Source of the DNA: Saururus chinensis
Taxonomy: Eukaryota > Streptophyta > Magnoliopsida > Piperales > Saururaceae
Assembly: GCA_035235625.1 (NCBI GenBank)
Contig: CP141146.1
Location: 18,904,501-18,968,500 of the forward strand
Direction: 5' to 3'
Length of the DNA stretch: 64,000 nt
Shown: positions 1 through 64,000 of the stretch, piece after piece
Position numbering within the stretch: position 1 is the first letter of the stretch
Layout: every line of letters starts with the position of its first letter
The notes under the pieces: generated by a model
Databases searched by the model: none
Told to the model about the DNA's origin: nothing
Seen by the model: the letters and a program-made list of their open reading frames with translations, nothing else
Translations under genes and position numbers: made by a program

Positions 1-937
1 TTATGATCTAGTGAAGGTTGTACTCCTAGATGTGGCTACCGTGTCATAGAGAACCTTATGACTTACACTTATGGAGCAGGAAACTTCTAAGCAAGGTCAC
101 ATTATAATTGTTAAATCATAAAAATTGCATTTGTGAATGTTATGCTTATTCCACTTATGTGTTGTGGTGTTGATGATGTTATGCTTGTTCCACTTATATA
201 TGGTGATGATGATGTTTGTTATTTGATATGATAGTTGTTGATTTTGTGTTGATATAGTGTAATCATGAATATGATTATCACATTATACTTGTTTAGCCAT
301 CCAACTTGGTATATTCATATACTCAGCATCGGTGTGATGCAGGTTATTTACAGGGTTAAATTACTTTAGGACTTTGGATGTGCGGCAAGGACAAAATTGC
401 TAGGTTACTTAGCATGTTTATTGTTTCTTATTTAAAGAAAGATAACTTTAGGCATGTAAGTGTCAATTTGTTTGTATATCTGCATATCAAGATATTCTGA
501 CATGTACTCGGGCAAGGCTGTAAGATCCCTGATCTTGAACTAGTTTATTTTAATGATTATTTATCGGTTATCGTGTGGTTAAAGCGTTTTCTAATTTATT
601 CAGTGGTTTCGAAAATAAATGGTGTTTCTTACAGTTTTAATCAAAACCAACTATACAATTATTGGTTTTAAGTGTTTTTGGGTCAAACTTAAATTTTTGG
701 GATTTTTCTGATTTTTCACTAATTTTCCGAAAATTAGGGTTTGGCGGGACCCCTGTGGGCCCCACCGGTGAAATTGAGGTTTTTGGACCAAATCAACCCA
801 GGCATCAACACAAGCTTATGCAAAAAAATTCAGAATTTTTCTAGGTTTAATTAGTGCTCAAATGATCAAAATACCTATTTTTAGCCCAAATTTCTATTCA
901 TACCCCACTAGTTAATTATGTACAACCCAAGCCCTAC

Positions 938-945
938 TATAAATA
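938..945 (+). promoter_or_regulatory. TATA box of the solo LTR
   Basis: TATAAATA sits 419 bp inside the LTR. The related LTR at 26428 has TATATAAG at a nearly equal offset (399 bp). The shared position suggests the U3/R promoter of this family. Confidence 0.55.
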
Positions 946-1400
946 GTAAGGGCTGAGCTATTTCCATTTTGGGAATAGGCTGGGAGGAGGTGATTAAGAC
1001 ATAGTTCCCCAATTAGGCCCAAATTAGAAGGAGATTAAGGTTTCCAAGAAGGGTGAAGGTCAAATCCGAACCTAAACAAGTGACAAGGTAATGGGTCTTC
1101 GAAATCCCAGTTTTCTTATGGTAAAATCTCAATTTTTATGGTTTATTTGGAATGGGTTTACTTGATTTAGTGCTCTAATGGTGGGATTAGTATATGTTAA
1201 TTTCTTTTTCCGATTTCTTAGGGTTTTGTCTTAAGATGGTGCAGATTAGCATTCTAGAAAGTTTGATGGAGTTTTAATGGTGTTTGGGTCGATGGATGAA
1301 GGTTTTAAGTTGCTTTAATGGAGTCTCGGTTTTGAAATTTGAAATGAAGAAGAAGGTCAAAACTGCTTTGTTGGCGTTAGAACGGCTTACCAGGGCATTA

Positions 1401-1550
1401 GAACGGCAACACTACAATTTTGGCATATTTTCTGTGTAGCCGATCGAACGGCCCTGCAGGGCGTTCGAACGGCAACACTACAGCTGTGGTATATTTTCTG
1501 TGTAGCCGATCGAACTGCCCTGCAGGGCGTTCGAACGGCTATACTGCAGA
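1401..1550. repeat. 66-bp tandem repeat with internal palindromes
   Basis: GAACGGCAAC-type units start at 1401, 1467 and 1533, giving about 2.3 copies of 66 bp. Each unit contains CCCTGCAGGG (a perfect palindrome) flanked by CGATCGAAC and GTTCGAACGGC. Related TTCGAACGGC and GTTCGAA motifs recur in the second solo LTR around 27.44-27.55 kb, so the motif belongs to the LTR family. Confidence 0.75.
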
Positions 1551-1717
1551 ATTTGATCATTTTATGTATCTTGCTTATTTCGATATCTCTACTTTGAAAT
1601 ATCATTTTTATGTTTATGTGGAGTGTTTTAAACTAGAATAAGCTACTGGAAGAGCATATTATTGACGTTTAGAATTTGTGGTGTATATTTAAAGTCTATG
1701 TGAAATGGCTTGTAGTT

Positions 1718-1741
1718 GGATATATATATATATATATATAT
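1718..1741. repeat. (TA)n microsatellite
   Basis: An uninterrupted TA run inside the solo LTR. Confidence 0.9.
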
Positions 1742-2584
1742 GTTAGAATTGCTATCTTGAAGATATGAGTGGTTTTTTTCCTATGGTTTAAGCATGTTTT
1801 CAGTAGAATTATAGCATGTTAATGGACTGATATTTCATTATAGGATGTGGTTAAATAATAGGTGAATGTTAGTGCTATGCCTAGACTCAAGTATGAGGTG
1901 AATGTGCTTACACATGTTTAGCATGTGGTTATGTTTTGACTTATTTAATGGTTTTTAGTGGTTCTTCACCCATGATTTTCGCTGGAATCCATGATTAGAT
2001 GTTAATGTGCATGTGTAGTGTGATGACGAGTTAAGTACAATGCATGTTGATATATATATCGAATGAGGTGTGTCTGCCATGTACACACACACATGTGGGG
2101 TTTATGATTATGATGATGCATAGTATTATGATTATAAATGATGCATGAGGGGTTGATGAGAGCACTTATCATGAATTAGGATTCATGTATGCCTTGCCCA
2201 CGTATGTATCATGTTGCATGCATCATGGAAACGGATGTCCGATTGAGACTTTATCGAGATTAACCGAGTTTAATCGATTGGATGCAATGTTGTAAAATTG
2301 CATGCCAGATTAATCGGTCATTGGCTTAATCGAAACTTGATTAGTCCGAAAGGACGTGTTTTTTATTTGAGTTCCTGTGTGTGGAACATGTGCACTCCCT
2401 GGGTTGAATATAGTCAAATTGAGTTATATGAGGATGAGTTGTATACTTGTCTTGCGGTTGAGATTTACTTATTGAGATTATTAGGACCTTGAGAATCCAG
2501 CTGGTTTGTCCGAGTGCACCGGCTTACTAGGTATTGTTGCTTGGGACTTTAGTCTTGACAAGTAGGGTTGCCCGGGAGTTTAGG

Positions 2585-2729
2585 CTTGAGGAGCAGGAGT
2601 TGTTCGAAGGCTTTGACCTTGAGGAGCGGGAATTGCTCAAAGGCGTTGGCCTTGAGGAGCAGGAGTTGCTCTAAGGCGTTGGCCTTGAGGAGCAGGAGTT
2701 GCTCAAAGGTGTTGGCCTTGAAGAGCAGG
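2585..2729. repeat. 33-bp tandem repeat, about 4.4 copies
   Basis: Units beginning CTTGAGGAGC start at 2585, 2618, 2651, 2684 and 2717. The 33-bp period keeps one frame open across the array, but it lies inside an LTR and the short ORF over it looks fortuitous. Confidence 0.85.
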
Positions 2730-2766
2730 TTTATTCTCTATGTGTATGGACTTGCATGTTAGACTA

Positions 2767-2769
<3 letters not shown>

Positions 2770-2833
<64 letters not shown>
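2770..2833. repeat. (GT)n microsatellite, about 32 units
   Basis: A pure GT run of about 64 bp inside the solo LTR. Confidence 0.95.
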
Positions 2834-2834
<1 letters not shown>

Positions 2835-3874
2835 CACTTATACATGCCTGATGAATGAGAATGTTGATGCATGATCTGAAATGTATGTTAGAGATACATC
2901 TCATACTGGTTTATATGATGTTGATGCTGATCTAAAATGTATGTTTGATATACATCTTATGCAGGTTTATATGATGTTGAATGCATGATTTTAACGTGTG
3001 GTAGAGACATTTCTCATGTGGTATAGGTGATAATCTAAATAGTCTGAATTATGTGATTTAGACACTATTATGTAGGTTTAGGTGATATGTATGTGTGATC
3101 AGAAAATGATATATATATATCTTGTCAATCATTGATCTAAATTGTTATATTACTATGTCATAGTATTTCTGATGATTATAGTTATATTAAAACCATTACT
3201 GAGTTTGTTATACTCACCCCTCTTTCTTGTGCTTTTGCTTTGGGGTTGCGTGGCGTGACACGCAGATGGACAGGATCCTCTCTATGAGGAAAGGTCGGAG
3301 AGGACTTGGGAGTAAACGTGGAGACCTCTTATGTGGCATGTTTCTTTGATTTTTGCTATGATGTTAAAACCCATGTGGTGTAGTTCTCGTTTTGGATTTG
3401 TGCTACATTATACCTTTAGATTATTTGAGACATAGTTTTGGAGCCTAGTGTGGGCTATGTATTAATGGGTTTGAGATTGTGGTTTATTTTAGAGTTAAAG
3501 TAACTATTTTGGTAGTACCTATTTACTCTTCCTCAAAGTGGTGTGTTTACTCCGTAAATTTTAGATCGCCCATGATTAAGGCATAAGTCTTCCGCTAATC
3601 ATTTTCAATCTCCTTGTCACCCTGTGCGCTTGACCAGCCCCTGGACCAGGTTTAGCTTGGGTCGGGCAGTGCCGGGGCGTGACAAAGGCCCTGTGTGATT
3701 TAATATATGATTTGACTTGGATGATTATTGTACTCTGGTTTAGTACTCATATGTTCGAAAAATGATTGGCTCATACCCCGAGATAACTTATCAAATATTT
3801 GACAAAAAGTTATGAAAAAATTGTTTCTCCTATTTTATTTGTGAAAATGAGATTTAAAATCTCGGGGTGTGACA

Positions 3875-5060
3875 CAAGGTAGACCTTCCCCATCATCTTT
3901 ACATGGATAATTCTATTGTTAAAAATAAAAAGAAGTAAATTATTTACAAGCTCATGACACCTTATTAAGGATTTATGCTCTTGTTTTCTAGATAGAAGTC
4001 TGATAGGTTCCTTTAATTAGATCACTAAGACTCCAGTAGAATCTAAATTTTTAAGTCAACCGATGTTTAAGAAATCTCTTTTGAATTTCTATAATGAATT
4101 TGACTCGAGTTAATCATGATGTGTGCAAGTTTTTAAAATCAATGAATTATAACATCGAGCAAAAGAAAATCATAAATATATTTACTCTCCTTGGTGCATA
4201 ATTCTCTTAGTAAAGTACATTGACCACACAACATGGTAATTTCCACTTAATTGACAACTAACAATCTTCAAACTAAGAGCTGAAGATTTAAAAACAATAA
4301 AAACAAGCTATGAAACAAAAATCAACAATTAATTGTGTGTTTTTTTTAAAAAAAATTTTAATACAAATCCAATGAATAAAATCAGCCAAGAAAAACAAAG
4401 TAAAATGAAAACAAAAAGTAATAAAAACATGTGCACGTCCAAAAGATAGAAAGAATAACTCATGGACTTTTGACACATCATCTCTAAGTAGATATCTTCT
4501 CCTCCTTAGTCTTGCCTGGCCAATAGATCTAAAAGCAATTAAAGGGCTTCTTGCTGAGTTTTCCTATTTCATCCTTTAACGATTGAAGATCAATCTTTCT
4601 AATTCGCACTTTCTTCATGTTGTGAGCATAGACTTGGTGTGGCAACTTAGGGTGCTCATGTTTAAGGGTTTGCTTCTTCAACTTCCTTATTGGATTTGGC
4701 TTGTGGGGCTGGTTATTAGGGTGTTCAAACCTAGTGTAAAAGTCTTTATGGCATAAGTCACAAATCCTCACAGCACTAGTTTTCAATTTGATCATTTTCC
4801 CTCTTCTTGGCTTTTATGGGGTGGGCACTACCTTTGATGTGTGCATACTCTCCTTAGTTCTCACAAATGTAGCTGGTTTAGCATTAGATGTGTGCGTGGA
4901 TGACTTAAACCCTAATATCTTTTTATCCTATTAACAAATGCTAATCATGGTCTCTAGGGACTTCTTCCGACTCTTGCACCATTCTAGTTTCTCCTTCGAG
5001 TACACAAGTTCTTTTTTAAAAGCATTTAAAAATGCAGTGATCAACACATGAAACTCTTTT
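3875..5060 (-). mobile_element. Copia-like retrotransposon internal fragment (minus strand)
   Basis: This block matches a second copy that is itself split: 25.66-26.43 kb plus 29.41-29.76 kb. Shared phrases occur in the same order, including CCTTCCCCAT, GATGTGTGCAAG, ACTCTCCTT and TTCAAACCTAGTGT. In the second copy the sequence runs on into a Copia gag reading frame on the minus strand, which gives the orientation and superfamily. Only the region after gag is present here, with no reverse transcriptase or integrase seen. Confidence 0.55.
4529..4795 (-). pseudogene. Copia polyprotein remnant with a zinc-knuckle-like motif
   Basis: An 88-residue minus-strand reading contains CDLCHKDFYTRFEHP (about residues 12-26). 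This resembles the CxxC...GHTRFxC knuckle-like segment found downstream of gag in plant Copia polyproteins; the final Cys is not kept. A parallel degraded reading with CDIFHKDTHTRFECP lies on the minus strand near 29.50-29.55 kb in the second copy, where the second Cys is lost instead. The frame is short and has no complete flanking domains, so it is a relic. The assignment depends mainly on the second copy joining a recognisable gag. Confidence 0.45.
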
Positions 5061-5415
5061 GTCTTTGTAAATCGGTAACTATGTATCTTAGTCTACATAG
5101 TGCAAAGTTGATCTGGACAGAGTTTTCTATGGGTTTTTTCCCCTTGATGGGTTTCCACCTAAAAATTCTTGTTTGTTGATTGGTGTGATTGATTTGCATG
5201 ATATCACTAAAACACATAGGAATTTGGCACACTAGTTTATTTAAAATATGTGTTTTGAGTTTAGTTGTATGAAGAATATAGATCTTGTGACTTAATTGCG
5301 AGTTAGAAGCAATTGATCTTTCTTGGTTTGAGTTTTTTGGTTCCCAATACAAACCAACATGAAGCAAATTAGAAGAGTTAAGAGGAGTATACTAGGTAAA
5401 AATAAGCTCACACAT

Positions 5416-5436
5416 CACACACACACACACACACAC
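5416..5436. repeat. (CA)n microsatellite
   Basis: A short CA run. Confidence 0.8.
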
Positions 5437-5887
5437 TTGAGAGTGGTGGGAACATCATATTACAGGGTGGGAGAGTGTAGAAGACAAATGGACAAAAATT
5501 CACAAAAGAATGTGATTTTGTTCATCAGTAATTGATCACTCTTGATTATTTGGTAGCTCGGTTTGGAATGTTTTTCATAAGGTTCTCCAGTACACTGAAT
5601 GATTGATCAAAAGCTGGCCATGTAAGATTCCAGAATAGTGAATGATTGATCGGTTGTAAATTAGATTTTAAACAGTAGAGGGAATGATCGATCGCCCTAT
5701 AGAATGATCGATCAATTTGATACACATTTTCCATAAATAGGACATTCCGTTTGGAATTTGTTTCCTATTGAAAGTCCAACACCTTAAGTTACTTGGGGAT
5801 CTATAAAAAAGGGGTTTGGACACGCTAAAGAGAGAGAGGAAGCCTTGGAAGCCTAGAGAGAAAGATGTGATGCTTCTCTATTTATTT

Positions 5888-5888
<1 letters not shown>

Positions 5889-5922
<34 letters not shown>
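5889..5922. repeat. (GA)n microsatellite
   Basis: A GA run of about 34 bp downstream of the TATA-like site of the Copia LTR, so probably in its transcribed leader. Confidence 0.9.
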
Positions 5923-5924
<2 letters not shown>

Positions 5925-6450
5925 TTCTATGACTATAGATATTTGAGAGAAACATTAAAATTGTCATAGCAATCCTAGAGAATTCATGTTTATGTCTCTA
6001 GCTTTATGAATTACTTGAAGGGATAGATTGCACAATCATTTGATGGACTAAGTGGTATTGAAAGGAATAGTTGATATTAAAAACTATCTTTCAAATCTCA
6101 TCTTTGAAGAGTTGCTGAGAAGTTCAATCAGGCGAAGATCATTCATGCTAATGGACTTGCCATGAAGATCTGGATCATTTAAAGCAAACAAGGAGGAAAG
6201 ACCAAAGTTGATGTAAGTAAATTATCGGGGTGGTGATACAAGAGTTTGGAGTGAAATGTAAACCACTTGAGTAAAGAAAGAAAGGACTCTTTTGTTATAA
6301 ACTGCTAAGTCTGTATTTTGTTTACATAGTGCATATCTTGGCCTTAACATAGTATATTATAATTTTTTCTGAGGAGGATTTCCACGTAAAAAAAACGTTT
6401 GTTACGTGGTTTGATTTCTTTTCACATTTGCTAGACACTAAGATTTTGGC

Positions 6451-7159
6451 ACTTAATATAAAAATCACTTTTTGATTTTTTGCAACAAAAAGGGAGAAAA
6501 TACATCTTGTAGTTCTTAAGTAAAATTTCAAACTAAAGGCATTGTATTTACCTAGGTTTTTAGTCATTTTCAAATTGACATGTATAACATGGTTTACGAT
6601 CATGGCAACTTTGTTATTTATGCATAGGTAAATTTCATGTGTGGGGAACACAACACCATCGGAAGTACCTTCGCAACCCACCCAATGACTTTTACAATTT
6701 CATCATGTGTCATTGCAATTAACTTTGAAACATACTCAAAGACTATCTTCAAAACCCATACAATGGCCATCACAATTACCTTTGAAACCTACTCAATCAT
6801 TGTCACTTACATAGGATGGAAGAAAACCAACAACATTTGCATAAAGTCAATAATGTGTATTAAGTGAAAAAAACACATGGCATACAAAAAATAATGTTTT
6901 CTATCCTTACTAGTTACTTCGCACAGTTGATAGATACCTACTAAACAAAAAACAAAAAGCTTAATGCAAGCCATGGTAGTAAAATGCTACTATTGGTACA
7001 CATCTATTGAGCTAAAAATATATTACACGAGCCATTTTCTAAATTTTTACACATCAAATAGACCAATTAGCTCCCCTATGGCCAGTTTGTGCATGTAATA
7101 ATAACAATATGTGCCACAGTCATGTTCCAATACCTTAACGCTTACATGTTTTCACTTGT
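6451..7159. other. Unassigned AT-rich sequence
   Basis: No gene, clear repeat or element end was recognised. The short ORFs on both strands overlap and show no known motif. Confidence 0.4.
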
Positions 7160-7402
7160 TTATATAGTCCTTGGAGATGGGCTCACCACACACATAGGTT
7201 GACATTCTCCTAATGGATAGTTGGCATACCTTGATTTTCTTAGTAAGTCTTGTGTGTATGTGAGCATGTTGTCGTAGATGTACACTTTTTGCTCATGAAG
7301 CTTCGACTCCAACAACATCCAATGCTTAATGATGGGAACAATAAACCTCTCACAATGTAAGAAGATGTAATCATGAGCTTTACAACAACATTGTCTAACC
7401 AC
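7160..7402 (-). pseudogene. Decayed Ulp1-like (C48) cysteine protease fragment
   Basis: The 80-residue minus-strand reading contains DYIFLHCERF, then KHWMLLESKL, then VYIYDNM (about residues 11-45). This order and spacing resemble the DxIFxP...HWxLxxxDL...VYDSM core of plant Ulp1-type SUMO-protease domains, including the catalytic His-Trp and Asp. The catalytic Gln and Cys that should follow are not visible. Such domains are common in plants as passengers of Mutator-like transposons. The fragment is isolated, lacks flanking exons and lies among retroelement debris. I see the motif; the family call is by eye. Confidence 0.45.
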
Positions 7403-8150
7403 CTATTTGTGCTACTTGTCATATTGTATTCCTGCATCATCAGAGGTTCTTCACTAGAGAAGTAGTTGCAGAGGTGCTAGGAGTAGCATTGGTTAGACAT
7501 CGAAAATAGTAGGACTTTACTTATTACTTAATTTCATAGCTGAAATTGTAATAAGGCACATGAGATGCTATTTGTCCTTTGTAATAAAGCATGCGAATGA
7601 TTATTGTGAGTATGAGGATTTCATATTTGTATGTTGGAAAAGCAAATGTGATGCCCTTGGGTAGCTAATCGTTGATACTTGATTTGGGATTTGTATAAAA
7701 AATTGTTTTCGTTGATTTCTACTTTGAATGATATAAGAAATTGTGCTTAAAACCCTATGGTGTCACATAATATGATTAAGTGGCTCATCAAAGTATCCAT
7801 GGTATGGAATAAAGATACCAATAGTGATACAGAGGCATTATTACTTGAGCACTTTGGGATGTGATATTTACTAGTGAAGTTAATACAATGTTGAAGTGAA
7901 TGTTCTCATATACTTAGACATATAAGGAAAATATTCCACCAAGAAAAAGGACAGTCAATACTTGACAAAGAGCTTTGCATAACAAACAATAAAAGGATAT
8001 AATCTAAGAATGATTAAGTTGTTGTTTTAGTTATAGATTTTTATTCAATTAGGTATATGAAAACAAACTCAAACATCTAATGGTGCAAGTCTTACCACAG
8101 AGGGCTTTGACAGATTGATTGTAGTTTGTGGTCCATGAAGTTTAAGGGCA
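7403..8150. other. Unassigned AT-rich sequence
   Basis: No supported gene or element was found. Confidence 0.4.
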
Positions 8151-10256
8151 TGACAACCTGAAATTTTTTTAAGGTATTTTAGGTGTTTAGAAAGGTAGTT
8201 GTATATATTTTCAAATAATTATTATTTTGTTATCGACGTAGACACTGACACATCAGTAGTCACGTTGATGCAGCCAAAGTGTTTTTGTCAATAGGCATCA
8301 ATACATTAGCGTGAGTGTCAAAACATCTTAACTTGCTCTTGGAAAAAAATGATGCATTAACAATGACATCGGTTGTTCTGTCTAAATCATCGGTAGAACC
8401 ACCGATGCATCAAATAACAATAGCAACTGTGCTAATGGATTTAAAACTGCTTCTAGAAAATGGTTACACGTTGTTACTAGATTTAGTTACCTTACTTCCC
8501 TATAAATACCCTTTAACACCCTGCAATCCTAATCTCTTTGATATCCGGCTTTGAGTCAAAGAGAAAGCCTTAGGGCATGTCAAAGATCAGAAGAAGCAGA
8601 TAAAAGAATGGAGCTCTGGAGACTTCATGTCCATTGTCAAGAGTAAAAGATTGAACTGCTAACCTTGTTACCATATGATGGTCGAAATGTATGTTCTTAG
8701 TTATTTGCATGATTGTAGATGAGTTTTGAACTCATGCATGGTTATTTATCAGATAATTTTACCGTGTTTAGAGTAACAACGGCAATTATGATGGATGCGG
8801 ATCATATGGCTCTTTTCATGTTCTAAACTATATCTATCATTTTTTCAGAAAGGAATACTTAGATAACCATTTTGGTCAAATTTTTTTTTTTATATCATCA
8901 ACATGGTTGTTGATACATCAGTAACAATATTGATGGTTGGAGGAAGATGAATAATATCGTCATTGACATGCTATGTTGCCTTAGTGGTGGCATCGCCAAG
9001 ATGGGCTTCTAGAACCTATCCAATGTTAGTAAAGGTTCAACATGTTCATGGGGATGTCGGTGGTCATCAACACCTCAGTCGACACATCAATGGAGTTAAT
9101 TTTCAAGTATTTTCTACCATAGTGCATGCTATTTATGAGATATATATTAGCATGGTTTTCATGTGTGATGGATGTGTGATTACATGATAACAAGTACATG
9201 TATGATATTAGGGTAAGTAAACCTTGTGTATATGTAAGTTCTTGTAATGATGGTTGGTTAATCTTTGACCAATGCATTTGACACTCAAGGACAAATGAGC
9301 ATAGTGTCAGGTTGGCTCCAAAAGTGAGTCATTTTAACCACATAGAAAAAGTTCATGGTATTAAAAAATACCATGGGTCTCTGGCTTTCAAAAAGAGGGA
9401 GTTTGTTTGTAGAGCCACTCCCTTGACTTGGAAGTTAAATTCAAATGGATCATAACATAAAAAGATGAATGGTCTGGCACAACTCAACAAAGGAGGTCTC
9501 AATTATCATAGAAGTCGAGAATCTTGTCCACTTTGCCCATGAGCTCTTGTAGACCTTCTCTTCATGGCATGGATGGAGCTGGGCAAGAGCTTTAGCAAAA
9601 GTTTGTGTGTGGTAAATCATATTCTAGTGAGGCATGATTGAACTCCTATATATGACTACAAGTCTTAGAGACCTTATGTAGTATACATCTCACTGAGACG
9701 TGGTTGAAGTCCTGAGTGTTGATACGATGGTTTAGTGATGCTTTATTTTGACTTGTACATGCTCATGAATTTTGTTTATGATGTTTAAAATGTTGTTATA
9801 TTGTCAATGTATATGGTTCATGTTTAGCCATCCCATTTATTATAATCATATACTCGGTATCATCATGATGCAGGCTCTCCAAAAGAGTAAGCAAGTAAAC
9901 AGTTTTGAGGTGCAAGGCAAGGACAACTACCAAACTTATTGCAAGTGTAGGATTTCTAATTTTCTCTAGATGAACTTTTAGACCATTGAGATGACTTTAG
10001 GCACATGAGTGCCAATTTATTATTGTTAATATGTATATTATCTTTACTAGACATGTACTTGGGCAAGACCTGTTTCTTTTATGAATGGTTTGATGATAGA
10101 TATTATGTATCATGTTTTATATTTGTAGTTTCAGAAAACAATGAATTAACCACTAAGCTATACTTTACATGAGATTTTAATTATAATGCAATTATATATT
10201 CATCTTTCTACTGCTAGTTTTTATGAAAAATAAATTTTAAAATCTTGAGAATTGAC
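8151..10256 (+). mobile_element. LTR-like block related to the 1-3874 LTR
   Basis: The block starts TGACAACCTGAAA. Its last 450 bp resemble the right part of the LTR at 1-518 (GATGCAGG, GGCAAGGACAA, TTTAGGCA, ACATGTACTTGGGCAAG). It ends near TTAAAATCTTGAGAATTGAC, comparable to TTAAAATCTCGGGGTGTGAC at 3854-3873. A TATA box (TATAAATA, 8501-8508) is present. The ends are degenerate and no clean target duplication was found, so the borders are approximate. Short ORFs inside are not supported. Confidence 0.4.
8501..8508 (+). promoter_or_regulatory. TATA box in the LTR-like block
   Basis: TATAAATA follows a CTTCCC tract, about 350 bp into the LTR-like block. Confidence 0.35.
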
Positions 10257-11117
10257 GAGGCCAATCCAACAATGAAGTTTTTTACTTTATGTTGCATTAG
10301 AACTTGTATTAAGACACGTGTGGTGCTAGTTTATGATGTACACACATGGTGCCAGTTTTTGATATTTTGAATGAATTACCAATGAGTATAAATGATTTCA
10401 TACATCGATTATTGGGAAATGGTGATCATGACCCGGGATATATTTTTTGTAAAAAAAATGAAAAAGTTTCTATATGTTCTGGCCAATGATGCATTTTGAA
10501 AGGTATTTAAAAAGTATGGATTGTGACAATTGTAGATTTTATACTTTTGTGGCTGCCAAGCGTTTACCATGAATGCATGAATTCGAATTAGATAAATGGA
10601 TTTACAACAATAATTAATAGAGTAATTTAGGAAGAACAATGGATTAAATGGGTAGAAGTATAGAAAATGGTTGAACATAGATCTAGATGAAGAGAAGAAG
10701 GAACGAGGGATTTGAGATAACTCACTAGTCACTACTATCTAATCCTATAAATAAATTAAGGTTAGGCCCCTTGCATTTAAATAGAGAAGTTAAATGGGTC
10801 TATTAATGTAACACTAAAGCCATGGTTTAAAAAAATGAAACTAAAGCCCACCAACAATAATGAATGAGATAACTTCTAAATGATGGTGTTGAAATGATTA
10901 CTATGCCCTAATTTATAATTAATATGAATATTAATAGTATTAACTAATTAATTAGGCCTAGCAGGCAACTATTGGTGGACTGGATTTGCCTAGAGCACAT
11001 CACAATGTGGTTGAATTAATGATTAAAAAAATTACTATGCACTGGTGTTTGCTCTTTTGTTTGCGAAATTATTCAGTACTCTAAAAGTATGATGTGGGAT
11101 TTACTTACACTGTACTA
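10257..11117. other. Unassigned AT-rich intergenic sequence
   Basis: No gene or element ends were recognised. The 107-codon minus-strand ORF at 10409-10732 has no recognisable motif and is not reported as a gene. Confidence 0.4.
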
Positions 11118-11227
11118 GAGTCGTCAATCCGGAGGATCAACGAGATAAGCGTTAGTGCATGTTAGCATAAATGAAAAACCATCCACTTGTACTAACATGC
11201 ACTATCAATCATGAGGATTGACGACTC
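11118..11227. mobile_element. Small hairpin MITE, 110 bp
   Basis: GAGTCGTCAATCC (11118-11130) is repeated as its exact reverse complement at 11215-11227. The interior carries a second inverted pair, GTGCATGTTAG and CTAACATGCAC. Similar hairpins with TTAACGTGCA- and TAACATGTG-type cores occur near 50.0, 50.7, 54.3, 55.0 and 56.1 kb. Superfamily unassigned. Confidence 0.6.
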
Positions 11228-11333
11228 CAATAAAGTAAAAATAATCATAGACTCTTAAGAAGATTTGAATATAAAATAAATAATACAGGAAAGGAGATAA
11301 ATGACTTTTATTATGAGTAATGCTATTCTGACA

Positions 11334-11443
11334 TGAAGATTCTCACGTCAGAAAGCTACTTCATCGCTTTCACACTATTGATGTGTGGTGCTTACACAAT
11401 AGTGTGAAAGCGATGAAGTAGTGTTTTGACGTGAAAATCTTCA
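11334..11443. repeat. Foldback element upstream of the LONGIFOLIA-like gene (47-bp arms, 16-bp loop)
   Basis: The left arm 11334-11380 and right arm 11397-11443 are reverse complements with about 4 mismatches in 47. The inner 25 bp of each arm pair perfectly. The loop is 16 bp. RNA from either strand would form a strong hairpin. The ends carry TGAAGAT and TGACGTGA motifs. It sits about 650 bp before the start codon of the next gene. It could be a MITE or, less likely, a small-RNA precursor. Confidence 0.8.
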
Positions 11444-12072
11444 CGTTATTAAAGTATTTTTCTTCTGTTATATGTAAAAAAGTGAAGAGTTTTTACTTTG
11501 TGTAGATTGGATAAATAAACAATATAATAAATAAAAAAGTTGTAGGTACGAATACAAGCGGTTTTTGAGATTTATGACGCAATAAAATGATCTTAAGGCA
11601 AACGATGCCTTATGAATTAATCACATTAATCCTATCTTAACACCCTATTCATCCACATGCCGAAATAAGACACGCGATTAACGCCCATCCACTCAGCTTA
11701 GTTTTGCATGAGTATTGACACGTGTGCCATGTCGGCTGCATAGGAGCACCGAGCACGTCCACCACAGAGGCGAGTGGGGCGCCAGCACCACCGGTCCAAG
11801 ACAGGGATAAAAGATTCTCCATGGGGGCATAACGGTCATTTCACATTTGGTCCAGTCAAACCTTCCCAAGCTGTGGGGGAGCCGCTGGTGGGCTCTGAAT
11901 CGCTGACAACGCGCAACCCAATGACAAAAAAACCGTCCCAAACCCGGTCCGGACTCGACCGTCATTTTAACAAAAGACGAGGGGAAGTCCCGTCCACTGG
12001 CTTCTTTAAAATCGACCTCCAGTTCCGTAGAGAGGGAACTGGACACTCCCAGTGGGCGAAAAGGGGACGAAA

Positions 12073-12101
12073 ATGGCGGAATGAGCACAAGGGCGAGATG
12101 A
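12073..12101 (+). promoter_or_regulatory. Two minimal upstream ORFs before the LONGIFOLIA-like start
   Basis: ATG at 12073-12075 opens a 3-codon ORF (MAE, stop 12082-12084). ATG at 12081-12083 opens a 6-codon ORF (MSTRAR) whose stop, TGA 12099-12101, overlaps the preferred main start ATG 12098-12100 as ATGA. If the transcript begins upstream of 12073, both would meet scanning ribosomes first and could lower or tune translation. The transcript start is not known. Confidence 0.5.
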
Positions 12102-14691
12102 CGTGTTTCGTGGAAGATCGGAGAATGACGGAGAAGGAGATGGAGAAGCAGATCGGCGGCTGCATGGCCGGATTCCTCAACCTCTTCGACCGTCACCAGC
12201 TCCTCGCCGGCAAACGAGTCTACTCCTCCTCCAAACGCCTGCCTCAGTCCTCGCCGGCAAGTTCTTTTCTGTATTCGTTTTGGTTTAGTTTTTGGTGGTT
12301 TCGTTTTGATTGTGGCGTTTTTTTTATGGGTTGTTTGTTTGGTTTGATCCAGTCAGTCGACTCGGCTTCTGGGTCGGTGGCGTCGGTGGAGTCCCCCCCG
12401 CCGACTCCCTTGAAGGAGGCTGATATTCCGGCGACGGTAGTGGAGAGACCAGATGTGGCCAAGAAGGTGGCGTCGCCGCTGCCGCTGCCGCTGCCGGTGT
12501 TCGAAGAGGGGCTGAGGTCGTCGTGGAAGCTGAGGGAGGCGCCGAGGTTGTCGTTGGACAGCCGTGTCGGAGGGAAGGCCCGGGTTGTGTACGCAAACCC
12601 GCCGGATCCCGCGAGGCATTCAGAGGTGGCTGATAAGCAGGAGCAGGGACGGCGGGCACTGGGGGTGGTGGCGCGGCTGATGGGTCTCGATGCGCTGCCG
12701 CCTGACGCCAGCGGGGAGGCGCCTAAGAAAGCAGAGCTCAGACGGTCGGCCTCGGAGTCCAGAGTTTCACGTTTTGTGTTCGACGGCAATTGCTTTCACT
12801 CTCCCGCAGTGACGGAAGCAGTGCCAGAGAGTCTAAAGGTTAGGAGTGACGAAATGCCCTCGGACGTTGCTAAGGCAAAGACGAAAGAGGCGGCCCTGGC
12901 CGCCGGTTGGCGATCTCCTCAGCAGCGGAGGAGCTTCTTCGATGCGCAAGACGTGTTTCCGCCGGAGCCGGCCAAGAAGGTGGCGGGAAGTTCCCTATTG
13001 GGGGAGATTGAGAAGAGGCTGAGGATGAGGGGGATTGATGAACAGGCTAGTGATTTGGAGACCCTGAAGCAGATCTTGGAGGCTCTCCAGCTGAAGGGGC
13101 TGCTCCATTCGGCGGCGGCAATGGAGAAGAGGAGAAATCTGGTCTTTGACGGGCGCCAGCCACGCCGGGCGGAGGAGAGCCCGATCGTTGTGATGAAGTC
13201 GGCAAGGTCACCGAGGAACCTGGTGGGGCGGAGGGCCTACGAGTGCTCGCCCCCTTCTTCACCGTCAAACTCCAAATGCCGCCCGGGAGTGGCCGGGCGG
13301 CGGGCGGAGGCAGTCTCGCCGCCTCCTGTGAGGGCGAATCGGACAGCAGGGAGAAGCTGCGGGATGGATAGCAATGTGAAGAGTCCCCGACGGATGATGA
13401 ATATCAATGTGGAGACACAGAAGAAACGGTCATCTTCTCCGAAGAGAGCCTGCTCGGATTCGACGGCCGTAAGTCCGTCCTCAAGGAATCGGAAAATGAC
13501 GCCGGAAAAGATCCGAATCCTTGCCGACGACGAGTCATCAACGACAATGTCAGAGAGCAACATCAGTACCTACTCACAGTTTGATGCTGAGGTAATGTGA
13601 AATAGCTCAAATTTTTTTGTTGAATCTGAAATAGAGATTGCTTCCTTTCCAAAATAGCCCAAATGTGTTGATGAAATGGACATTGAATTTGATCTGCAGA
13701 GGTTTTTAGTGGAGGATTACAAGGAGGGAAGGAACTTGTTGGAGAGGTGTGATAAGCTACTCCACAGCATTGCAGAGATAACAGCCAATGATCAGCCAAG
13801 CCCTGTTTCAGTCCTTGATGCTTCCTTCTACAAGGATGAGGGGTCACCCCCACCTGTTGCCATGAAGAGATGTCTTGATTTTAATGGTAAGTAGTCTTTC
13901 TTTCTTTTATTGCAGTTTTTCAGTTTGATACAATTTAATGCAAAATTGATATGCAGATTTGCAATTATTGTTGATTGCTTGCAATGGATCTGCTCCTATT
14001 TTAGTTGATGTACATTATGGTCCATGACTAGGTCAATTTCTTCATATCACCCAATTCTATTGCTTTAAATTTCTCAACAGAAGCTCTATTAGATGCTGAA
14101 GATGTTGAGCTGTGGAGCCCTGCAATTCGGTGGACGCCGGAGATACAATCCGACAAAGACGATTTCCTCTACGTGGCCGAGGTTCTCCGAGCCATTGGCC
14201 GTCTCCAACCTCCCAACCCCAACTGCAGTACCCGTCACTCAGAAATATTTACTTTCATAGAGAGAAGACTCTACTCCAGATTGGATTCATCCTCCAAGGC
14301 CGCCAAGCTCCACCGGAGGCTTATCTTCGACACCGTCACAGAAATCGTCGACAGGCAGCAAAATCCGAACTCATGGACGGCCTTCTCGGAGCCGCTCCCC
14401 AAGCCGGCAATGCAACAGCGGGCATGGGCCGAATTGGAGCGCATCCGGCGGCATGTCCCGGCAGAGGACATATGTGAAGTCATATGCGGGGTTTTGGGCA
14501 AGGACATGGTGGCCGGAGGGCCGGGCAGCTGGAGCGACCGGTCAGACGAGATGTCCGAGGCGGTCCTCGATATCGAGAGGCAGATTTTCAAGGATCTGGT
14601 GGGGGAGACAATCCAGGACCTGGCCGTCCTCCGCCCCAAATGGGAGGAGCGGCCACTGCCGGCGGCACTTAAGAGGAAGTTGGTCTTTTGA
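12098..14691 (+). CDS. LONGIFOLIA/TRM-family protein (four exons)
   Basis: Proposed exons are 12098-12260, 12357-13591, 13700-13886 and 14081-14691, with GT-AG borders and compatible phases, giving about 731 residues. Family members bind microtubules or the TON1-TON2-PP2A complex and promote polar cell elongation. Visible hallmarks, in order: N-terminal KQIGGCMAGFLNLFDRHQLL (residues 17-36); KLREAPRLSLDSR (about 110); VARLMGLD (about 158); an EIEKRL...LKQILEAL helix (about 270-305); SPIVVMKSARSP (about 329); QPSPVSVLD (about 497); and a C-terminal DUF4378-like region with FLYVAEVLRAIGRL (about 555), RRLIFDTVTEIVDR (about 606) and LDIERQIFKDLVGE (about 690), ending RKLVF. The start at 12098 leaves 16 residues before KQIG, close to Arabidopsis LNG1; ATG 12125 is the alternative. 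Exons are much more GC-rich than their surroundings. The open frame upstream to 11774 shows no family similarity and is read as leader or promoter. Confidence 0.9.
12261..12356 (+). other. Intron 1 of the LONGIFOLIA-like gene, open in frame
   Basis: GT at 12261 and CAG at 12354-12356 bound a 96-bp, T-rich intron. It has no in-frame stop and its length is a multiple of three, so retention would add 32 mostly aromatic and hydrophobic residues. Splicing is supported by the T-rich composition, the family's usual exon break after the first roughly 50 residues, and clean continuation into DSASGSVASVE. Confidence 0.75.
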
Positions 14692-15906
14692 AACCATTCT
14701 TTTGGCTTTTCGCTGCTTCCCCACCCTTTTCTGGCCGTTATTGAATGAACAGTTGGAATGGCAGGGAAGGACAAAGAGCACTGAGGCAGCGACAGCAAGT
14801 CTAAGAACTGCTGCTTCTGTGCTTGTGACTTGTGAGCTAACTGTTTAGAGGTGATTGGTGCAACTCCATGAGTGAAGTCCAGTGAACTTTACTGAGGCAG
14901 AGGGTGGTGGGTGAGGGTTCCGTGTTGGTTGTCGTCTTTCAATGAAAAATAATGTCACATTGAATTGATGAGACAGTTGTTTCTTAGTATCACCATCAAA
15001 TTTGAGGGGGCTGTTTCCTTTCTGGAGGGAAATCAGGGCATGGGTCTCACGAGTTCTCTTAAAAGTAAGCCATATTTCTGTTCCAACAAGTATCTTATGT
15101 TCTGTACCCAAAAAAAAAAAAGTCTCTCTTATGTCAATGGTGGTGGTGAAGATACTAGTCATTGTCAATTCGTATGGGTTGGCTCTGAACTCCCATATAG
15201 AGAAGTTATGGTGTCTGCAGAGTTGCTTACATTAAAGGATGAAGATGACGTTTTTCAAACAAAACTAGCAGAGGTCCCATGTCCTGTTCACTTTTGCTTA
15301 CAAATCCAATGTACTTTGTGTGATTTACCGAAATGGCCTTAGATTATAGCATGTTGTACAAAAGATCTTACATTTCTTCTTAATGCATAATGGCCCTACA
15401 CAGGTAGTTCCGCCTGTATATGTGCCTTTAAAAGACCAAAATACCCCCTTCCAAGCCCAAAATTAAAAAAATACTATGCATTATTAATTTCCCTTGATTC
15501 CTTATTCATTTTAGTTTGCACCCATTTTTGTCGTTGTTGCATTTCCATCTGTGTTGGATCCCTTTGACACCGGCGTCGAGCCTCTCCTTCCGATCTTAAC
15601 CTCCATAATCCACACGCTGAATCAGAAAGACCCCACTAGAGAAAGCTTTTGATCCACTGATAGAAGGTCATTCGGCTACCTCCAATCCCTCCACCTTTAA
15701 CTGGCCGGAGGTAGGTGTCTAATGCTCCAAAAACTTTGTCCTCTATTTTGATAGAAAAAGAGGTAGGTTTTCATCACCAATTCTCCATACATGTTAGGGA
15801 AAGTCTAACAACAAGAAAGGTAAGATTTTTACCCATATTTATGCATATTTGGGGTGCGGTTAATATAATTTGATTTTACAGTTGAAGCATGCTAAAATTT
15901 AAAGAG
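14692..15906. other. 3' flank of the LONGIFOLIA-like gene and intergenic DNA
   Basis: The first few hundred bases are probably 3' UTR; AATGAAAAATAATG near 14941-14954 is a plausible plant poly(A) signal region. An A run is present near 15.11 kb. Short ORFs here lack motifs. Nothing else was recognised. Confidence 0.4.
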
Positions 15907-16222
15907 AAAATTATATAAATAATATTGAAAAGATATTTATCAAAATAGTGGAGAGAGAAATATAATTCTCATTATCGTGTTGGAATATGCCACACATGCG
16001 CCAACTTTGTGCTCTTGCGTGAATTCTTTTTAAAAAGTTTTTTTCCTGAGTTTCATCCTTTAAACTGATGAAACATGTTTATTTAATTTTGGAGAGGTTG
16101 AACATGGTAAATTGTGTTTCCACCAAGCTAGTGCTTGCGTGGCAAAAAGGAACACCATAATGGGAAATAAGTTTCTCTCTCAACTATTTTGGTAATTATT
16201 TTTTTAAAATAATATTTATTTC
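15907..16222. repeat. Foldback element with about 90-bp imperfect arms
   Basis: The left arm (about 15907-16000) is repeated in reverse complement at about 16132-16222. Matching phrases include CAAAATAGT.GAGAGAGAAA against TTTCTCTCTCAACTATTTTG and the pair ATTATCGTGTTGG and ACACCATAAT. A loop of about 130 bp separates them. Likely a MITE; no target duplication was found. Confidence 0.6.
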
Positions 16223-16590
16223 ATTTGCCCAAATTTAAATGGGTGTGGTATTTTTTTGGGTGGGAGGGGGGTGTTGGAATTGTTGCATGAGTAGCCAATT
16301 GCCGACTTCTAACTGGGCCGATTGTCAACTGGAATGCCTAGATAGATTGCTAGCTATCGAAATTGAATTTGATTAATATGATGTTGATATTTGCATTTGC
16401 AGGTATAAATATGAAGATTACTTCAATTCCATCCACGGTTGGGAAGACGACACTTGGCATAAAATTGATGATGATGAGAGTATTCTTCAAGATTACCTAT
16501 ATATGATGCACAAAAGGGGCCAAGCAAGGAATATCACAAATTCTTCATGACTGTGCTTTGTGGCTGCATTAATGAGGTTATTTTTTCCTT

Positions 16591-17090
16591 CCAAGAAAAT
16601 TTCACATGTATAATTATTTTATCTGATTGAGAAAAGTAAGAAATTTATTTTAGTGTCATTAATGTCAATGTAAATCATCACACACACTTGTTCTTCATGA
16701 GCATGGTCTTGTTAGCCACCCGATCAACTTCGTCATCCATTGGGAAATTAAAATGAAGCTAGATTATGACTTGTCTGCCTTCTAGATGGATGAGAAGAAA
16801 GTTGTTGAAGAGCAATGACATGTGATGTCAAATAAATTTGCCATTTCACCCTAGTACTCGTCCACAATGTGCTCCTCATCTATCCAGAAGGGCAGACAAG
16901 TTATAGTTGAGCTTAATTTCAATGTCCAATGGATGTTGCAGTTGATTCTGTGGCTGACAAGACCGAGCTCGCAGAGAAGAAGTATGTGCGATGATTTACA
17001 TTGACATTAATGACCCTAAAATGACAAATATATTAATTTTCTCAATCAGATAAGATGATTATATGTGTGAAATTTTTTTGGCCAGAAATA
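16591..17090. repeat. Imperfect 500-bp palindrome
   Basis: The two halves, with a centre near 16.835 kb in CAAATAAATTTG, are reverse complements over roughly 245 bp each with scattered differences. Matching pairs include TTTTATCTGATTGAG / CTCAATCAGATAAG, TCATTAATGTCAATGTAAATCATC / its reverse complement at about 16993-17016, and ACTTGTCTGCC / GGCAGACAAGT. There is almost no spacer. Parts of each arm read as short protein-like frames, so it may be an inverted duplication of a former exon. A fragment at 16403-16548 (about 48 codons, then stop) just before it is unrecognised. Confidence 0.7.
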
Positions 17091-18300
17091 TTGTACATCT
17101 TGGATCAGAAGTAACTTTTTGTTGTCATTTCTCCCCCATAGAAGCATCTATTGAATCAAGGGAGATGAATACTAAAGGTGCTTTATTTGCCAAAATTGGT
17201 TGTATGGTGTTTTAAAATTTGTTTGTCTGGTGTTTGGGTTATATAGTTATTAGTTAAATTTTGTATTTGGGTAGTTTACTACTTAGTTGTTGTTGGTATG
17301 GAGCCAAGTTTGGTATTCTTGTATTTTCATGAATGAATTAAGACACTTGTTGTAAGTTATTCCCAACGGAGCAATGCCTATTTGAACTGCAGCGGGGAAT
17401 GTGAAACTAAATTTCAGTAAATAGTCAATTCATGCACCCTATCATCCTATAAAGTAGTCAACATCTCTTTATAAAGTAGAATTAGCCTAGATTTTGAACC
17501 TTTGAGAGTGTACTTCAACAAGGTTGAATCAAATCAAAATTGATAAAAACATATGAGTGTGTCTTCTCCTACTTCCATGTACACTTCTGTCTTCGGCATG
17601 ATTTGATTGTTAACAGGCGACAGATGACAACTGATAGTTGATGGTTGATAGCAGATAGTTGGAATACATGCACACATAGCTACACCCACATATGTGCCAA
17701 GAAATTACAAAATTATCCTCTAGTAATATAAAGCCAAATCATTCCATATCATTTTCACATAGGATTTCCTTTTCTCAACTACAAGTTTTCTGCCTCCTCC
17801 CCTGTTCCTCCTATGCCAATCACCAATTCTCAATGAAGATGTCGTCATGGTGAAGAACATTGAAGAGTCATGGCTCGTCCAATTGTGAAAGGTCGGAGAA
17901 TTAGAAAAGAGAGGTAGTTTTTTAGGGTTTGACCATTATAACTTGTCATAGTACCTATCGCTCGCACATAAATGGTAGTATGGATAACTTATGGGATCCA
18001 TGGTAATGTTAGTATCTTAACATTATAGGTAGTGTATGTACTGGCCACATGTAAATTACTGTTGAAATATATGAAGCAGGATTGAGTTGCATGGAAATAT
18101 AAATACATAGGATTCATATTCATGATTGTGTGAAAAAGGTTTAGACTTCTGCTTTACACTGAATTTTTGCACTTAAGGTGAGCGGAGTTGGTTGGCAACT
18201 CGATTGTCGGCTATTGACTATCGGTTTTCAATTGTTAAATCCAATAATACTCCTCAAAGACAGAGGTTTAAATAGAAGAAGAACAACAACAATTAGTGGT
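17091..18300. other. Unassigned sequence before the Mutator transposase
   Basis: Contains clustered TTGAC and GTTG-rich phrases (17.60-17.66 and 18.18-18.23 kb) that recur near 21.40-21.48 and 22.10-22.16 kb on the far side of the transposase. They may be degenerate Mutator subterminal sequence, but no clean terminal inverted repeats were found. Confidence 0.35.
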
Positions 18301-21269
18301 ATGTGTTTGGGATTGCTGTTATGATTCCACTGTGATGAAGTACAATGTCAATGGTGCAAGGTCTAGGCTAATATATGTTTCAAGCAAGATAAGTTATATG
18401 GAGATGTTGGATACTTTGTATGGGATGATAGAGTGCTCAAGAATGTAGTATTTATTGAAATTGAGTTTCATATACCTCTTTTCCATTTAAATGGACATTA
18501 CTCCATTGGAAATAATTGACGACATGACTCATAATTCATTTTTGCAAGACAATTGGTAAAAAATGAGTGGTATTTTGATGATTATATCACAAGTTTAAAA
18601 GGAAAAGTTACATAAAAATGATTCTCAAAGTGTAGGGGTTAGAAGGGAATCATATAGATGTGATGGACCCATTAATGGTGCAAAGAGGATGAAGCAACCA
18701 AGTGAAGTGAAAGGCGAGGTGAATATGACTAGAGATGCAGTAGATAGTTTTCGAATCAAAGTCAAAAGGGACAACACGACTATAAATGTATAGAAGGAAA
18801 GTTGTGCCCATGACTACAAAAAGGAGGGGATAGATAAATTCCTTTGGAAGGAGAAGAGCATGAGTGAAAAGAATGCCCCAATTCCATATGTGACTATATA
18901 TAATGATAGTACTTAGTATCCATCATATGGGCAACAAGATATTGGTTATAATGAAACCTTGAATGAGTATGTTCCAAATACATTCCAAGAGTATGAATTT
19001 TGTGATTTGGATAGACGTGAAGAAAAGGAGCAGGCAGGGAGATGACTATTTCTTTGTTTTATATAAGAATCCTTTAAATAGACTACATGGATGGAGGGGG
19101 TCGGTGAAGACCTTACCGCAAATGAAGGTGGGGATGATGAAGCTTAGATGCCTAAAGTGCCTCGCATACTTTGACAATTTCATGTGAGGGGTTCAAAAAG
19201 GTAAACTATAATGATTAACACAATTTCCCCCTAGACAATATTTTAAAAATTATTTTTCCATATACAACTTGTAGATGTTTATAACTTTAAAATTTATTAT
19301 CTTCTTATGTTTCTATATATGATACAAAGAAAACAACAAGGAAAAATGTTTTAGAACAAACGACCCCATCTCCTATATGTGTGAGTAGGTAAAAAAATAT
19401 AAATATAATGGCATTCGGTCTGTTGTCAACTGGTCCAAAGTCAACTATGGATTTTCTAAATGTCAATCGTGAATTGGTCAATTTCCAATTTTTGACTTTC
19501 AATTGTCCAACTGTGTTGACTATTGGAATTCCGTTGACTGTCAAATATGTAATTTGTACTTTATATCACCAATTGTGTGATTTTTTTTTTGTTGACCAAA
19601 AGAACACATATACCATTTGCACACAATCAAAGTTGGTGAAGATGAATACATTGACAAAAAGTACAGTTACATGGTGCCAAGGGTTGCCAAGCAGAGATTA
19701 ATTAAATTTGGAATGGAGTTCAAAAACAAGCATGCTCTTCTAGTCCACATCCACGATGCTGCCATGTTTAACAACTTTTAGTTCAAGGTTGTCAAATCCA
19801 ATCATTCTAGGTTCACTATTACATGCCTTAGTGAGGGATGCCCTTGGAGATTACATGCGTCAAGGTTGAATGGATGTGAAGTGTTTAAGATCAATACTTT
19901 TAATCCAGTTCATACATGTGCTCGGCCTTTAAGGAATGTTCACCATCGGCAAGCAAAATGTTGTATTATTGGAAAGACTATTTATCGTCGATTAGAGGGA
20001 CGAGTGGGTTAAGGAAATTTCTATTGAAAAATTACAAGGAATATTTGAAGGCTCTTGTCGAGACCTACTTGTGTATCAACATGAGTTTGTGCAAGCAAAC
20101 CTAGGCACTAGGGTAAGGATAAAATACAAGCATCGGAACAACTCTTAAAGGAGGTGTTTTGTCTATTTTGACTTATGTGTTGAATACTTCAAGCAGTGCA
20201 TGTGCAAGGTCATTGCAATTGATGGAACACATATGAAGGGACGATACAAAAGCACATTATTTTCGGTAGTGGGTTTGGATACCGACAACTATTTGTCATC
20301 TTATCTGATTAGTACTCATCAATCCTTATGTAGGTACCCTTAGTTTTCCCTAATGTAGTTCATGGTTATTGTATGTATCATCTCGCATAGAGCATGCACA
20401 AAAAATTCAAGAATTGAGGCTAGTACTGTCACTTCTTTTGGGCTACTAAGGCTACCCGAATGCAAGCTTTTGAAGAGGAAATGACCATAATATGAAGAGT
20501 AAATTCATGCTCTTACACTCGGCTAACAAAGATAGCCGAAGAAATGGGCTAATGTATAGTTTCTTGCAAAGATATATAACATCTAATCATCCAATAGGTG
20601 CAAAAGTTTTAACACAATAATAACCCTTCATCATGAGTATCAAATTGTGGCTGTCATTAAAGGCATATGATGAAGATACAAGTGATGTGGTATATCCTTC
20701 GAACAACATCAGTAAAGTGGGTTGAGACTTTAACACCATGGGTTAAAGGTGAAACTTGGGAGGCATGTAAATTAGCATGAAATCTTTCTTGTTATCCTAT
20801 AGTTGCACGTGAGTTCTACACAAAATCCTCAACATTTGATGATCAGGTAAATCTAGAACTTAGGACATGCGCATGTGGGTAGTTAGAGTATGGACTTCCA
20901 TGCGAACACGTTCTTGCTTTGTGTGTTGGTAAGCCCATTGATCACTATGCATACTATTCATATTATTACTAGGCACAAAATTACTAGTAGCTATACAATC
21001 ATGAAATCTATCTTGTTCTTCATTAGAGCCAGTGGAACACTCTATAAGATATCCATTCACTCAATTTGATGCCACCTCATGCAATAATTCTAGCAGGAAG
21101 ACCGAAGAAGAAAAGAATTCTATCTGCGGTTGAGGATGCTAGTGTGGTGAAATGTAGCAAATGTAAGAGGTCAAGGAATAATAGGAAGATATGCAGTTTC
21201 CCAGTCATAGAGGAGAACATAGCTAGAAGGAGTGATATGTCAAAAAGCAAATTACATAAGAAAAGATGA
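18301..21269 (+). pseudogene. Decayed MuDR-type Mutator transposase
   Basis: Broken by many stops and frameshifts, but the domain order matches a Mutator-like transposase. The N-terminal domain shows SSKISYMEMLDTLYGMI and PLEIIDD (18.39-18.53 kb). The MUDR zinc-finger region shows CLSEGCPWRLHASRL with KINTFNPVHTC (about 19.82-19.92 kb). The start of the DDE domain shows VIAIDGTHMKGRYKS (about 20.21-20.25 kb; first catalytic Asp at 20221-20223). The SWIM zinc finger shows CACG-LEYGLPCEHVLALC (about 20.87-20.93 kb), with TAG replacing one codon. The C-terminal GRPKKKR is followed by a CSKC knuckle (21.09-21.20 kb). It would have catalysed cut-and-paste transposition; it cannot now. Some breaks may be introns. 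Confidence 0.85.
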
Positions 21270-21480
21270 GTTTCTATGATAAGGCCATCTAAGAAGAGGA
21301 AACCCCCACTCCAACAAAGGGACTAGCATTTCTAGCCATTCTACACCTCTTGTTCCAACTGTTAATTTGGGAGAGAACAATGAAAGGCCAACTATTAGTC
21401 AACAATTGGCCAGCTGAGAGTCGACATTTAAATGTCGAACAACTGACAATCCATAGTTGGCCATTTTACAATCGACAATC

Positions 21481-22345
21481 GGCCAATTCAATGAAACATT
21501 TTGGCATCAATTGCAATATTTTGCAACTTCTTCTTTCAGTGTAAGTAGTTGAATCAAGTATATACTAAATATACATTGCAATTTTTGTAGGTCCATTTGT
21601 TTTTAATGGTGCAAGTGTATACGAGAAGCAATTATTTTGACAGTTGTAAATGTCGACTTTCGACAATAAATTAATATTATAATACCTATTATACATTTAA
21701 CTGAATGGTTGATGAATAATTGACAAAACTATTTTTACTAGGCTACATATATATTTTAAAACTCATTGGCATTAGCTCAAAGTGTCCCATCAAGCTTTTT
21801 TGCCGCTTGCACTTAATCTTCCTCCTGAGGAAAGTTCACAGAAAAATACCTTCGATGTAGGTAGAAAGCTTTGTCTAAACAAAATGTCAAGACTAGAAGT
21901 ATGAATATTCAAATATTATGATATTATTAAGGATATGTATTCATACATGACCAATATTGTGTATCAATTGGCCAATTCGAAGTGTAGTTGTTGAATTAAG
22001 GCTTGAAGTGGGCTCATCCAAGAAGAGAAGGGAAGAATTAACTGGAATTTCATTTCCAATATAGTTCCTTTCAAGTGTATACTTAACTTATAGTTGATAG
22101 TCAAGTCATATGATAGGTCAATAATTGGCAAGTTGACAGTCAATAGTCGGCCAGTTGAATGAAACATTTTGGTGTCAATTGCAAGATTTTGAAGCTTTTG
22201 GTTTAGGGTGGGCTTAGTTGGATCATGTGTGTACTTAATTTACATTGCAATTTTTTCTTGCAAAATTTTTTTATGATGCAATTGTAATTGTAAGGTGTAA
22301 ACAACAAGCAATTATTTTGCTGATTGTAAATGTTGAACTTCAACC
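21481..22345. repeat. Diverged direct repeat pair of about 190 bp
   Basis: 21481-21670 and about 22149-22345 share GGCCA(A/G)TT(C/G)AATGAAACATTTTGG, TACATTGCAATTTTT and AAGCAATTATTTTG in the same order, about 670 bp apart. They flank degraded sequence downstream of the transposase and may be part of its 3' region. Confidence 0.5.
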
Positions 22346-22389
22346 ATTGATTGATTATACCTGATGTGCATCCTCATTAAGGATCCTAT

Positions 22390-22396
<7 letters not shown>

Positions 22397-22452
<56 letters not shown>
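22397..22452. repeat. (TA)n microsatellite, about 27 units
   Basis: A near-pure TA run. Confidence 0.95.
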
Positions 22453-22455
<3 letters not shown>

Positions 22456-22799
22456 CAAAAATGTCATTATCAACGTAATTAATATACAATCATTATAACA
22501 AGATCATAATATAAAGTCAATATAACATTTTCAAATGTCATTTTTCATAACCATAAGAAGTTCATTGCACCATATATACTAGACTCGGTACATCATGGCT
22601 ATGGAAGTTCATTGCATAACCATGAGATATATACTCCATATACAAGCAAACAAATACTCCGCAATCTAAGTTGTTTGTTTGTGGCAGGTGTTTAGTAAAC
22701 TACACAAGTTCGAATATGTTGGTCAATGTATTATTCCACCCTATCTTGTAGTAAAACATGGGCATTATATATCAGATGGGAAAGAGGGCTACAACATAA

Positions 22800-23285
22800 C
22801 TCTCTAAGGTCTCCCACCTGAACATTGGGTCCATGATATAGATATGCCCCCTCTGAACATGGAGCAGAACAAGAATCTTATGATTGTTGTTGACAACAAG
22901 GGGGAAATGATGATAGACACATTTCCAGAAAGCCTTCACTTTTGTTAGCTCCTTGGAAGGGTGTCCAGGACTTCAAATAGAGCATCTGCGACCTCTAGCA
23001 AGGAGACATTGGCCTTTGCTCGCTTAAGGCTATCCCAAGTAACAGTCAACATGTCACTATGCATAACCAAGCGGCTCTACAATGCCTAAAACCAAAATGC
23101 AATATATAGTACAATATAATGGATATTATTACAGCCGACAACCGGAAGTAGTAAAGTCGGCAATTGAGAGAAGATGGAGTTAAAGATGCAAGTTTTCTTA
23201 CCATAAAGTGAATAGAGTGGAAGGCATGAGTACCACCGATCTTTGACATCTTCCGCATAATGTAATCGACGTAGGCGTCAAAGTA
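22800..23285 (-). pseudogene. Broken minus-strand gene fragment, possibly Ulp1-like
   Basis: Reading the minus strand from about 23.28 kb gives AYVDYIMRKMSKIGGTHAFH. After an intron-like AT-rich gap comes SDMLTVTWDSLKRAKANVSL and ALFEVLDTLPRS, then, past stops and a frameshift, a stretch including NNHKILVLL and GHIYIMDPMFRWETLE (to about 22.81 kb). The last piece has the hydrophobic-strand-then-Asp shape of the Ulp1 core but lacks a clear His-Trp. It lies 1.5 kb beyond the Mutator transposase on the opposite strand. Transposase plus Ulp1 on one Mutator-like element is a known plant arrangement, but the link here is inference. Otherwise unrecognised. Confidence 0.35.
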
Positions 23286-23496
23286 CTATAAAACAAATAT
23301 TAGTTCATGATCTAAAAAATATATCGTTTATTTAAAAATGACTCAACAAATTTCTTAATCGAATTTACCATGCCAATGAGCATAGTACATATATATGACT
23401 TAAGCCAAAACCTTGTAGTCGCCAAAGCCCACAAGAACACGAAATTAATTATCATTCCTGCAATCTCATAGTACATGACAATCGATGTTTAACATA

Positions 23497-24796
23497 ATTT
23501 TGAGAGTTTAATATCCATCTACTAATATAGTGGATCACTAGAGTGCCCCTAGTCCAATTATCTTAGAAAGATAGAGACTACAAGATGTGGCCTCTTTCTG
23601 TAGGTTTTAATTGCTGAAACAAAACTAAATTCTATGTGCAAACCTACTATAGATCTAACAATCAATCAACCACATAAACATGCATTCGCCATCATACAAG
23701 GATTTAACATGGAAAACCCAAAGCTGGTAAAAAACCACGGCAACCACACTAAGTTAAATCAATGCACAAAAACCAAGATCTTACAAGTCCAAAACAACCA
23801 ACCTTAACCCGACATACAAGAAACTTCTTTTCTTTATCTAGTCATTTGTTGTTGGCCTTCAAGCTTCTCCTCTGTGAACCCTTGAAGCTTCTTTGACACT
23901 CCTTGATGAAAAACTCCTCAGCAACTCCTTTTGTCTACGATGTGTTGTATGTGAACACTCCTCTTTAATTCATAAGAATCAAAACTCTCTCACCAACATG
24001 AACTTGAACTCAAATATGTGGCAATCAAGGAAAACTCTAGGTAATAAAACTCTCAATTTTTCCATCTCAAAAATTAGTTTTTCTCTCTTCTATTTTGTCC
24101 ATGTTTTGGCATTATATAGAGTCCCAAAACGATTAAGGTTAAAGGAACCCAAGTTTAGAATGACTCTATTTTGGAATCCTAAACTAGGCAACTAGTTCAT
24201 TAAATGATTGATCATTTTATAGGGCGATCGATTGTTCCCTATTACTTTAATGACCGAAACTCAAAGTGATTGATCTTTCATTCAACATATCGATTAATGT
24301 GTCCTAGGTTAGAAAATCTCAAAATTATTCATTAAATGATCAGTCCATTCACATAACATGTTCAAAACTAATAGATCTTTGAATTGTTTTTGTGATTTTT
24401 TTCACCCAAAATACTTCCTAAGATTATTTCAATGAAAACTGAAGTGTTTTGTGCACGTAAGTGTTTATAATAATTACCTCAAAGCATATACTCAATTCCG
24501 TCTTCAACCTTGAACTTTCAGAATGCATCCACTCATATTTTTCAAATATTTCAATTCCAAATTTGACTCGAACACATCACTAATCTAATTAGAACTTAAA
24601 GACTTAAACATACATTATGTTTTGACATAGTTTTTGTTCACCAAAATTAGAGTGGACTCTCTAAGACTCAACTAAGAACAATTGGAATTGATATTGAAAA
24701 GCCTCGAACCTATACTTAGTCTACACTCTTAAACAAAAATTAATTTGCATAGCATCATTTAATTAATTGTGAAGTAAACACATTCATTGATTTCCC
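23497..24796 (-). mobile_element. 3' LTR of a minus-strand Copia element
   Basis: On the minus strand a purine tract (AAAAGGGGAGAAATTATGG, about 24.80-24.82 kb) precedes the block, as a polypurine tract precedes a 3' LTR. Inside are a TATA-like site near 24.11 kb, GCGATCGATTG and TGATTGATC motifs near 24.2 kb, and the GGTTTT...GGGTTTTCCATGTTAA signature near 23.71-23.74 kb. The block resembles 34.47-35.25 kb over about 800 bp. The phrase at 23.50 kb (GAGAGTTTAATATCC) recurs at 31.05 kb on the other side of gag. Exact ends are approximate. Confidence 0.6.
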
Positions 24797-26427
24797 ATAA
24801 TTTCTCCCCTTTTTTGTCTGAAATAGTCAAAAAGTGATTCCAAAATCGTAGTAAATATACAATAAAATGCATAAGTCAAGTAATTAAGCAAAATCACCTT
24901 CCACCACCTCACTAGTGTTTCCCCAAGTGTTTAGAAGTGAAATGAGGAGAAATAAAGTATCGGCCATTTTTTAAAATGTTTGTTCGGGCACGAACCAAAA
25001 AGGCTAATGATTGATTGCCCAATGGTGTGATCGATAGTTTTTTATTTTTTAATTTATTTTTTAACAATTCCAAAATTTTTCCAATAAATTTCAAAGATAA
25101 AAATCAATCATTTTTAGTTGAAATCACTTTAATTGGGTCTCTAGAAGGCCAAATAAAAAATAAAACATAAAATATATTAGTGTTAGCCCTCTTGTTAAAT
25201 TTCATTAATATGACCTTTAAACTAAATGCATCCATAAAATTATGGTCATTTATAACTTGTCATAGATTAGTCTACTCCATTGGTTTGTGTTTTTTAATAT
25301 TCATTTCTTGAATTTAACATTTTAAGTCTATTTTATTAATTTTTAAAGAAACTACCAATGTTTAATGATTTGTCTCTTCCACACATGAATATCTCAAGGT
25401 CTTTCTTATTAAATAGAGACAAATTCATCTAGACTCTAGTAAAGACATAACTATAAGTTTTTACTCACATTAGCAAGAATTTATGCACATCAATTCTTCT
25501 AAATGAAAAAAATAATAAGCTCAAAATACTTTGCCCTTGCCTTTTTCTAAGTTGTGATATTTTTCCTCAATTCATATTTTTAGGGTTTGGTTTTTCTGAA
25601 TCCCCTTAATTTGTATCATTTTTAATTTTTTTCATTATATGCCTTTGTTTTCTCTTTTGGATATCAAGTAGATGAGAGCCAAAAGCAGGCTAGGCCAACC
25701 TAAGTAGGTGGCCCTTCCCCATATTCTTTACAAGGTCAATTCCTTTGTAAAATAAATAGAAGTAAACAAGTACAATATTTAAAACTCATTATATCAAGGA
25801 ATTCTCATTACATCCTAGATAAAAGTTTAGCAAAGCTCCTCTAATTAGATCACTAAGATTTCACTAGAATCTTAACTCTCAAGTCAACTAATGTCTAAGA
25901 ATTCTCTTTTGATGTTCATTTATGAAATTGATTTGAGTTTAACTTGATGTGTGCAAGTTTTTTAAAAGAGAGAATTGCAGCATCAAGCAAAAACAAAAAA
26001 ATACAAATTGATCTTCACTCTCCTTTGTGCATTCCTCTCTTAGTTAAAGTATTTGACCACACATCATAGTGTTTTAGCATAAAAGTTAATTAATGAACTT
26101 CAATTCAAGGGCCGAACATTTCAAAAACAACAAAATGAAGAAATCCTAAAGCAACAACTAATTTCATTTTTGTGTTTTTGAAACTTTTTTCCTTAAACTT
26201 ATGAATAAAACTTAAATATGAAAACAAAGTAAATGAGAAACATGTGAATGTCCAACAAGTAGGAAGTATTAAGTCATGTATATTTACCTCAACCTTTCCT
26301 AGCCATCCTATCCTAAGGTAATCTAAGGGCATCCTACTTATCCTCCTAATTTGATTATTAAAAAATTAAAGTTCAAACTTCTTTACCCACACTCCCTTAA
26401 TGTTATGAGCATACATTTGGTGGGGTA
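24797..26427 (-). mobile_element. Copia internal region, left portion (minus strand, pol missing)
   Basis: The region between the LTR and the nested solo LTR. From 25.66 kb it parallels 3.87-4.64 kb. No reverse transcriptase, RNase H or integrase motif was found on any frame, so most of pol has been deleted or is unrecognisable. Short ORFs lack motifs. Confidence 0.5.
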
Positions 26428-29413
26428 TGTAAGATCTCTTATTCATTTTCTTTAATTGTGTAAATGGTGTGAATTTTTGTTGGTTTTTTGGTTTAATTTG
26501 ATTTTTGGGGTAACAGGGCAATTTAATCATAATTTTTTTTTGTTTTAATTTTATTTTTCCAGTATTAGTGTCAAACTTGATTTACCCAAATTTTTACCTA
26601 TTTAAAGGTATTTTCTTTCTATTTTTCCTTCGTCAAGGGATCGGGCCCCACGTTTGTGTGGGACGGCATGCAACCTATCTTAGTCTTCAATCTTTTATTA
26701 GTTGTCTAAGTGGGTTTGGGTATGATTAAATTTATTTTTAGTCAAAAATACCCTTAATTGGCCACTTAGGGTGTTTTTACCTATTTTTAAGCCCAACGGT
26801 TCATATTCCCAACCCAAAACCCTTACTATATAAGGAAAAACCCTCGTCATTTGCCCAACAGTTCTTCCCTTAATCACCCTTAATCTTTTAATTTTTGTCT
26901 TAATCACCTCTATCTTCATTTCTCCTATTTTTATTCTTGGTTTTCTTCGATCAAAATCATCTTTTTAATTTCGATTTAAAACCCTAATTAGGTTATTTTT
27001 GTTTTTAACCTAAGGATGTCTTAGATCCATTTTCTTCTAAGTTGATTTGAGTCTATTAGTTAGTTATAATTAGGTTTAACTAAAAGCTCTAATTTTTTGG
27101 TAGGATTTCTTGAGGTTCAAGATCGTTCAAGGGATTCAAAGGCTAGTTAGAGGTAAGGGGTTTTTACCTTGAGTATTTTTTTCATTAGAATGCATAATTA
27201 TGGGTTCTATTTGAGTTTTTCTTCATCTTGATGTATAATGATGATTTGTTAAAAGCATTTGATTTATGCTTATTTTGGTGTGATTAATCATGAAAATGAT
27301 TAGATCCATTATGTTCTAGGCTTAAATTTTGATAATATAATGTTCTATGATAATTTTTGAATTTATATAGAATTTTGGAATATTTTCGGTTTGAATTTCG
27401 AGATGTTGAAGACGAACCAAAAAAGTGAACTATTATGTGCGTTCAAATGGGCGAACATACCTTTCGAATGGCCAGGAGTTCGAACGGCCTGTCATGCCAA
27501 TCGAACAACCAGGCGTTCAAACGGGCATCATGGCCGTTCGAATGGCCAAACGGCAAAATGTGGAAAATGTCTATTTTTTGTGGATTTTGGCCTTTTTTGT
27601 TATTTTCTCATGATTCTAATTCTCTATGGTTATGATGAGTTATGAATACTTATAACTGTCACCTTAATTACATATGAACTTCTTTTGATTATGATTTAGC
27701 TTAAGCATGAAAATGACTATATTTGTCTAAGTTCAACATGATGTTCTACTTGTTTTAAATCTATATTCCGATAATTTCTTTGCATTTATTCCATAATTCC
27801 AATACGTTATTACCATGATGAATTATGGATACTTGCACATGTCATATTGATTATAGATGATTTATGTTCAACATGTCTTAGATCAAATATGAGCACTACC
27901 TTGTATGTATAATCTTGTGTATGCTATATGGTTTTATTTGTCACAAGTGGACCATGTTTCATGCATATTATGACTGATTAGAGTATATTTACTTATGCTT
28001 GAATTCATTTAATATTTGCTCATGTATGTATCATGTTGCATGCATCATAAGAATGATTTGTAAGTGAAGTTTCTTCGTGTTTTACCATGGTTTATCAGTT
28101 GGATACCATTTTTTTCCGGATTAGCCACTCAAAGGTTTATTGAATCGGTTTTACTTCTAATGGATGCGGTTTTATGTCCCTTTGAGGACGGGTTCCTACC
28201 CGGGCTAGAAGAGCAGAATGCTATAATGAGTTAAAATGATGTGTATTCTGGACTTGAGAATCCAGGCTGGTTTATCCGTATGCACCGTCTTATCAGGGGG
28301 TATTTTCCCTATTAGGGAACTTTCCCAAACTGATCTAGTTTTCCTTTTTTAGGAATTCAGACCTTCCCCATTAGGGATTGTCCTGGGTGAGAAGGTCTGC
28401 TTAGGCTTCGGCCAGGATGAGCAGGATTATTTTCTCAATTGTGAGACATTCACTGAAAAGTTTATGCTTGTGTATGGAATATAATATTCATTGACACAGG
28501 TTGCGTAGGGACAATGATGCTTATGTTACACATGGTGCATATGATATGATTGTACTTAAACATACAGGATGGAATGTGGTTTGAAATATTTGATTATGCA
28601 AGGTGAATGTGAATATTGAGACATGCTTATGAAGGATGTGAATGCTATAATGAGATTTATACGATTTCATATAGTGTTCATGTGTGTTATGAATTACGAA
28701 TGAACCTATGATGCACATGTGGATTGAATGTGTTTATGGAATATGATTTACATCATGATGCACAGGTAGCATGAACGAGTATATGGAATGTGATTTATCT
28801 CATGGTGCACATGTGGCATGAACGTGTATATGGAATGTGATTTATTTCATGATGCACAGGTGTAGAGAATGGATATGTGATGCATGTTTAGATTGAGGAT
28901 ACATGTGGTGTTTTCATGAGTTTATATTCAGTATCAAAACCCTTAATGAGCTAAGCTCACGCCTCTCTTGTTTGTGGTTTTTGTTTTGGGGCTTTATGTT
29001 GTATCATGAAGGTGCTTTGGATGGTCTTTATGTCAAGCATGAGATTGGATACACACCATGATAGGGGCTAGTTATTTGGGTTGTGTTTGACTTGTCCTAC
29101 GATGTGTTGGACTTATATTTGATTTTATATCATACTTTAGATAGCCGGTGTTGGCTTTTGATATGTTATAGCCATAAGGCTTGAGATTATGTTATTATCT
29201 AGATGATGTGGGTATTGTGTAGACTAAGATTATTAATTAGTTTCCTTTATCTTCCTCTATTGCTTTTGCACAAAGGGCACGTGTGCGTACTTCAATAAGA
29301 AACCACCCAAGATGGGTTAAGTCTTCCTCAACTCCACTTCACTTTGTCGTGCTTCATCCCGCCTTCCCCTTGGACCGGGTTCGGGTTAGGATGGGGGTGT
29401 GGCAGGCATGACA
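26428..29413 (+). mobile_element. Solo LTR (2.99 kb), family A, nested in the Copia remnant
   Basis: Starts TGTAAGATC and ends GGCATGACA, like the LTR at 519-3684. Shared internal phrases include GAGAATCCA(G)GCTGGTTT(A/G)TCCG and the TTCGAACGGC motif. Flanks are GGGTA (26423-26427) and AGGTA (29414-29418), a 4-of-5 match to a target duplication. Removing it rejoins sequence that parallels 4.6-4.75 kb, which independently supports the insertion borders. Non-coding. Confidence 0.75.
26827..26834 (+). promoter_or_regulatory. TATA box of the second solo LTR
   Basis: TATATAAG at 399 bp from the LTR start, matching the relative position in the first copy. Confidence 0.5.
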
Positions 29414-29623
29414 AGGTAACCTAGGGATGTGCTCTCTTCACCGTTTTCTTGGGATTTAACTTTTGCAAAAGACAATTAGGGCACTCAAACCTAGTGTGGG
29501 TATCCTTATGAAAAATATCACAATTTCTCACAACACTAGTATTTAATTTAAGCAATTCTCCTCCTTTTGGCTTTTGTGGAATGGGCACTACCTTAAGGGT
29601 ATGTTGACTCTCATTGGATTTCT

Positions 29624-29647
29624 CCCCCCCCCCCCCCCCCCCCCCCC
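29624..29647. repeat. Poly-C run, 24 bases
   Basis: A 24-base C homopolymer inside the Copia spacer just after the gag remnant. Exact length is prone to assembly error. Confidence 0.9.
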
Positions 29648-29648
29648 T

Positions 29649-30872
29649 TTAAGCAATGGATGTGTGCATTAGAGGCTTAAACCCTAGACCCTTCTTATCC
29701 CATTGACCAATGATAATAATGGTCTCCAAGTACTTTTTCCCACTTGTGAAACCTTCTAGTTTCTTTTTAGAAGACATAAGTTCTCTATTGATAACACTAA
29801 ATAACTCTTTCTCTTTCTCAAGTTTAGCCTTGAGGTCACTCATCTCACTTACCAATTTCTTGTTCAACTCATGCAACTTGTTTAACTCTTGAGAGGCAAG
29901 TTCAAGGTTTTCATCCTTCTTTTTAAATTCTCTCTGAAGCTTTCTCGTTTTCCTAGTCAAGAGCATGACTTGTTGAATCAAGTTCCTCTACTCATTATCT
30001 GATTCTTTGTTAGAAGGGAAATCTAAGCTCAAATCTAAAGAGTTTGACTAAGAAGACCCTTTCAGATGAACCAACTTCCTTCACACTTGCATAGAAAGCA
30101 ATATAGTTACATAATTTTTCTTCCTTATACGAGCTAAAATCAAAGAAGAAGTTTAAAACACTTTCCCTTTTTTCTTTCTATCGTAACCCTTAAACTTCCT
30201 AGGTCTATCATAAGAAGAGCTGTCAAATTGTTGGTTAGGACAATCAGTAGCTATTTGTCTAAGGTATCGGTTTTCTTTGACTCATTGACGGTTTCTACCT
30301 TGACTTTGAACTTAGAATAAAGAAACCTAATGATTTTTTTAACAACTAAGTGGTTAGCTATTAGTTCACCTAGTTTATCACAAGTATTAATAATGTCAAA
30401 AATCTTTGCATAATACTCAGACACAATTTCTTTTTCTCCCATCATATGTTTTCAAATTCTAATGCGAGCATCTAAAGCCTAGAGACCTTAATAGCTTTGC
30501 TTCTCTCATTGTACCTCACAAGTTTATCCCAACCTACCTTAGCAGAGGTACAATTAAAGATCAACCTATACTGACTTTTCCCTGCTGCATTAAACAATGG
30601 ACTCAAGGCCTTTAGTTATGATTATCTAATTTTTTCTCATTCTCATCTCATCCATACCCATCTTTTAGAATTTGATTCCCCTCCTTATCCATAGTCACTG
30701 GCAGACCCCAACCCTTAATCACAGTTTTTCGTGCATTATCATCTAAAGCTGGAATAAAGGACCTCATCCGGTTTTTCCATTAGGAAACGTTTTGAGCATT
30801 GAATAGTGGAGGTTTGTTTAAGAGATATCCTAAGTCATTATTTTCAATCATGTTATTGTTTGAGTTAGACAT
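29649..30872 (-). pseudogene. Copia gag pseudogene (UBN2-type)
   Basis: The minus-strand ATG at 30872 begins MSNSNNNMIENNDLGYLLNK, with PPLFNAQNV and KNRMRSFI following, the usual N-terminus of Copia gag. Then come KTVIKGWGLPVTMD, degraded central frames, and an open stretch (30251-30445) with VSEYYAKIFDIINTCDKLGE, the UBN2 hallmark. A lysine-glutamate-rich coiled coil (29.70-29.96 kb) leads to KKYLETI and DKKGLGF, the short motif that typically precedes protease and integrase. Several stops and frameshifts separate the pieces, so it is dead. The product would have formed the virus-like particle. Protease and integrase are absent. Confidence 0.75.
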
Positions 30873-31105
30873 TATCATACAAGCAAGAGAAATATCAAAC
30901 AATCTAACTCAAGAAAAGAGAGAACTTTATCTAATAAGAACAAGTCGAACAAAAACAAGCATTGATGAAGCAAGTCTTGCACAATTTGAACAATGATAGC
31001 ATGCAAATATGATAGCAATCACAAAAATAGGATCAAAATTTCTCGGCTACAACTTGAGAGTTCAATATCCGTCTACTAATCTAGCGGATCACCACAGTGA
31101 CCCTA

Positions 31106-33331
31106 TGTTGCACCCCAAAAATTTTAAACACATAAGATTTAGAAAACAATATCGGAGTTTGTCTAGGCCCACAACATGGAGGATTCACCATAAACATGGT
31201 ATAAAATATAGTTTCCCAGGAATATACCATTGTGTACAAACACATAAGGAGAAAAATAATAAAGTTTCTTACTAAGATTTATGGTGCGGTTGAAATCTTC
31301 GAAAATCTCTCAAAAACTCCCAAGTAAGCCCTTCTATCCACACACTATGCTTTGTTAGGTCCTGCAAGGTCTTGGGGTGGTGAGTGTTTTAACATACTAA
31401 GTAGAAGAATTTATACTACCGGTCATAATATAACACATGGCAGTTTCAAATCACATAATATAGATAACAATTTTCATAAAACAAGGGTGTTCCTCTCACC
31501 CAAAAATTCCCCTAGAGCTTCTTCCTATGTATCAAAGATGCTCCCACAGTTTGCATGCTCTCATGGCTTATTACTAGTATCCCAGACACCTACTCCATCC
31601 TAAGGACTTTGCTACAGGTACAAAGCAGGCTAAGCAGCCTCTTCTTATTCCTCTACCAATCATCGCAAAACACCTCGTGCTTTGGAGAGAATAAACACCC
31701 ATGCTCATGGGGCATCAAGATCACATGAGTAGAGAGTCTTCCCATGATACTCTCTACCCTAGTGCACTTAGCGTTTTTAAATATTTGTGCTCTTTGTTAG
31801 GGGCCAACCAGGGTTCCCGCCAGTTGTTAGGGTCTCACTAGGATAAAATAGGTATTGTTTATCTAATTCTAAACCGGATTATAACTTTGCACTCTTCTAA
31901 TCCAAGGAACTCTATCGGGATGTCCACCATAAAAAGCTCCGAATAAGCAAATCAATCTTGAGTTCCCAGACTCATGAAGGGTAGTTTTCCTTTCAAAATA
32001 TTTTATCCCAATGTTTATCCTTTCAAAAACCCTAGCCTCACCTCTACAAGCCATGAGTGCATCACTAATAACGACTACAAAGATAGGGTTGGCCGTTTGT
32101 TACTACGAAACAGTTACCCTTTCTTTATCCCATTCTAATAACTCGATCACCATGCTTTTATGTATTTTAAAAAGTATTCTTGAGAGCATCCTTTCAACAA
32201 ATAATGAACCTCTAAAAACGTCTTTCAAACATACTTTACTAAGATACTTAAAATAGTGGCAAAGCTAGAATTTATCTATCTCACATGAATCCACATGCAT
32301 AATTCATAATCAACTTCAAAGGATAATCATTCGATAAAAAAAAATATGAGGTAATCATAAAACTCAAAGTATATACTTCATGTCCTACTTCAAAGGATAA
32401 TTAATCAATAAATTGAATATATGAGTGAATCATAAAACAAAGTATATATTTCATATCCTACTTCAACAAATAAATCAGCGAAAATCTTAAAACATAATTT
32501 GAAACTAACTTTAATGCATGGCATGCTAGAGTCATATAAATATTAAGTTAAAAAGACAAACTATGTAAATATTTATGCCTTAAGAAAGGATAAAAACCCC
32601 TACCTAAATCTCCGCACAAGTTCAAAAGTGATGAGCAGAACTCCCCGCACTTGGACGTCAATTTTTTGGTCTTTAGAGTTCTCCTACCAAGAAAACAACT
32701 CCGCCATGATGTCTAGCATGCTCGATTCAAGTAAGAATGCCTTAAATCGGATTTAAAACAACTTAAAAGTAATGAAATGAAGTTTGAGGAGTGTGAGAGA
32801 GAAAAACTAGAAAAAAATGGAACCCTTGCACTATTTATAGTCATTTAAGGTGGTTCCGCCTAGGCCAAGTGGTGCACAGGGCCTTGTTGTGGCACCATGC
32901 ATCACATGCAACACGCGTAAATTACATCACCTGCTGGCGTCAGTGTGCATATGCAATAATTAATTTTCTTTTTTAAAAAAATCAAAATATTTAGCGTGCA
33001 TAACTTCCTTTCCCAAACTCCAATTCACACATTCTTTGTACCGTGGGGCTTGTATCAATAAGCCTAGAAAATTATACTACAAAATAGGTAGGTTATCCTA
33101 CACTTTTCAAGTAGGTCTTGCCCATGTGGCACACTTTCTGAGGCCATAACGTTCGACCCAGTTGTCCAATTTGAGTGGTTTAAGGCTTGTTACATTCATT
33201 TTTTATAACTCTGCCATATCCTTAAGAAGACCCACTGAATAAATACTAGTAAATAATTTAAAATTGCTAAAAACTTAAATATTATATTTATTAGAGGGGC
33301 AAAATCATACCAAAAATTCTAGGTCTTTACA
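31106..33331 (-). mobile_element. Gypsy LTR (2.23 kb), minus orientation
   Basis: Starts TGTTGCACCCC and ends GGTCTTTACA on the plus strand. It is followed by ATCTACCCCCCTT, which on the minus strand is a polypurine tract (AAGGGGGGTAGAT) placed exactly before the LTR start TGTAAAGACC. This is therefore the 3' LTR of a minus-strand Gypsy element. Small ORFs inside are not credible. The other LTR and most of the interior are missing. Confidence 0.75.
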
Positions 33332-33480
33332 ATCTACCCCCCTTAAAAAAATTGTCCTTGATTTTTGTTTCCTTCATTTACTGAAAAGTTTAGGATACTT
33401 TCTTCATCCTTTAACTTCTAACTCCAAAGTCGCTTCCTCTGAGGGGTGGTGCTATTATAACACTTTTTGTAATGGAATTC
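33332..33480 (-). pseudogene. C-terminal tail of Gypsy integrase
   Basis: The minus strand reads HHPSEEATLELEVKG, stop, RKYPKLFSK, close to the PxEEATWE...YPxLF ending of plant Gypsy polyproteins. It sits directly before the polypurine tract and LTR, as expected. It carries a stop and is truncated; no upstream domains were found. Confidence 0.7.
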
Positions 33481-34078
33481 TTTTTGTTTGACATATCAGT
33501 TCTTTATGAATGCATATTAGATGACGATGAGTCCCGACGGTCTACATATGCATATTCGATTGCGGTTCATTGGGAGATACTTGATCATTTTTGTCAGGGT
33601 TTTGCTGAGCTTCGATGACTTATCCAAGATAGATTCTCTAACTCATATGCTTCTGATGGTGAGGGAGCGGATGATGATGTTGGTGCTTGATGATTTTGAT
33701 TTTTATAGATGTGATGCATATTGATTATTATTTTCATGTTAATTATTTGACTCTTGAGCTCTATTGACTATTTTCTTTAATTATTTATTCACTTTTTCTC
33801 TATTTTTATAAAAAATGGGGAGAAATGATTATTGAAAATAAAATACATTTTCTAATACTTAATTGAAAGGTACTGTGCAAATAATTTTGTTAAGTATGTA
33901 GGATAAGTACATGTTTCAAGGATTTTTAAGATTAATTCTAAATGGTCTTAGTTGAGTTAGTTAAGTCAAAAGTATAAATTTTGTACTAGTGAAAGTCAAT
34001 GCACTAAACTATCAGAGTTGTAAGTTTTTTATTTTCATAATTGCAGTATTTTGTCACTAAATAGCCAAAGGTGGAGAT
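33481..34078 (+). other. Non-coding 3' region of a plus-strand Copia fragment, up to its polypurine tract
   Basis: Ends in AAAGGTGGAGAT (about 34.07 kb), a Copia-type polypurine tract placed directly before an LTR-like start. No recognisable domain; the 67-codon ORF at 33521 has no motif. Confidence 0.4.
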
Positions 34079-34400
34079 TGTTAGAAATATGATGACATAT
34101 GTATCATAATTGACTGATTTTGATGATCAAAACTTCATTTATGATGTTAGTCTTAAAGTTTGATTAGATTAGTGTTGTAGTTAAGTCATATTTGGAATTG
34201 AAGGACTCTAAATATAAGACTAGACGCATTCTAAAGGTTCAAGATTGAAGACTACATTGAATTTCATAGGTTTATTCGTATAATATACTCACATATACAA
34301 ATAACTTAGATTTAATACTTGATTTCAATTACTAGTTGTAAGAGCAATGTGGTGATCTAAATTAGGGGTTTTGTCATATACTAAACTCTTTAGTTTCTTC
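34079..34400 (+). mobile_element. Copia LTR start, plus orientation, truncated
   Basis: TGTTAGAAATATGATGAC follows the polypurine tract. The sequence to about 34.28 kb resembles the reverse complement of about 35.0-35.25 kb (TTTGGAATTGAA, CATTCTAAA, GTTCAAG, TTAGTCTT). This makes it the same LTR family in opposite orientation to its neighbour. Confidence 0.5.
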
Positions 34401-35260
34401 TCCACAAATTCTTAAAGCTCTTCTTTCATGTTTCATCTTCATATTCTTCTTGATGCTCAATCAAAGACTCATTTGATTGTTGTTCTCCATTTGAAGCTTC
34501 TTCAATACTCCTTGAAGAACTCCTCAGCAACTCCTTTTGTGTGTGATGTGTTGCATGTGAACAATTATATTTAATTCATAAGAATCAAAGCTCTCTCACC
34601 AACATGAATTGTACTCAAATCTTTGGTGATGAAGGAAAACTCTAGAGAATGAAAAACTCAAATTCCTTCTCAAAAATTGGTTTTCCTCCCTTCTATTTCG
34701 TAAATGCCTAGGCCTTATACAAAGTCCTAAAATAGTTAAAGTTGAAGGAACCCAAGTTTGGAATGACTATTCCAAAATCCTAAACTAGAAAACTATTTAA
34801 TTAAATGATCAATCATCTTGCATGACGACTGATTGTTCCCTATTACTGTGATGACCAAAACTCAAAGCAATCTTTCTCTCGATCAACCAATCGATCGATT
34901 GTTTCCTCAATTAGAAAATCTCAAAATTATTCATTAAATTGTTGATATATATGCATAACATGTTCAAAACCAATCAATCTATGAACTTTTTTGTGATTTT
35001 TTTCACCATATCTCTACAAAACACCCAAAATAGTTCCTAAGATTATTTTAATGAAAACCTAAGTGTTTTGTGCACGTGACTGTGTATAATGATTACCTTG
35101 AAGCATGCACTCAATTTAGTCTTAAACCTTGAATTTTTAGAATGTGTCAGTTCCTAGTTTTCAATTCCAAATCTGACTCGATCACATCACTAATCTCATC
35201 ACACCTTAAAGACTAAAACATATATGGTGTTTTGACATAGTTTTGTTCACCGAAATCAGC
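34401..35260 (-). mobile_element. Copia LTR, minus orientation
   Basis: Closely parallels 23.87-24.69 kb: CTCCTCAGCAACTCCTTTTG, AATTCATAAGAATCAAA, GGAACCCAAGTTTGGAATGA and AATCGATCGATTG. Ends with GTTTTGACATAGTTTTGTTCACC. Not coding. Confidence 0.6.
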
Positions 35261-35940
35261 CAATTACAATACATATCTCCATATGTTCTAACAACTTTGA
35301 GAAAATGAAAAAAGAATCTAATAATTGATATAAAAAATAAAGGTGCTCTCAATTGCCAAGCACATTCAATCTCACTTTTGATTACCCCTTTGTTCAAGAA
35401 CTCTATCAATTATTGTTCTACCAATGGGGAAGATTGTTCCCCGTCTTGATTTCAGGGAGGCATGCAACCTTAGACAAAGCCATCCACTTATCATTCTTCT
35501 TCCTCATCTCAATTGCCTTCCCAGCCACCTTCATCAATAACAACAACTTGCTTTCCCTTCCCACCAGATACCCCTATCCTGACCTTTTTCATGGCACCTT
35601 CTTCTCTGCCTTGATCTTCCTCATCCCCATCATTATGATCTCTTTTCATTACCCACACCCCTACCATCCACCAAGGGATGAATGCCAGTATTTAAGGCCT
35701 TTGTATCCTTAACTTGCCTCCGCTTTGTTGGGTGAGTAAAGGGGGGTTGCCTATACTTACTCTTGAACTTTGCCCTGATGTCATACATCTTGGAGATCAA
35801 TAGCTTGGTGATGGACCAATAACATCATTACTCTCCTCTACATGAGCCTCTTCCGCTTGTTCCACCAACATCTCCTCTTTAAGACAAGGGCCAACAAAAA
35901 CATCAATCTGTTGGTTTGTGAGCTATGTATGTGGCATTGA
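35261..35940. other. Unassigned region, probably retroelement interior
   Basis: A 119-codon plus-strand ORF (35353-35712) is rich in Phe, Ile and Pro. Its complement is Lys/Glu-rich, as expected if a decayed minus-strand polyprotein is being read antisense. No family recognised. Confidence 0.35.
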
Positions 35941-37103
35941 CAAACTGAGAAAAATAAAGTGCCTCTAACTTGTAATTAAATTACAAGATTTATCTTCCCT
36001 TTTTTAAATAAAATAAACACATATTTTGTTCAAATTAACATGTCTAATTCCAATGTGGATTAACGAAAATTTTTCTACCAAATTAGCAAATAAACGCATA
36101 AGAATTTTTTACATGAAAACCCAATAGGGAAAAACCATGGGACATTTTATCCAAATCAACTATACACTATATAAACCTAAGATTAAAAAATTACCGATTA
36201 GAAAGACAAAAATTCTCCTTCTTTTTCTTCAAATAGCTGGTTCTCCACACCATTCTTGAATTCTGAATCAACCACTCATTGGTTGTTTATAGGTATCGCT
36301 TAATCTTCTCATCCTTTTGCTCTTTGCTCAAAGTAGATATTTCATCTCCTCCTTTGGAATGAATCTTCTATTCTCTTGATCTTCTTAGCAACAACATTCA
36401 GCAAACACAATGTCTTACACGTATTTTTGTGCTCTCATCTTACCTCTAATCACTCTTTTTTATTTATGCTAGAAATTTTCTCATTCTAGAAGACAACTCT
36501 CTCAAAACTCCACACAAGCTCTCTAAGTTTCTCGGTCTTCTCCTCTCTCTCCATCATGTTCTAATTCCTTTATATAGACTCCCAAGTGCCAAAAAAAATA
36601 CGACTCCATCTAGGAATCCAAATCAAATTGAAAAAGTTAAATTTAGGCAACCTATCTCTCAATCAATCATTTCAAGAATGATCGATCAATCCCTGTTCCT
36701 TTCCCTTACAACTCTTCAATCGATCAATCATTCAACCCCTAAATCGATTGCTAAACTCTTGGCTTCATTTAAAAAAGAGTGTTTTTGGGTGTTGACCAAG
36801 CATTCACAAAAGCAATTGATTGCTATTACAATTTTTGTTGATTCTTCTACAGTTCATTAGTAATCGATTGTTACACTCTGGCGATCGATCATTCTGATCA
36901 ATTTTTTATTTATCAATATAAAAAATTCCAATCTTTGCCATTCTTTCACCTAAGGTCTCTTTTACCTAAAGTGTTTAATTGTAATGTGTGTGTACATGTG
37001 TTTACATGTTGAAAACATGGATTTGAGTCTTCCTTTTGCTCCATCTTTAGAAATCAATCTTTTGACTTAAACTAGCGCAAAATACACATTAATGATATTG
37101 TTT
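35941..37103 (-). mobile_element. Copia LTR, minus orientation, interrupted by a solo LTR
   Basis: Carries ATGATCGATCAAT, CGATCGATCATT and TTTATATAGACTCCC (minus-strand TATA near 36.58 kb), and the minus-strand signature GGTTTTTCCCTATTGGGTTTTCATGTAAAAAA near 36.11-36.14 kb. It resumes after the nested solo LTR at 38872 and ends at about 38.925 kb before a minus-strand polypurine tract (CAAAGGGGGAGATTAT). Confidence 0.55.
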
Positions 37104-38871
37104 TGTAACATGCCAACTCAGAAAACCAACCCAGACCGGGGGTTGTTCGGAAAACAAAATCGGAGTTCATAAAATAAATACAAAAACTAAAATGAGACCA
37201 ACCAGGAGCGGCAGACTCTGTGTACGAGAGCCATAATGTTTCTCTATGCACTATGGAGCCTTAGTACTTCATTGTGTGTAGGCCAGAACAAACCTAATTT
37301 TATAATTAATTTCGATCGGGCTAATGTTGTTATACCGTTGGTTGCCTACGTACATATTTAATAACATCTACGACATTACTCCAATACAATCGGATTTGAA
37401 TGTAGTTTTGCCTAACAGCTAATACATGCATCAGACATCATAAAATTATATACGTTAAAATACGTATATCCTTATATCCGAATAATTCATTCGGAGTCAA
37501 ATGGAAATCTCATAAATCATCGGAGTCGAACAGAAGCCAATAAATTAGCAAAATCACACATCTCACAGAGGTGACTAGAATACTAGCAGAACCACACATC
37601 CCACTCTATCACAGAGTAGAGCAGAACACACAACAGAGTAAATTGGATCATATTAGATCTCATCAGATCATATCAGATTTCATCCGACCATAACTAATCA
37701 TATCAAATCGGATCGGAGAATATCATATCACAACATAGCAGATCGGATCACAACAGAGTATATCAAAGTAGATCGAATCAGAACATATTATCATATATCA
37801 GATCATAACAAATCATATATTTTAATTAGTATATTAATAGCACTAAGTAAGATGAGCATGCAAATAAATTATATTAAATTAAAAGGTAAAAAATGCTTAC
37901 TCCCCTACAATTAAGGAAGTGGCAACATTCGGAATTGCTTGTTTCCTCAGAGCATCGTCCCTTTCAATTCCGAAGATGGTGGGTAAAATCTCCTCTAGCT
38001 CCAGAACAATCTTTCTTATTAAGTTTGAAGGTGAGGGGCAAAGTCTCCTCTTGCCCCAGGGCGTTCCCCCTTTATAGAGTCCCTAAATCGATGAATGGAC
38101 TCTTCCATTACGTAGTAACACACTTGAATTAGCTAAGAATGTATTTTAACAGAAGAAAACGGACTTAGAACGAATCCGGAAACTCCTCCCGAAGTTTGAA
38201 TGGAAATTGGAATTTATAAAGGAAGGCATGCAAGCGTACCACATAAAAGGGATACGAGAACACATATGCACACCATGTGTCACAGACAGAAAAGACCATG
38301 TAAATGGTCGGCGCATGCTGATGCATGCGTTAGCATCGTACGCAGCGACGCCGCAAGTCTACGGAGCGACGTGCATGTATGACGTTCGTCACGTGTTGAG
38401 CTACACAATCATGCAGCCCCTATTATGCAGACAGCAATGATTGCATGGCGCATCAACGGGTCTGGCTCGACTTACTGACATCAGCTATTCTTTCTTTTAC
38501 TCAATATTTTATTATTATTTTATTCAAATATAATTACAACTTCAAAATGTGATAACTTCTTATCTTGAAGTCAGAATCCAGCGTTTTTGGTACCAATAGA
38601 CTCGTGTTGATGAACCCTTTAAATCTAGACCCATATGGGTAGGTTATTTTGCACTTTATATGTATGTCCTGCCCATGTGGCTCATTTCTCGATGTCGTAA
38701 CTTTCACTCTCGACCTCTGTTTTGCGTGTTCATCAAATTGTTATGCTCATTATTTCAAGCTCTACTCATATAATAGGATTTCAATCCTTGAAACCCCTTC
38801 AAATTTAATTAAAGTTACATAATTACCCCTCACCCTCTAGGTTAAGTATAATCAAAACACGGGGTGTCACA
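37104..38871 (+). mobile_element. Solo LTR (1.77 kb), family B, with perfect target duplication
   Basis: Starts TGTAACATGCC and ends GGGGTGTCACA. Flanked by TGTTT at 37099-37103 and TGTTT at 38872-38876. The terminal phrases match, in reverse, the LTR at 39134-40250. A run of ATCGGATC- and CATATCAGAT-like phrases fills 37.6-37.8 kb. Small ORFs inside are not credible genes. Confidence 0.8.
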
Positions 38872-39133
38872 TGTTTTGATCACAAAAATAAGGCAATACA
38901 TGACATAAGGATTCTTATGTTTTTATAATCTCCCCCTTTGCCAATTTTGTGACAAAACACTACAATATGTCATTAAAAAAAATGTTACAACTCTATAGTT
39001 CATAATCATATTTAGACAGATTATCCAACAATGAATCTTCCCCTTAAACTATAACTCTTTAATCCCATTGTGGTATGGTCTTCAACTTGTAATCAACCTG
39101 CACATCACAAACTAGAGTATACCCGCATAATAC
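38872..39133 (-). mobile_element. Copia LTR start and polypurine tract between two solo LTRs
   Basis: On the minus strand, GTTTTGTCACAAAATTGGC runs into AAAGGGGGAGATTATAAA (about 38.92-38.96 kb), the typical 3' end of a Copia interior followed by its LTR. Confidence 0.5.
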
Positions 39134-39476
39134 TGTGACACCCCATGTTCCGATTACGCCTAAATAAATGGGTTTGGGGTAATTATGTAATTTTTAATTA
39201 AGTTTTAAGGGATATAATCCTCGTATATGAATAGAGCTCAAAGTAACGAGTGCAACTAATCGAGGAACACACAAAACAGAGGTCATGAACGAAAGTTATG
39301 ACCTCAGGAAGCATGCCACATGGGTAGGACCTACTTTAAAAGTGAAAGATAACCTACCCATGTGTGGTCTAGTTTTGAAGGGCTCATCGATATGAGTTCA
39401 TCGGTACCAAAAACGCACAATTTCGATTTTAGGATAGGAAGATATCGTATTTTAAAGTTTTATAAATAAAATAATA

Positions 39477-39508
<32 letters not shown>

Positions 39509-40250
39509 AATGAAATGCCACATGGCAGTGCATAGTAAAGCATCAAAACTTACATGTGTCAGACGCGCGTAATTAATATTTATATATTGATTAAGATATA
39601 GGATTTGCTATGATACATGATTTGCTATGATCTGGTATATGCCAATATCTTTTAATTTGATCTACTTTGATATAACCTGTTTTGATCTTATGTGCTCTGA
39701 AATATTATGTGGTAATCGGATATGATCCGATTTGTTCTGTTGTATATTCTGTTCCGCTCGAAAATAGAGTGGCATGGGTGATTATGCTAAGGTTTTGATT
39801 CTGCTGATTTACTAGCTTTTGTTCAACTCCGATGATTTATAAGATTTTTGTTTGGTTCTAAATGATTTTTTCGGATATAAGGATACACGTATTTTATCGT
39901 ATATAATTTTGTGATGTCTAATGCATGTATTAAATGATAGGTAGAACTACATTCAGACCCGATCGTATTGGAATAACGTCAAAGATAGTATCCAATACAT
40001 ATGTAGGCAACCAACGATACAATAACTTTGGCCTAATCCAAATTAATTATAAAATTAGGTTTATTCTTATCTACGCACAAGGTAACACTATAGCTCCACA
40101 ATGCGTAGAAAAATGTTATCTCTCGCACTCAAAGTCCGCCGCTCCTGGTTGGTCTGATTTTAATTTTTTAGCTAAATTTATATTCACTCCAATTTTATTT
40201 TCCGAACTAACCCCTGGTCCGGGTTGGGTTTTTCGGGTCATGGTATTACA
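39134..40250 (-). mobile_element. Solo LTR (1.12 kb), family B, opposite orientation, with perfect target duplication
   Basis: Starts TGTGACACCCC and ends GGTATTACA. Flanked by AATAC at 39129-39133 and AATAC at 40251-40255. It is the reverse orientation of the LTR at 37104. It is shorter, so one of the two has a large internal length change. A (TA)n run lies at 39483-39508. Confidence 0.8.
39483..39508. repeat. (TA)n microsatellite
   Basis: A TA run inside the solo LTR. Confidence 0.9.
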
Positions 40251-41725
40251 AATACTGTTTTAGGAAACAATTAAATATATAATTTAAACATTCAAGTAAG
40301 TAAAAAAGTGATTAAGTCATAACCATATCAAAGATTTTCTCTTTGTATCAATTAAGATTTGATCTTCTTTTTTCAAGCTCTCTATTAGCTTTCTATCCTC
40401 AAGATTTAAGGTCTTCTCTAACTTAGATTTTTCTCCCTTTTTGTCACAAATAGACAAAAGGAAATGGAGGAAAAGAAAAATTTTAAGATAAACTTATAAA
40501 CTAATTTGAAACCACATCTAGAATCAAATTTTTGGAGAATAAAAAAAACTTTAATGAAAACAAAGTGTGTTGTTGACCATATAATAGAATATATTATTTA
40601 AGTTTCATAATAACACACCATGTATATCCCACATTAATATAACATAATCTCATTAGTCATTCGACCAAAAAATCAAAGTTTCAAGTTCCAAGGCTCATAA
40701 TAAGAGAAGATGCAAAAGTGTTTTAGTTGAAGTTAAAGACTATATCATAATCGTTTAAAACAATCATCAAGTTATCAATAGATAATATAGTCAGAAACTA
40801 TTTTCCTCTTCCACTAATTTGGTAAATGAGTCCCATCAAGAAACTTTGCTCATGCTTGTATTTCATTTGATTATTAATTTATATTAAATAAGTAAGAGAT
40901 ACAAGCAATAATACATAACACTATTTTTGTTGTTGTCATTTTCTATGCCCTTTTCTTTTTTAAAATTTTTATTTTTTCATACATGTCATAATTGAGCCTT
41001 CAATAACTTTATCTTAGTTCTTATGACTTTGCACTATTTATTTTTTATTCTAAGCCTTTTCTAATGTCAAGGGGATAGTAGCTTTCATACTAATATAAGA
41101 TATCTCATGTGCGCAGTCATCTCCATCATCTTTATGAGAACTATTTATGACAATATTTATATCAAGTGTTCATAGTAAAACAGAAATATAACAAATCTCA
41201 TCCATCATGCAAAGGTATTTAAACCGCTCAATGTTTATATCCAAATGCAACAGTACCTATTTACCTTAATTTGAGGAAATCATGCTTTCAAATTTGCCAA
41301 ATAAATTTACCTTAATTTAGGTGCAACTCGAAGAGCAATCTTTGTTCAAACTATTATACTCAATGTTCCATGTTTTACTTGAAGTAGAGAGCCTCTCTTA
41401 TTGCTAGTGATGCAAGTAGGAGCACGTTATAAAACCAACAGCATATAAGTATCCATGGGTCATGGATGAAAAAGTAAGTTCAGCATTTTCATGGAATAAA
41501 AGGCTGGGAAGTTGTCATTTTTTTGGTGTGTGGGGGGAAAAGAAACCTTTTGTGTGGTCAAGATTGACACTAGGGGGAACTTTGTAGGGGGAATTGGTAA
41601 TGGGAACATTAAGTTTTTAATTGTGAATAGTCACTTCATAGTCTCCACCTCCTTCGGCCACCATCGTTGCTACTATCGCCACTTCATCCTATGGTCTAAC
41701 ATCCGCCCTCGTCTTCTCGACCTTG
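40251..41725. other. Unassigned AT-rich region, probably old retroelement interior
   Basis: No recognisable coding motif on either strand. It probably includes interior of the minus-strand Copia element whose polypurine tract is at 38.93 kb. Confidence 0.35.
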
Positions 41726-41860
41726 ACACCTCTTTGCCGTGGTGGCATCCAAGAAGATCCAAATTTTTTCACACCTCTTTGCCGTGGTGGCATCCAAGAA
41801 GATCCAAATTTTTTCACACCTCTTTGCCGTGGTGGCATCCAAGAAGATCCAAATGTTTTC
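41726..41860. repeat. 45-bp tandem repeat, exactly three copies
   Basis: Copies at 41726-41770, 41771-41815 and 41816-41860 are nearly identical. The 45-bp period keeps two plus-strand frames open, giving 15-residue repeats (TPLCRGGIQEDPNFF in one, SLPWWHPRRSKFFHT in the other). No start context, homology or flanking domain supports translation. Confidence 0.9.
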
Positions 41861-44517
41861 ATGAAGCATGGTCATGACCGTAGAGAAGTAGGATGCAACC
41901 TGAGAAAAGCCAACCCTGACGGCCTACATTTAGAAGCCGGGGTGTGTATTCGCATGTTTGTGATGGAATGGTGGTTGGAAAGGCCTAAACGTTTTGCATC
42001 TAGCTACCTAGATCGGGTGGCGTTGTAGTAGCTGGGAGGAGAATGGAGGGTGGTGCTGTTTATTCCGACATGATAGTGACAAACGTAATAATAGTTAGAG
42101 AGAAGGTCGGAGAGAGCAAGAATAAAAATAAGAAGAAAAAAAAATGATGATGATGATTAGGGTTAGGAGAAGGGTAGGGGAATAAAGGAAAGTTGTATTT
42201 CTTTTTATTACAAATTATTCACAATTACATACTCTCGTAGTCTCACATTAATAACTTTATTTGATAAAAAAAAATTAATTCCGTATTAATAATTTTATTT
42301 TATTAAATTTAAATAATTAAGTATTAAAAAAATTCATAAGTTTTTTTCTTATACGTGAGTTATACTATTTAATAAAAAATATTATTTTTTAAATATAATT
42401 ATTAATATTAGATGCCCTTATAATATGTTCTGTAATTTTTATTTCTCATAAAGGGTGGTCACATCTGATATGAAAGGTAAAGGCCCACTGGCTTGGTCAA
42501 TCATTCCGACTGTTAGACCCACTGGCGTTCATGTTGGATGGCTGGTCCAAGTTGTCCTTCCATTGTCCAACAATTGTACCCGGTGAATCCTTCACGTGTT
42601 GAGGACCCGGACACTGGCTTCAAAGTGAACTTCCGTCAATCAAAGCGGCCGCTGTAGTCTTTGCTTGTTCGTTTCCAGCAGACTCTGATACTCCTTGGCA
42701 CTTGCATTTGTTCTGTTTTCAGTGGCGTGATACTGCATGTAGGGTATGGCCGTGCCGTAACTTTGGAAAGTGGGTTAACGTTCCATCCTAAGTGATAGAT
42801 AGGTATGAAACTCGGGTAAGCTATATAGGAAAAGTCGACTCAACCTGAATAAATTAACACTAAATAATTATTGGGACAAAGTTTAAGTTTCAAGTAATTT
42901 AACTTGACTCGGCCCGATTAAGGTTTTAACAAATAAATTTTTATATTTTAATAATAACTTTTAAATTTTTATGAGTAAGATATAAAATATATAAAATAAT
43001 TATTTAAAAGTTTGTACCTTTTTATAATTAAGTGTTTCAAAAATATATATATAAAAACTATTTTTTTATGAAATAGGTTGCGTGGGGTTCAGGTTTGTGA
43101 TATTCAGGTTATGCTTGGGTTATCATATTACAAGTTTGGGCTTGAAAACCACCGACCTGAACAAGTGGCATTAGTACTAATAGATTGAAGTCACTTCAAT
43201 TTTATTGAAAAAAATCAATTACATTCTTTTGGGTCACTTTTTTGTGTATATTCACATGAAAGTATATTGAGAAGGGGAAGGGTCGCCAATCCAAAATGTG
43301 GTGAATTGGATGGATCTCCTATCAAATGAGAGGTATCCAAACCTTGTAACATCTAGTGTGTATGTGGTAGGGTGCAAGAGTTGTAACTATAAAAGAGAGA
43401 TAGATAGAAGTGGATTATTTAAATATCCCAACTTGATAACAAAAAACTATTTTTTTGAAAGATAGGAAGGTTATTTTGCGCTTCTCATGTGCCTAATTTT
43501 TTTTAAAATTCATTAGAGACGTTTTATTTTCCTCTTTTGATAATTTTTTTTACTTTTCCCATATTTGCCTCTCTATTTCTACTTCTTTCTCCTCTTCTCT
43601 ACTTTTTTGTAAACTAAAACTACCCCATCCAACCTTGGTCTTCCTTCTTCCTAAGTTTTTTAATTCATTAACATTTTATACCATTTCTATAATTTACCAT
43701 CAGCCCATGATCTTTCGGTGTAGAAAATCAATTTTCTAATGAAACTTCATCATGTTATAGATCTCTAAAATACATATCTAAGGGACAAAATTTTGTATAA
43801 CTCAACGTTGACAAATTAGAGTTGTATGGCTCAAGATATATATTGTAAATCAAAGTTCTCACTTGTGGTTTTGTAATGCAATAACCATCTATAAAATTTG
43901 TATTTGATTCACAAATTTTTTATATGTTGTAGAACGTGGACAATGAAACATGTAGAAGGACACATCAATCCCATTTTTGTAGTTAAACTTATCATCATGA
44001 GAAGTCAACAATATTATCATTGATGAATATCAAACAATAAATTGCAAAATCTCAACACTCATGACTTTATGATGATATAATTTCTTCTAGGACTTGGGCT
44101 TGATTACGAAATTTTAATGTTTTGAAGATCTTCAATCCACTAAAGAACATAGAAATTGGACTATTGTAGCTCAAGTTATGACCATGATAAGTTATAACTA
44201 ACATATACGAACAATAAATTTTGTATTGTAAACAACAAAATGTGAACAAATAACTCAAACTACAAAAGGTGAAGTACTTACTACATGGAATTCAATGAAC
44301 GTATGATTAGCATACTATAATGAATTCAAATATCTAATTAGGTAACTATGCCAAATATAGTGAAATTTGTGAATTGTACCAAAATCGATAAACGTATAAG
44401 TGAACTACGCCAAATTGGTGAACTAATCAACAAATTGTGCCTATTTTCTTAATGTTTGCTGAATGTGCCAAATTTGGTAAACTAATTTGGTGACCTTGAT
44501 GGAAAATATTAGTCATA
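41861..44517. other. Unassigned intergenic sequence
   Basis: A less AT-rich patch at 42.46-42.78 kb could be old unique DNA. The rest is AT-rich. No gene or element ends were identified. Confidence 0.35.
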
Positions 44518-45430
44518 CACTACAAGAAAAAGGACTATTAGTGACGCATAAAAAACGTTACTAAATGTGTCGATAAAAGTCCAGTCGCTAATGCTACTTA
44601 GCAACGCTTATGAAAAAGCATCACTAATAGTTACCAATTATCGACGCTTATCTTTGTGTCGCTAATATTAATTTTTTATGACACTTTATAAAGCATCACA
44701 AATAGCAAATTATTAGCGATGCTTATTGACATACATCACTAATAATTAATTATTAGCGATATTTTATAAATTGTCGCTAATATTAAAAAATTTTGAAAAA
44801 AATTAAAAACATTATAAGTGATGCTTATTTTCCCATCGCTAAAATGAAAAAATAAAAAAACTTATTAGTGACATTTTAATAAAAGAATAAATATAAAAAA
44901 TTTATTATATATAAAAGAATAAATATATAAAATTTATTATATATAAAAGAATAAATATATAAAATTTATTAGTTGGCGGAGCCGGTAGCTTGCGGATTCG
45001 GGGACAGCACACAGGGGAGAGGGTGGGGGGAGGTCGAGGGGTATATATACCGTGCAAGCAAAAATAATATTAGCAACGCTGATGAAAGTGTCGCTAATAA
45101 AATAAAATTAAAAAAAATATCTAAACGGTTATTATCTATCGAAGCCCCTAAGGGGGAGAGAAGAAGGGGAAGGAGCACCGGTCAGGGAAGAAGGCGGGGG
45201 TGGAGGGGCTCCTGCAAGAGGAGCCAGAGATTCTCCTCCAGCTAGATCCTTTGGCCGGTGGGTAGCAGTGGGGAGAAGAAGAGGGAGGAGGGGATCTAGC
45301 CGAAAGGATCCAATGCCCCTCCTCCAGCCAACTCATCTGGTCAGTGGGTCGAAGGCAGGGGAAGAAGAAGGGGGCAGGCGGGGGCAGGGACAGCAGTTGG
45401 CAGAGCCTGCAGCTTGCTGATCCAGGGACG
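44518..45430 (+). mobile_element. CACTA-type transposon 5' end (other end not found)
   Basis: Starts CACTACAAGAAAAAGG, a classic CACTA/En-Spm terminus. It is followed by about 350 bp of subterminal repeats built on short GTCGCTAAT, TAGCGATG and AGTGACG units in both orientations. It then runs into a purine-rich, GC-rich block (44.97-45.43 kb) bounded by an imperfect 34-bp direct repeat (44971-45004 and 45395-45428). No transposase was seen and no matching 3' end was found, so it is truncated or internally rearranged. Confidence 0.7.
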
Positions 45431-45842
45431 TTAGCCGCCACTAAGAACGCGCAAATTAGAGTTCGGATAATGAAGATACGATCGTTCGAAGTTGAATACA
45501 TCGCACATGGCCTGTTTACCTGAATTAGACGTGTAAATTGGTCATTTAAGTCACTTTACGGGCCTGATTATTTATGGTGACATAAATGAATAAAAAATAG
45601 ACTTAAGTAGCCTATTTAGCTCAACTCTTAAGGGGATTAGGAACCGTAATCCCCGTGCTCATAAAAAGGCTAATTAAGGCTAATGGAAAGGGGGGACTGT
45701 TAAGGGAAGGAGGAGCCGCCGATGGAATTTTCCGGCGAGGCTTCGACGGCGGTCGATCAACATCAATTCGGCTATTGAGGTAGGATTTCGAGTCATGATT
45801 AGTGGAAATTTTATTAAATAAATTAGAATATAGATTGTAATC
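45431..45842. other. Unassigned sequence between the CACTA end and a MITE
   Basis: Contains a short GC-rich tract near 45.71-45.77 kb. No gene recognised. Confidence 0.35.
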
Positions 45843-46498
45843 ATGGAAGGCAGTATCGATACGGATGACAGTATCGATGATCAGGGATACAAGTACGTGA
45901 CGATAATACGCTTTGTACGCACCGAAACGGGCATAAACTCTTTTATAAATATAAAAAAATAGTATAACTAATAATATATCATTTTAATACTTATTTTAGA
46001 ACATAATAAGACCATAGAATACCATATCAACCGATACGGGTACTTTAAAATTAGTTCATTTGGAACCATACACTATTATGCTCTCCGTCCCATACAAATT
46101 ATTGCTCCTTTTTTCCCCTATTAAGTGTTCTAAAATTAGTTTATTTTAAAAACAAATAATATGCTTAATATGAGTCACAATTATATGTTTAAATAAATAC
46201 ATATTTGTAGAGAACTATATGTAAAAAAATAATTATGTAAATTGCATGGACCTACTTGTATTCATCTCATATAACTTTAAAAATATTATTTTTAATATAA
46301 TAAAAATATAAACTTTTAAAGAAGTTGGGTTTGAATTGCGTTTTTGTTTTTTAGAAAAAAAATTTTAAATTTTTTTTTAATATTGTATCGATACATATCA
46401 GCCGTATCGATACGGTATGGCCAAAACGTATTGTAGATACATGTGGGGGGTGTATCGCCCCCTATACTGTATTGGTGTCGGCCGATACAGCCTTCCAT
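45843..46498. mobile_element. Non-autonomous Mutator-type element (656 bp) with 10-bp target duplication
   Basis: Begins ATGGAAGGCAGTATCG and ends CGATACAGCCTTCCAT, so the termini are inverted with few mismatches. GATTGTAATC flanks it on both sides (45833-45842 and 46499-46508). A 9-10 bp duplication and this structure fit Mutator-like MITEs. GTATCGATACGG-type motifs recur inside near both ends. No coding capacity. Confidence 0.8.
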
Positions 46499-46569
46499 GA
46501 TTGTAATCAAAATTTATGTGAATAGTAGTTTTCTGCAATTACTGTTCATCAATATGATTTAATTTAAGC

Positions 46570-47150
46570 TTGTTGGCTGACTACCGGCCGACCACCTCAT
46601 CGTCGGACCCATCGATGGGGGGGGGGGGGGGTGGGCGAGAAGCCACACTGACCCTGGTCGTGGCTACGAATGCTTAGGCATCTGTTAAAAAAAACAATAA
46701 CAACAACATACCGACAACCGGAGGAAAGCGGTGCTATCGCTGGCTGGAGACGGGTCCGGGGTTCCTGGAATCACCGAGATAAGGAAATCCCGAGCCCGGC
46801 CCATCATTTGATGTGGCGGCCTGCCACTGTAGCACCCCAGACGCGCCGGCCGTTAAAAAAAGGGGCGCTTTGTCGCCCCGGTCAGCCACCGGGCCAGGGC
46901 GGTCAAAATTGACACGTGATGGCAATCCCATTGGCCCTGGCCACTGCTCCGCCTTGGCAACCAGGGGCGGCAGCGCCAAAGGCGGAAACGCCTCTGACCG
47001 GACATGGGGAAGACAACCCGTGTCACAAGTCGTCTGGGACGGTTTGGGTCGGGTGTCCAGAACCAATTAATTCTAGACCCAGACCGGGAATATATATATA
47101 TATAAAGAAGGGATGTGAACCGGGTCTGGTTCAGGGGGGGTATAAGTGTC
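46570..47150. other. GC-rich island of unknown nature
   Basis: About 580 bp of high-GC sequence in an AT-rich setting. It has a 15-base G run (46617-46631), a CACGTG G-box (46914-46919), ATTGG and short open frames on both strands. A (TA)n run (about 47.09-47.10 kb) closes it. No protein motif was recognised. It may be a captured promoter, a degraded first exon or part of an unrecognised element. Confidence 0.35.
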
Positions 47151-47619
47151 CAAAAAATTATAAAAAACTTTTAAAAATCCGGGTCGTGACATACCATGAA
47201 AAAATTTTATATGATTTTTGGCTCATGCACGTCAGCGTGAGCCATCAGATCATGATATGAGGATGGAAGAAAACATAAATCAATTTGCCTCCTGAGTTAT
47301 GTGTGTTGTTGGATGAAAATCATAGGGCGCACGTCATCAGGGCTCATGTAATCGTGAGTGAGCCTTGGCTCATATAAACTAGTCTCATGTATCATATATG
47401 ATACATGGTATTAGTACATATATGTAATTATATGTCGTTTTATATACTCCATCCATCCTAGATTAATAACTCAATTTGGTTTTTCAAAATGAACTAATAT
47501 AGAATGGAAGGAATATGTCATAAATATATATTTAAATTAATAATTATGTTTATATAAAATCTGCATATATATGTATTATTTATTATATATATTATTTATA
47601 TATAATTTTAAAATTATAT
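47151..47619. other. AT-rich linker sequence
   Basis: No feature recognised. Confidence 0.35.
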
Positions 47620-47822
47620 TTGAGTTCGAGCATAGTAGATTCGAGTTCGAGTTTTATTTGAGCCGAGCTGAGTCGAGCAGAAGTATGCTCAAACGCGGCT
47701 TGAGCCTATTCGAGATCGAATCGAGTTCAAGCCAAGCCTAATTCGAGTCGAACTTAGTTCGAGCAGAACTGAGCTGAGCTGAGCCTGCTCGACGAGCCAG
47801 GTCATCTTGTTAACAGCCCTAC
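47620..47822. mobile_element. hAT-like MITE end with GAGCTGAG/TCGAG repeats
   Basis: Dense GAGCT-, TTCGAG- and GAGTCGAG-type words run into CATCTTGTTAACAGCCCTA, which resembles the TAGGGCTGTTAACAAG terminus of plant hAT-type MITEs. A similar sequence in the opposite sense begins near 63.60 kb. The left end was not fixed. Confidence 0.4.
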
Positions 47823-48100
47823 GTAGAACACCCTTCAATTAGCTAAGAATACATCTTTAACAAGCGAAATGGGACGTAAAATGGGCTAGAAAACTCCCTT
47901 AGAAAATCACACGGGTTTCATATTTATAGAGGAAAAACCTATGAACAAACAGTCACACGTGACATATGTTGTATGCCCATGAGTTGGCATCGAGGAGCGC
48001 ACGTTGCTCATAGAGTGCGCCACATTGCCGTACAAACACCACACAAAGCGCTCAACCGCACAAACGACCCGCTCAATTGCACAAACGGTACACAAAAGAC
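47823..48100 (+). mobile_element. Fragment of the family B LTR
   Basis: AATTAGCTAAGAAT, the AACTCCC tract and TTTATA(A/G)AGGAA parallel 38.11-38.23 kb within the solo LTR. It interrupts a Copia gag remnant. Confidence 0.45.
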
Positions 48101-48733
48101 ACCTCATGTTCTTGTTATTCTTGTTAATTTTCTCATCTCTCTTCTCATATTGTTTTGCATTCTTAGAAGTTTTCCCTTTCCTTTCAACCTTGAAGTTATG
48201 ATTTCTTAGGAATTTTTTGAATTGTTTAGTCAACATGACTATTTGTTCATTATTACTCTCATCTTCAAAATCTTCATCCTCTAAGATTTTTAGTTCCTTG
48301 GTCTTCTTAGAAACTTTCTTTGAAGCTTTCAAAACACTTTGTTTCCCCTTGCCCTTCTAAAACACTTTTTTTATGATCATAAGAATCCTCTTGTATTTCA
48401 ATTGTTCTCAAGTTCCCTATCAATTCTTCAATGTCTATGGTGTCAATTTTTTAAATTTATTAATTGTAATAAACTTAATTTTAAATTTTGAAGACAAGGA
48501 CTAAGAATTTTTCTAATAACAAGATGGTCAACAATTGTCTACTCTAGTTGATCACAAGTATTAACTATATTTGATATTTTGACATAATATTCAAAAATTA
48601 TCTTATCCTCACTCATCGTGATGTTTTCAAACTCAAATGTTAACATTCTAAGCGAAGAGATTTTTACAACCTCTATTCCCTCATTGTACTTAGCCAATCG
48701 CTCGCATCCAATTTTAGCAGCTACATAAACCAA
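48101..48733 (-). pseudogene. Copia gag remnant (UBN2 and linker)
   Basis: On the minus strand, 48733-48539 reads MLTFEFENITMSEDKIIFEY and then KISNIVNTCDQLE, the UBN2 region of Copia gag. Farther on, 48332 to about 48105 reads MKASKKVSKKTKEL, DEDFEDESNNEQIVMLTKQF and KKFLRN, the acidic linker that precedes the gag zinc knuckle. Stops separate them and the knuckle is lost where an LTR fragment enters. It is a different copy from the gag at 29.65-30.87 kb. The UBN2 part is repeated at 52.79-53.04 kb by the tandem duplication. Confidence 0.65.
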
Positions 48734-48999
48734 ACAAACTGAAGCTAATAATATGGGATGAACTTTGTTTTCTGAATAGAGCTATTAATATAGGATGGAG
48801 AGATCATTGGCCAATTTCACAAATAAGGACTAATTCAAGTTTCTATAATTATTAAGTAGAACTAGGCAAGGCCCTATGGTGCCCTTGCTGACAATTATTA
48901 TTTGCAGACATATCTAAACGAAATTGTAATTATTATCACTGCTTTAAAAGTTCCTAAAAGAATAAATATAAAAAATCACTCAAGAAGGAAGGCATTCAT

Positions 49000-49470
49000 C
49001 ATCAAGGCCCCTCATGGATTTACCAATGAACCCTATCCTTTTCTTCTTCATCTTCTCTCTCTGTCTTAGAGTATCTTGTCCTCACAGTCCATACCCTTGC
49101 AACCATTCGCAACTAATGTGGCTTCCCAACAACTTTGGTTGGGGCTCCACCATATTCATTGGCCTCGTCATCCCTAACCAGGATTAGTGTCACGTCCCAT
49201 TCACGAGTAGCATACACTGGCATTGAAGAAAAGTACTGACTTATAGAAGATGGAAATGACTTGGCATTGTCACCTTTCCAGGGCACAAACTTTTCTTCTA
49301 TGGATGAAGGCGGCCTTCAGATGGATCAGGATGAGGATGAGGATGTAGATAGGTCATGAACTCATGATAGAGTTGGTGCTGTCTTGATTGGAGACCTAGG
49401 TAGCGTGAGAATGTCCTTTGCATTTTGTCCCACAGAAAAACACGAAACAAGGTGTGCATACTGCGTACTT
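49000..49470 (-). pseudogene. Unrecognised minus-strand gene fragment, copy 1
   Basis: The same sequence as 53.28-53.75 kb with small differences. Its frames correspond to the two overlapping minus-strand readings described there, and they are more broken here. Function unknown. Confidence 0.35.
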
Positions 49471-50000
49471 GTTATTAATGACGAAAGAGAAAGAAAAATG
49501 CTAGCCTGAAATTATCTGGTAGGCTTTGATACAAAGGAAAATATACATAATTAGCAAGGAAGCCAGAGCTATTTCAAGTTTTAATTAGAACATCTGAGAA
49601 AGCAACACTGTTTATGCTTTCAGTTTTTTTATATTATCTTCAAAATATCTTCCAAATTCAGTATGTATGTGATATTAATTATTAATTATTCTTTCGAATA
49701 TGGTTATTTGCTTCTAGCTGATTTGAGATAATCCAAAACTGATGTGAGTCCGGTTGGTCTACTCTACCCCACCATAAGAGAAATTGTGGGGAAGAACGGA
49801 TTGATCACATGGCTGATGTGCGTTGTTCTATTCGGTTTATGACACACAGGCCAGTGCTAAATGTGAAATCATTCACCGGAGACATGTAAAATATGTAAAA
49901 CCTATTGAACATTGATTGGAGCTATCCATGTGCCGAATGAGTATTTTTTATTTTTTACCGAAAATAAGTTTGGCATAAGTTACACATGGGAGCTATGCAT

Positions 50001-50111
50001 CCTCGAGAATGATGGCACACAAGTTAGAGCACATTAACGTAAATATCACTTGTACTAACATGTGTTGCTACTTATATTAATATGTGCTAATATGTATACC
50101 GTCAATCTTAA
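50001..50111. mobile_element. Small hairpin MITE
   Basis: Reads TCGAGAATGATGG at the left and CCGTCAATCTTA at the right, with nested TAACAT-, TGTGTT- and ATGTGCTAA-type inverted words. Copy at 54.24-54.35 kb. Related in style to the element at 11118. Confidence 0.4.
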
Positions 50112-50677
50112 ATAACTCCTATACATAACTTACATTTTGCTCATTGTTAGAGGAAACATGAAACTCTTCCCAGGTGGCCATTGCCTGTGCATTAACTGTG
50201 TTTAACATGCTTTGAAAATTAAAATATAAGGAGGTGAATGATTTCACATTTAACGGTGATCTATGTGCCATAAACCGACTAAAATTATGCACCAGACATG
50301 GTGGATCCGTTCCACTTGATAATTTCTCTACAACAGGCAATAAACTTTACAAATCTTAGGTGATTTTTTTTCAGGGACATATATAGAAGACAATATTTTG
50401 TAGTCATGGGCTCTATCCAACTGAGAAACACAGTTTGTGGGCTCCAGGTCACTTAAAGCGTGGCATGCTTTTCAAGTCTCGTGCTTAGCACGACTAGTGT
50501 TGGACCATACCATGATCTGCCCAAGGGATTCTTAGCCCATGGGAGTCTCAGCCCAAGGATTCTTTCATGTGTGTAACGAATGACAACTAATAAGTAGTTT
50601 CTTTTTTTAAAAGTTTTTAATACTCCCTATTCACCATGAGCTCAATATGAAAAAATATTTGAAAGCCGTTTATCTAT

Positions 50678-50762
50678 GAGATTGATGAAATACCCGCTAA
50701 CACAAGTTAATATTAGTATCACTGATGTTAACGTGCACTAATATATCTATCGTCGATCTTAA
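50678..50762. mobile_element. Small hairpin MITE
   Basis: TGAGATTGATG on the left pairs imperfectly with TCGTCGATCTTA on the right, with GTTAACGTGCACT inside. Copy at 54.94-55.02 kb; a closely similar one lies at 56084-56142 (GAGATCGATGACACA ... TGTGTCGTTGATCT). Confidence 0.45.
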
Positions 50763-51207
50763 AAATAAACGGTCCCCAAACATTTCTTACGTTAGCCTCA
50801 TAGTGTGCAAAGAGCATGAAAAACTCTTCATTCTTATTAGGGGCTGATGAGCTGAAGTACACTTCGAGACCACTTAAAGAAGGCTATATTCTTTAGATGA
50901 TGTCCGGAAGTTGAACAACTGCTCAGATCGCCTAGCCCTCTCATGTACTGACAAACAGCCTTGGACCATAATGTAACACTTAGTATTTACTGTGTTTATT
51001 TGTCAAAGTGAGCGTGCAATAGCACATCTTGCCATTAGATATTTATTAAAAATGTGTTGAGGGGAGGAGGTGAATATTTCATTACTCTTCACTAACGTAT
51101 ACCAAAAGAAAATTGTCTATACGAAACTATATGTAAAACTAAGTAAGTAAAGGTGGAAGGCCCCTAGACACTCCCTCAAATACTAATGTGGATAACCCTT
51201 TAAATTG

Positions 51208-52781
51208 CACTACAACAAAAAAAAATATTTTGTGATGCTTTTATTAGTGACGTTCACAAATTATCGCTAAAAGTTAGTAATTGTGATGCTACCAAAAAAA
51301 TGTCGCTAATTTTTTTTTACGATGTACAAGCATCACAAATAATTTTCATGCCCTAGCCATCAAACCTATTTGTGACTTTTACTAAGAAATGTCAACAATA
51401 ACTGCCCTAGTTGCAACGTTTAGTATTAAATGTTACAAATAGGTTCTAATTTTAGCTACACTTATACAAAAGGCAACAAATTACACATTCCCCCCGGCCC
51501 GGCCCCCGATTTGCAACATTTTGATAACGTCGCAAATATTTATGTATATTTGCGTCTTTTTTAAGTAAACATCACAATTATCTATGCTTATTGGTGACAT
51601 TTACTATGAAATGCCATGAATGATATATTATATTTACAATGTTTATTAAAAATGTTGCAAAGATACGTAGTTATTTGCAATATTTAAATCATAGTGTCGC
51701 AAATAACCAAGGTATTTGTGACGTTTATATGTAAACGTCGATAATAGTTTTTTTCCTAAACAATAAATAGTTTTATTATATAATATATCGAATTGTGTTA
51801 ACATAAATATACTATATACATTTATATTAGTTTAAATATATGTTATGTGGGTTGAAGAAATTACTTTAATTTTTTTTGCATAATTATATATTATGTATTT
51901 ATATATTGAAATATTAAATGAGGAGCTTACATAGGTCTGTCGTGATTGCCATGGGAAGTGTCAACCTTTATGAGTTGGCATGTCGCGAGTACCTACAATC
52001 CGCAAATGTCGTTATCACTATAGTTACATGAGGGCATGCGACTTATTCACCTGTTTGACCAGTATTATTGTCATCATTGATGATATTCAAACAAGTACAT
52101 AACTCAATGGTATAGAGAGGTACATGTTCTCTACTTTGAATGAGGACATATATGTGTACATCTCTTGGACGACTAGTATTTACTCAAAACTCCATTTCTA
52201 ATGTAAAATTTTTAAAGTTCTCTACTTTTGAACTTGGAGATTCCTCCTAGTCCTGTAGGCCATGCCCCACATAAATTGTGTTTTCCTCAAAATGGCATCA
52301 ATGAGTGCCCCCTCCCCTCCCAATCTCCTGTGCCTACTTCTTGCCTACCTTTTCCACAAATCCTATGTTTGCCTCTGCCATTGTATGCTAAGATAAAAAT
52401 GTTGCAAATGGTTCATGACACCGGAAAATGGTGCTCATGGCTTATTTACAATATTTTACAGGAAGCATCGTGAATATTATATGTTATTTATAATATTTTA
52501 TTATAAATATCTTAAATAATTATCTTATTTGCGATGTTTTAAAGGAATATTGTTAATATTGTATAGTATTTGCAATATTTTCTATAAAACGTCACAGATT
52601 AGAAACGTCGCAGATTAGAAAAGTTTGTGTTTGGACGAGCTCTGATCATAAGGAAATGGATACTTTCATGCATGTTTGCATAGAATTTGTAGTCATAGAG
52701 GCATAGACAGATGTGATTGAGTGGAAGGAACTTGTGGTTGAAATTGCATGTGGTGAAAATATATGTTCAAAGTTTCTTTGC
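51208..52781 (+). mobile_element. CACTA element, 5' part only, with captured intron scrap
   Basis: Starts CACTACAACAAAA and is followed by short subterminal units (GTGATGCTTTTATTAGTGACGT and ATTTGCGAT-like words). The same left flank (CTCAAATACTAATGTGGAT) precedes the copy at 57003. From 52620 it jumps to sequence equal to 58843-58975, the intron of the captured TOM40 fragment, skipping exon 1. No 3' end is present. Confidence 0.75.
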
Positions 52782-53279
52782 AATAACCTTAATTTTAAAT
52801 TTTGAAGACAAGGACTAAAAATCTTTTTAATAACAAGATGGTCAACATGCAATTGTCTACTCTAGCTGATCACAAGTATTAACTATATTTGATAATTTGA
52901 CATAATATTCAAAAATTGTCTTATCCTCACTCATCGTGATGTTTTCAAACTCAAATGTTAACATTTTAAGCCAAGAGATCTATTCCCTCATTGTACTTAG
53001 CCAATCGATCCCTTCCAATTTTAACAGCTATATAAATCAAACAAACTAAAGCTATTAATATGGGATGAACTTTGTTTTCTAAATAGAGCTATTAATATAT
53101 GACGGAGATATCATTAGCCAATTTCACAAACAAGGACTAATTCAAGGCCCTATGGTATTGCCCTTGCTAACAATTAGTATTTGCAGACATATCTAAATGA
53201 AATTGTAATTATTATCACTGCTTTAAAAGTTCCTAAAAGAATAAATATAAAAACTCACTTAAGAAGGAAGGCATTCATC

Positions 53280-53750
53280 ATCAAGGCCCCTCATGGATTT
53301 ACCAATGAACACTATCCTTTTCTTCTTCATCTTCTCTCTCACTCTCATAGTGTATTGTCCTCACAGTCCCTACCCTTGCAACTATTCGCAACTGACGTGG
53401 CTTCCCAAACAACTTTGGTTGGGGCTCCACCATATTCATTGGCCTCGTCATTCCTAACCAGGATTAGTGTCACGTCCCATTCACGAGTAACAAATACTGG
53501 CATTGAAGACAAGTACTGAGTTATGGAAGATGGAAATGAGTTAGCATTGTCACCTTTCCAGGGCACAAACTTTTCTTCTTTGGATGAAGGCGGCCCTCAG
53601 ATGGATCAGGATGAGGATGTAGATAGGTCATGAACTCATGATAGAGTTGGTGCTGTCTTGATTGGAGACCTAGGTAGCGTGAGAATGTCCTTTGCATTTT
53701 GTCCCATAGAAAAACACGAAACAAGGTGTGCATACTGCGTACTTGTTATT
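53280..53750 (-). pseudogene. Unrecognised minus-strand gene fragment, copy 2
   Basis: Two overlapping frames look like one protein with a frameshift. The first (53733-53521) has FSRYLGLQSRQHQLYHEFMT and YLHPHPDPSEGRLHPKKK. The second (53566-53345) has MPWKGDNANSFPSSITQYLS, FVTREWDVTLILVRNDEANE and APTKVVWEATS. The composition is unlike the AT-rich flanks and suggests former coding sequence. I do not recognise the family. Its presence in both duplication units shows it predates the duplication. Confidence 0.4.
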
Positions 53751-54239
53751 AATGACGAATGAGAAAGAAAAATGATAGCCTGAAATTATCCGGTAGGTTT
53801 TGATACAAAGGAAAACATACTAATTAGCAAGGAAGCCAGAGAGCTATTTCAAGTTTTATTTAGAACATCTGAGAAAGCAACACTGTTTGTACTTTCAGTT
53901 TTTTTATATTAACTTCAAAATATCTTCCAAATTCAGTATGTATGTGATATTTTTATTAATTATTCTTTCGAATATCGTCATTTGCTTCTAGCTGATTTGA
54001 GATAATCCAAAACTGATGTCAATCCGGTTGGTCTACTTTGCCCCACCATAAGAACGGATTGACCACGCGGTTGGTGGCCGTAGTTCTAGCTGATAGATCA
54101 GTGTTAAATGTGAAATATGTCACAGGAGACATGTACAATGTGTAAAACCTATTGAGCATTGAGTGGAGCTATGCATTACGTAGCCGAAAGAGTTTTTTTT
54201 CACTGACCCGGCGTAAGTTACACATGGGAGTTGTTCATA

Positions 54240-54349
54240 TTTGAGAATGGTGGCATACGAGCTAGTACATATTAGTATAAATATTACTTATATTAACGTA
54301 TGCTGATACTTATGCTAACATACGTCAACACATGTACCATGGATCTTAA
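54240..54349. mobile_element. Small hairpin MITE (unit 2 copy)
   Basis: Duplicate of the element at 50.00-50.11 kb. Confidence 0.4.
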
Positions 54350-54938
54350 ATATTAATAGCTCTTATACATAATTTACATTAGGCCTATTGTCTGAGGACT
54401 CATAAAAAAAATTTTCTATGTGACGTTAACTCTCTTTAACATGTTTTGCACATTAAAATGTTAGGATGTGAGTGATTTCATATTTAACAGTGATCTATGT
54501 TCCATAAACCGACTAGAATTATGCACTAGCCATATGCTGTATCCGTTCCACTTAGATAATTTATCTACAACAGGCAATAAATTTTTCAAATCGTAGGTGA
54601 TTTTTTTTTCAGGAGCAGAAGACAATATTTTGTAGACATGGGCTCTATATATCCAACTGAGAAATACAGTTTATGGGCTTCTGGTCAACTTAAAGCGTGG
54701 CATGCTTTTCCAGCCTCGTGCTTAGCACGACTATTGTTGGCCTGTTGGGACATACCATGATCAGCCCAAGGGATTCTTAGCCCATGGGAGTCTCAGCCCA
54801 GGGACTCTTCCATATGTGTAATGAATGTGTAATGAAAGACAACCAACCAGTAGCTCTTTTTTGAAAAAGTTGTTAATGCTCTCTACTCATCATAAGCCTA
54901 GTATAAAGAATGCTTAAGAGTCGTTCATCTATGAAATT

Positions 54939-55022
54939 AATGGCACATATACTAACAATTCATTAGTTAGCATCAGTATCACTGACACTAATATATATCA
55001 ATGTGTACATTATCAATCTTAA
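54939..55022. mobile_element. Small hairpin MITE (unit 2 copy)
   Basis: Duplicate of the element at 50.68-50.76 kb. Confidence 0.4.
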
Positions 55023-55429
55023 AAATAAACAGTCCCTAGGCATTTCTTATGTTGGCCTCAGAACATGAAAACTCTTCCCTTCTTATTGGGTGCCGATGAG
55101 CTAAGTACACTTCCAGACCACCTAAGGAGGGGGCTGTATTGTTCGGATGATGTCCGGACTCCCAATGATCTTACTTGCAGAAATGACACTGACAAATTTG
55201 GTGAGGGTACGCCGTGAAACCTATGTTACGAAGTTGAACCAGTGCTCAGATGCCTAGCCCACTTTGGTATTGACAAAGACAGCCTTGATGTAACACTTAC
55301 TATTTACTATGTTTGTTTGCCAAAATGAGCGTGCAATAGCATATGTTGGCATTAGATATTTATTAAAGATGTGTTGAGGAGGTGAATATTTCATCACTCT
55401 TCACTAACGTATACCAAAAGAAAATTGTT

Positions 55430-57002
55430 CTGTGAGAGCAATGGATATTTAAGTAGAAATATGAAACTAAGTGAATTAAGGTGGTCAATTCCTTCTTTCC
55501 TTTGTTGTTACTTGTCTATACGAAACGATATGTGAAACTAAGTAAATGAAGGTTAAATTTTTTACTGTGAACAAACAGTAAGTAATAATTTGGCAAAGTA
55601 AAACACCGTCCAATATGATAAATTTATTATATAAATATTTGTAAGAAAAAAGTACATATGTATGAGTCTAACTATTATCTGTTGCTTATTAAACGAACTT
55701 TGAAGTACCTACCTATTATCCGTTGCAAAGTGTTGTTTATTATACGAATTTTGACATTTAGGAAGCAACAAGCCATTAGTTAGGTTGTGAATTACCTAAT
55801 TGGCTTTGTGTTGCCTATGGATAAACCATTTTTTTTTAGAAAAGCAGATAAGGTTTTAACTATGATTATATTCCCTCTATCCAACACTAATAGTCTTATT
55901 AATATGGGAATACTATGATGACCAACAAAAACTTTTTGTTCAATCATGATGATGAATACTTTGATGATAATGTTAATATGGCAAAAAGCACATGAATAAA
56001 TGTGTTGATGTGTGGGAAGTGTTTTCTATATTCCCCATTCTCCGTGAGCCCAGCGTAAGGAATGCATATTAAGCATTTATCCATGAGATCGATGACACAT
56101 ACATTAACGTGCACTTACGTGTGTGTCGTTGATCTAAAATATCAATATTTTTGAGTGTTCCTTATGCTAGGCTCATGGAAAGTGGGAGCATAGAAACTGC
56201 TTCCTTATGGGTGAAGGTGAATAGTTTATGTCATAGTCTTAATTTTAAATTTTATTTTTAGAATTCATCAAGAAGTCAAAACACAAATAAACTATTTTAA
56301 TGGTTTAAATACAAAACAAAAGGCATCAATTATGTGAATACCCATGCTATGATTGTTGTTTTTTCACACATACGGTTAACAAAACACATACATAAATTAC
56401 ACGATTATTACTTTTACACAAGCTAAAATTTATTTTGCAAGCTACAAAATGTCACAAAAATACAAATGTCATACAGAAAATTGCACTAAACATGTCTGCA
56501 CACCAACCTTCACTAGGGATACTTTACCTTTGTTGTGGTTGTGCTCACACTAAACCCTCTAAAGTTGGTTCCCACAGCCAAAAGAACCTGCACCACTGTG
56601 ATGCATTACTCTATCAAAGTATACTTAGTAGAATCAAAAACTGTAATTAAACACATTATGGTAAAGTTAATTAGTTGTACCTGCCATCTTTTAAAATAAC
56701 ATCATTTTCATTTCACGGACTATGAAGTAAATCATATATACAACTACCTTTAGATGCTTCCCTTTTAAGATACACATTTTATCCCCATGATCATCAGCTA
56801 CTCCACCCTTAGAGCATGCTGTTAAAACTAAACTACACCCCTTGGAGTTAAATCAAGTCTCATTAGACTAGCGGCCAACTCCCTATGTATTCAAGGTGAA
56901 GGCCCATGCCATGCTACTCATGGACACTAGACCAAGGTGTCAAACCCCATGAAGCCCCTAGACACCCCCCTCAAATACTAATGTGGATGACCCTTTTAAT
57001 TT
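55430..57002. other. Sequence mostly absent from unit 1; one small MITE, otherwise unassigned
   Basis: Most of this stretch has no counterpart in unit 1. A hairpin MITE is at 56084-56142. The last 60 bp (from about 56.94 kb) is shared again with unit 1 and forms the left flank of the CACTA element. Short ORFs lack motifs. Confidence 0.5.
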
Positions 57003-58406
57003 CACTACAACAAAAAATGTTTTTTGCAATGCTTTTATTAGAGACTTTCACAAAACATCGTTAAAAGTTACAAATTATAATGCTACCAAAAAATGTAGTT
57101 AACATTTTTTTAACAACATTCAAGCAACCCAAATATTTTTCAAGCCCTAGCCATCAAATCTATTTGCAACGTTTACTAAGAAATGTTGCCAATAACTGCC
57201 TTATTTGCAACATTTAATATTAAATATCGCAAATAGGTTCTATTTTTAGTTACACTTATACAAAAGTGTTGTAACAAATTGTTCATTCCCCCAGGCCCCC
57301 TATTTGTGATGTATTGATAATGTTGCAAATATTTGTGTATATTTGCAACTTTTTAAAGTAAATGTCGCAATTATATATGCTTATTAGTGGCATTTACTAT
57401 AAAATGTTGCGAATGATATATTATATTTACAATGTTTATTATATCATAGCATCGCAAATAACCAAGATATTTGTGACGTTTATAAGTAAACATTGCTAAT
57501 AGTTTTTTTCTTAAATAATAAATAGTTTTATTATACAATATATCAAATTGTGTAACATAAATATACTATATACATTTATATTAGTTTAAATATATGTTAT
57601 GCAGGTTGAAGAAATTAATTTAAATTTTTGTATAATCATATATTATGTATTTATATATTGAAATATTAAATGAGGAGCTTACATAGGTCTGTCATGATTG
57701 CCATGGGAAGCGTCAACCTTTATGAGTTGGCACGTCGAGAGTACCTACAATCTACAAATGTCGTCATCACTATAGTTACGTGAGGGCATGCGACTTATTC
57801 ACCTGTCTGACCAGTATTATTGTCATCATTGGCAAGTACATAACACGACTCAACAGTATAGAGAGGTACATGTTCTCTACTTTTGAATGAGGATATATAT
57901 GTGTACATCTCTTGGATAACTAGTATTTACTCAAACTCCATTTCGAATGTAAAATTTTAAAGTTCTCTACTTTTGAACTAGGAGATTCCTCATGTCTTGA
58001 GGGCTACGCCCCACATAAATTTTGTGTTTAACCCAAAATGGCATCAATGAGTGCCCCCTCCCCTTCCAATCTCTAAATCCTATGTTTGCATCTGCCACCC
58101 TCTGCTAATACAAAAATGCCACAAACAATTCATGACACCGGAAAATGATGCTCCTACTCATGGCTTATTTAAGATGTTTTACTCAAGCATCGCAAATATT
58201 ATATGATATTTCATTATAAACATAATAAATACTTAAATTATTTGTAATGTATTAAAGGAAATGTTGTTCATATTTATATGGTATTTGCGACATTTTCTAA
58301 AAAACGTCACAAATACTTGTTTAAAAACGTCGCTAATATATATCTATTTGCGACGTGTCGCTAATACTATGAGCCATTTTCTCCCGCCACTCTCCCATCT
58401 CCCTTT

Positions 58407-58747
58407 TTGAGCCTCCGCCCCTCCCCCCTCTCTGAGCCTGGTTTGCAAGCTGACAGCGCCCTCCTTGGCCAGCTCCCGTCTTCTTCTATCCGACCACCAC
58501 CCCCCTTTTGCCCGATATCGCCCTCGACTAGTTTTTGGGTTAGAAAGTCTGAGTCTTTGGAATGTTTTGGTAGTAAAAATGGGGCTTCCGTCAGCCATGC
58601 CGCGCCCCCTCCGCCTCCTACCCCTCTGGACGTCGTGCCTCGTCAACCCAGCGCACGAGGAAGTGAAAGCAAGTCCTCCGAGAAAGTCGACTACTTGAAC
58701 CTCCCTTGTCCCCCACCATTCGAGGAAATTCAGCGGGAATCGATGAG
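58407..58747 (+). pseudogene. TOM40: Captured TOM40 exon 1 fragment
   Basis: The plus-strand frame contains SHAAPPPPPTP and then EKVDYLNLPCPPPFEEIQRE (about 58.68-58.74 kb), a near match to the conserved N-terminal segment of plant TOM40, the beta-barrel pore for protein import in the mitochondrial outer membrane. The likely original start, ATGGGG at 58579, is out of this frame by one base, which suggests a small deletion. At the 3' side the expected donor region reads ATGAGG; the nearest GT (58748) leaves a phase that does not join exon 2 cleanly. The open frame runs upstream to 58407 without family similarity. It is a captured piece, not a working gene. Confidence 0.75.
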
Positions 58748-59149
58748 GTTGTCTATGATGTCCTTTATCCTTGTCCTCTTTCCTTTCTTCTTTTGTCCAA
58801 TTTAAAAGTTATACATTTTCTTTGTTTTAACTTTGGCATCGAAAAGTTTGTGTTTGGACGAGTTCTGCTCATAATGTATTGGATACTTTCATGCATAGAC
58901 AGATGTGGTTGAGTGGAAGGAACTTGTGGCTGAAATTGCCGGTGGTGAAACTATATGTTCAAAGTTTCTTTGGATGAGGAAGTTATCGGAAGTTATTTGA
59001 ATTTTGATCGTCGTATTTAATACAGCAATGGCTTGTGAACTTTGGCTGCTAAAATAAATTTGTTGCTTGTGTTGATATCCGCAGCTGATTTCAGGGCTTA
59101 ATATCTACTTTGTCTAAAGCATTTTCCTTTTGACGCGTGATTGCTCAAG

Positions 59150-59231
59150 TGTCACTGAAGCCAGAACTCTTTGAGGGAATGAGGTTTGATTTCACCAAGG
59201 GACTAAACCCCAAATTTTCTCTCATCCACAG
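59150..59231 (+). pseudogene. TOM40: Captured TOM40 exon 2
   Basis: Reads SLKPELFEGMRFDFTKGLNP and KFSLIH, which continue the TOM40 sequence directly after exon 1 of the family. Its donor (CACAG followed by GTATGT) is intact and at the phase where plant TOM40 would continue. The acceptor side is less clear. None of the beta-barrel exons follow within the element, so the captured part covers only the N-terminal tail and the first strands. Confidence 0.75.
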
Positions 59232-60136
59232 GTATGTTGGATTTACACGTATTGGCAGTGTGCCCTTCTTCTCCTGTCGCCACAGGTTCGTTTTCATTCT
59301 TTTTCTGTTTTTTTTCGCTTCCCTTCTTTCGTCTACTCGATCCTTGAAATTGGGTTGTGCGTTTTTTTTCTTTGCTGCAGGTTCTGCCTCCGAGATATTG
59401 TCTGAATTCCGGTAATTTTATGAAATACACTAATCTTATGATTGCTTTTGAGGCTTCTGTTGGGAATATTCATTACACGGTCCAGTGTGTAGTTAGATGT
59501 TTGCTTGAAGATTTGTAGCTGTGGTAACTCATTTGTGTTCAAACCTTTCATCTGGCTATATGAAAATATCTACGTTCTCATATTTTCATGATCAATTTCT
59601 ATTTGGTTATAAAATCTCTTGAATAACTTAAACTGCTTTGAGTTGGAAGTAGGTTTTGCAAACAGATGTTACGAGTTGGCCCTTGTTTGTCTCTAATTAA
59701 TCAAGTTCAGAGAGAAAAATCTAATCAATCCTGGTCTCATGTGGGAACAAGTGGATTTCCTGATCCATTTTATATTGATAGGGTTTTCTCTTTGCTTTCT
59801 GCATATATTACAACTCTACAGCTTCTGATTTGTATGTCTATTCTATGGTGGTGATATACCTGTTATTTTTACTTTAAGCAGAGGATTTTTTTGTTATCTT
59901 TGTTGTTGGTGATATAATCGCTAGCTTGATGAAGCAAATATCTTTAGAATCCACCCTTTTCATGTGGGTTTGCAGAAGCTGACCTTGTTTAAATTGAATT
60001 TTCTTCTTCTTTGGGATCGGATTGCACTACACAGTGTTTGCTCAGAGTGGTTAGTTCTGATTTGCATTTGCAGTAGTATGAGCTGTTGATAATCGTCGCT
60101 TGTGTTTTCTTTATGCAGTGCTAAGAAGTTCTCTTT

Positions 60137-61988
60137 ATGCAGATTAGTTCCATGTCTCCTGCAGCACTTAATTCAGCTCTGAATGATATGACTTCCATAA
60201 TCACACTATCAGACATACTAGTGGAGTCTGAATCTGGAAATGGATTTGGAGAAGAGGTGGAGGAAGACTTGGCAACTATGGCAAGATCAGAAATACAAGC
60301 AGGGAATTCTACGGCATCATCTGATGGGAATGATTCAGCAACAATGGAAATTAGGTGAGAACAAAATCTTGTCTCCTTGAATCTGTTATCATTGTTTCTT
60401 GATGTGGGTAGTGGCAGTATTAAACAATCAAGGACCCATGATTCACTTGACTTGGAACCAACCGCAATATCTAGGACGAAGAGGCAATTAGTTCAGGTAC
60501 AATGGTTGTTCACATGTTTTATTTTTTATTTACTTGAGGGGGGGTCATGGTTTTTTCTTAACATCTGATATGGTTGTTCCTGGTCAACTTGATCTGAATC
60601 AATCTTCAATCCCTTTTGACACTTTAAGAAAACTTTTTCTGGAATACTGAATGTTATGACCAGGCTACGTACTTTGGAGTACTTGTTTCTTGTTTAAATA
60701 TTTAGCAAGGAACTTAATGCCCACAATGTATCAGGACTAAAAGGATAAGTTGAACCTGGATAGAAGTTGTACTTAGTTAGATTCAATCATTTTTAATATA
60801 TATGTATACTGTTAGCTTTTTAAAAAATGCTTGTAGAATCTATATGAGCATGGCAATGATTCTAAAGTCTTAAAAATATATTATCTAATGTACATGTTGC
60901 AGAGTTGGGAAAAAACTATAGACTGCTACAGCCCTGGGCAAGGACTGATGCCAGCAAGTTACAAAGTTAGGATTGTACCTCTTGACGGAAACAAAGAAGC
61001 ATTTGGGGAGGTTCTTGATCCAGATTTTGGGGAGTCAGCAATTGGCCTTGTTGCACTAGTTGATTCTGGTGAGCTTACAATGGTGCTTACAAATAATTTT
61101 CTTTCGAATTCTTGAGCTGCAACTTACATATTCCGAAGTACAATGTTCTCTTAATCACCATGCCCCTTTGATAATATATTAACCATAAACTTCATGAGAA
61201 GTATATACAATGAGCAGCCACTAGCAACATAATAGTAGCATGATCATCTCTTGAAACTTTCATGTTTACTTACGTAGTAGCTTTCATGCATGTCTTCAAC
61301 TTTAGTCTGTGCTTAATACGTTGTGCTCTGAATTTTGCTGTCTTGCAAACCTTTTTGGATATGTAATCTCTGTAGAATATTTTAAAATAGTATAAAGTCT
61401 GATTTCGATTTAAGCTCTTGGCTTTTGCCGAATTCTGAATGTAAGAAACCGGCTGCTAATTGGGTGACCCACCCCAGGAAGTCTGCTTACACTAATAGTC
61501 TTGATCAACCCAACCTCAAACGCAAATAACAACCATGAATCAAGTAGGAAACAACAGTAAGATCACATATATTACTATTCAGATTTAGTAGATATTAATA
61601 TTCAGATTTAGTAGATGGAATCATGCAAACATTTTTCTGATGTTGGAGATGGAAACGTGGTTGATAGTGATTAAGAGCTTATGGATACAAAGACAGTTTC
61701 AGGAAGAGGAAGTAAGGCCGGCTCTAGTTTCACCTCAAAGGGTTCTACTCTGAGGTAGTTTATGCATTTTAAGTTTCTAGTTGATCAGTTAAATAGTCAA
61801 CTTTATGTGTCTTGAAAGTAATGTAGTTTTGCTGTGAGGGGGGTATTGACAGAGGAAAGATGAACAAAAATTGACTAGTTTGGCTCTTTATGGTATTTCT
61901 GGCAGGTCAATGCGTGTATACCGGATTGCTAAGAGCTTGCCGGAAGATTTATCAGACTAAGGGGAGGATGATCCACTTGATTTACTAG
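60137..61988 (+). CDS. Unrecognised multi-exon gene fragment inside the CACTA element
   Basis: Four exons with GT-AG borders and fully compatible phases: 60143-60354, 60418-60496, 60903-61068 and 61906-61988 (stop TAG 61986-61988). They encode about 180 residues. Segments include [20 protein letters not shown], an acidic Ser-rich stretch, [60 protein letters not shown], and the C-terminal [18 protein letters not shown]. An ATG at 60137 or 60152 could start it, or it could be spliced to upstream exons: the TOM40 exon 2 donor, and a possible small exon at 59382-59412 reading GSASEILSEF. I do not recognise the family. An open frame kept across three introns implies recent capture or selection. 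Transcription would start from the captured TOM40 5' region or the element. Confidence 0.5.
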
Positions 61989-62714
61989 ACCGGAAAACGA
62001 CTAAGTCAGCTCTACAGACTACAATCCTTTAAGAAACTCAAGTGAAAGCTTGAACCTGATAATGATGTAGCGATAGACTTTGAAGGGCATTTAGTAATCT
62101 ATCGGCTGCCTTTTTACATGTGATTTTCATAAAACCATGTTTATTGATCTAAGTTAGAAATTTTATTTTCATTTTATTAAGAATAATAATGTATGCCCCA
62201 AATTTTTTAATAATTTTGTGCCTCCAAATTTTGTTATGAATGAAATAATAAATGTAATATTTTTTCCGTTTAGTGTATCTTCAAATTTTACTATACTCAG
62301 CTATGTTATTTATTTTATTTTTATGATTTTTTTATTAGTGATGCTAAATAAATATCATTAATAATCATGTTAGTGACGTTTTGTATAAAACTTTGCAAAT
62401 GTGTATGGTTTGTCAAAACCCCAAGTATTAGCGACGTCTTAATACAAACGTCACTAATAGTTTACTATTAGGGACACTAAGTACAAAGCGTCACTAAAAT
62501 ACAACATATCAGCCACACTTATTACAATGTTGCTAATAGAAATAACTATTAATGACATAAAGTAAAATGTTGCTAATAGAAGAATTAGCCACTCAAAAAT
62601 ATCACCAATACCTATGTGTGACATATATTAAAACATCATGTAGAATTATTAGTGATGCTAAAAAAAGCATCACTGAAGGTTCTTTTTAGCGATGCTAGTA
62701 TTTTTGTTGTGGTT

Positions 62715-63060
62715 TAGTATTTACCTAAAACTAGTTAAAATCTATTTTTTTGCTAGTTTTTTTGTTGCAATTTAAAGGTTTTGTTCAAGATTAATGTCTC
62801 AAAACTTTTAAAATCACTCTAACCAATTATTTATACTTAATTATAAGTGATTTGTGTATGTAAGTTTGTGTATCACACCTTCAAACCTTCAACAATCAAT
62901 GAAGTCTTCATCATTTAACTTTCTTATTTTTCAATTTTTTAAATTCCAAATCTGGCTTAACCACAACCAAATCTAATCAGACTCTAAACACTAAAATTGT
63001 TCATGAAGTTTTGACATATTTTTTATAATTAAAATTATATAATTATATTACATATGCCGT
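62715..63060 (-). mobile_element. Copia LTR fragment
   Basis: Phrases such as AAATCTGGCTTAACCACAACC, GACTCTAAACACTAAA and GTTTTGACATA parallel 35.16-35.24 kb and 24.55-24.63 kb. This suggests the CACTA element lies beside, or inserted into, an LTR of that family. Confidence 0.4.
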
Positions 63061-63600
63061 CATATGTTATAACACACTCCTCTCACAAGCCCATGATGAG
63101 ATCAAAGGAAATAACTGATTGGTCAAATATGTAACCCTTTCAAGCACACAAATGTGTGGATTAGGGTGAGTACAAAGGTGTCGAATCCTCAAGAATTGCA
63201 ACAATTTGATTACCTAATTCTAATATATCTTTTCCAATTAACTAAAAATTAAAACTACAACAAAAGGAATTAAAAGTGTGCTAAGTAGAGCAAAGTCTTA
63301 GATGGGGGACTGGGCGAATAGAACTACTAATACAAACCTAGTGTTGAGAGAACTATTTCCATAAGCCGAAGTAAGTCTACATGGAGAAAAATGATGAAGG
63401 CAGTACAACAAGATTCACTCAAGAATCACACAGAAGCGCACACCTATATGATATTCATGAGTTTATAAGTGTGTGTTGGTGAGAGAGACCTAAGCTAAGT
63501 GAACATACAAGATCATACAATAATCAGAGTACCACACAAGTATCATGGATGCAAGAAATTTATAGTGGTTCGCCGCTAAGCACATACTTCATGGGTACAT
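63061..63600. other. Unassigned sequence
   Basis: No gene or element recognised. Confidence 0.35.
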
Positions 63601-64000
63601 CTAAGGGTGCTAACCAGTTGAGTCGAACTGAGCTTTGGGGTTTCTTTACTTGAGCTCAATTTTTGAAAACTCGGCTCAAGCTTGATCGAATACTTACACT
63701 CTCATCTCAAGCTCGATTCAGCCAAGGAACTCAAAATTCGACTTAAGCTTAAGCTTGAAAATATAGTATAGGAGTTCAAACCTACGTTTGAATTGGGCTC
63801 AAATCTCATTTACAACCTAATTACATTTCCCCATAAAAAATATATTAATTTGGAGAATCACATCAATATTACAAAAATAAAAAAATTATAATAACCATGA
63901 TTCCACTCTATTAAAGTTGGAAGCATCACTGCAAATTGTAGGGTTAAAATAAGATCAATCTAAACTTAGTTCAATGGATATATTTGTAGGCCAAATAGAT
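63601..64000. mobile_element. hAT-like MITE end with GAGCTCAA/CTCGG repeats, runs off the window
   Basis: Begins CTAAGGGTGCTAACCAGTTGAG and is followed by AACTGAGCTTTGGGG, GCTCAAGCTTGATCGA and CTCAAGCTCGATTCAG words. This resembles the hAT-type terminus and composition seen at 47.62-47.82 kb. The other end was not identified. Confidence 0.35.

Follow-up and report, generated by a model that had tools for sequence, protein, structure and literature searches.

Fragments of five host genes within a probable non-autonomous CACTA transposon of Saururus chinensis

The window analyzed here comprises 64,000 nucleotides of contig CP141146.1 from Saururus chinensis (GCA_035235625.1), and between its positions 57003 and about 62758 a series of exons is enclosed by sequences resembling the ends of a CACTA transposon. 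Is this interval a TOM40 locus beside chance repeats, or a mobile element bearing pieces of host genes, and, if the latter, how were those pieces brought together? We conclude that it is very probably an old, defunct, non-autonomous CACTA transposon (Pack-CACTA) with fragments of five host genes that was assembled stepwise and moved in trans, the 3′ terminal inverted repeat (TIR) of which has decayed and the cargo of which most likely lacks protein function.

The 5′ TIR, CACTACAACAAAAA, forms the 5′ terminus at 57003-57016 (+). Two relatives begin at the same point with other left flanks, one sharing the TIR exactly (L040, C7:37.83 Mb) and one with two mismatches (L041, C11:27.15 Mb), in agreement with the CACTA-type end placed at 57003 in a preliminary description of this DNA. 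The adjoining 5′ subterminal region (57003-58366, +) contains TATTWGYGACGTTT repeats in both directions. A pattern scan allowing up to 3 mismatches gave 108 matches across the window, compared with 25.35 ± 5.34 in 100 shuffles (shuffle maximum 40). Specifically, 26 matches were in 57003-58366, 12 in 62330-62760, and 2 in the 3.96 kb between, and density fell from 19 per kb in the 5′ region to 0.5 per kb in the interior; the dense subterminal repeats described earlier are present at both element ends, and the window-wide count lies above all 100 shuffles. Two additional CACTA 5′ ends in the same orientation were located in the window, at 44518 and 51208. The latter is a copy made by tandem duplication and opens a truncated duplicate that combines the 5′ part of the element with a piece of TOM40 intron (51208-52780, +), in which 51160-52599 and 52618-52780 align to 56954-58314 and 58841-58972.

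The 3′ end was less well preserved. The terminus first assigned at 62714 is a TIR-like site (62701-62714, −) matching 12/14 positions of the 5′ TIR and followed by TAGTA, but it is probably internal, since relatives remain alignable beyond it and carry a TIR-like site farther out. Judged from alignments and visual inspection, the equivalent position here is 62745-62758 (−), with 10/14 matches, so that the family 3′ terminus probably corresponds to this decayed site near 62758 and the first assignment was probably off by ~44 bp. The evidence for this placement is modest, consisting of two better relative alignments, a third, poor one having been set aside, and the weak match of this 3′ TIR to the 5′ TIR counts against our preferred explanation. 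CACTA elements generate target site duplications (TSDs) of 3 nt. For CACTA, PMC8903248 gives a length of 5 nt. Flanking the element are AATTT before 57003 and TTTTT after 62758, of which 3 nt agree (TTT/TTT), inside a T-run, while 5 nt disagree.

The element was initially described as lacking a transposase, and both checks within it were likewise negative: tblastn with three Transposase_21 domains of this genome gave no hit to 57003-62758 even when E values of up to 10 were allowed (the positive control was found), and Pfam revealed no transposase remnant among part of the element's 56 ORFs of 40 aa or more. Elsewhere in the genome there were 152 Transposase_21 matches (150 of 231 candidates scored). 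One precedes by ~6 kb a 3′ end that bears the same repeats and a 12/14 TIR (L044, C7:35.52 Mb), although its frame is broken by two TGA and one TAG, and the 4 kb preceding it (L043) yielded no 5′ TIR. A CACTA transposase of this genome would have mobilized the element in trans.

Inside these ends are fragments of TOM40, PA200, MED15, an invertase, and RRP12, all in sense orientation with introns retained, and parental or parent-like loci were recovered in the same genome for 5/5 genes, on contigs C1, C4, C8, C11, and C2. The five source loci, alongside the retained introns, support capture, and with the 5′ TIR and subterminal repeats they bear out the original view of a CACTA-type element with captured fragments in a single orientation. 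The inventory in that description, TOM40 and a second gene, was correct for TOM40 but undercounted a total of five: PA200, between TOM40 and MED15, had been missed, and the four exons ascribed to one unrelated gene come from MED15, the invertase, and RRP12, with loci matching these 60.1-62.0 kb exons on C8, C11, and C2, respectively.

The TOM40 fragment (58407-59280, +) comprises the 5′ UTR, exon 1, intron 1, exon 2, and the start of intron 2, its N-terminal exons being found at about 58.6-58.75 and 59.15-59.23 kb as originally reported. Its source (L009, C1:67296834-67297765) is identical at 91% of 860 aligned sites (K2P 0.096). In the fragment, a single nucleotide next to the start codon has been deleted, and the exon-1 donor reads GG in place of GT. 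The search for a parental gene proposed at the outset led to this other contig, where exons for most of the beta-barrel are present at C1:67.29 Mb (Porin_3 E 2.3e-56, exons joined by eye). By comparison, only the two N-terminal exons matched TOM40 in L001, a region that runs from 55503 to slightly beyond the end of the window. The reading that the preliminary description had set against its own, an ordinary chromosomal TOM40 locus with chance CACTA-like ends, is thereby excluded; nothing was found in its favor, and with the barrel-bearing gene on C1 and a repeat count above 100/100 shuffles we consider it almost certainly wrong.

Downstream of TOM40, a filler (59281-59367, +), whose junction with TOM40 recurs at other loci (see below), precedes a fragment of the proteasome activator PA200/PSME4 (59368-59785, +). 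The latter consists of an exon end, to about 59411 by eye, and the following intron, and matches L027 (C4:16322548-16322805 at 90% and C4:16322885-16323042 at 92%), the joined exons of which match Pfam HEAT_PSME4_mid (9.5e-7) via exons further downstream. A second filler (59786-60030, +) follows; portions of 59693-60019 are similar to repeats located on C4, C11, and C10. The next fragment is C-terminal MED15, a Mediator subunit (60031-60817, +), with the end of one exon, two more exons, and introns, and its source (L010, C8:29284109-29284906) is identical at 86% of 780 aligned sites (K2P 0.154). MED15 had no match in Pfam, NCBIfam, or PDB; the family was identified via a locus on C7 that is preceded, about 11 kb away and in the same orientation, by a KIX_2 exon. 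The fragment abuts an alkaline/neutral invertase exon (60903-61068; Pfam Glyco_hydro_100, 1.4e-13) with flanking introns (60816-61200, +), matching L011 (C11:35907544-35907935; 90% of 385 aligned sites). Next comes a repeat (61197-61567, +) with its sole other matches in the search at C2:19.4-20.9 Mb (seven besides itself).

The last gene fragment consists of RRP12 C-terminal exons (61591-62098, +) in which the frame shifts twice and three stops occur. Source-like loci are L012 (C2:43.47 Mb; 85% of aligned sites) and L013 (C2:11.33 Mb; 82%); RRP12 had no Pfam or NCBIfam match, and the gene was named by a PDB match to the joined exons of L013 (6e-27). The 3′ region (62113-62758, +), with subterminal repeats at 62333-62660, shares a block with two other loci, of which L028 is devoid of RRP12 and L020 contains the RRP12 junction.

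Could any of these pieces encode a protein? A functional chimeric gene kept by selection, for example a MED15-invertase fusion, would draw on the about 150 open codons in three predicted exons that, under predicted splicing, remain in frame across the MED15-invertase border. However, dN was 0.115 and dS 0.15 over MED15 plus invertase, which does not indicate constraint, in the invertase exon an Arg and a Pro of L011 are each replaced by Leu, and both the TOM40 and the RRP12 portions are disrupted. Judged from sequence, such a gene is very improbable. The frame lesions in TOM40 and RRP12 support the reading as cargo, most likely without protein function. The open MED15-invertase frame counts against mere cargo, which need not keep one.

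For the assembly of the pieces we favor a stepwise process at the DNA level. RRP12 would have been fused to the 3′ region first, since L020, another element, has the same junction; acquisition of the TOM40-PA200-MED15 block and of the invertase fragment would have come next, followed by decay of the 3′ TIR and a local tandem duplication that copied the 5′ part. The most likely route would be repair synthesis during excision or gap repair, with template switches at homologies of a few bases. BLAST blocks overlap by 2 bp at the MED15/invertase border and by 4-5 bp at the invertase/C2 repeat border, although block edges may overrun by chance. The same element could instead have gained its content by re-mobilization of neighboring CACTA insertions, whereby two elements with complementary terminal losses move as a unit with the intervening DNA, as in the Pack-CACTA model outlined in PMC8903248 and PMC13317346. 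The further 5′ ends at 44518 and 51208 are in keeping with this, albeit the second is the duplicate; yet five sources on five contigs in consecutive blocks would each require a separate round of flanking insertions, and the inner chimera is also present where CACTA ends were not seen. We regard this route as possible but rather doubtful.

That recurrence is extensive. The TOM40/filler fusion junction is present at 11 other genome loci, and the chimera is not restricted to the element. Seven of these loci hold the wider TOM40-PA200-MED15 block and, in a tree with the parental sequences as its root, jointly form the sister group of the element. At the ten fetched loci (flanks of 3.1-4.4 kb a side, except 0.9 and 0.2 kb for L025, with the C6 copy left out) there was no exact TIR and one stray subterminal match (L016). 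Five TIR-like sites at two mismatches in 86 kb of these loci (L014, L016, L023, and two in L025) are taken as chance. A search for long flanking inverted repeats of the MULE type gave, at 9/10 fetched loci, short, chance-level pairs only. In L024, an unexplained 107-bp inverted repeat (76%; 2456-2562 / 4106-4207; E 1.6e-14) encloses its chimera piece.

The junction at 11 loci, with no CACTA termini seen around the ten fetched, would fit a chimera built outside CACTA, by another transposon or as a repair patchwork, that entered this element later. Against this, no TOM40 or MED15 piece recovered is longer than that in the element, where both continue into parental sequence on both sides; this, together with its sister position, argues that the element is no truncated derivative of the seven wider copies. 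We consider outside assembly a serious possibility that falls somewhat short of an even chance. Moreover, we raise as an unlikely but conceivable scenario that the TOM40-PA200-MED15 chimera was assembled once and has since reached 11 or more other loci at which CACTA ends are not detectable, gaining new fusions. If true, gene-fragment chimeras would move from one kind of mobile vehicle to another or propagate by themselves as repair templates.

Although the chimera had initially seemed unplaceable, a Pack-CACTA of the Tgm-Express1 kind is an already-known class of element. Tgm-Express1, as described in PMC1947982, is a 5.7-kb soybean CACTA with exons and introns from five unrelated genes that resides in a mutant allele of a flower-color gene and gives chimeric transcripts by RT-PCR. 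The element here resembles it in family, length, and intron-bearing pieces of five unrelated genes, but has a decayed 3′ end and shares part of its chimera with 11 other loci. Multi-locus capture is reported in PMC8903248, and in maize it is Pack-CACTA that shows it most; our element is likewise a non-autonomous TIR element carrying coding DNA, as are the Pack-TYPE elements treated there, but its TSD is unconfirmed and one complete copy was found. That count is a lower bound, no second complete copy of the 5.7-kb element having been detected in the genome search. Gene-capturing maize Helitrons (PMC3288121) acquire gene fragments in similar stepwise fashion, whereas this element has a CACTA 5′ end and subterminal repeats. 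Among the titles listed in a literature search, none concerned a TOM40-bearing CACTA chimera.

The less usual feature of the case is the recurrence of the chimera without apparent CACTA ends. The capture of five genes is well resolved here: each has a source or source-like counterpart in this genome, the order of acquisition can be reconstructed in part, and a chimera is shared outside the element. Comparison of the 12 chimera loci could help to decide whether Pack-type elements acquire their DNA by re-mobilized neighboring insertions or by template-switching repair.

Although the preliminary description had recognized TOM40 and one unrelated gene in the CACTA-type element at 57003 to ~62758, splitting it into blocks through a whole-element search of the genome (516 Mb, 11 contigs, C1 to C11) and local BLAST on the fetched loci (L-numbers) revealed pieces of five genes. 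In this genome, which judging from its genes is probably that of a flowering plant, the window spans C7:18904501-18968500. The search scores the best candidates only, so all copy counts are lower bounds. The TOM40 fragment (58407-59280) matched C1:67.297 Mb, a parental or parent-like locus on another contig that also holds further exons for most of the barrel; the preliminary description had proposed this search. Following an 87-nt filler (59281-59367), a PA200 fragment (59368-59785) matched C4:16.3225 Mb; joining the exons of that locus gives a match to HEAT_PSME4_mid (9.5e-7), made by exons downstream of the captured piece, and the captured exon probably belongs to the same gene, judging from its position. 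The MED15 fragment (60031-60817) matched C8:29.284 Mb, possibly a diverged copy and not the parent itself. Its name comes from C7:4.4119 Mb, which it matches less well (39%, E 5.4e-6); that match lies within a Q-rich gene, and an exon bearing one of the three genome-wide KIX_2 matches precedes it by ~11 kb in the same orientation. An invertase fragment (60816-61200; Pfam 1.4e-13, PDB 1.5e-7) matched C11:35.9075 Mb, and an RRP12 fragment (61591-62098) matched two C2 loci, its identity being given by the joined exons of one, L013 (PDB 6e-27). By eye, the C-terminal exon of L013 (C2:11.33 Mb) is open, and L012 (C2:43.47 Mb), the copy nearest the element, seems frame-broken downstream. Since all five pieces are in sense orientation and keep introns, capture occurred at the DNA level. 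Adjacent blocks share 2 bp at MED15/invertase and 4-5 bp at invertase/C2 repeat, where BLAST edges may overrun by chance; all other matches of that repeat (61197-61567) form a cluster on C2:19.4-20.9 Mb.

The TOM40 piece has a 1-nt deletion adjoining the start codon and GG in place of GT at the exon-1 donor, and the RRP12 piece contains two frame changes and three stops. Under predicted splicing, the MED15 and invertase exons form one open frame of ~150 codons; together, their dN of 0.115 against a dS of 0.15 gives no sign of constraint.

The CACTA 5′ terminus, CACTACAACAAAAA, starts at 57003, and two relatives, L040 and L041, start at the equivalent place with unrelated left flanks, confirming the left end proposed earlier as a real terminus. 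The subterminal repeat TATTWGYGACGTTT, counted in both directions, had 26 matches in 57003-58366 and 12 in 62330-62760, with two in the 3.96 kb interior separating these regions; window-wide there were 108, versus 25.35 ± 5.34 (maximum 40) in 100 shuffles. The right end previously placed at 62714 (TIR match 12/14) is, judging from alignments to relatives, probably not the 3′ terminus: L038 aligns to 62720, and L035, L036, L039, and L028 run ~10 bases beyond 62714, with many transitions. Later TIR-like sites occur in L038 (ATTTTGTTGTAATG) and L044 (ATTTTGTTGCAGTG), each 12/14, and their counterpart here lies at about 62745-62758 (10/14). The outer flanks, AATTT and TTTTT, do not form a 5-nt TSD; the candidate 3-nt TSD, TTT, lies in a T-run. 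Another CACTA 5′ end (CACTACAAGAAAAA; 44518-45100), in the same orientation and with 13 matches to the subterminal motif over 0.6 kb, probably belongs to another subfamily.

The earlier observation that transposase is absent held, in that tblastn with three Transposase_21 domains found no match inside the element. Genome-wide there were at least 152 Transposase_21 matches (best 150 of 231 candidates scored), and none among the matches listed lay within the element. One, at C7:35520564, is ~6 kb upstream of the L044 3′ end, which has the same repeats and a TIR match of 12/14; the frame of this transposase match is broken (two TGA, one TAG), and the 4 kb preceding it yielded no 5′ TIR. Some other copies have open frames.

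Divergence from the sources (K2P) was 0.096 for TOM40, 0.114 and 0.080 for PA200, 0.113 for invertase, 0.154 for MED15, and 0.168 and 0.214 for RRP12. The RRP12/3′-end junction is common to the element and L020 (C11:32.81 Mb, K2P 0.224), while L028 carries the 3′ block but lacks RRP12; this joining therefore predates the split of the element from L020, in whose fetched stretch none of the TOM40, PA200, MED15, or invertase pieces was found. Additionally, a tandem segmental duplication (48464-52780 versus 52778-58972; 82% over 2.5 kb, 81% in the CACTA 5′ part), whose second unit has ~1.5 kb extra at 55430-56953, took the element's 5′ part plus a TOM40 piece, such that TOM40 was in place before the duplication. 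Its K2P was 0.145 in the CACTA part, 0.091 in the middle of that part, and 0.146 in the longest stretch outside it. A separate repeat pair (23882-24650/34491-35259; 0.79 kb) shows 78% identity. Open frames at 11744-13600 and 14032-14691, with a VARLMGL motif (1.8e-9) and DUF4378 (8e-18), presumably represent a LONGIFOLIA/TRM-like gene.

The TOM40/filler junction (59280) recurred at 11 further loci: L014-L019, L022, L023-L025, and C6:30.365 Mb, the last known from the genome-search table only. In L023-L025, PA200 sequence (59412-59541 or 59396-59541) follows past a deletion or insert, and a wider block reaching MED15 is present at seven loci (L014-L019, L022). A tree of these seven and the element, with the merged parental sequence of TOM40 and PA200 as root, placed the element as sister to the others (support 0.993). 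Among sites where the seven agree and the parental state is known, 24 derived states occur in all eight, seven only in the other loci, and eight only in the element; the seven also have a 4-bp deletion in common. Directly after the MED15 piece, six of the seven (not L014) switch to further shared sequence, a later fusion step. Around the 10 fetched chimera loci (flanks of 3.1-4.4 kb a side, <1 kb in L025), there was no exact CACTA terminus, one subterminal motif match (L016), and five TIR-like sites at two mismatches in 86 kb; CACTA ends may lie farther out. In L024, a 107-bp inverted repeat (76%; 2456-2562/4106-4207) encloses the TOM40/PA200 piece and may represent either a separate transposon or a pair of repeats that face each other.

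Pack-CACTA and Tgm-Express1 (PMC8903248, PMC1947982, PMC13317346) are known cases in which CACTA ends captured several genes, introns included. The chimera that the preliminary description could not place, while recognizing that CACTA elements capture genes, is of the same kind. The element is old and probably immobile; what is unusual about it is that its inner chimera is found again at other loci.
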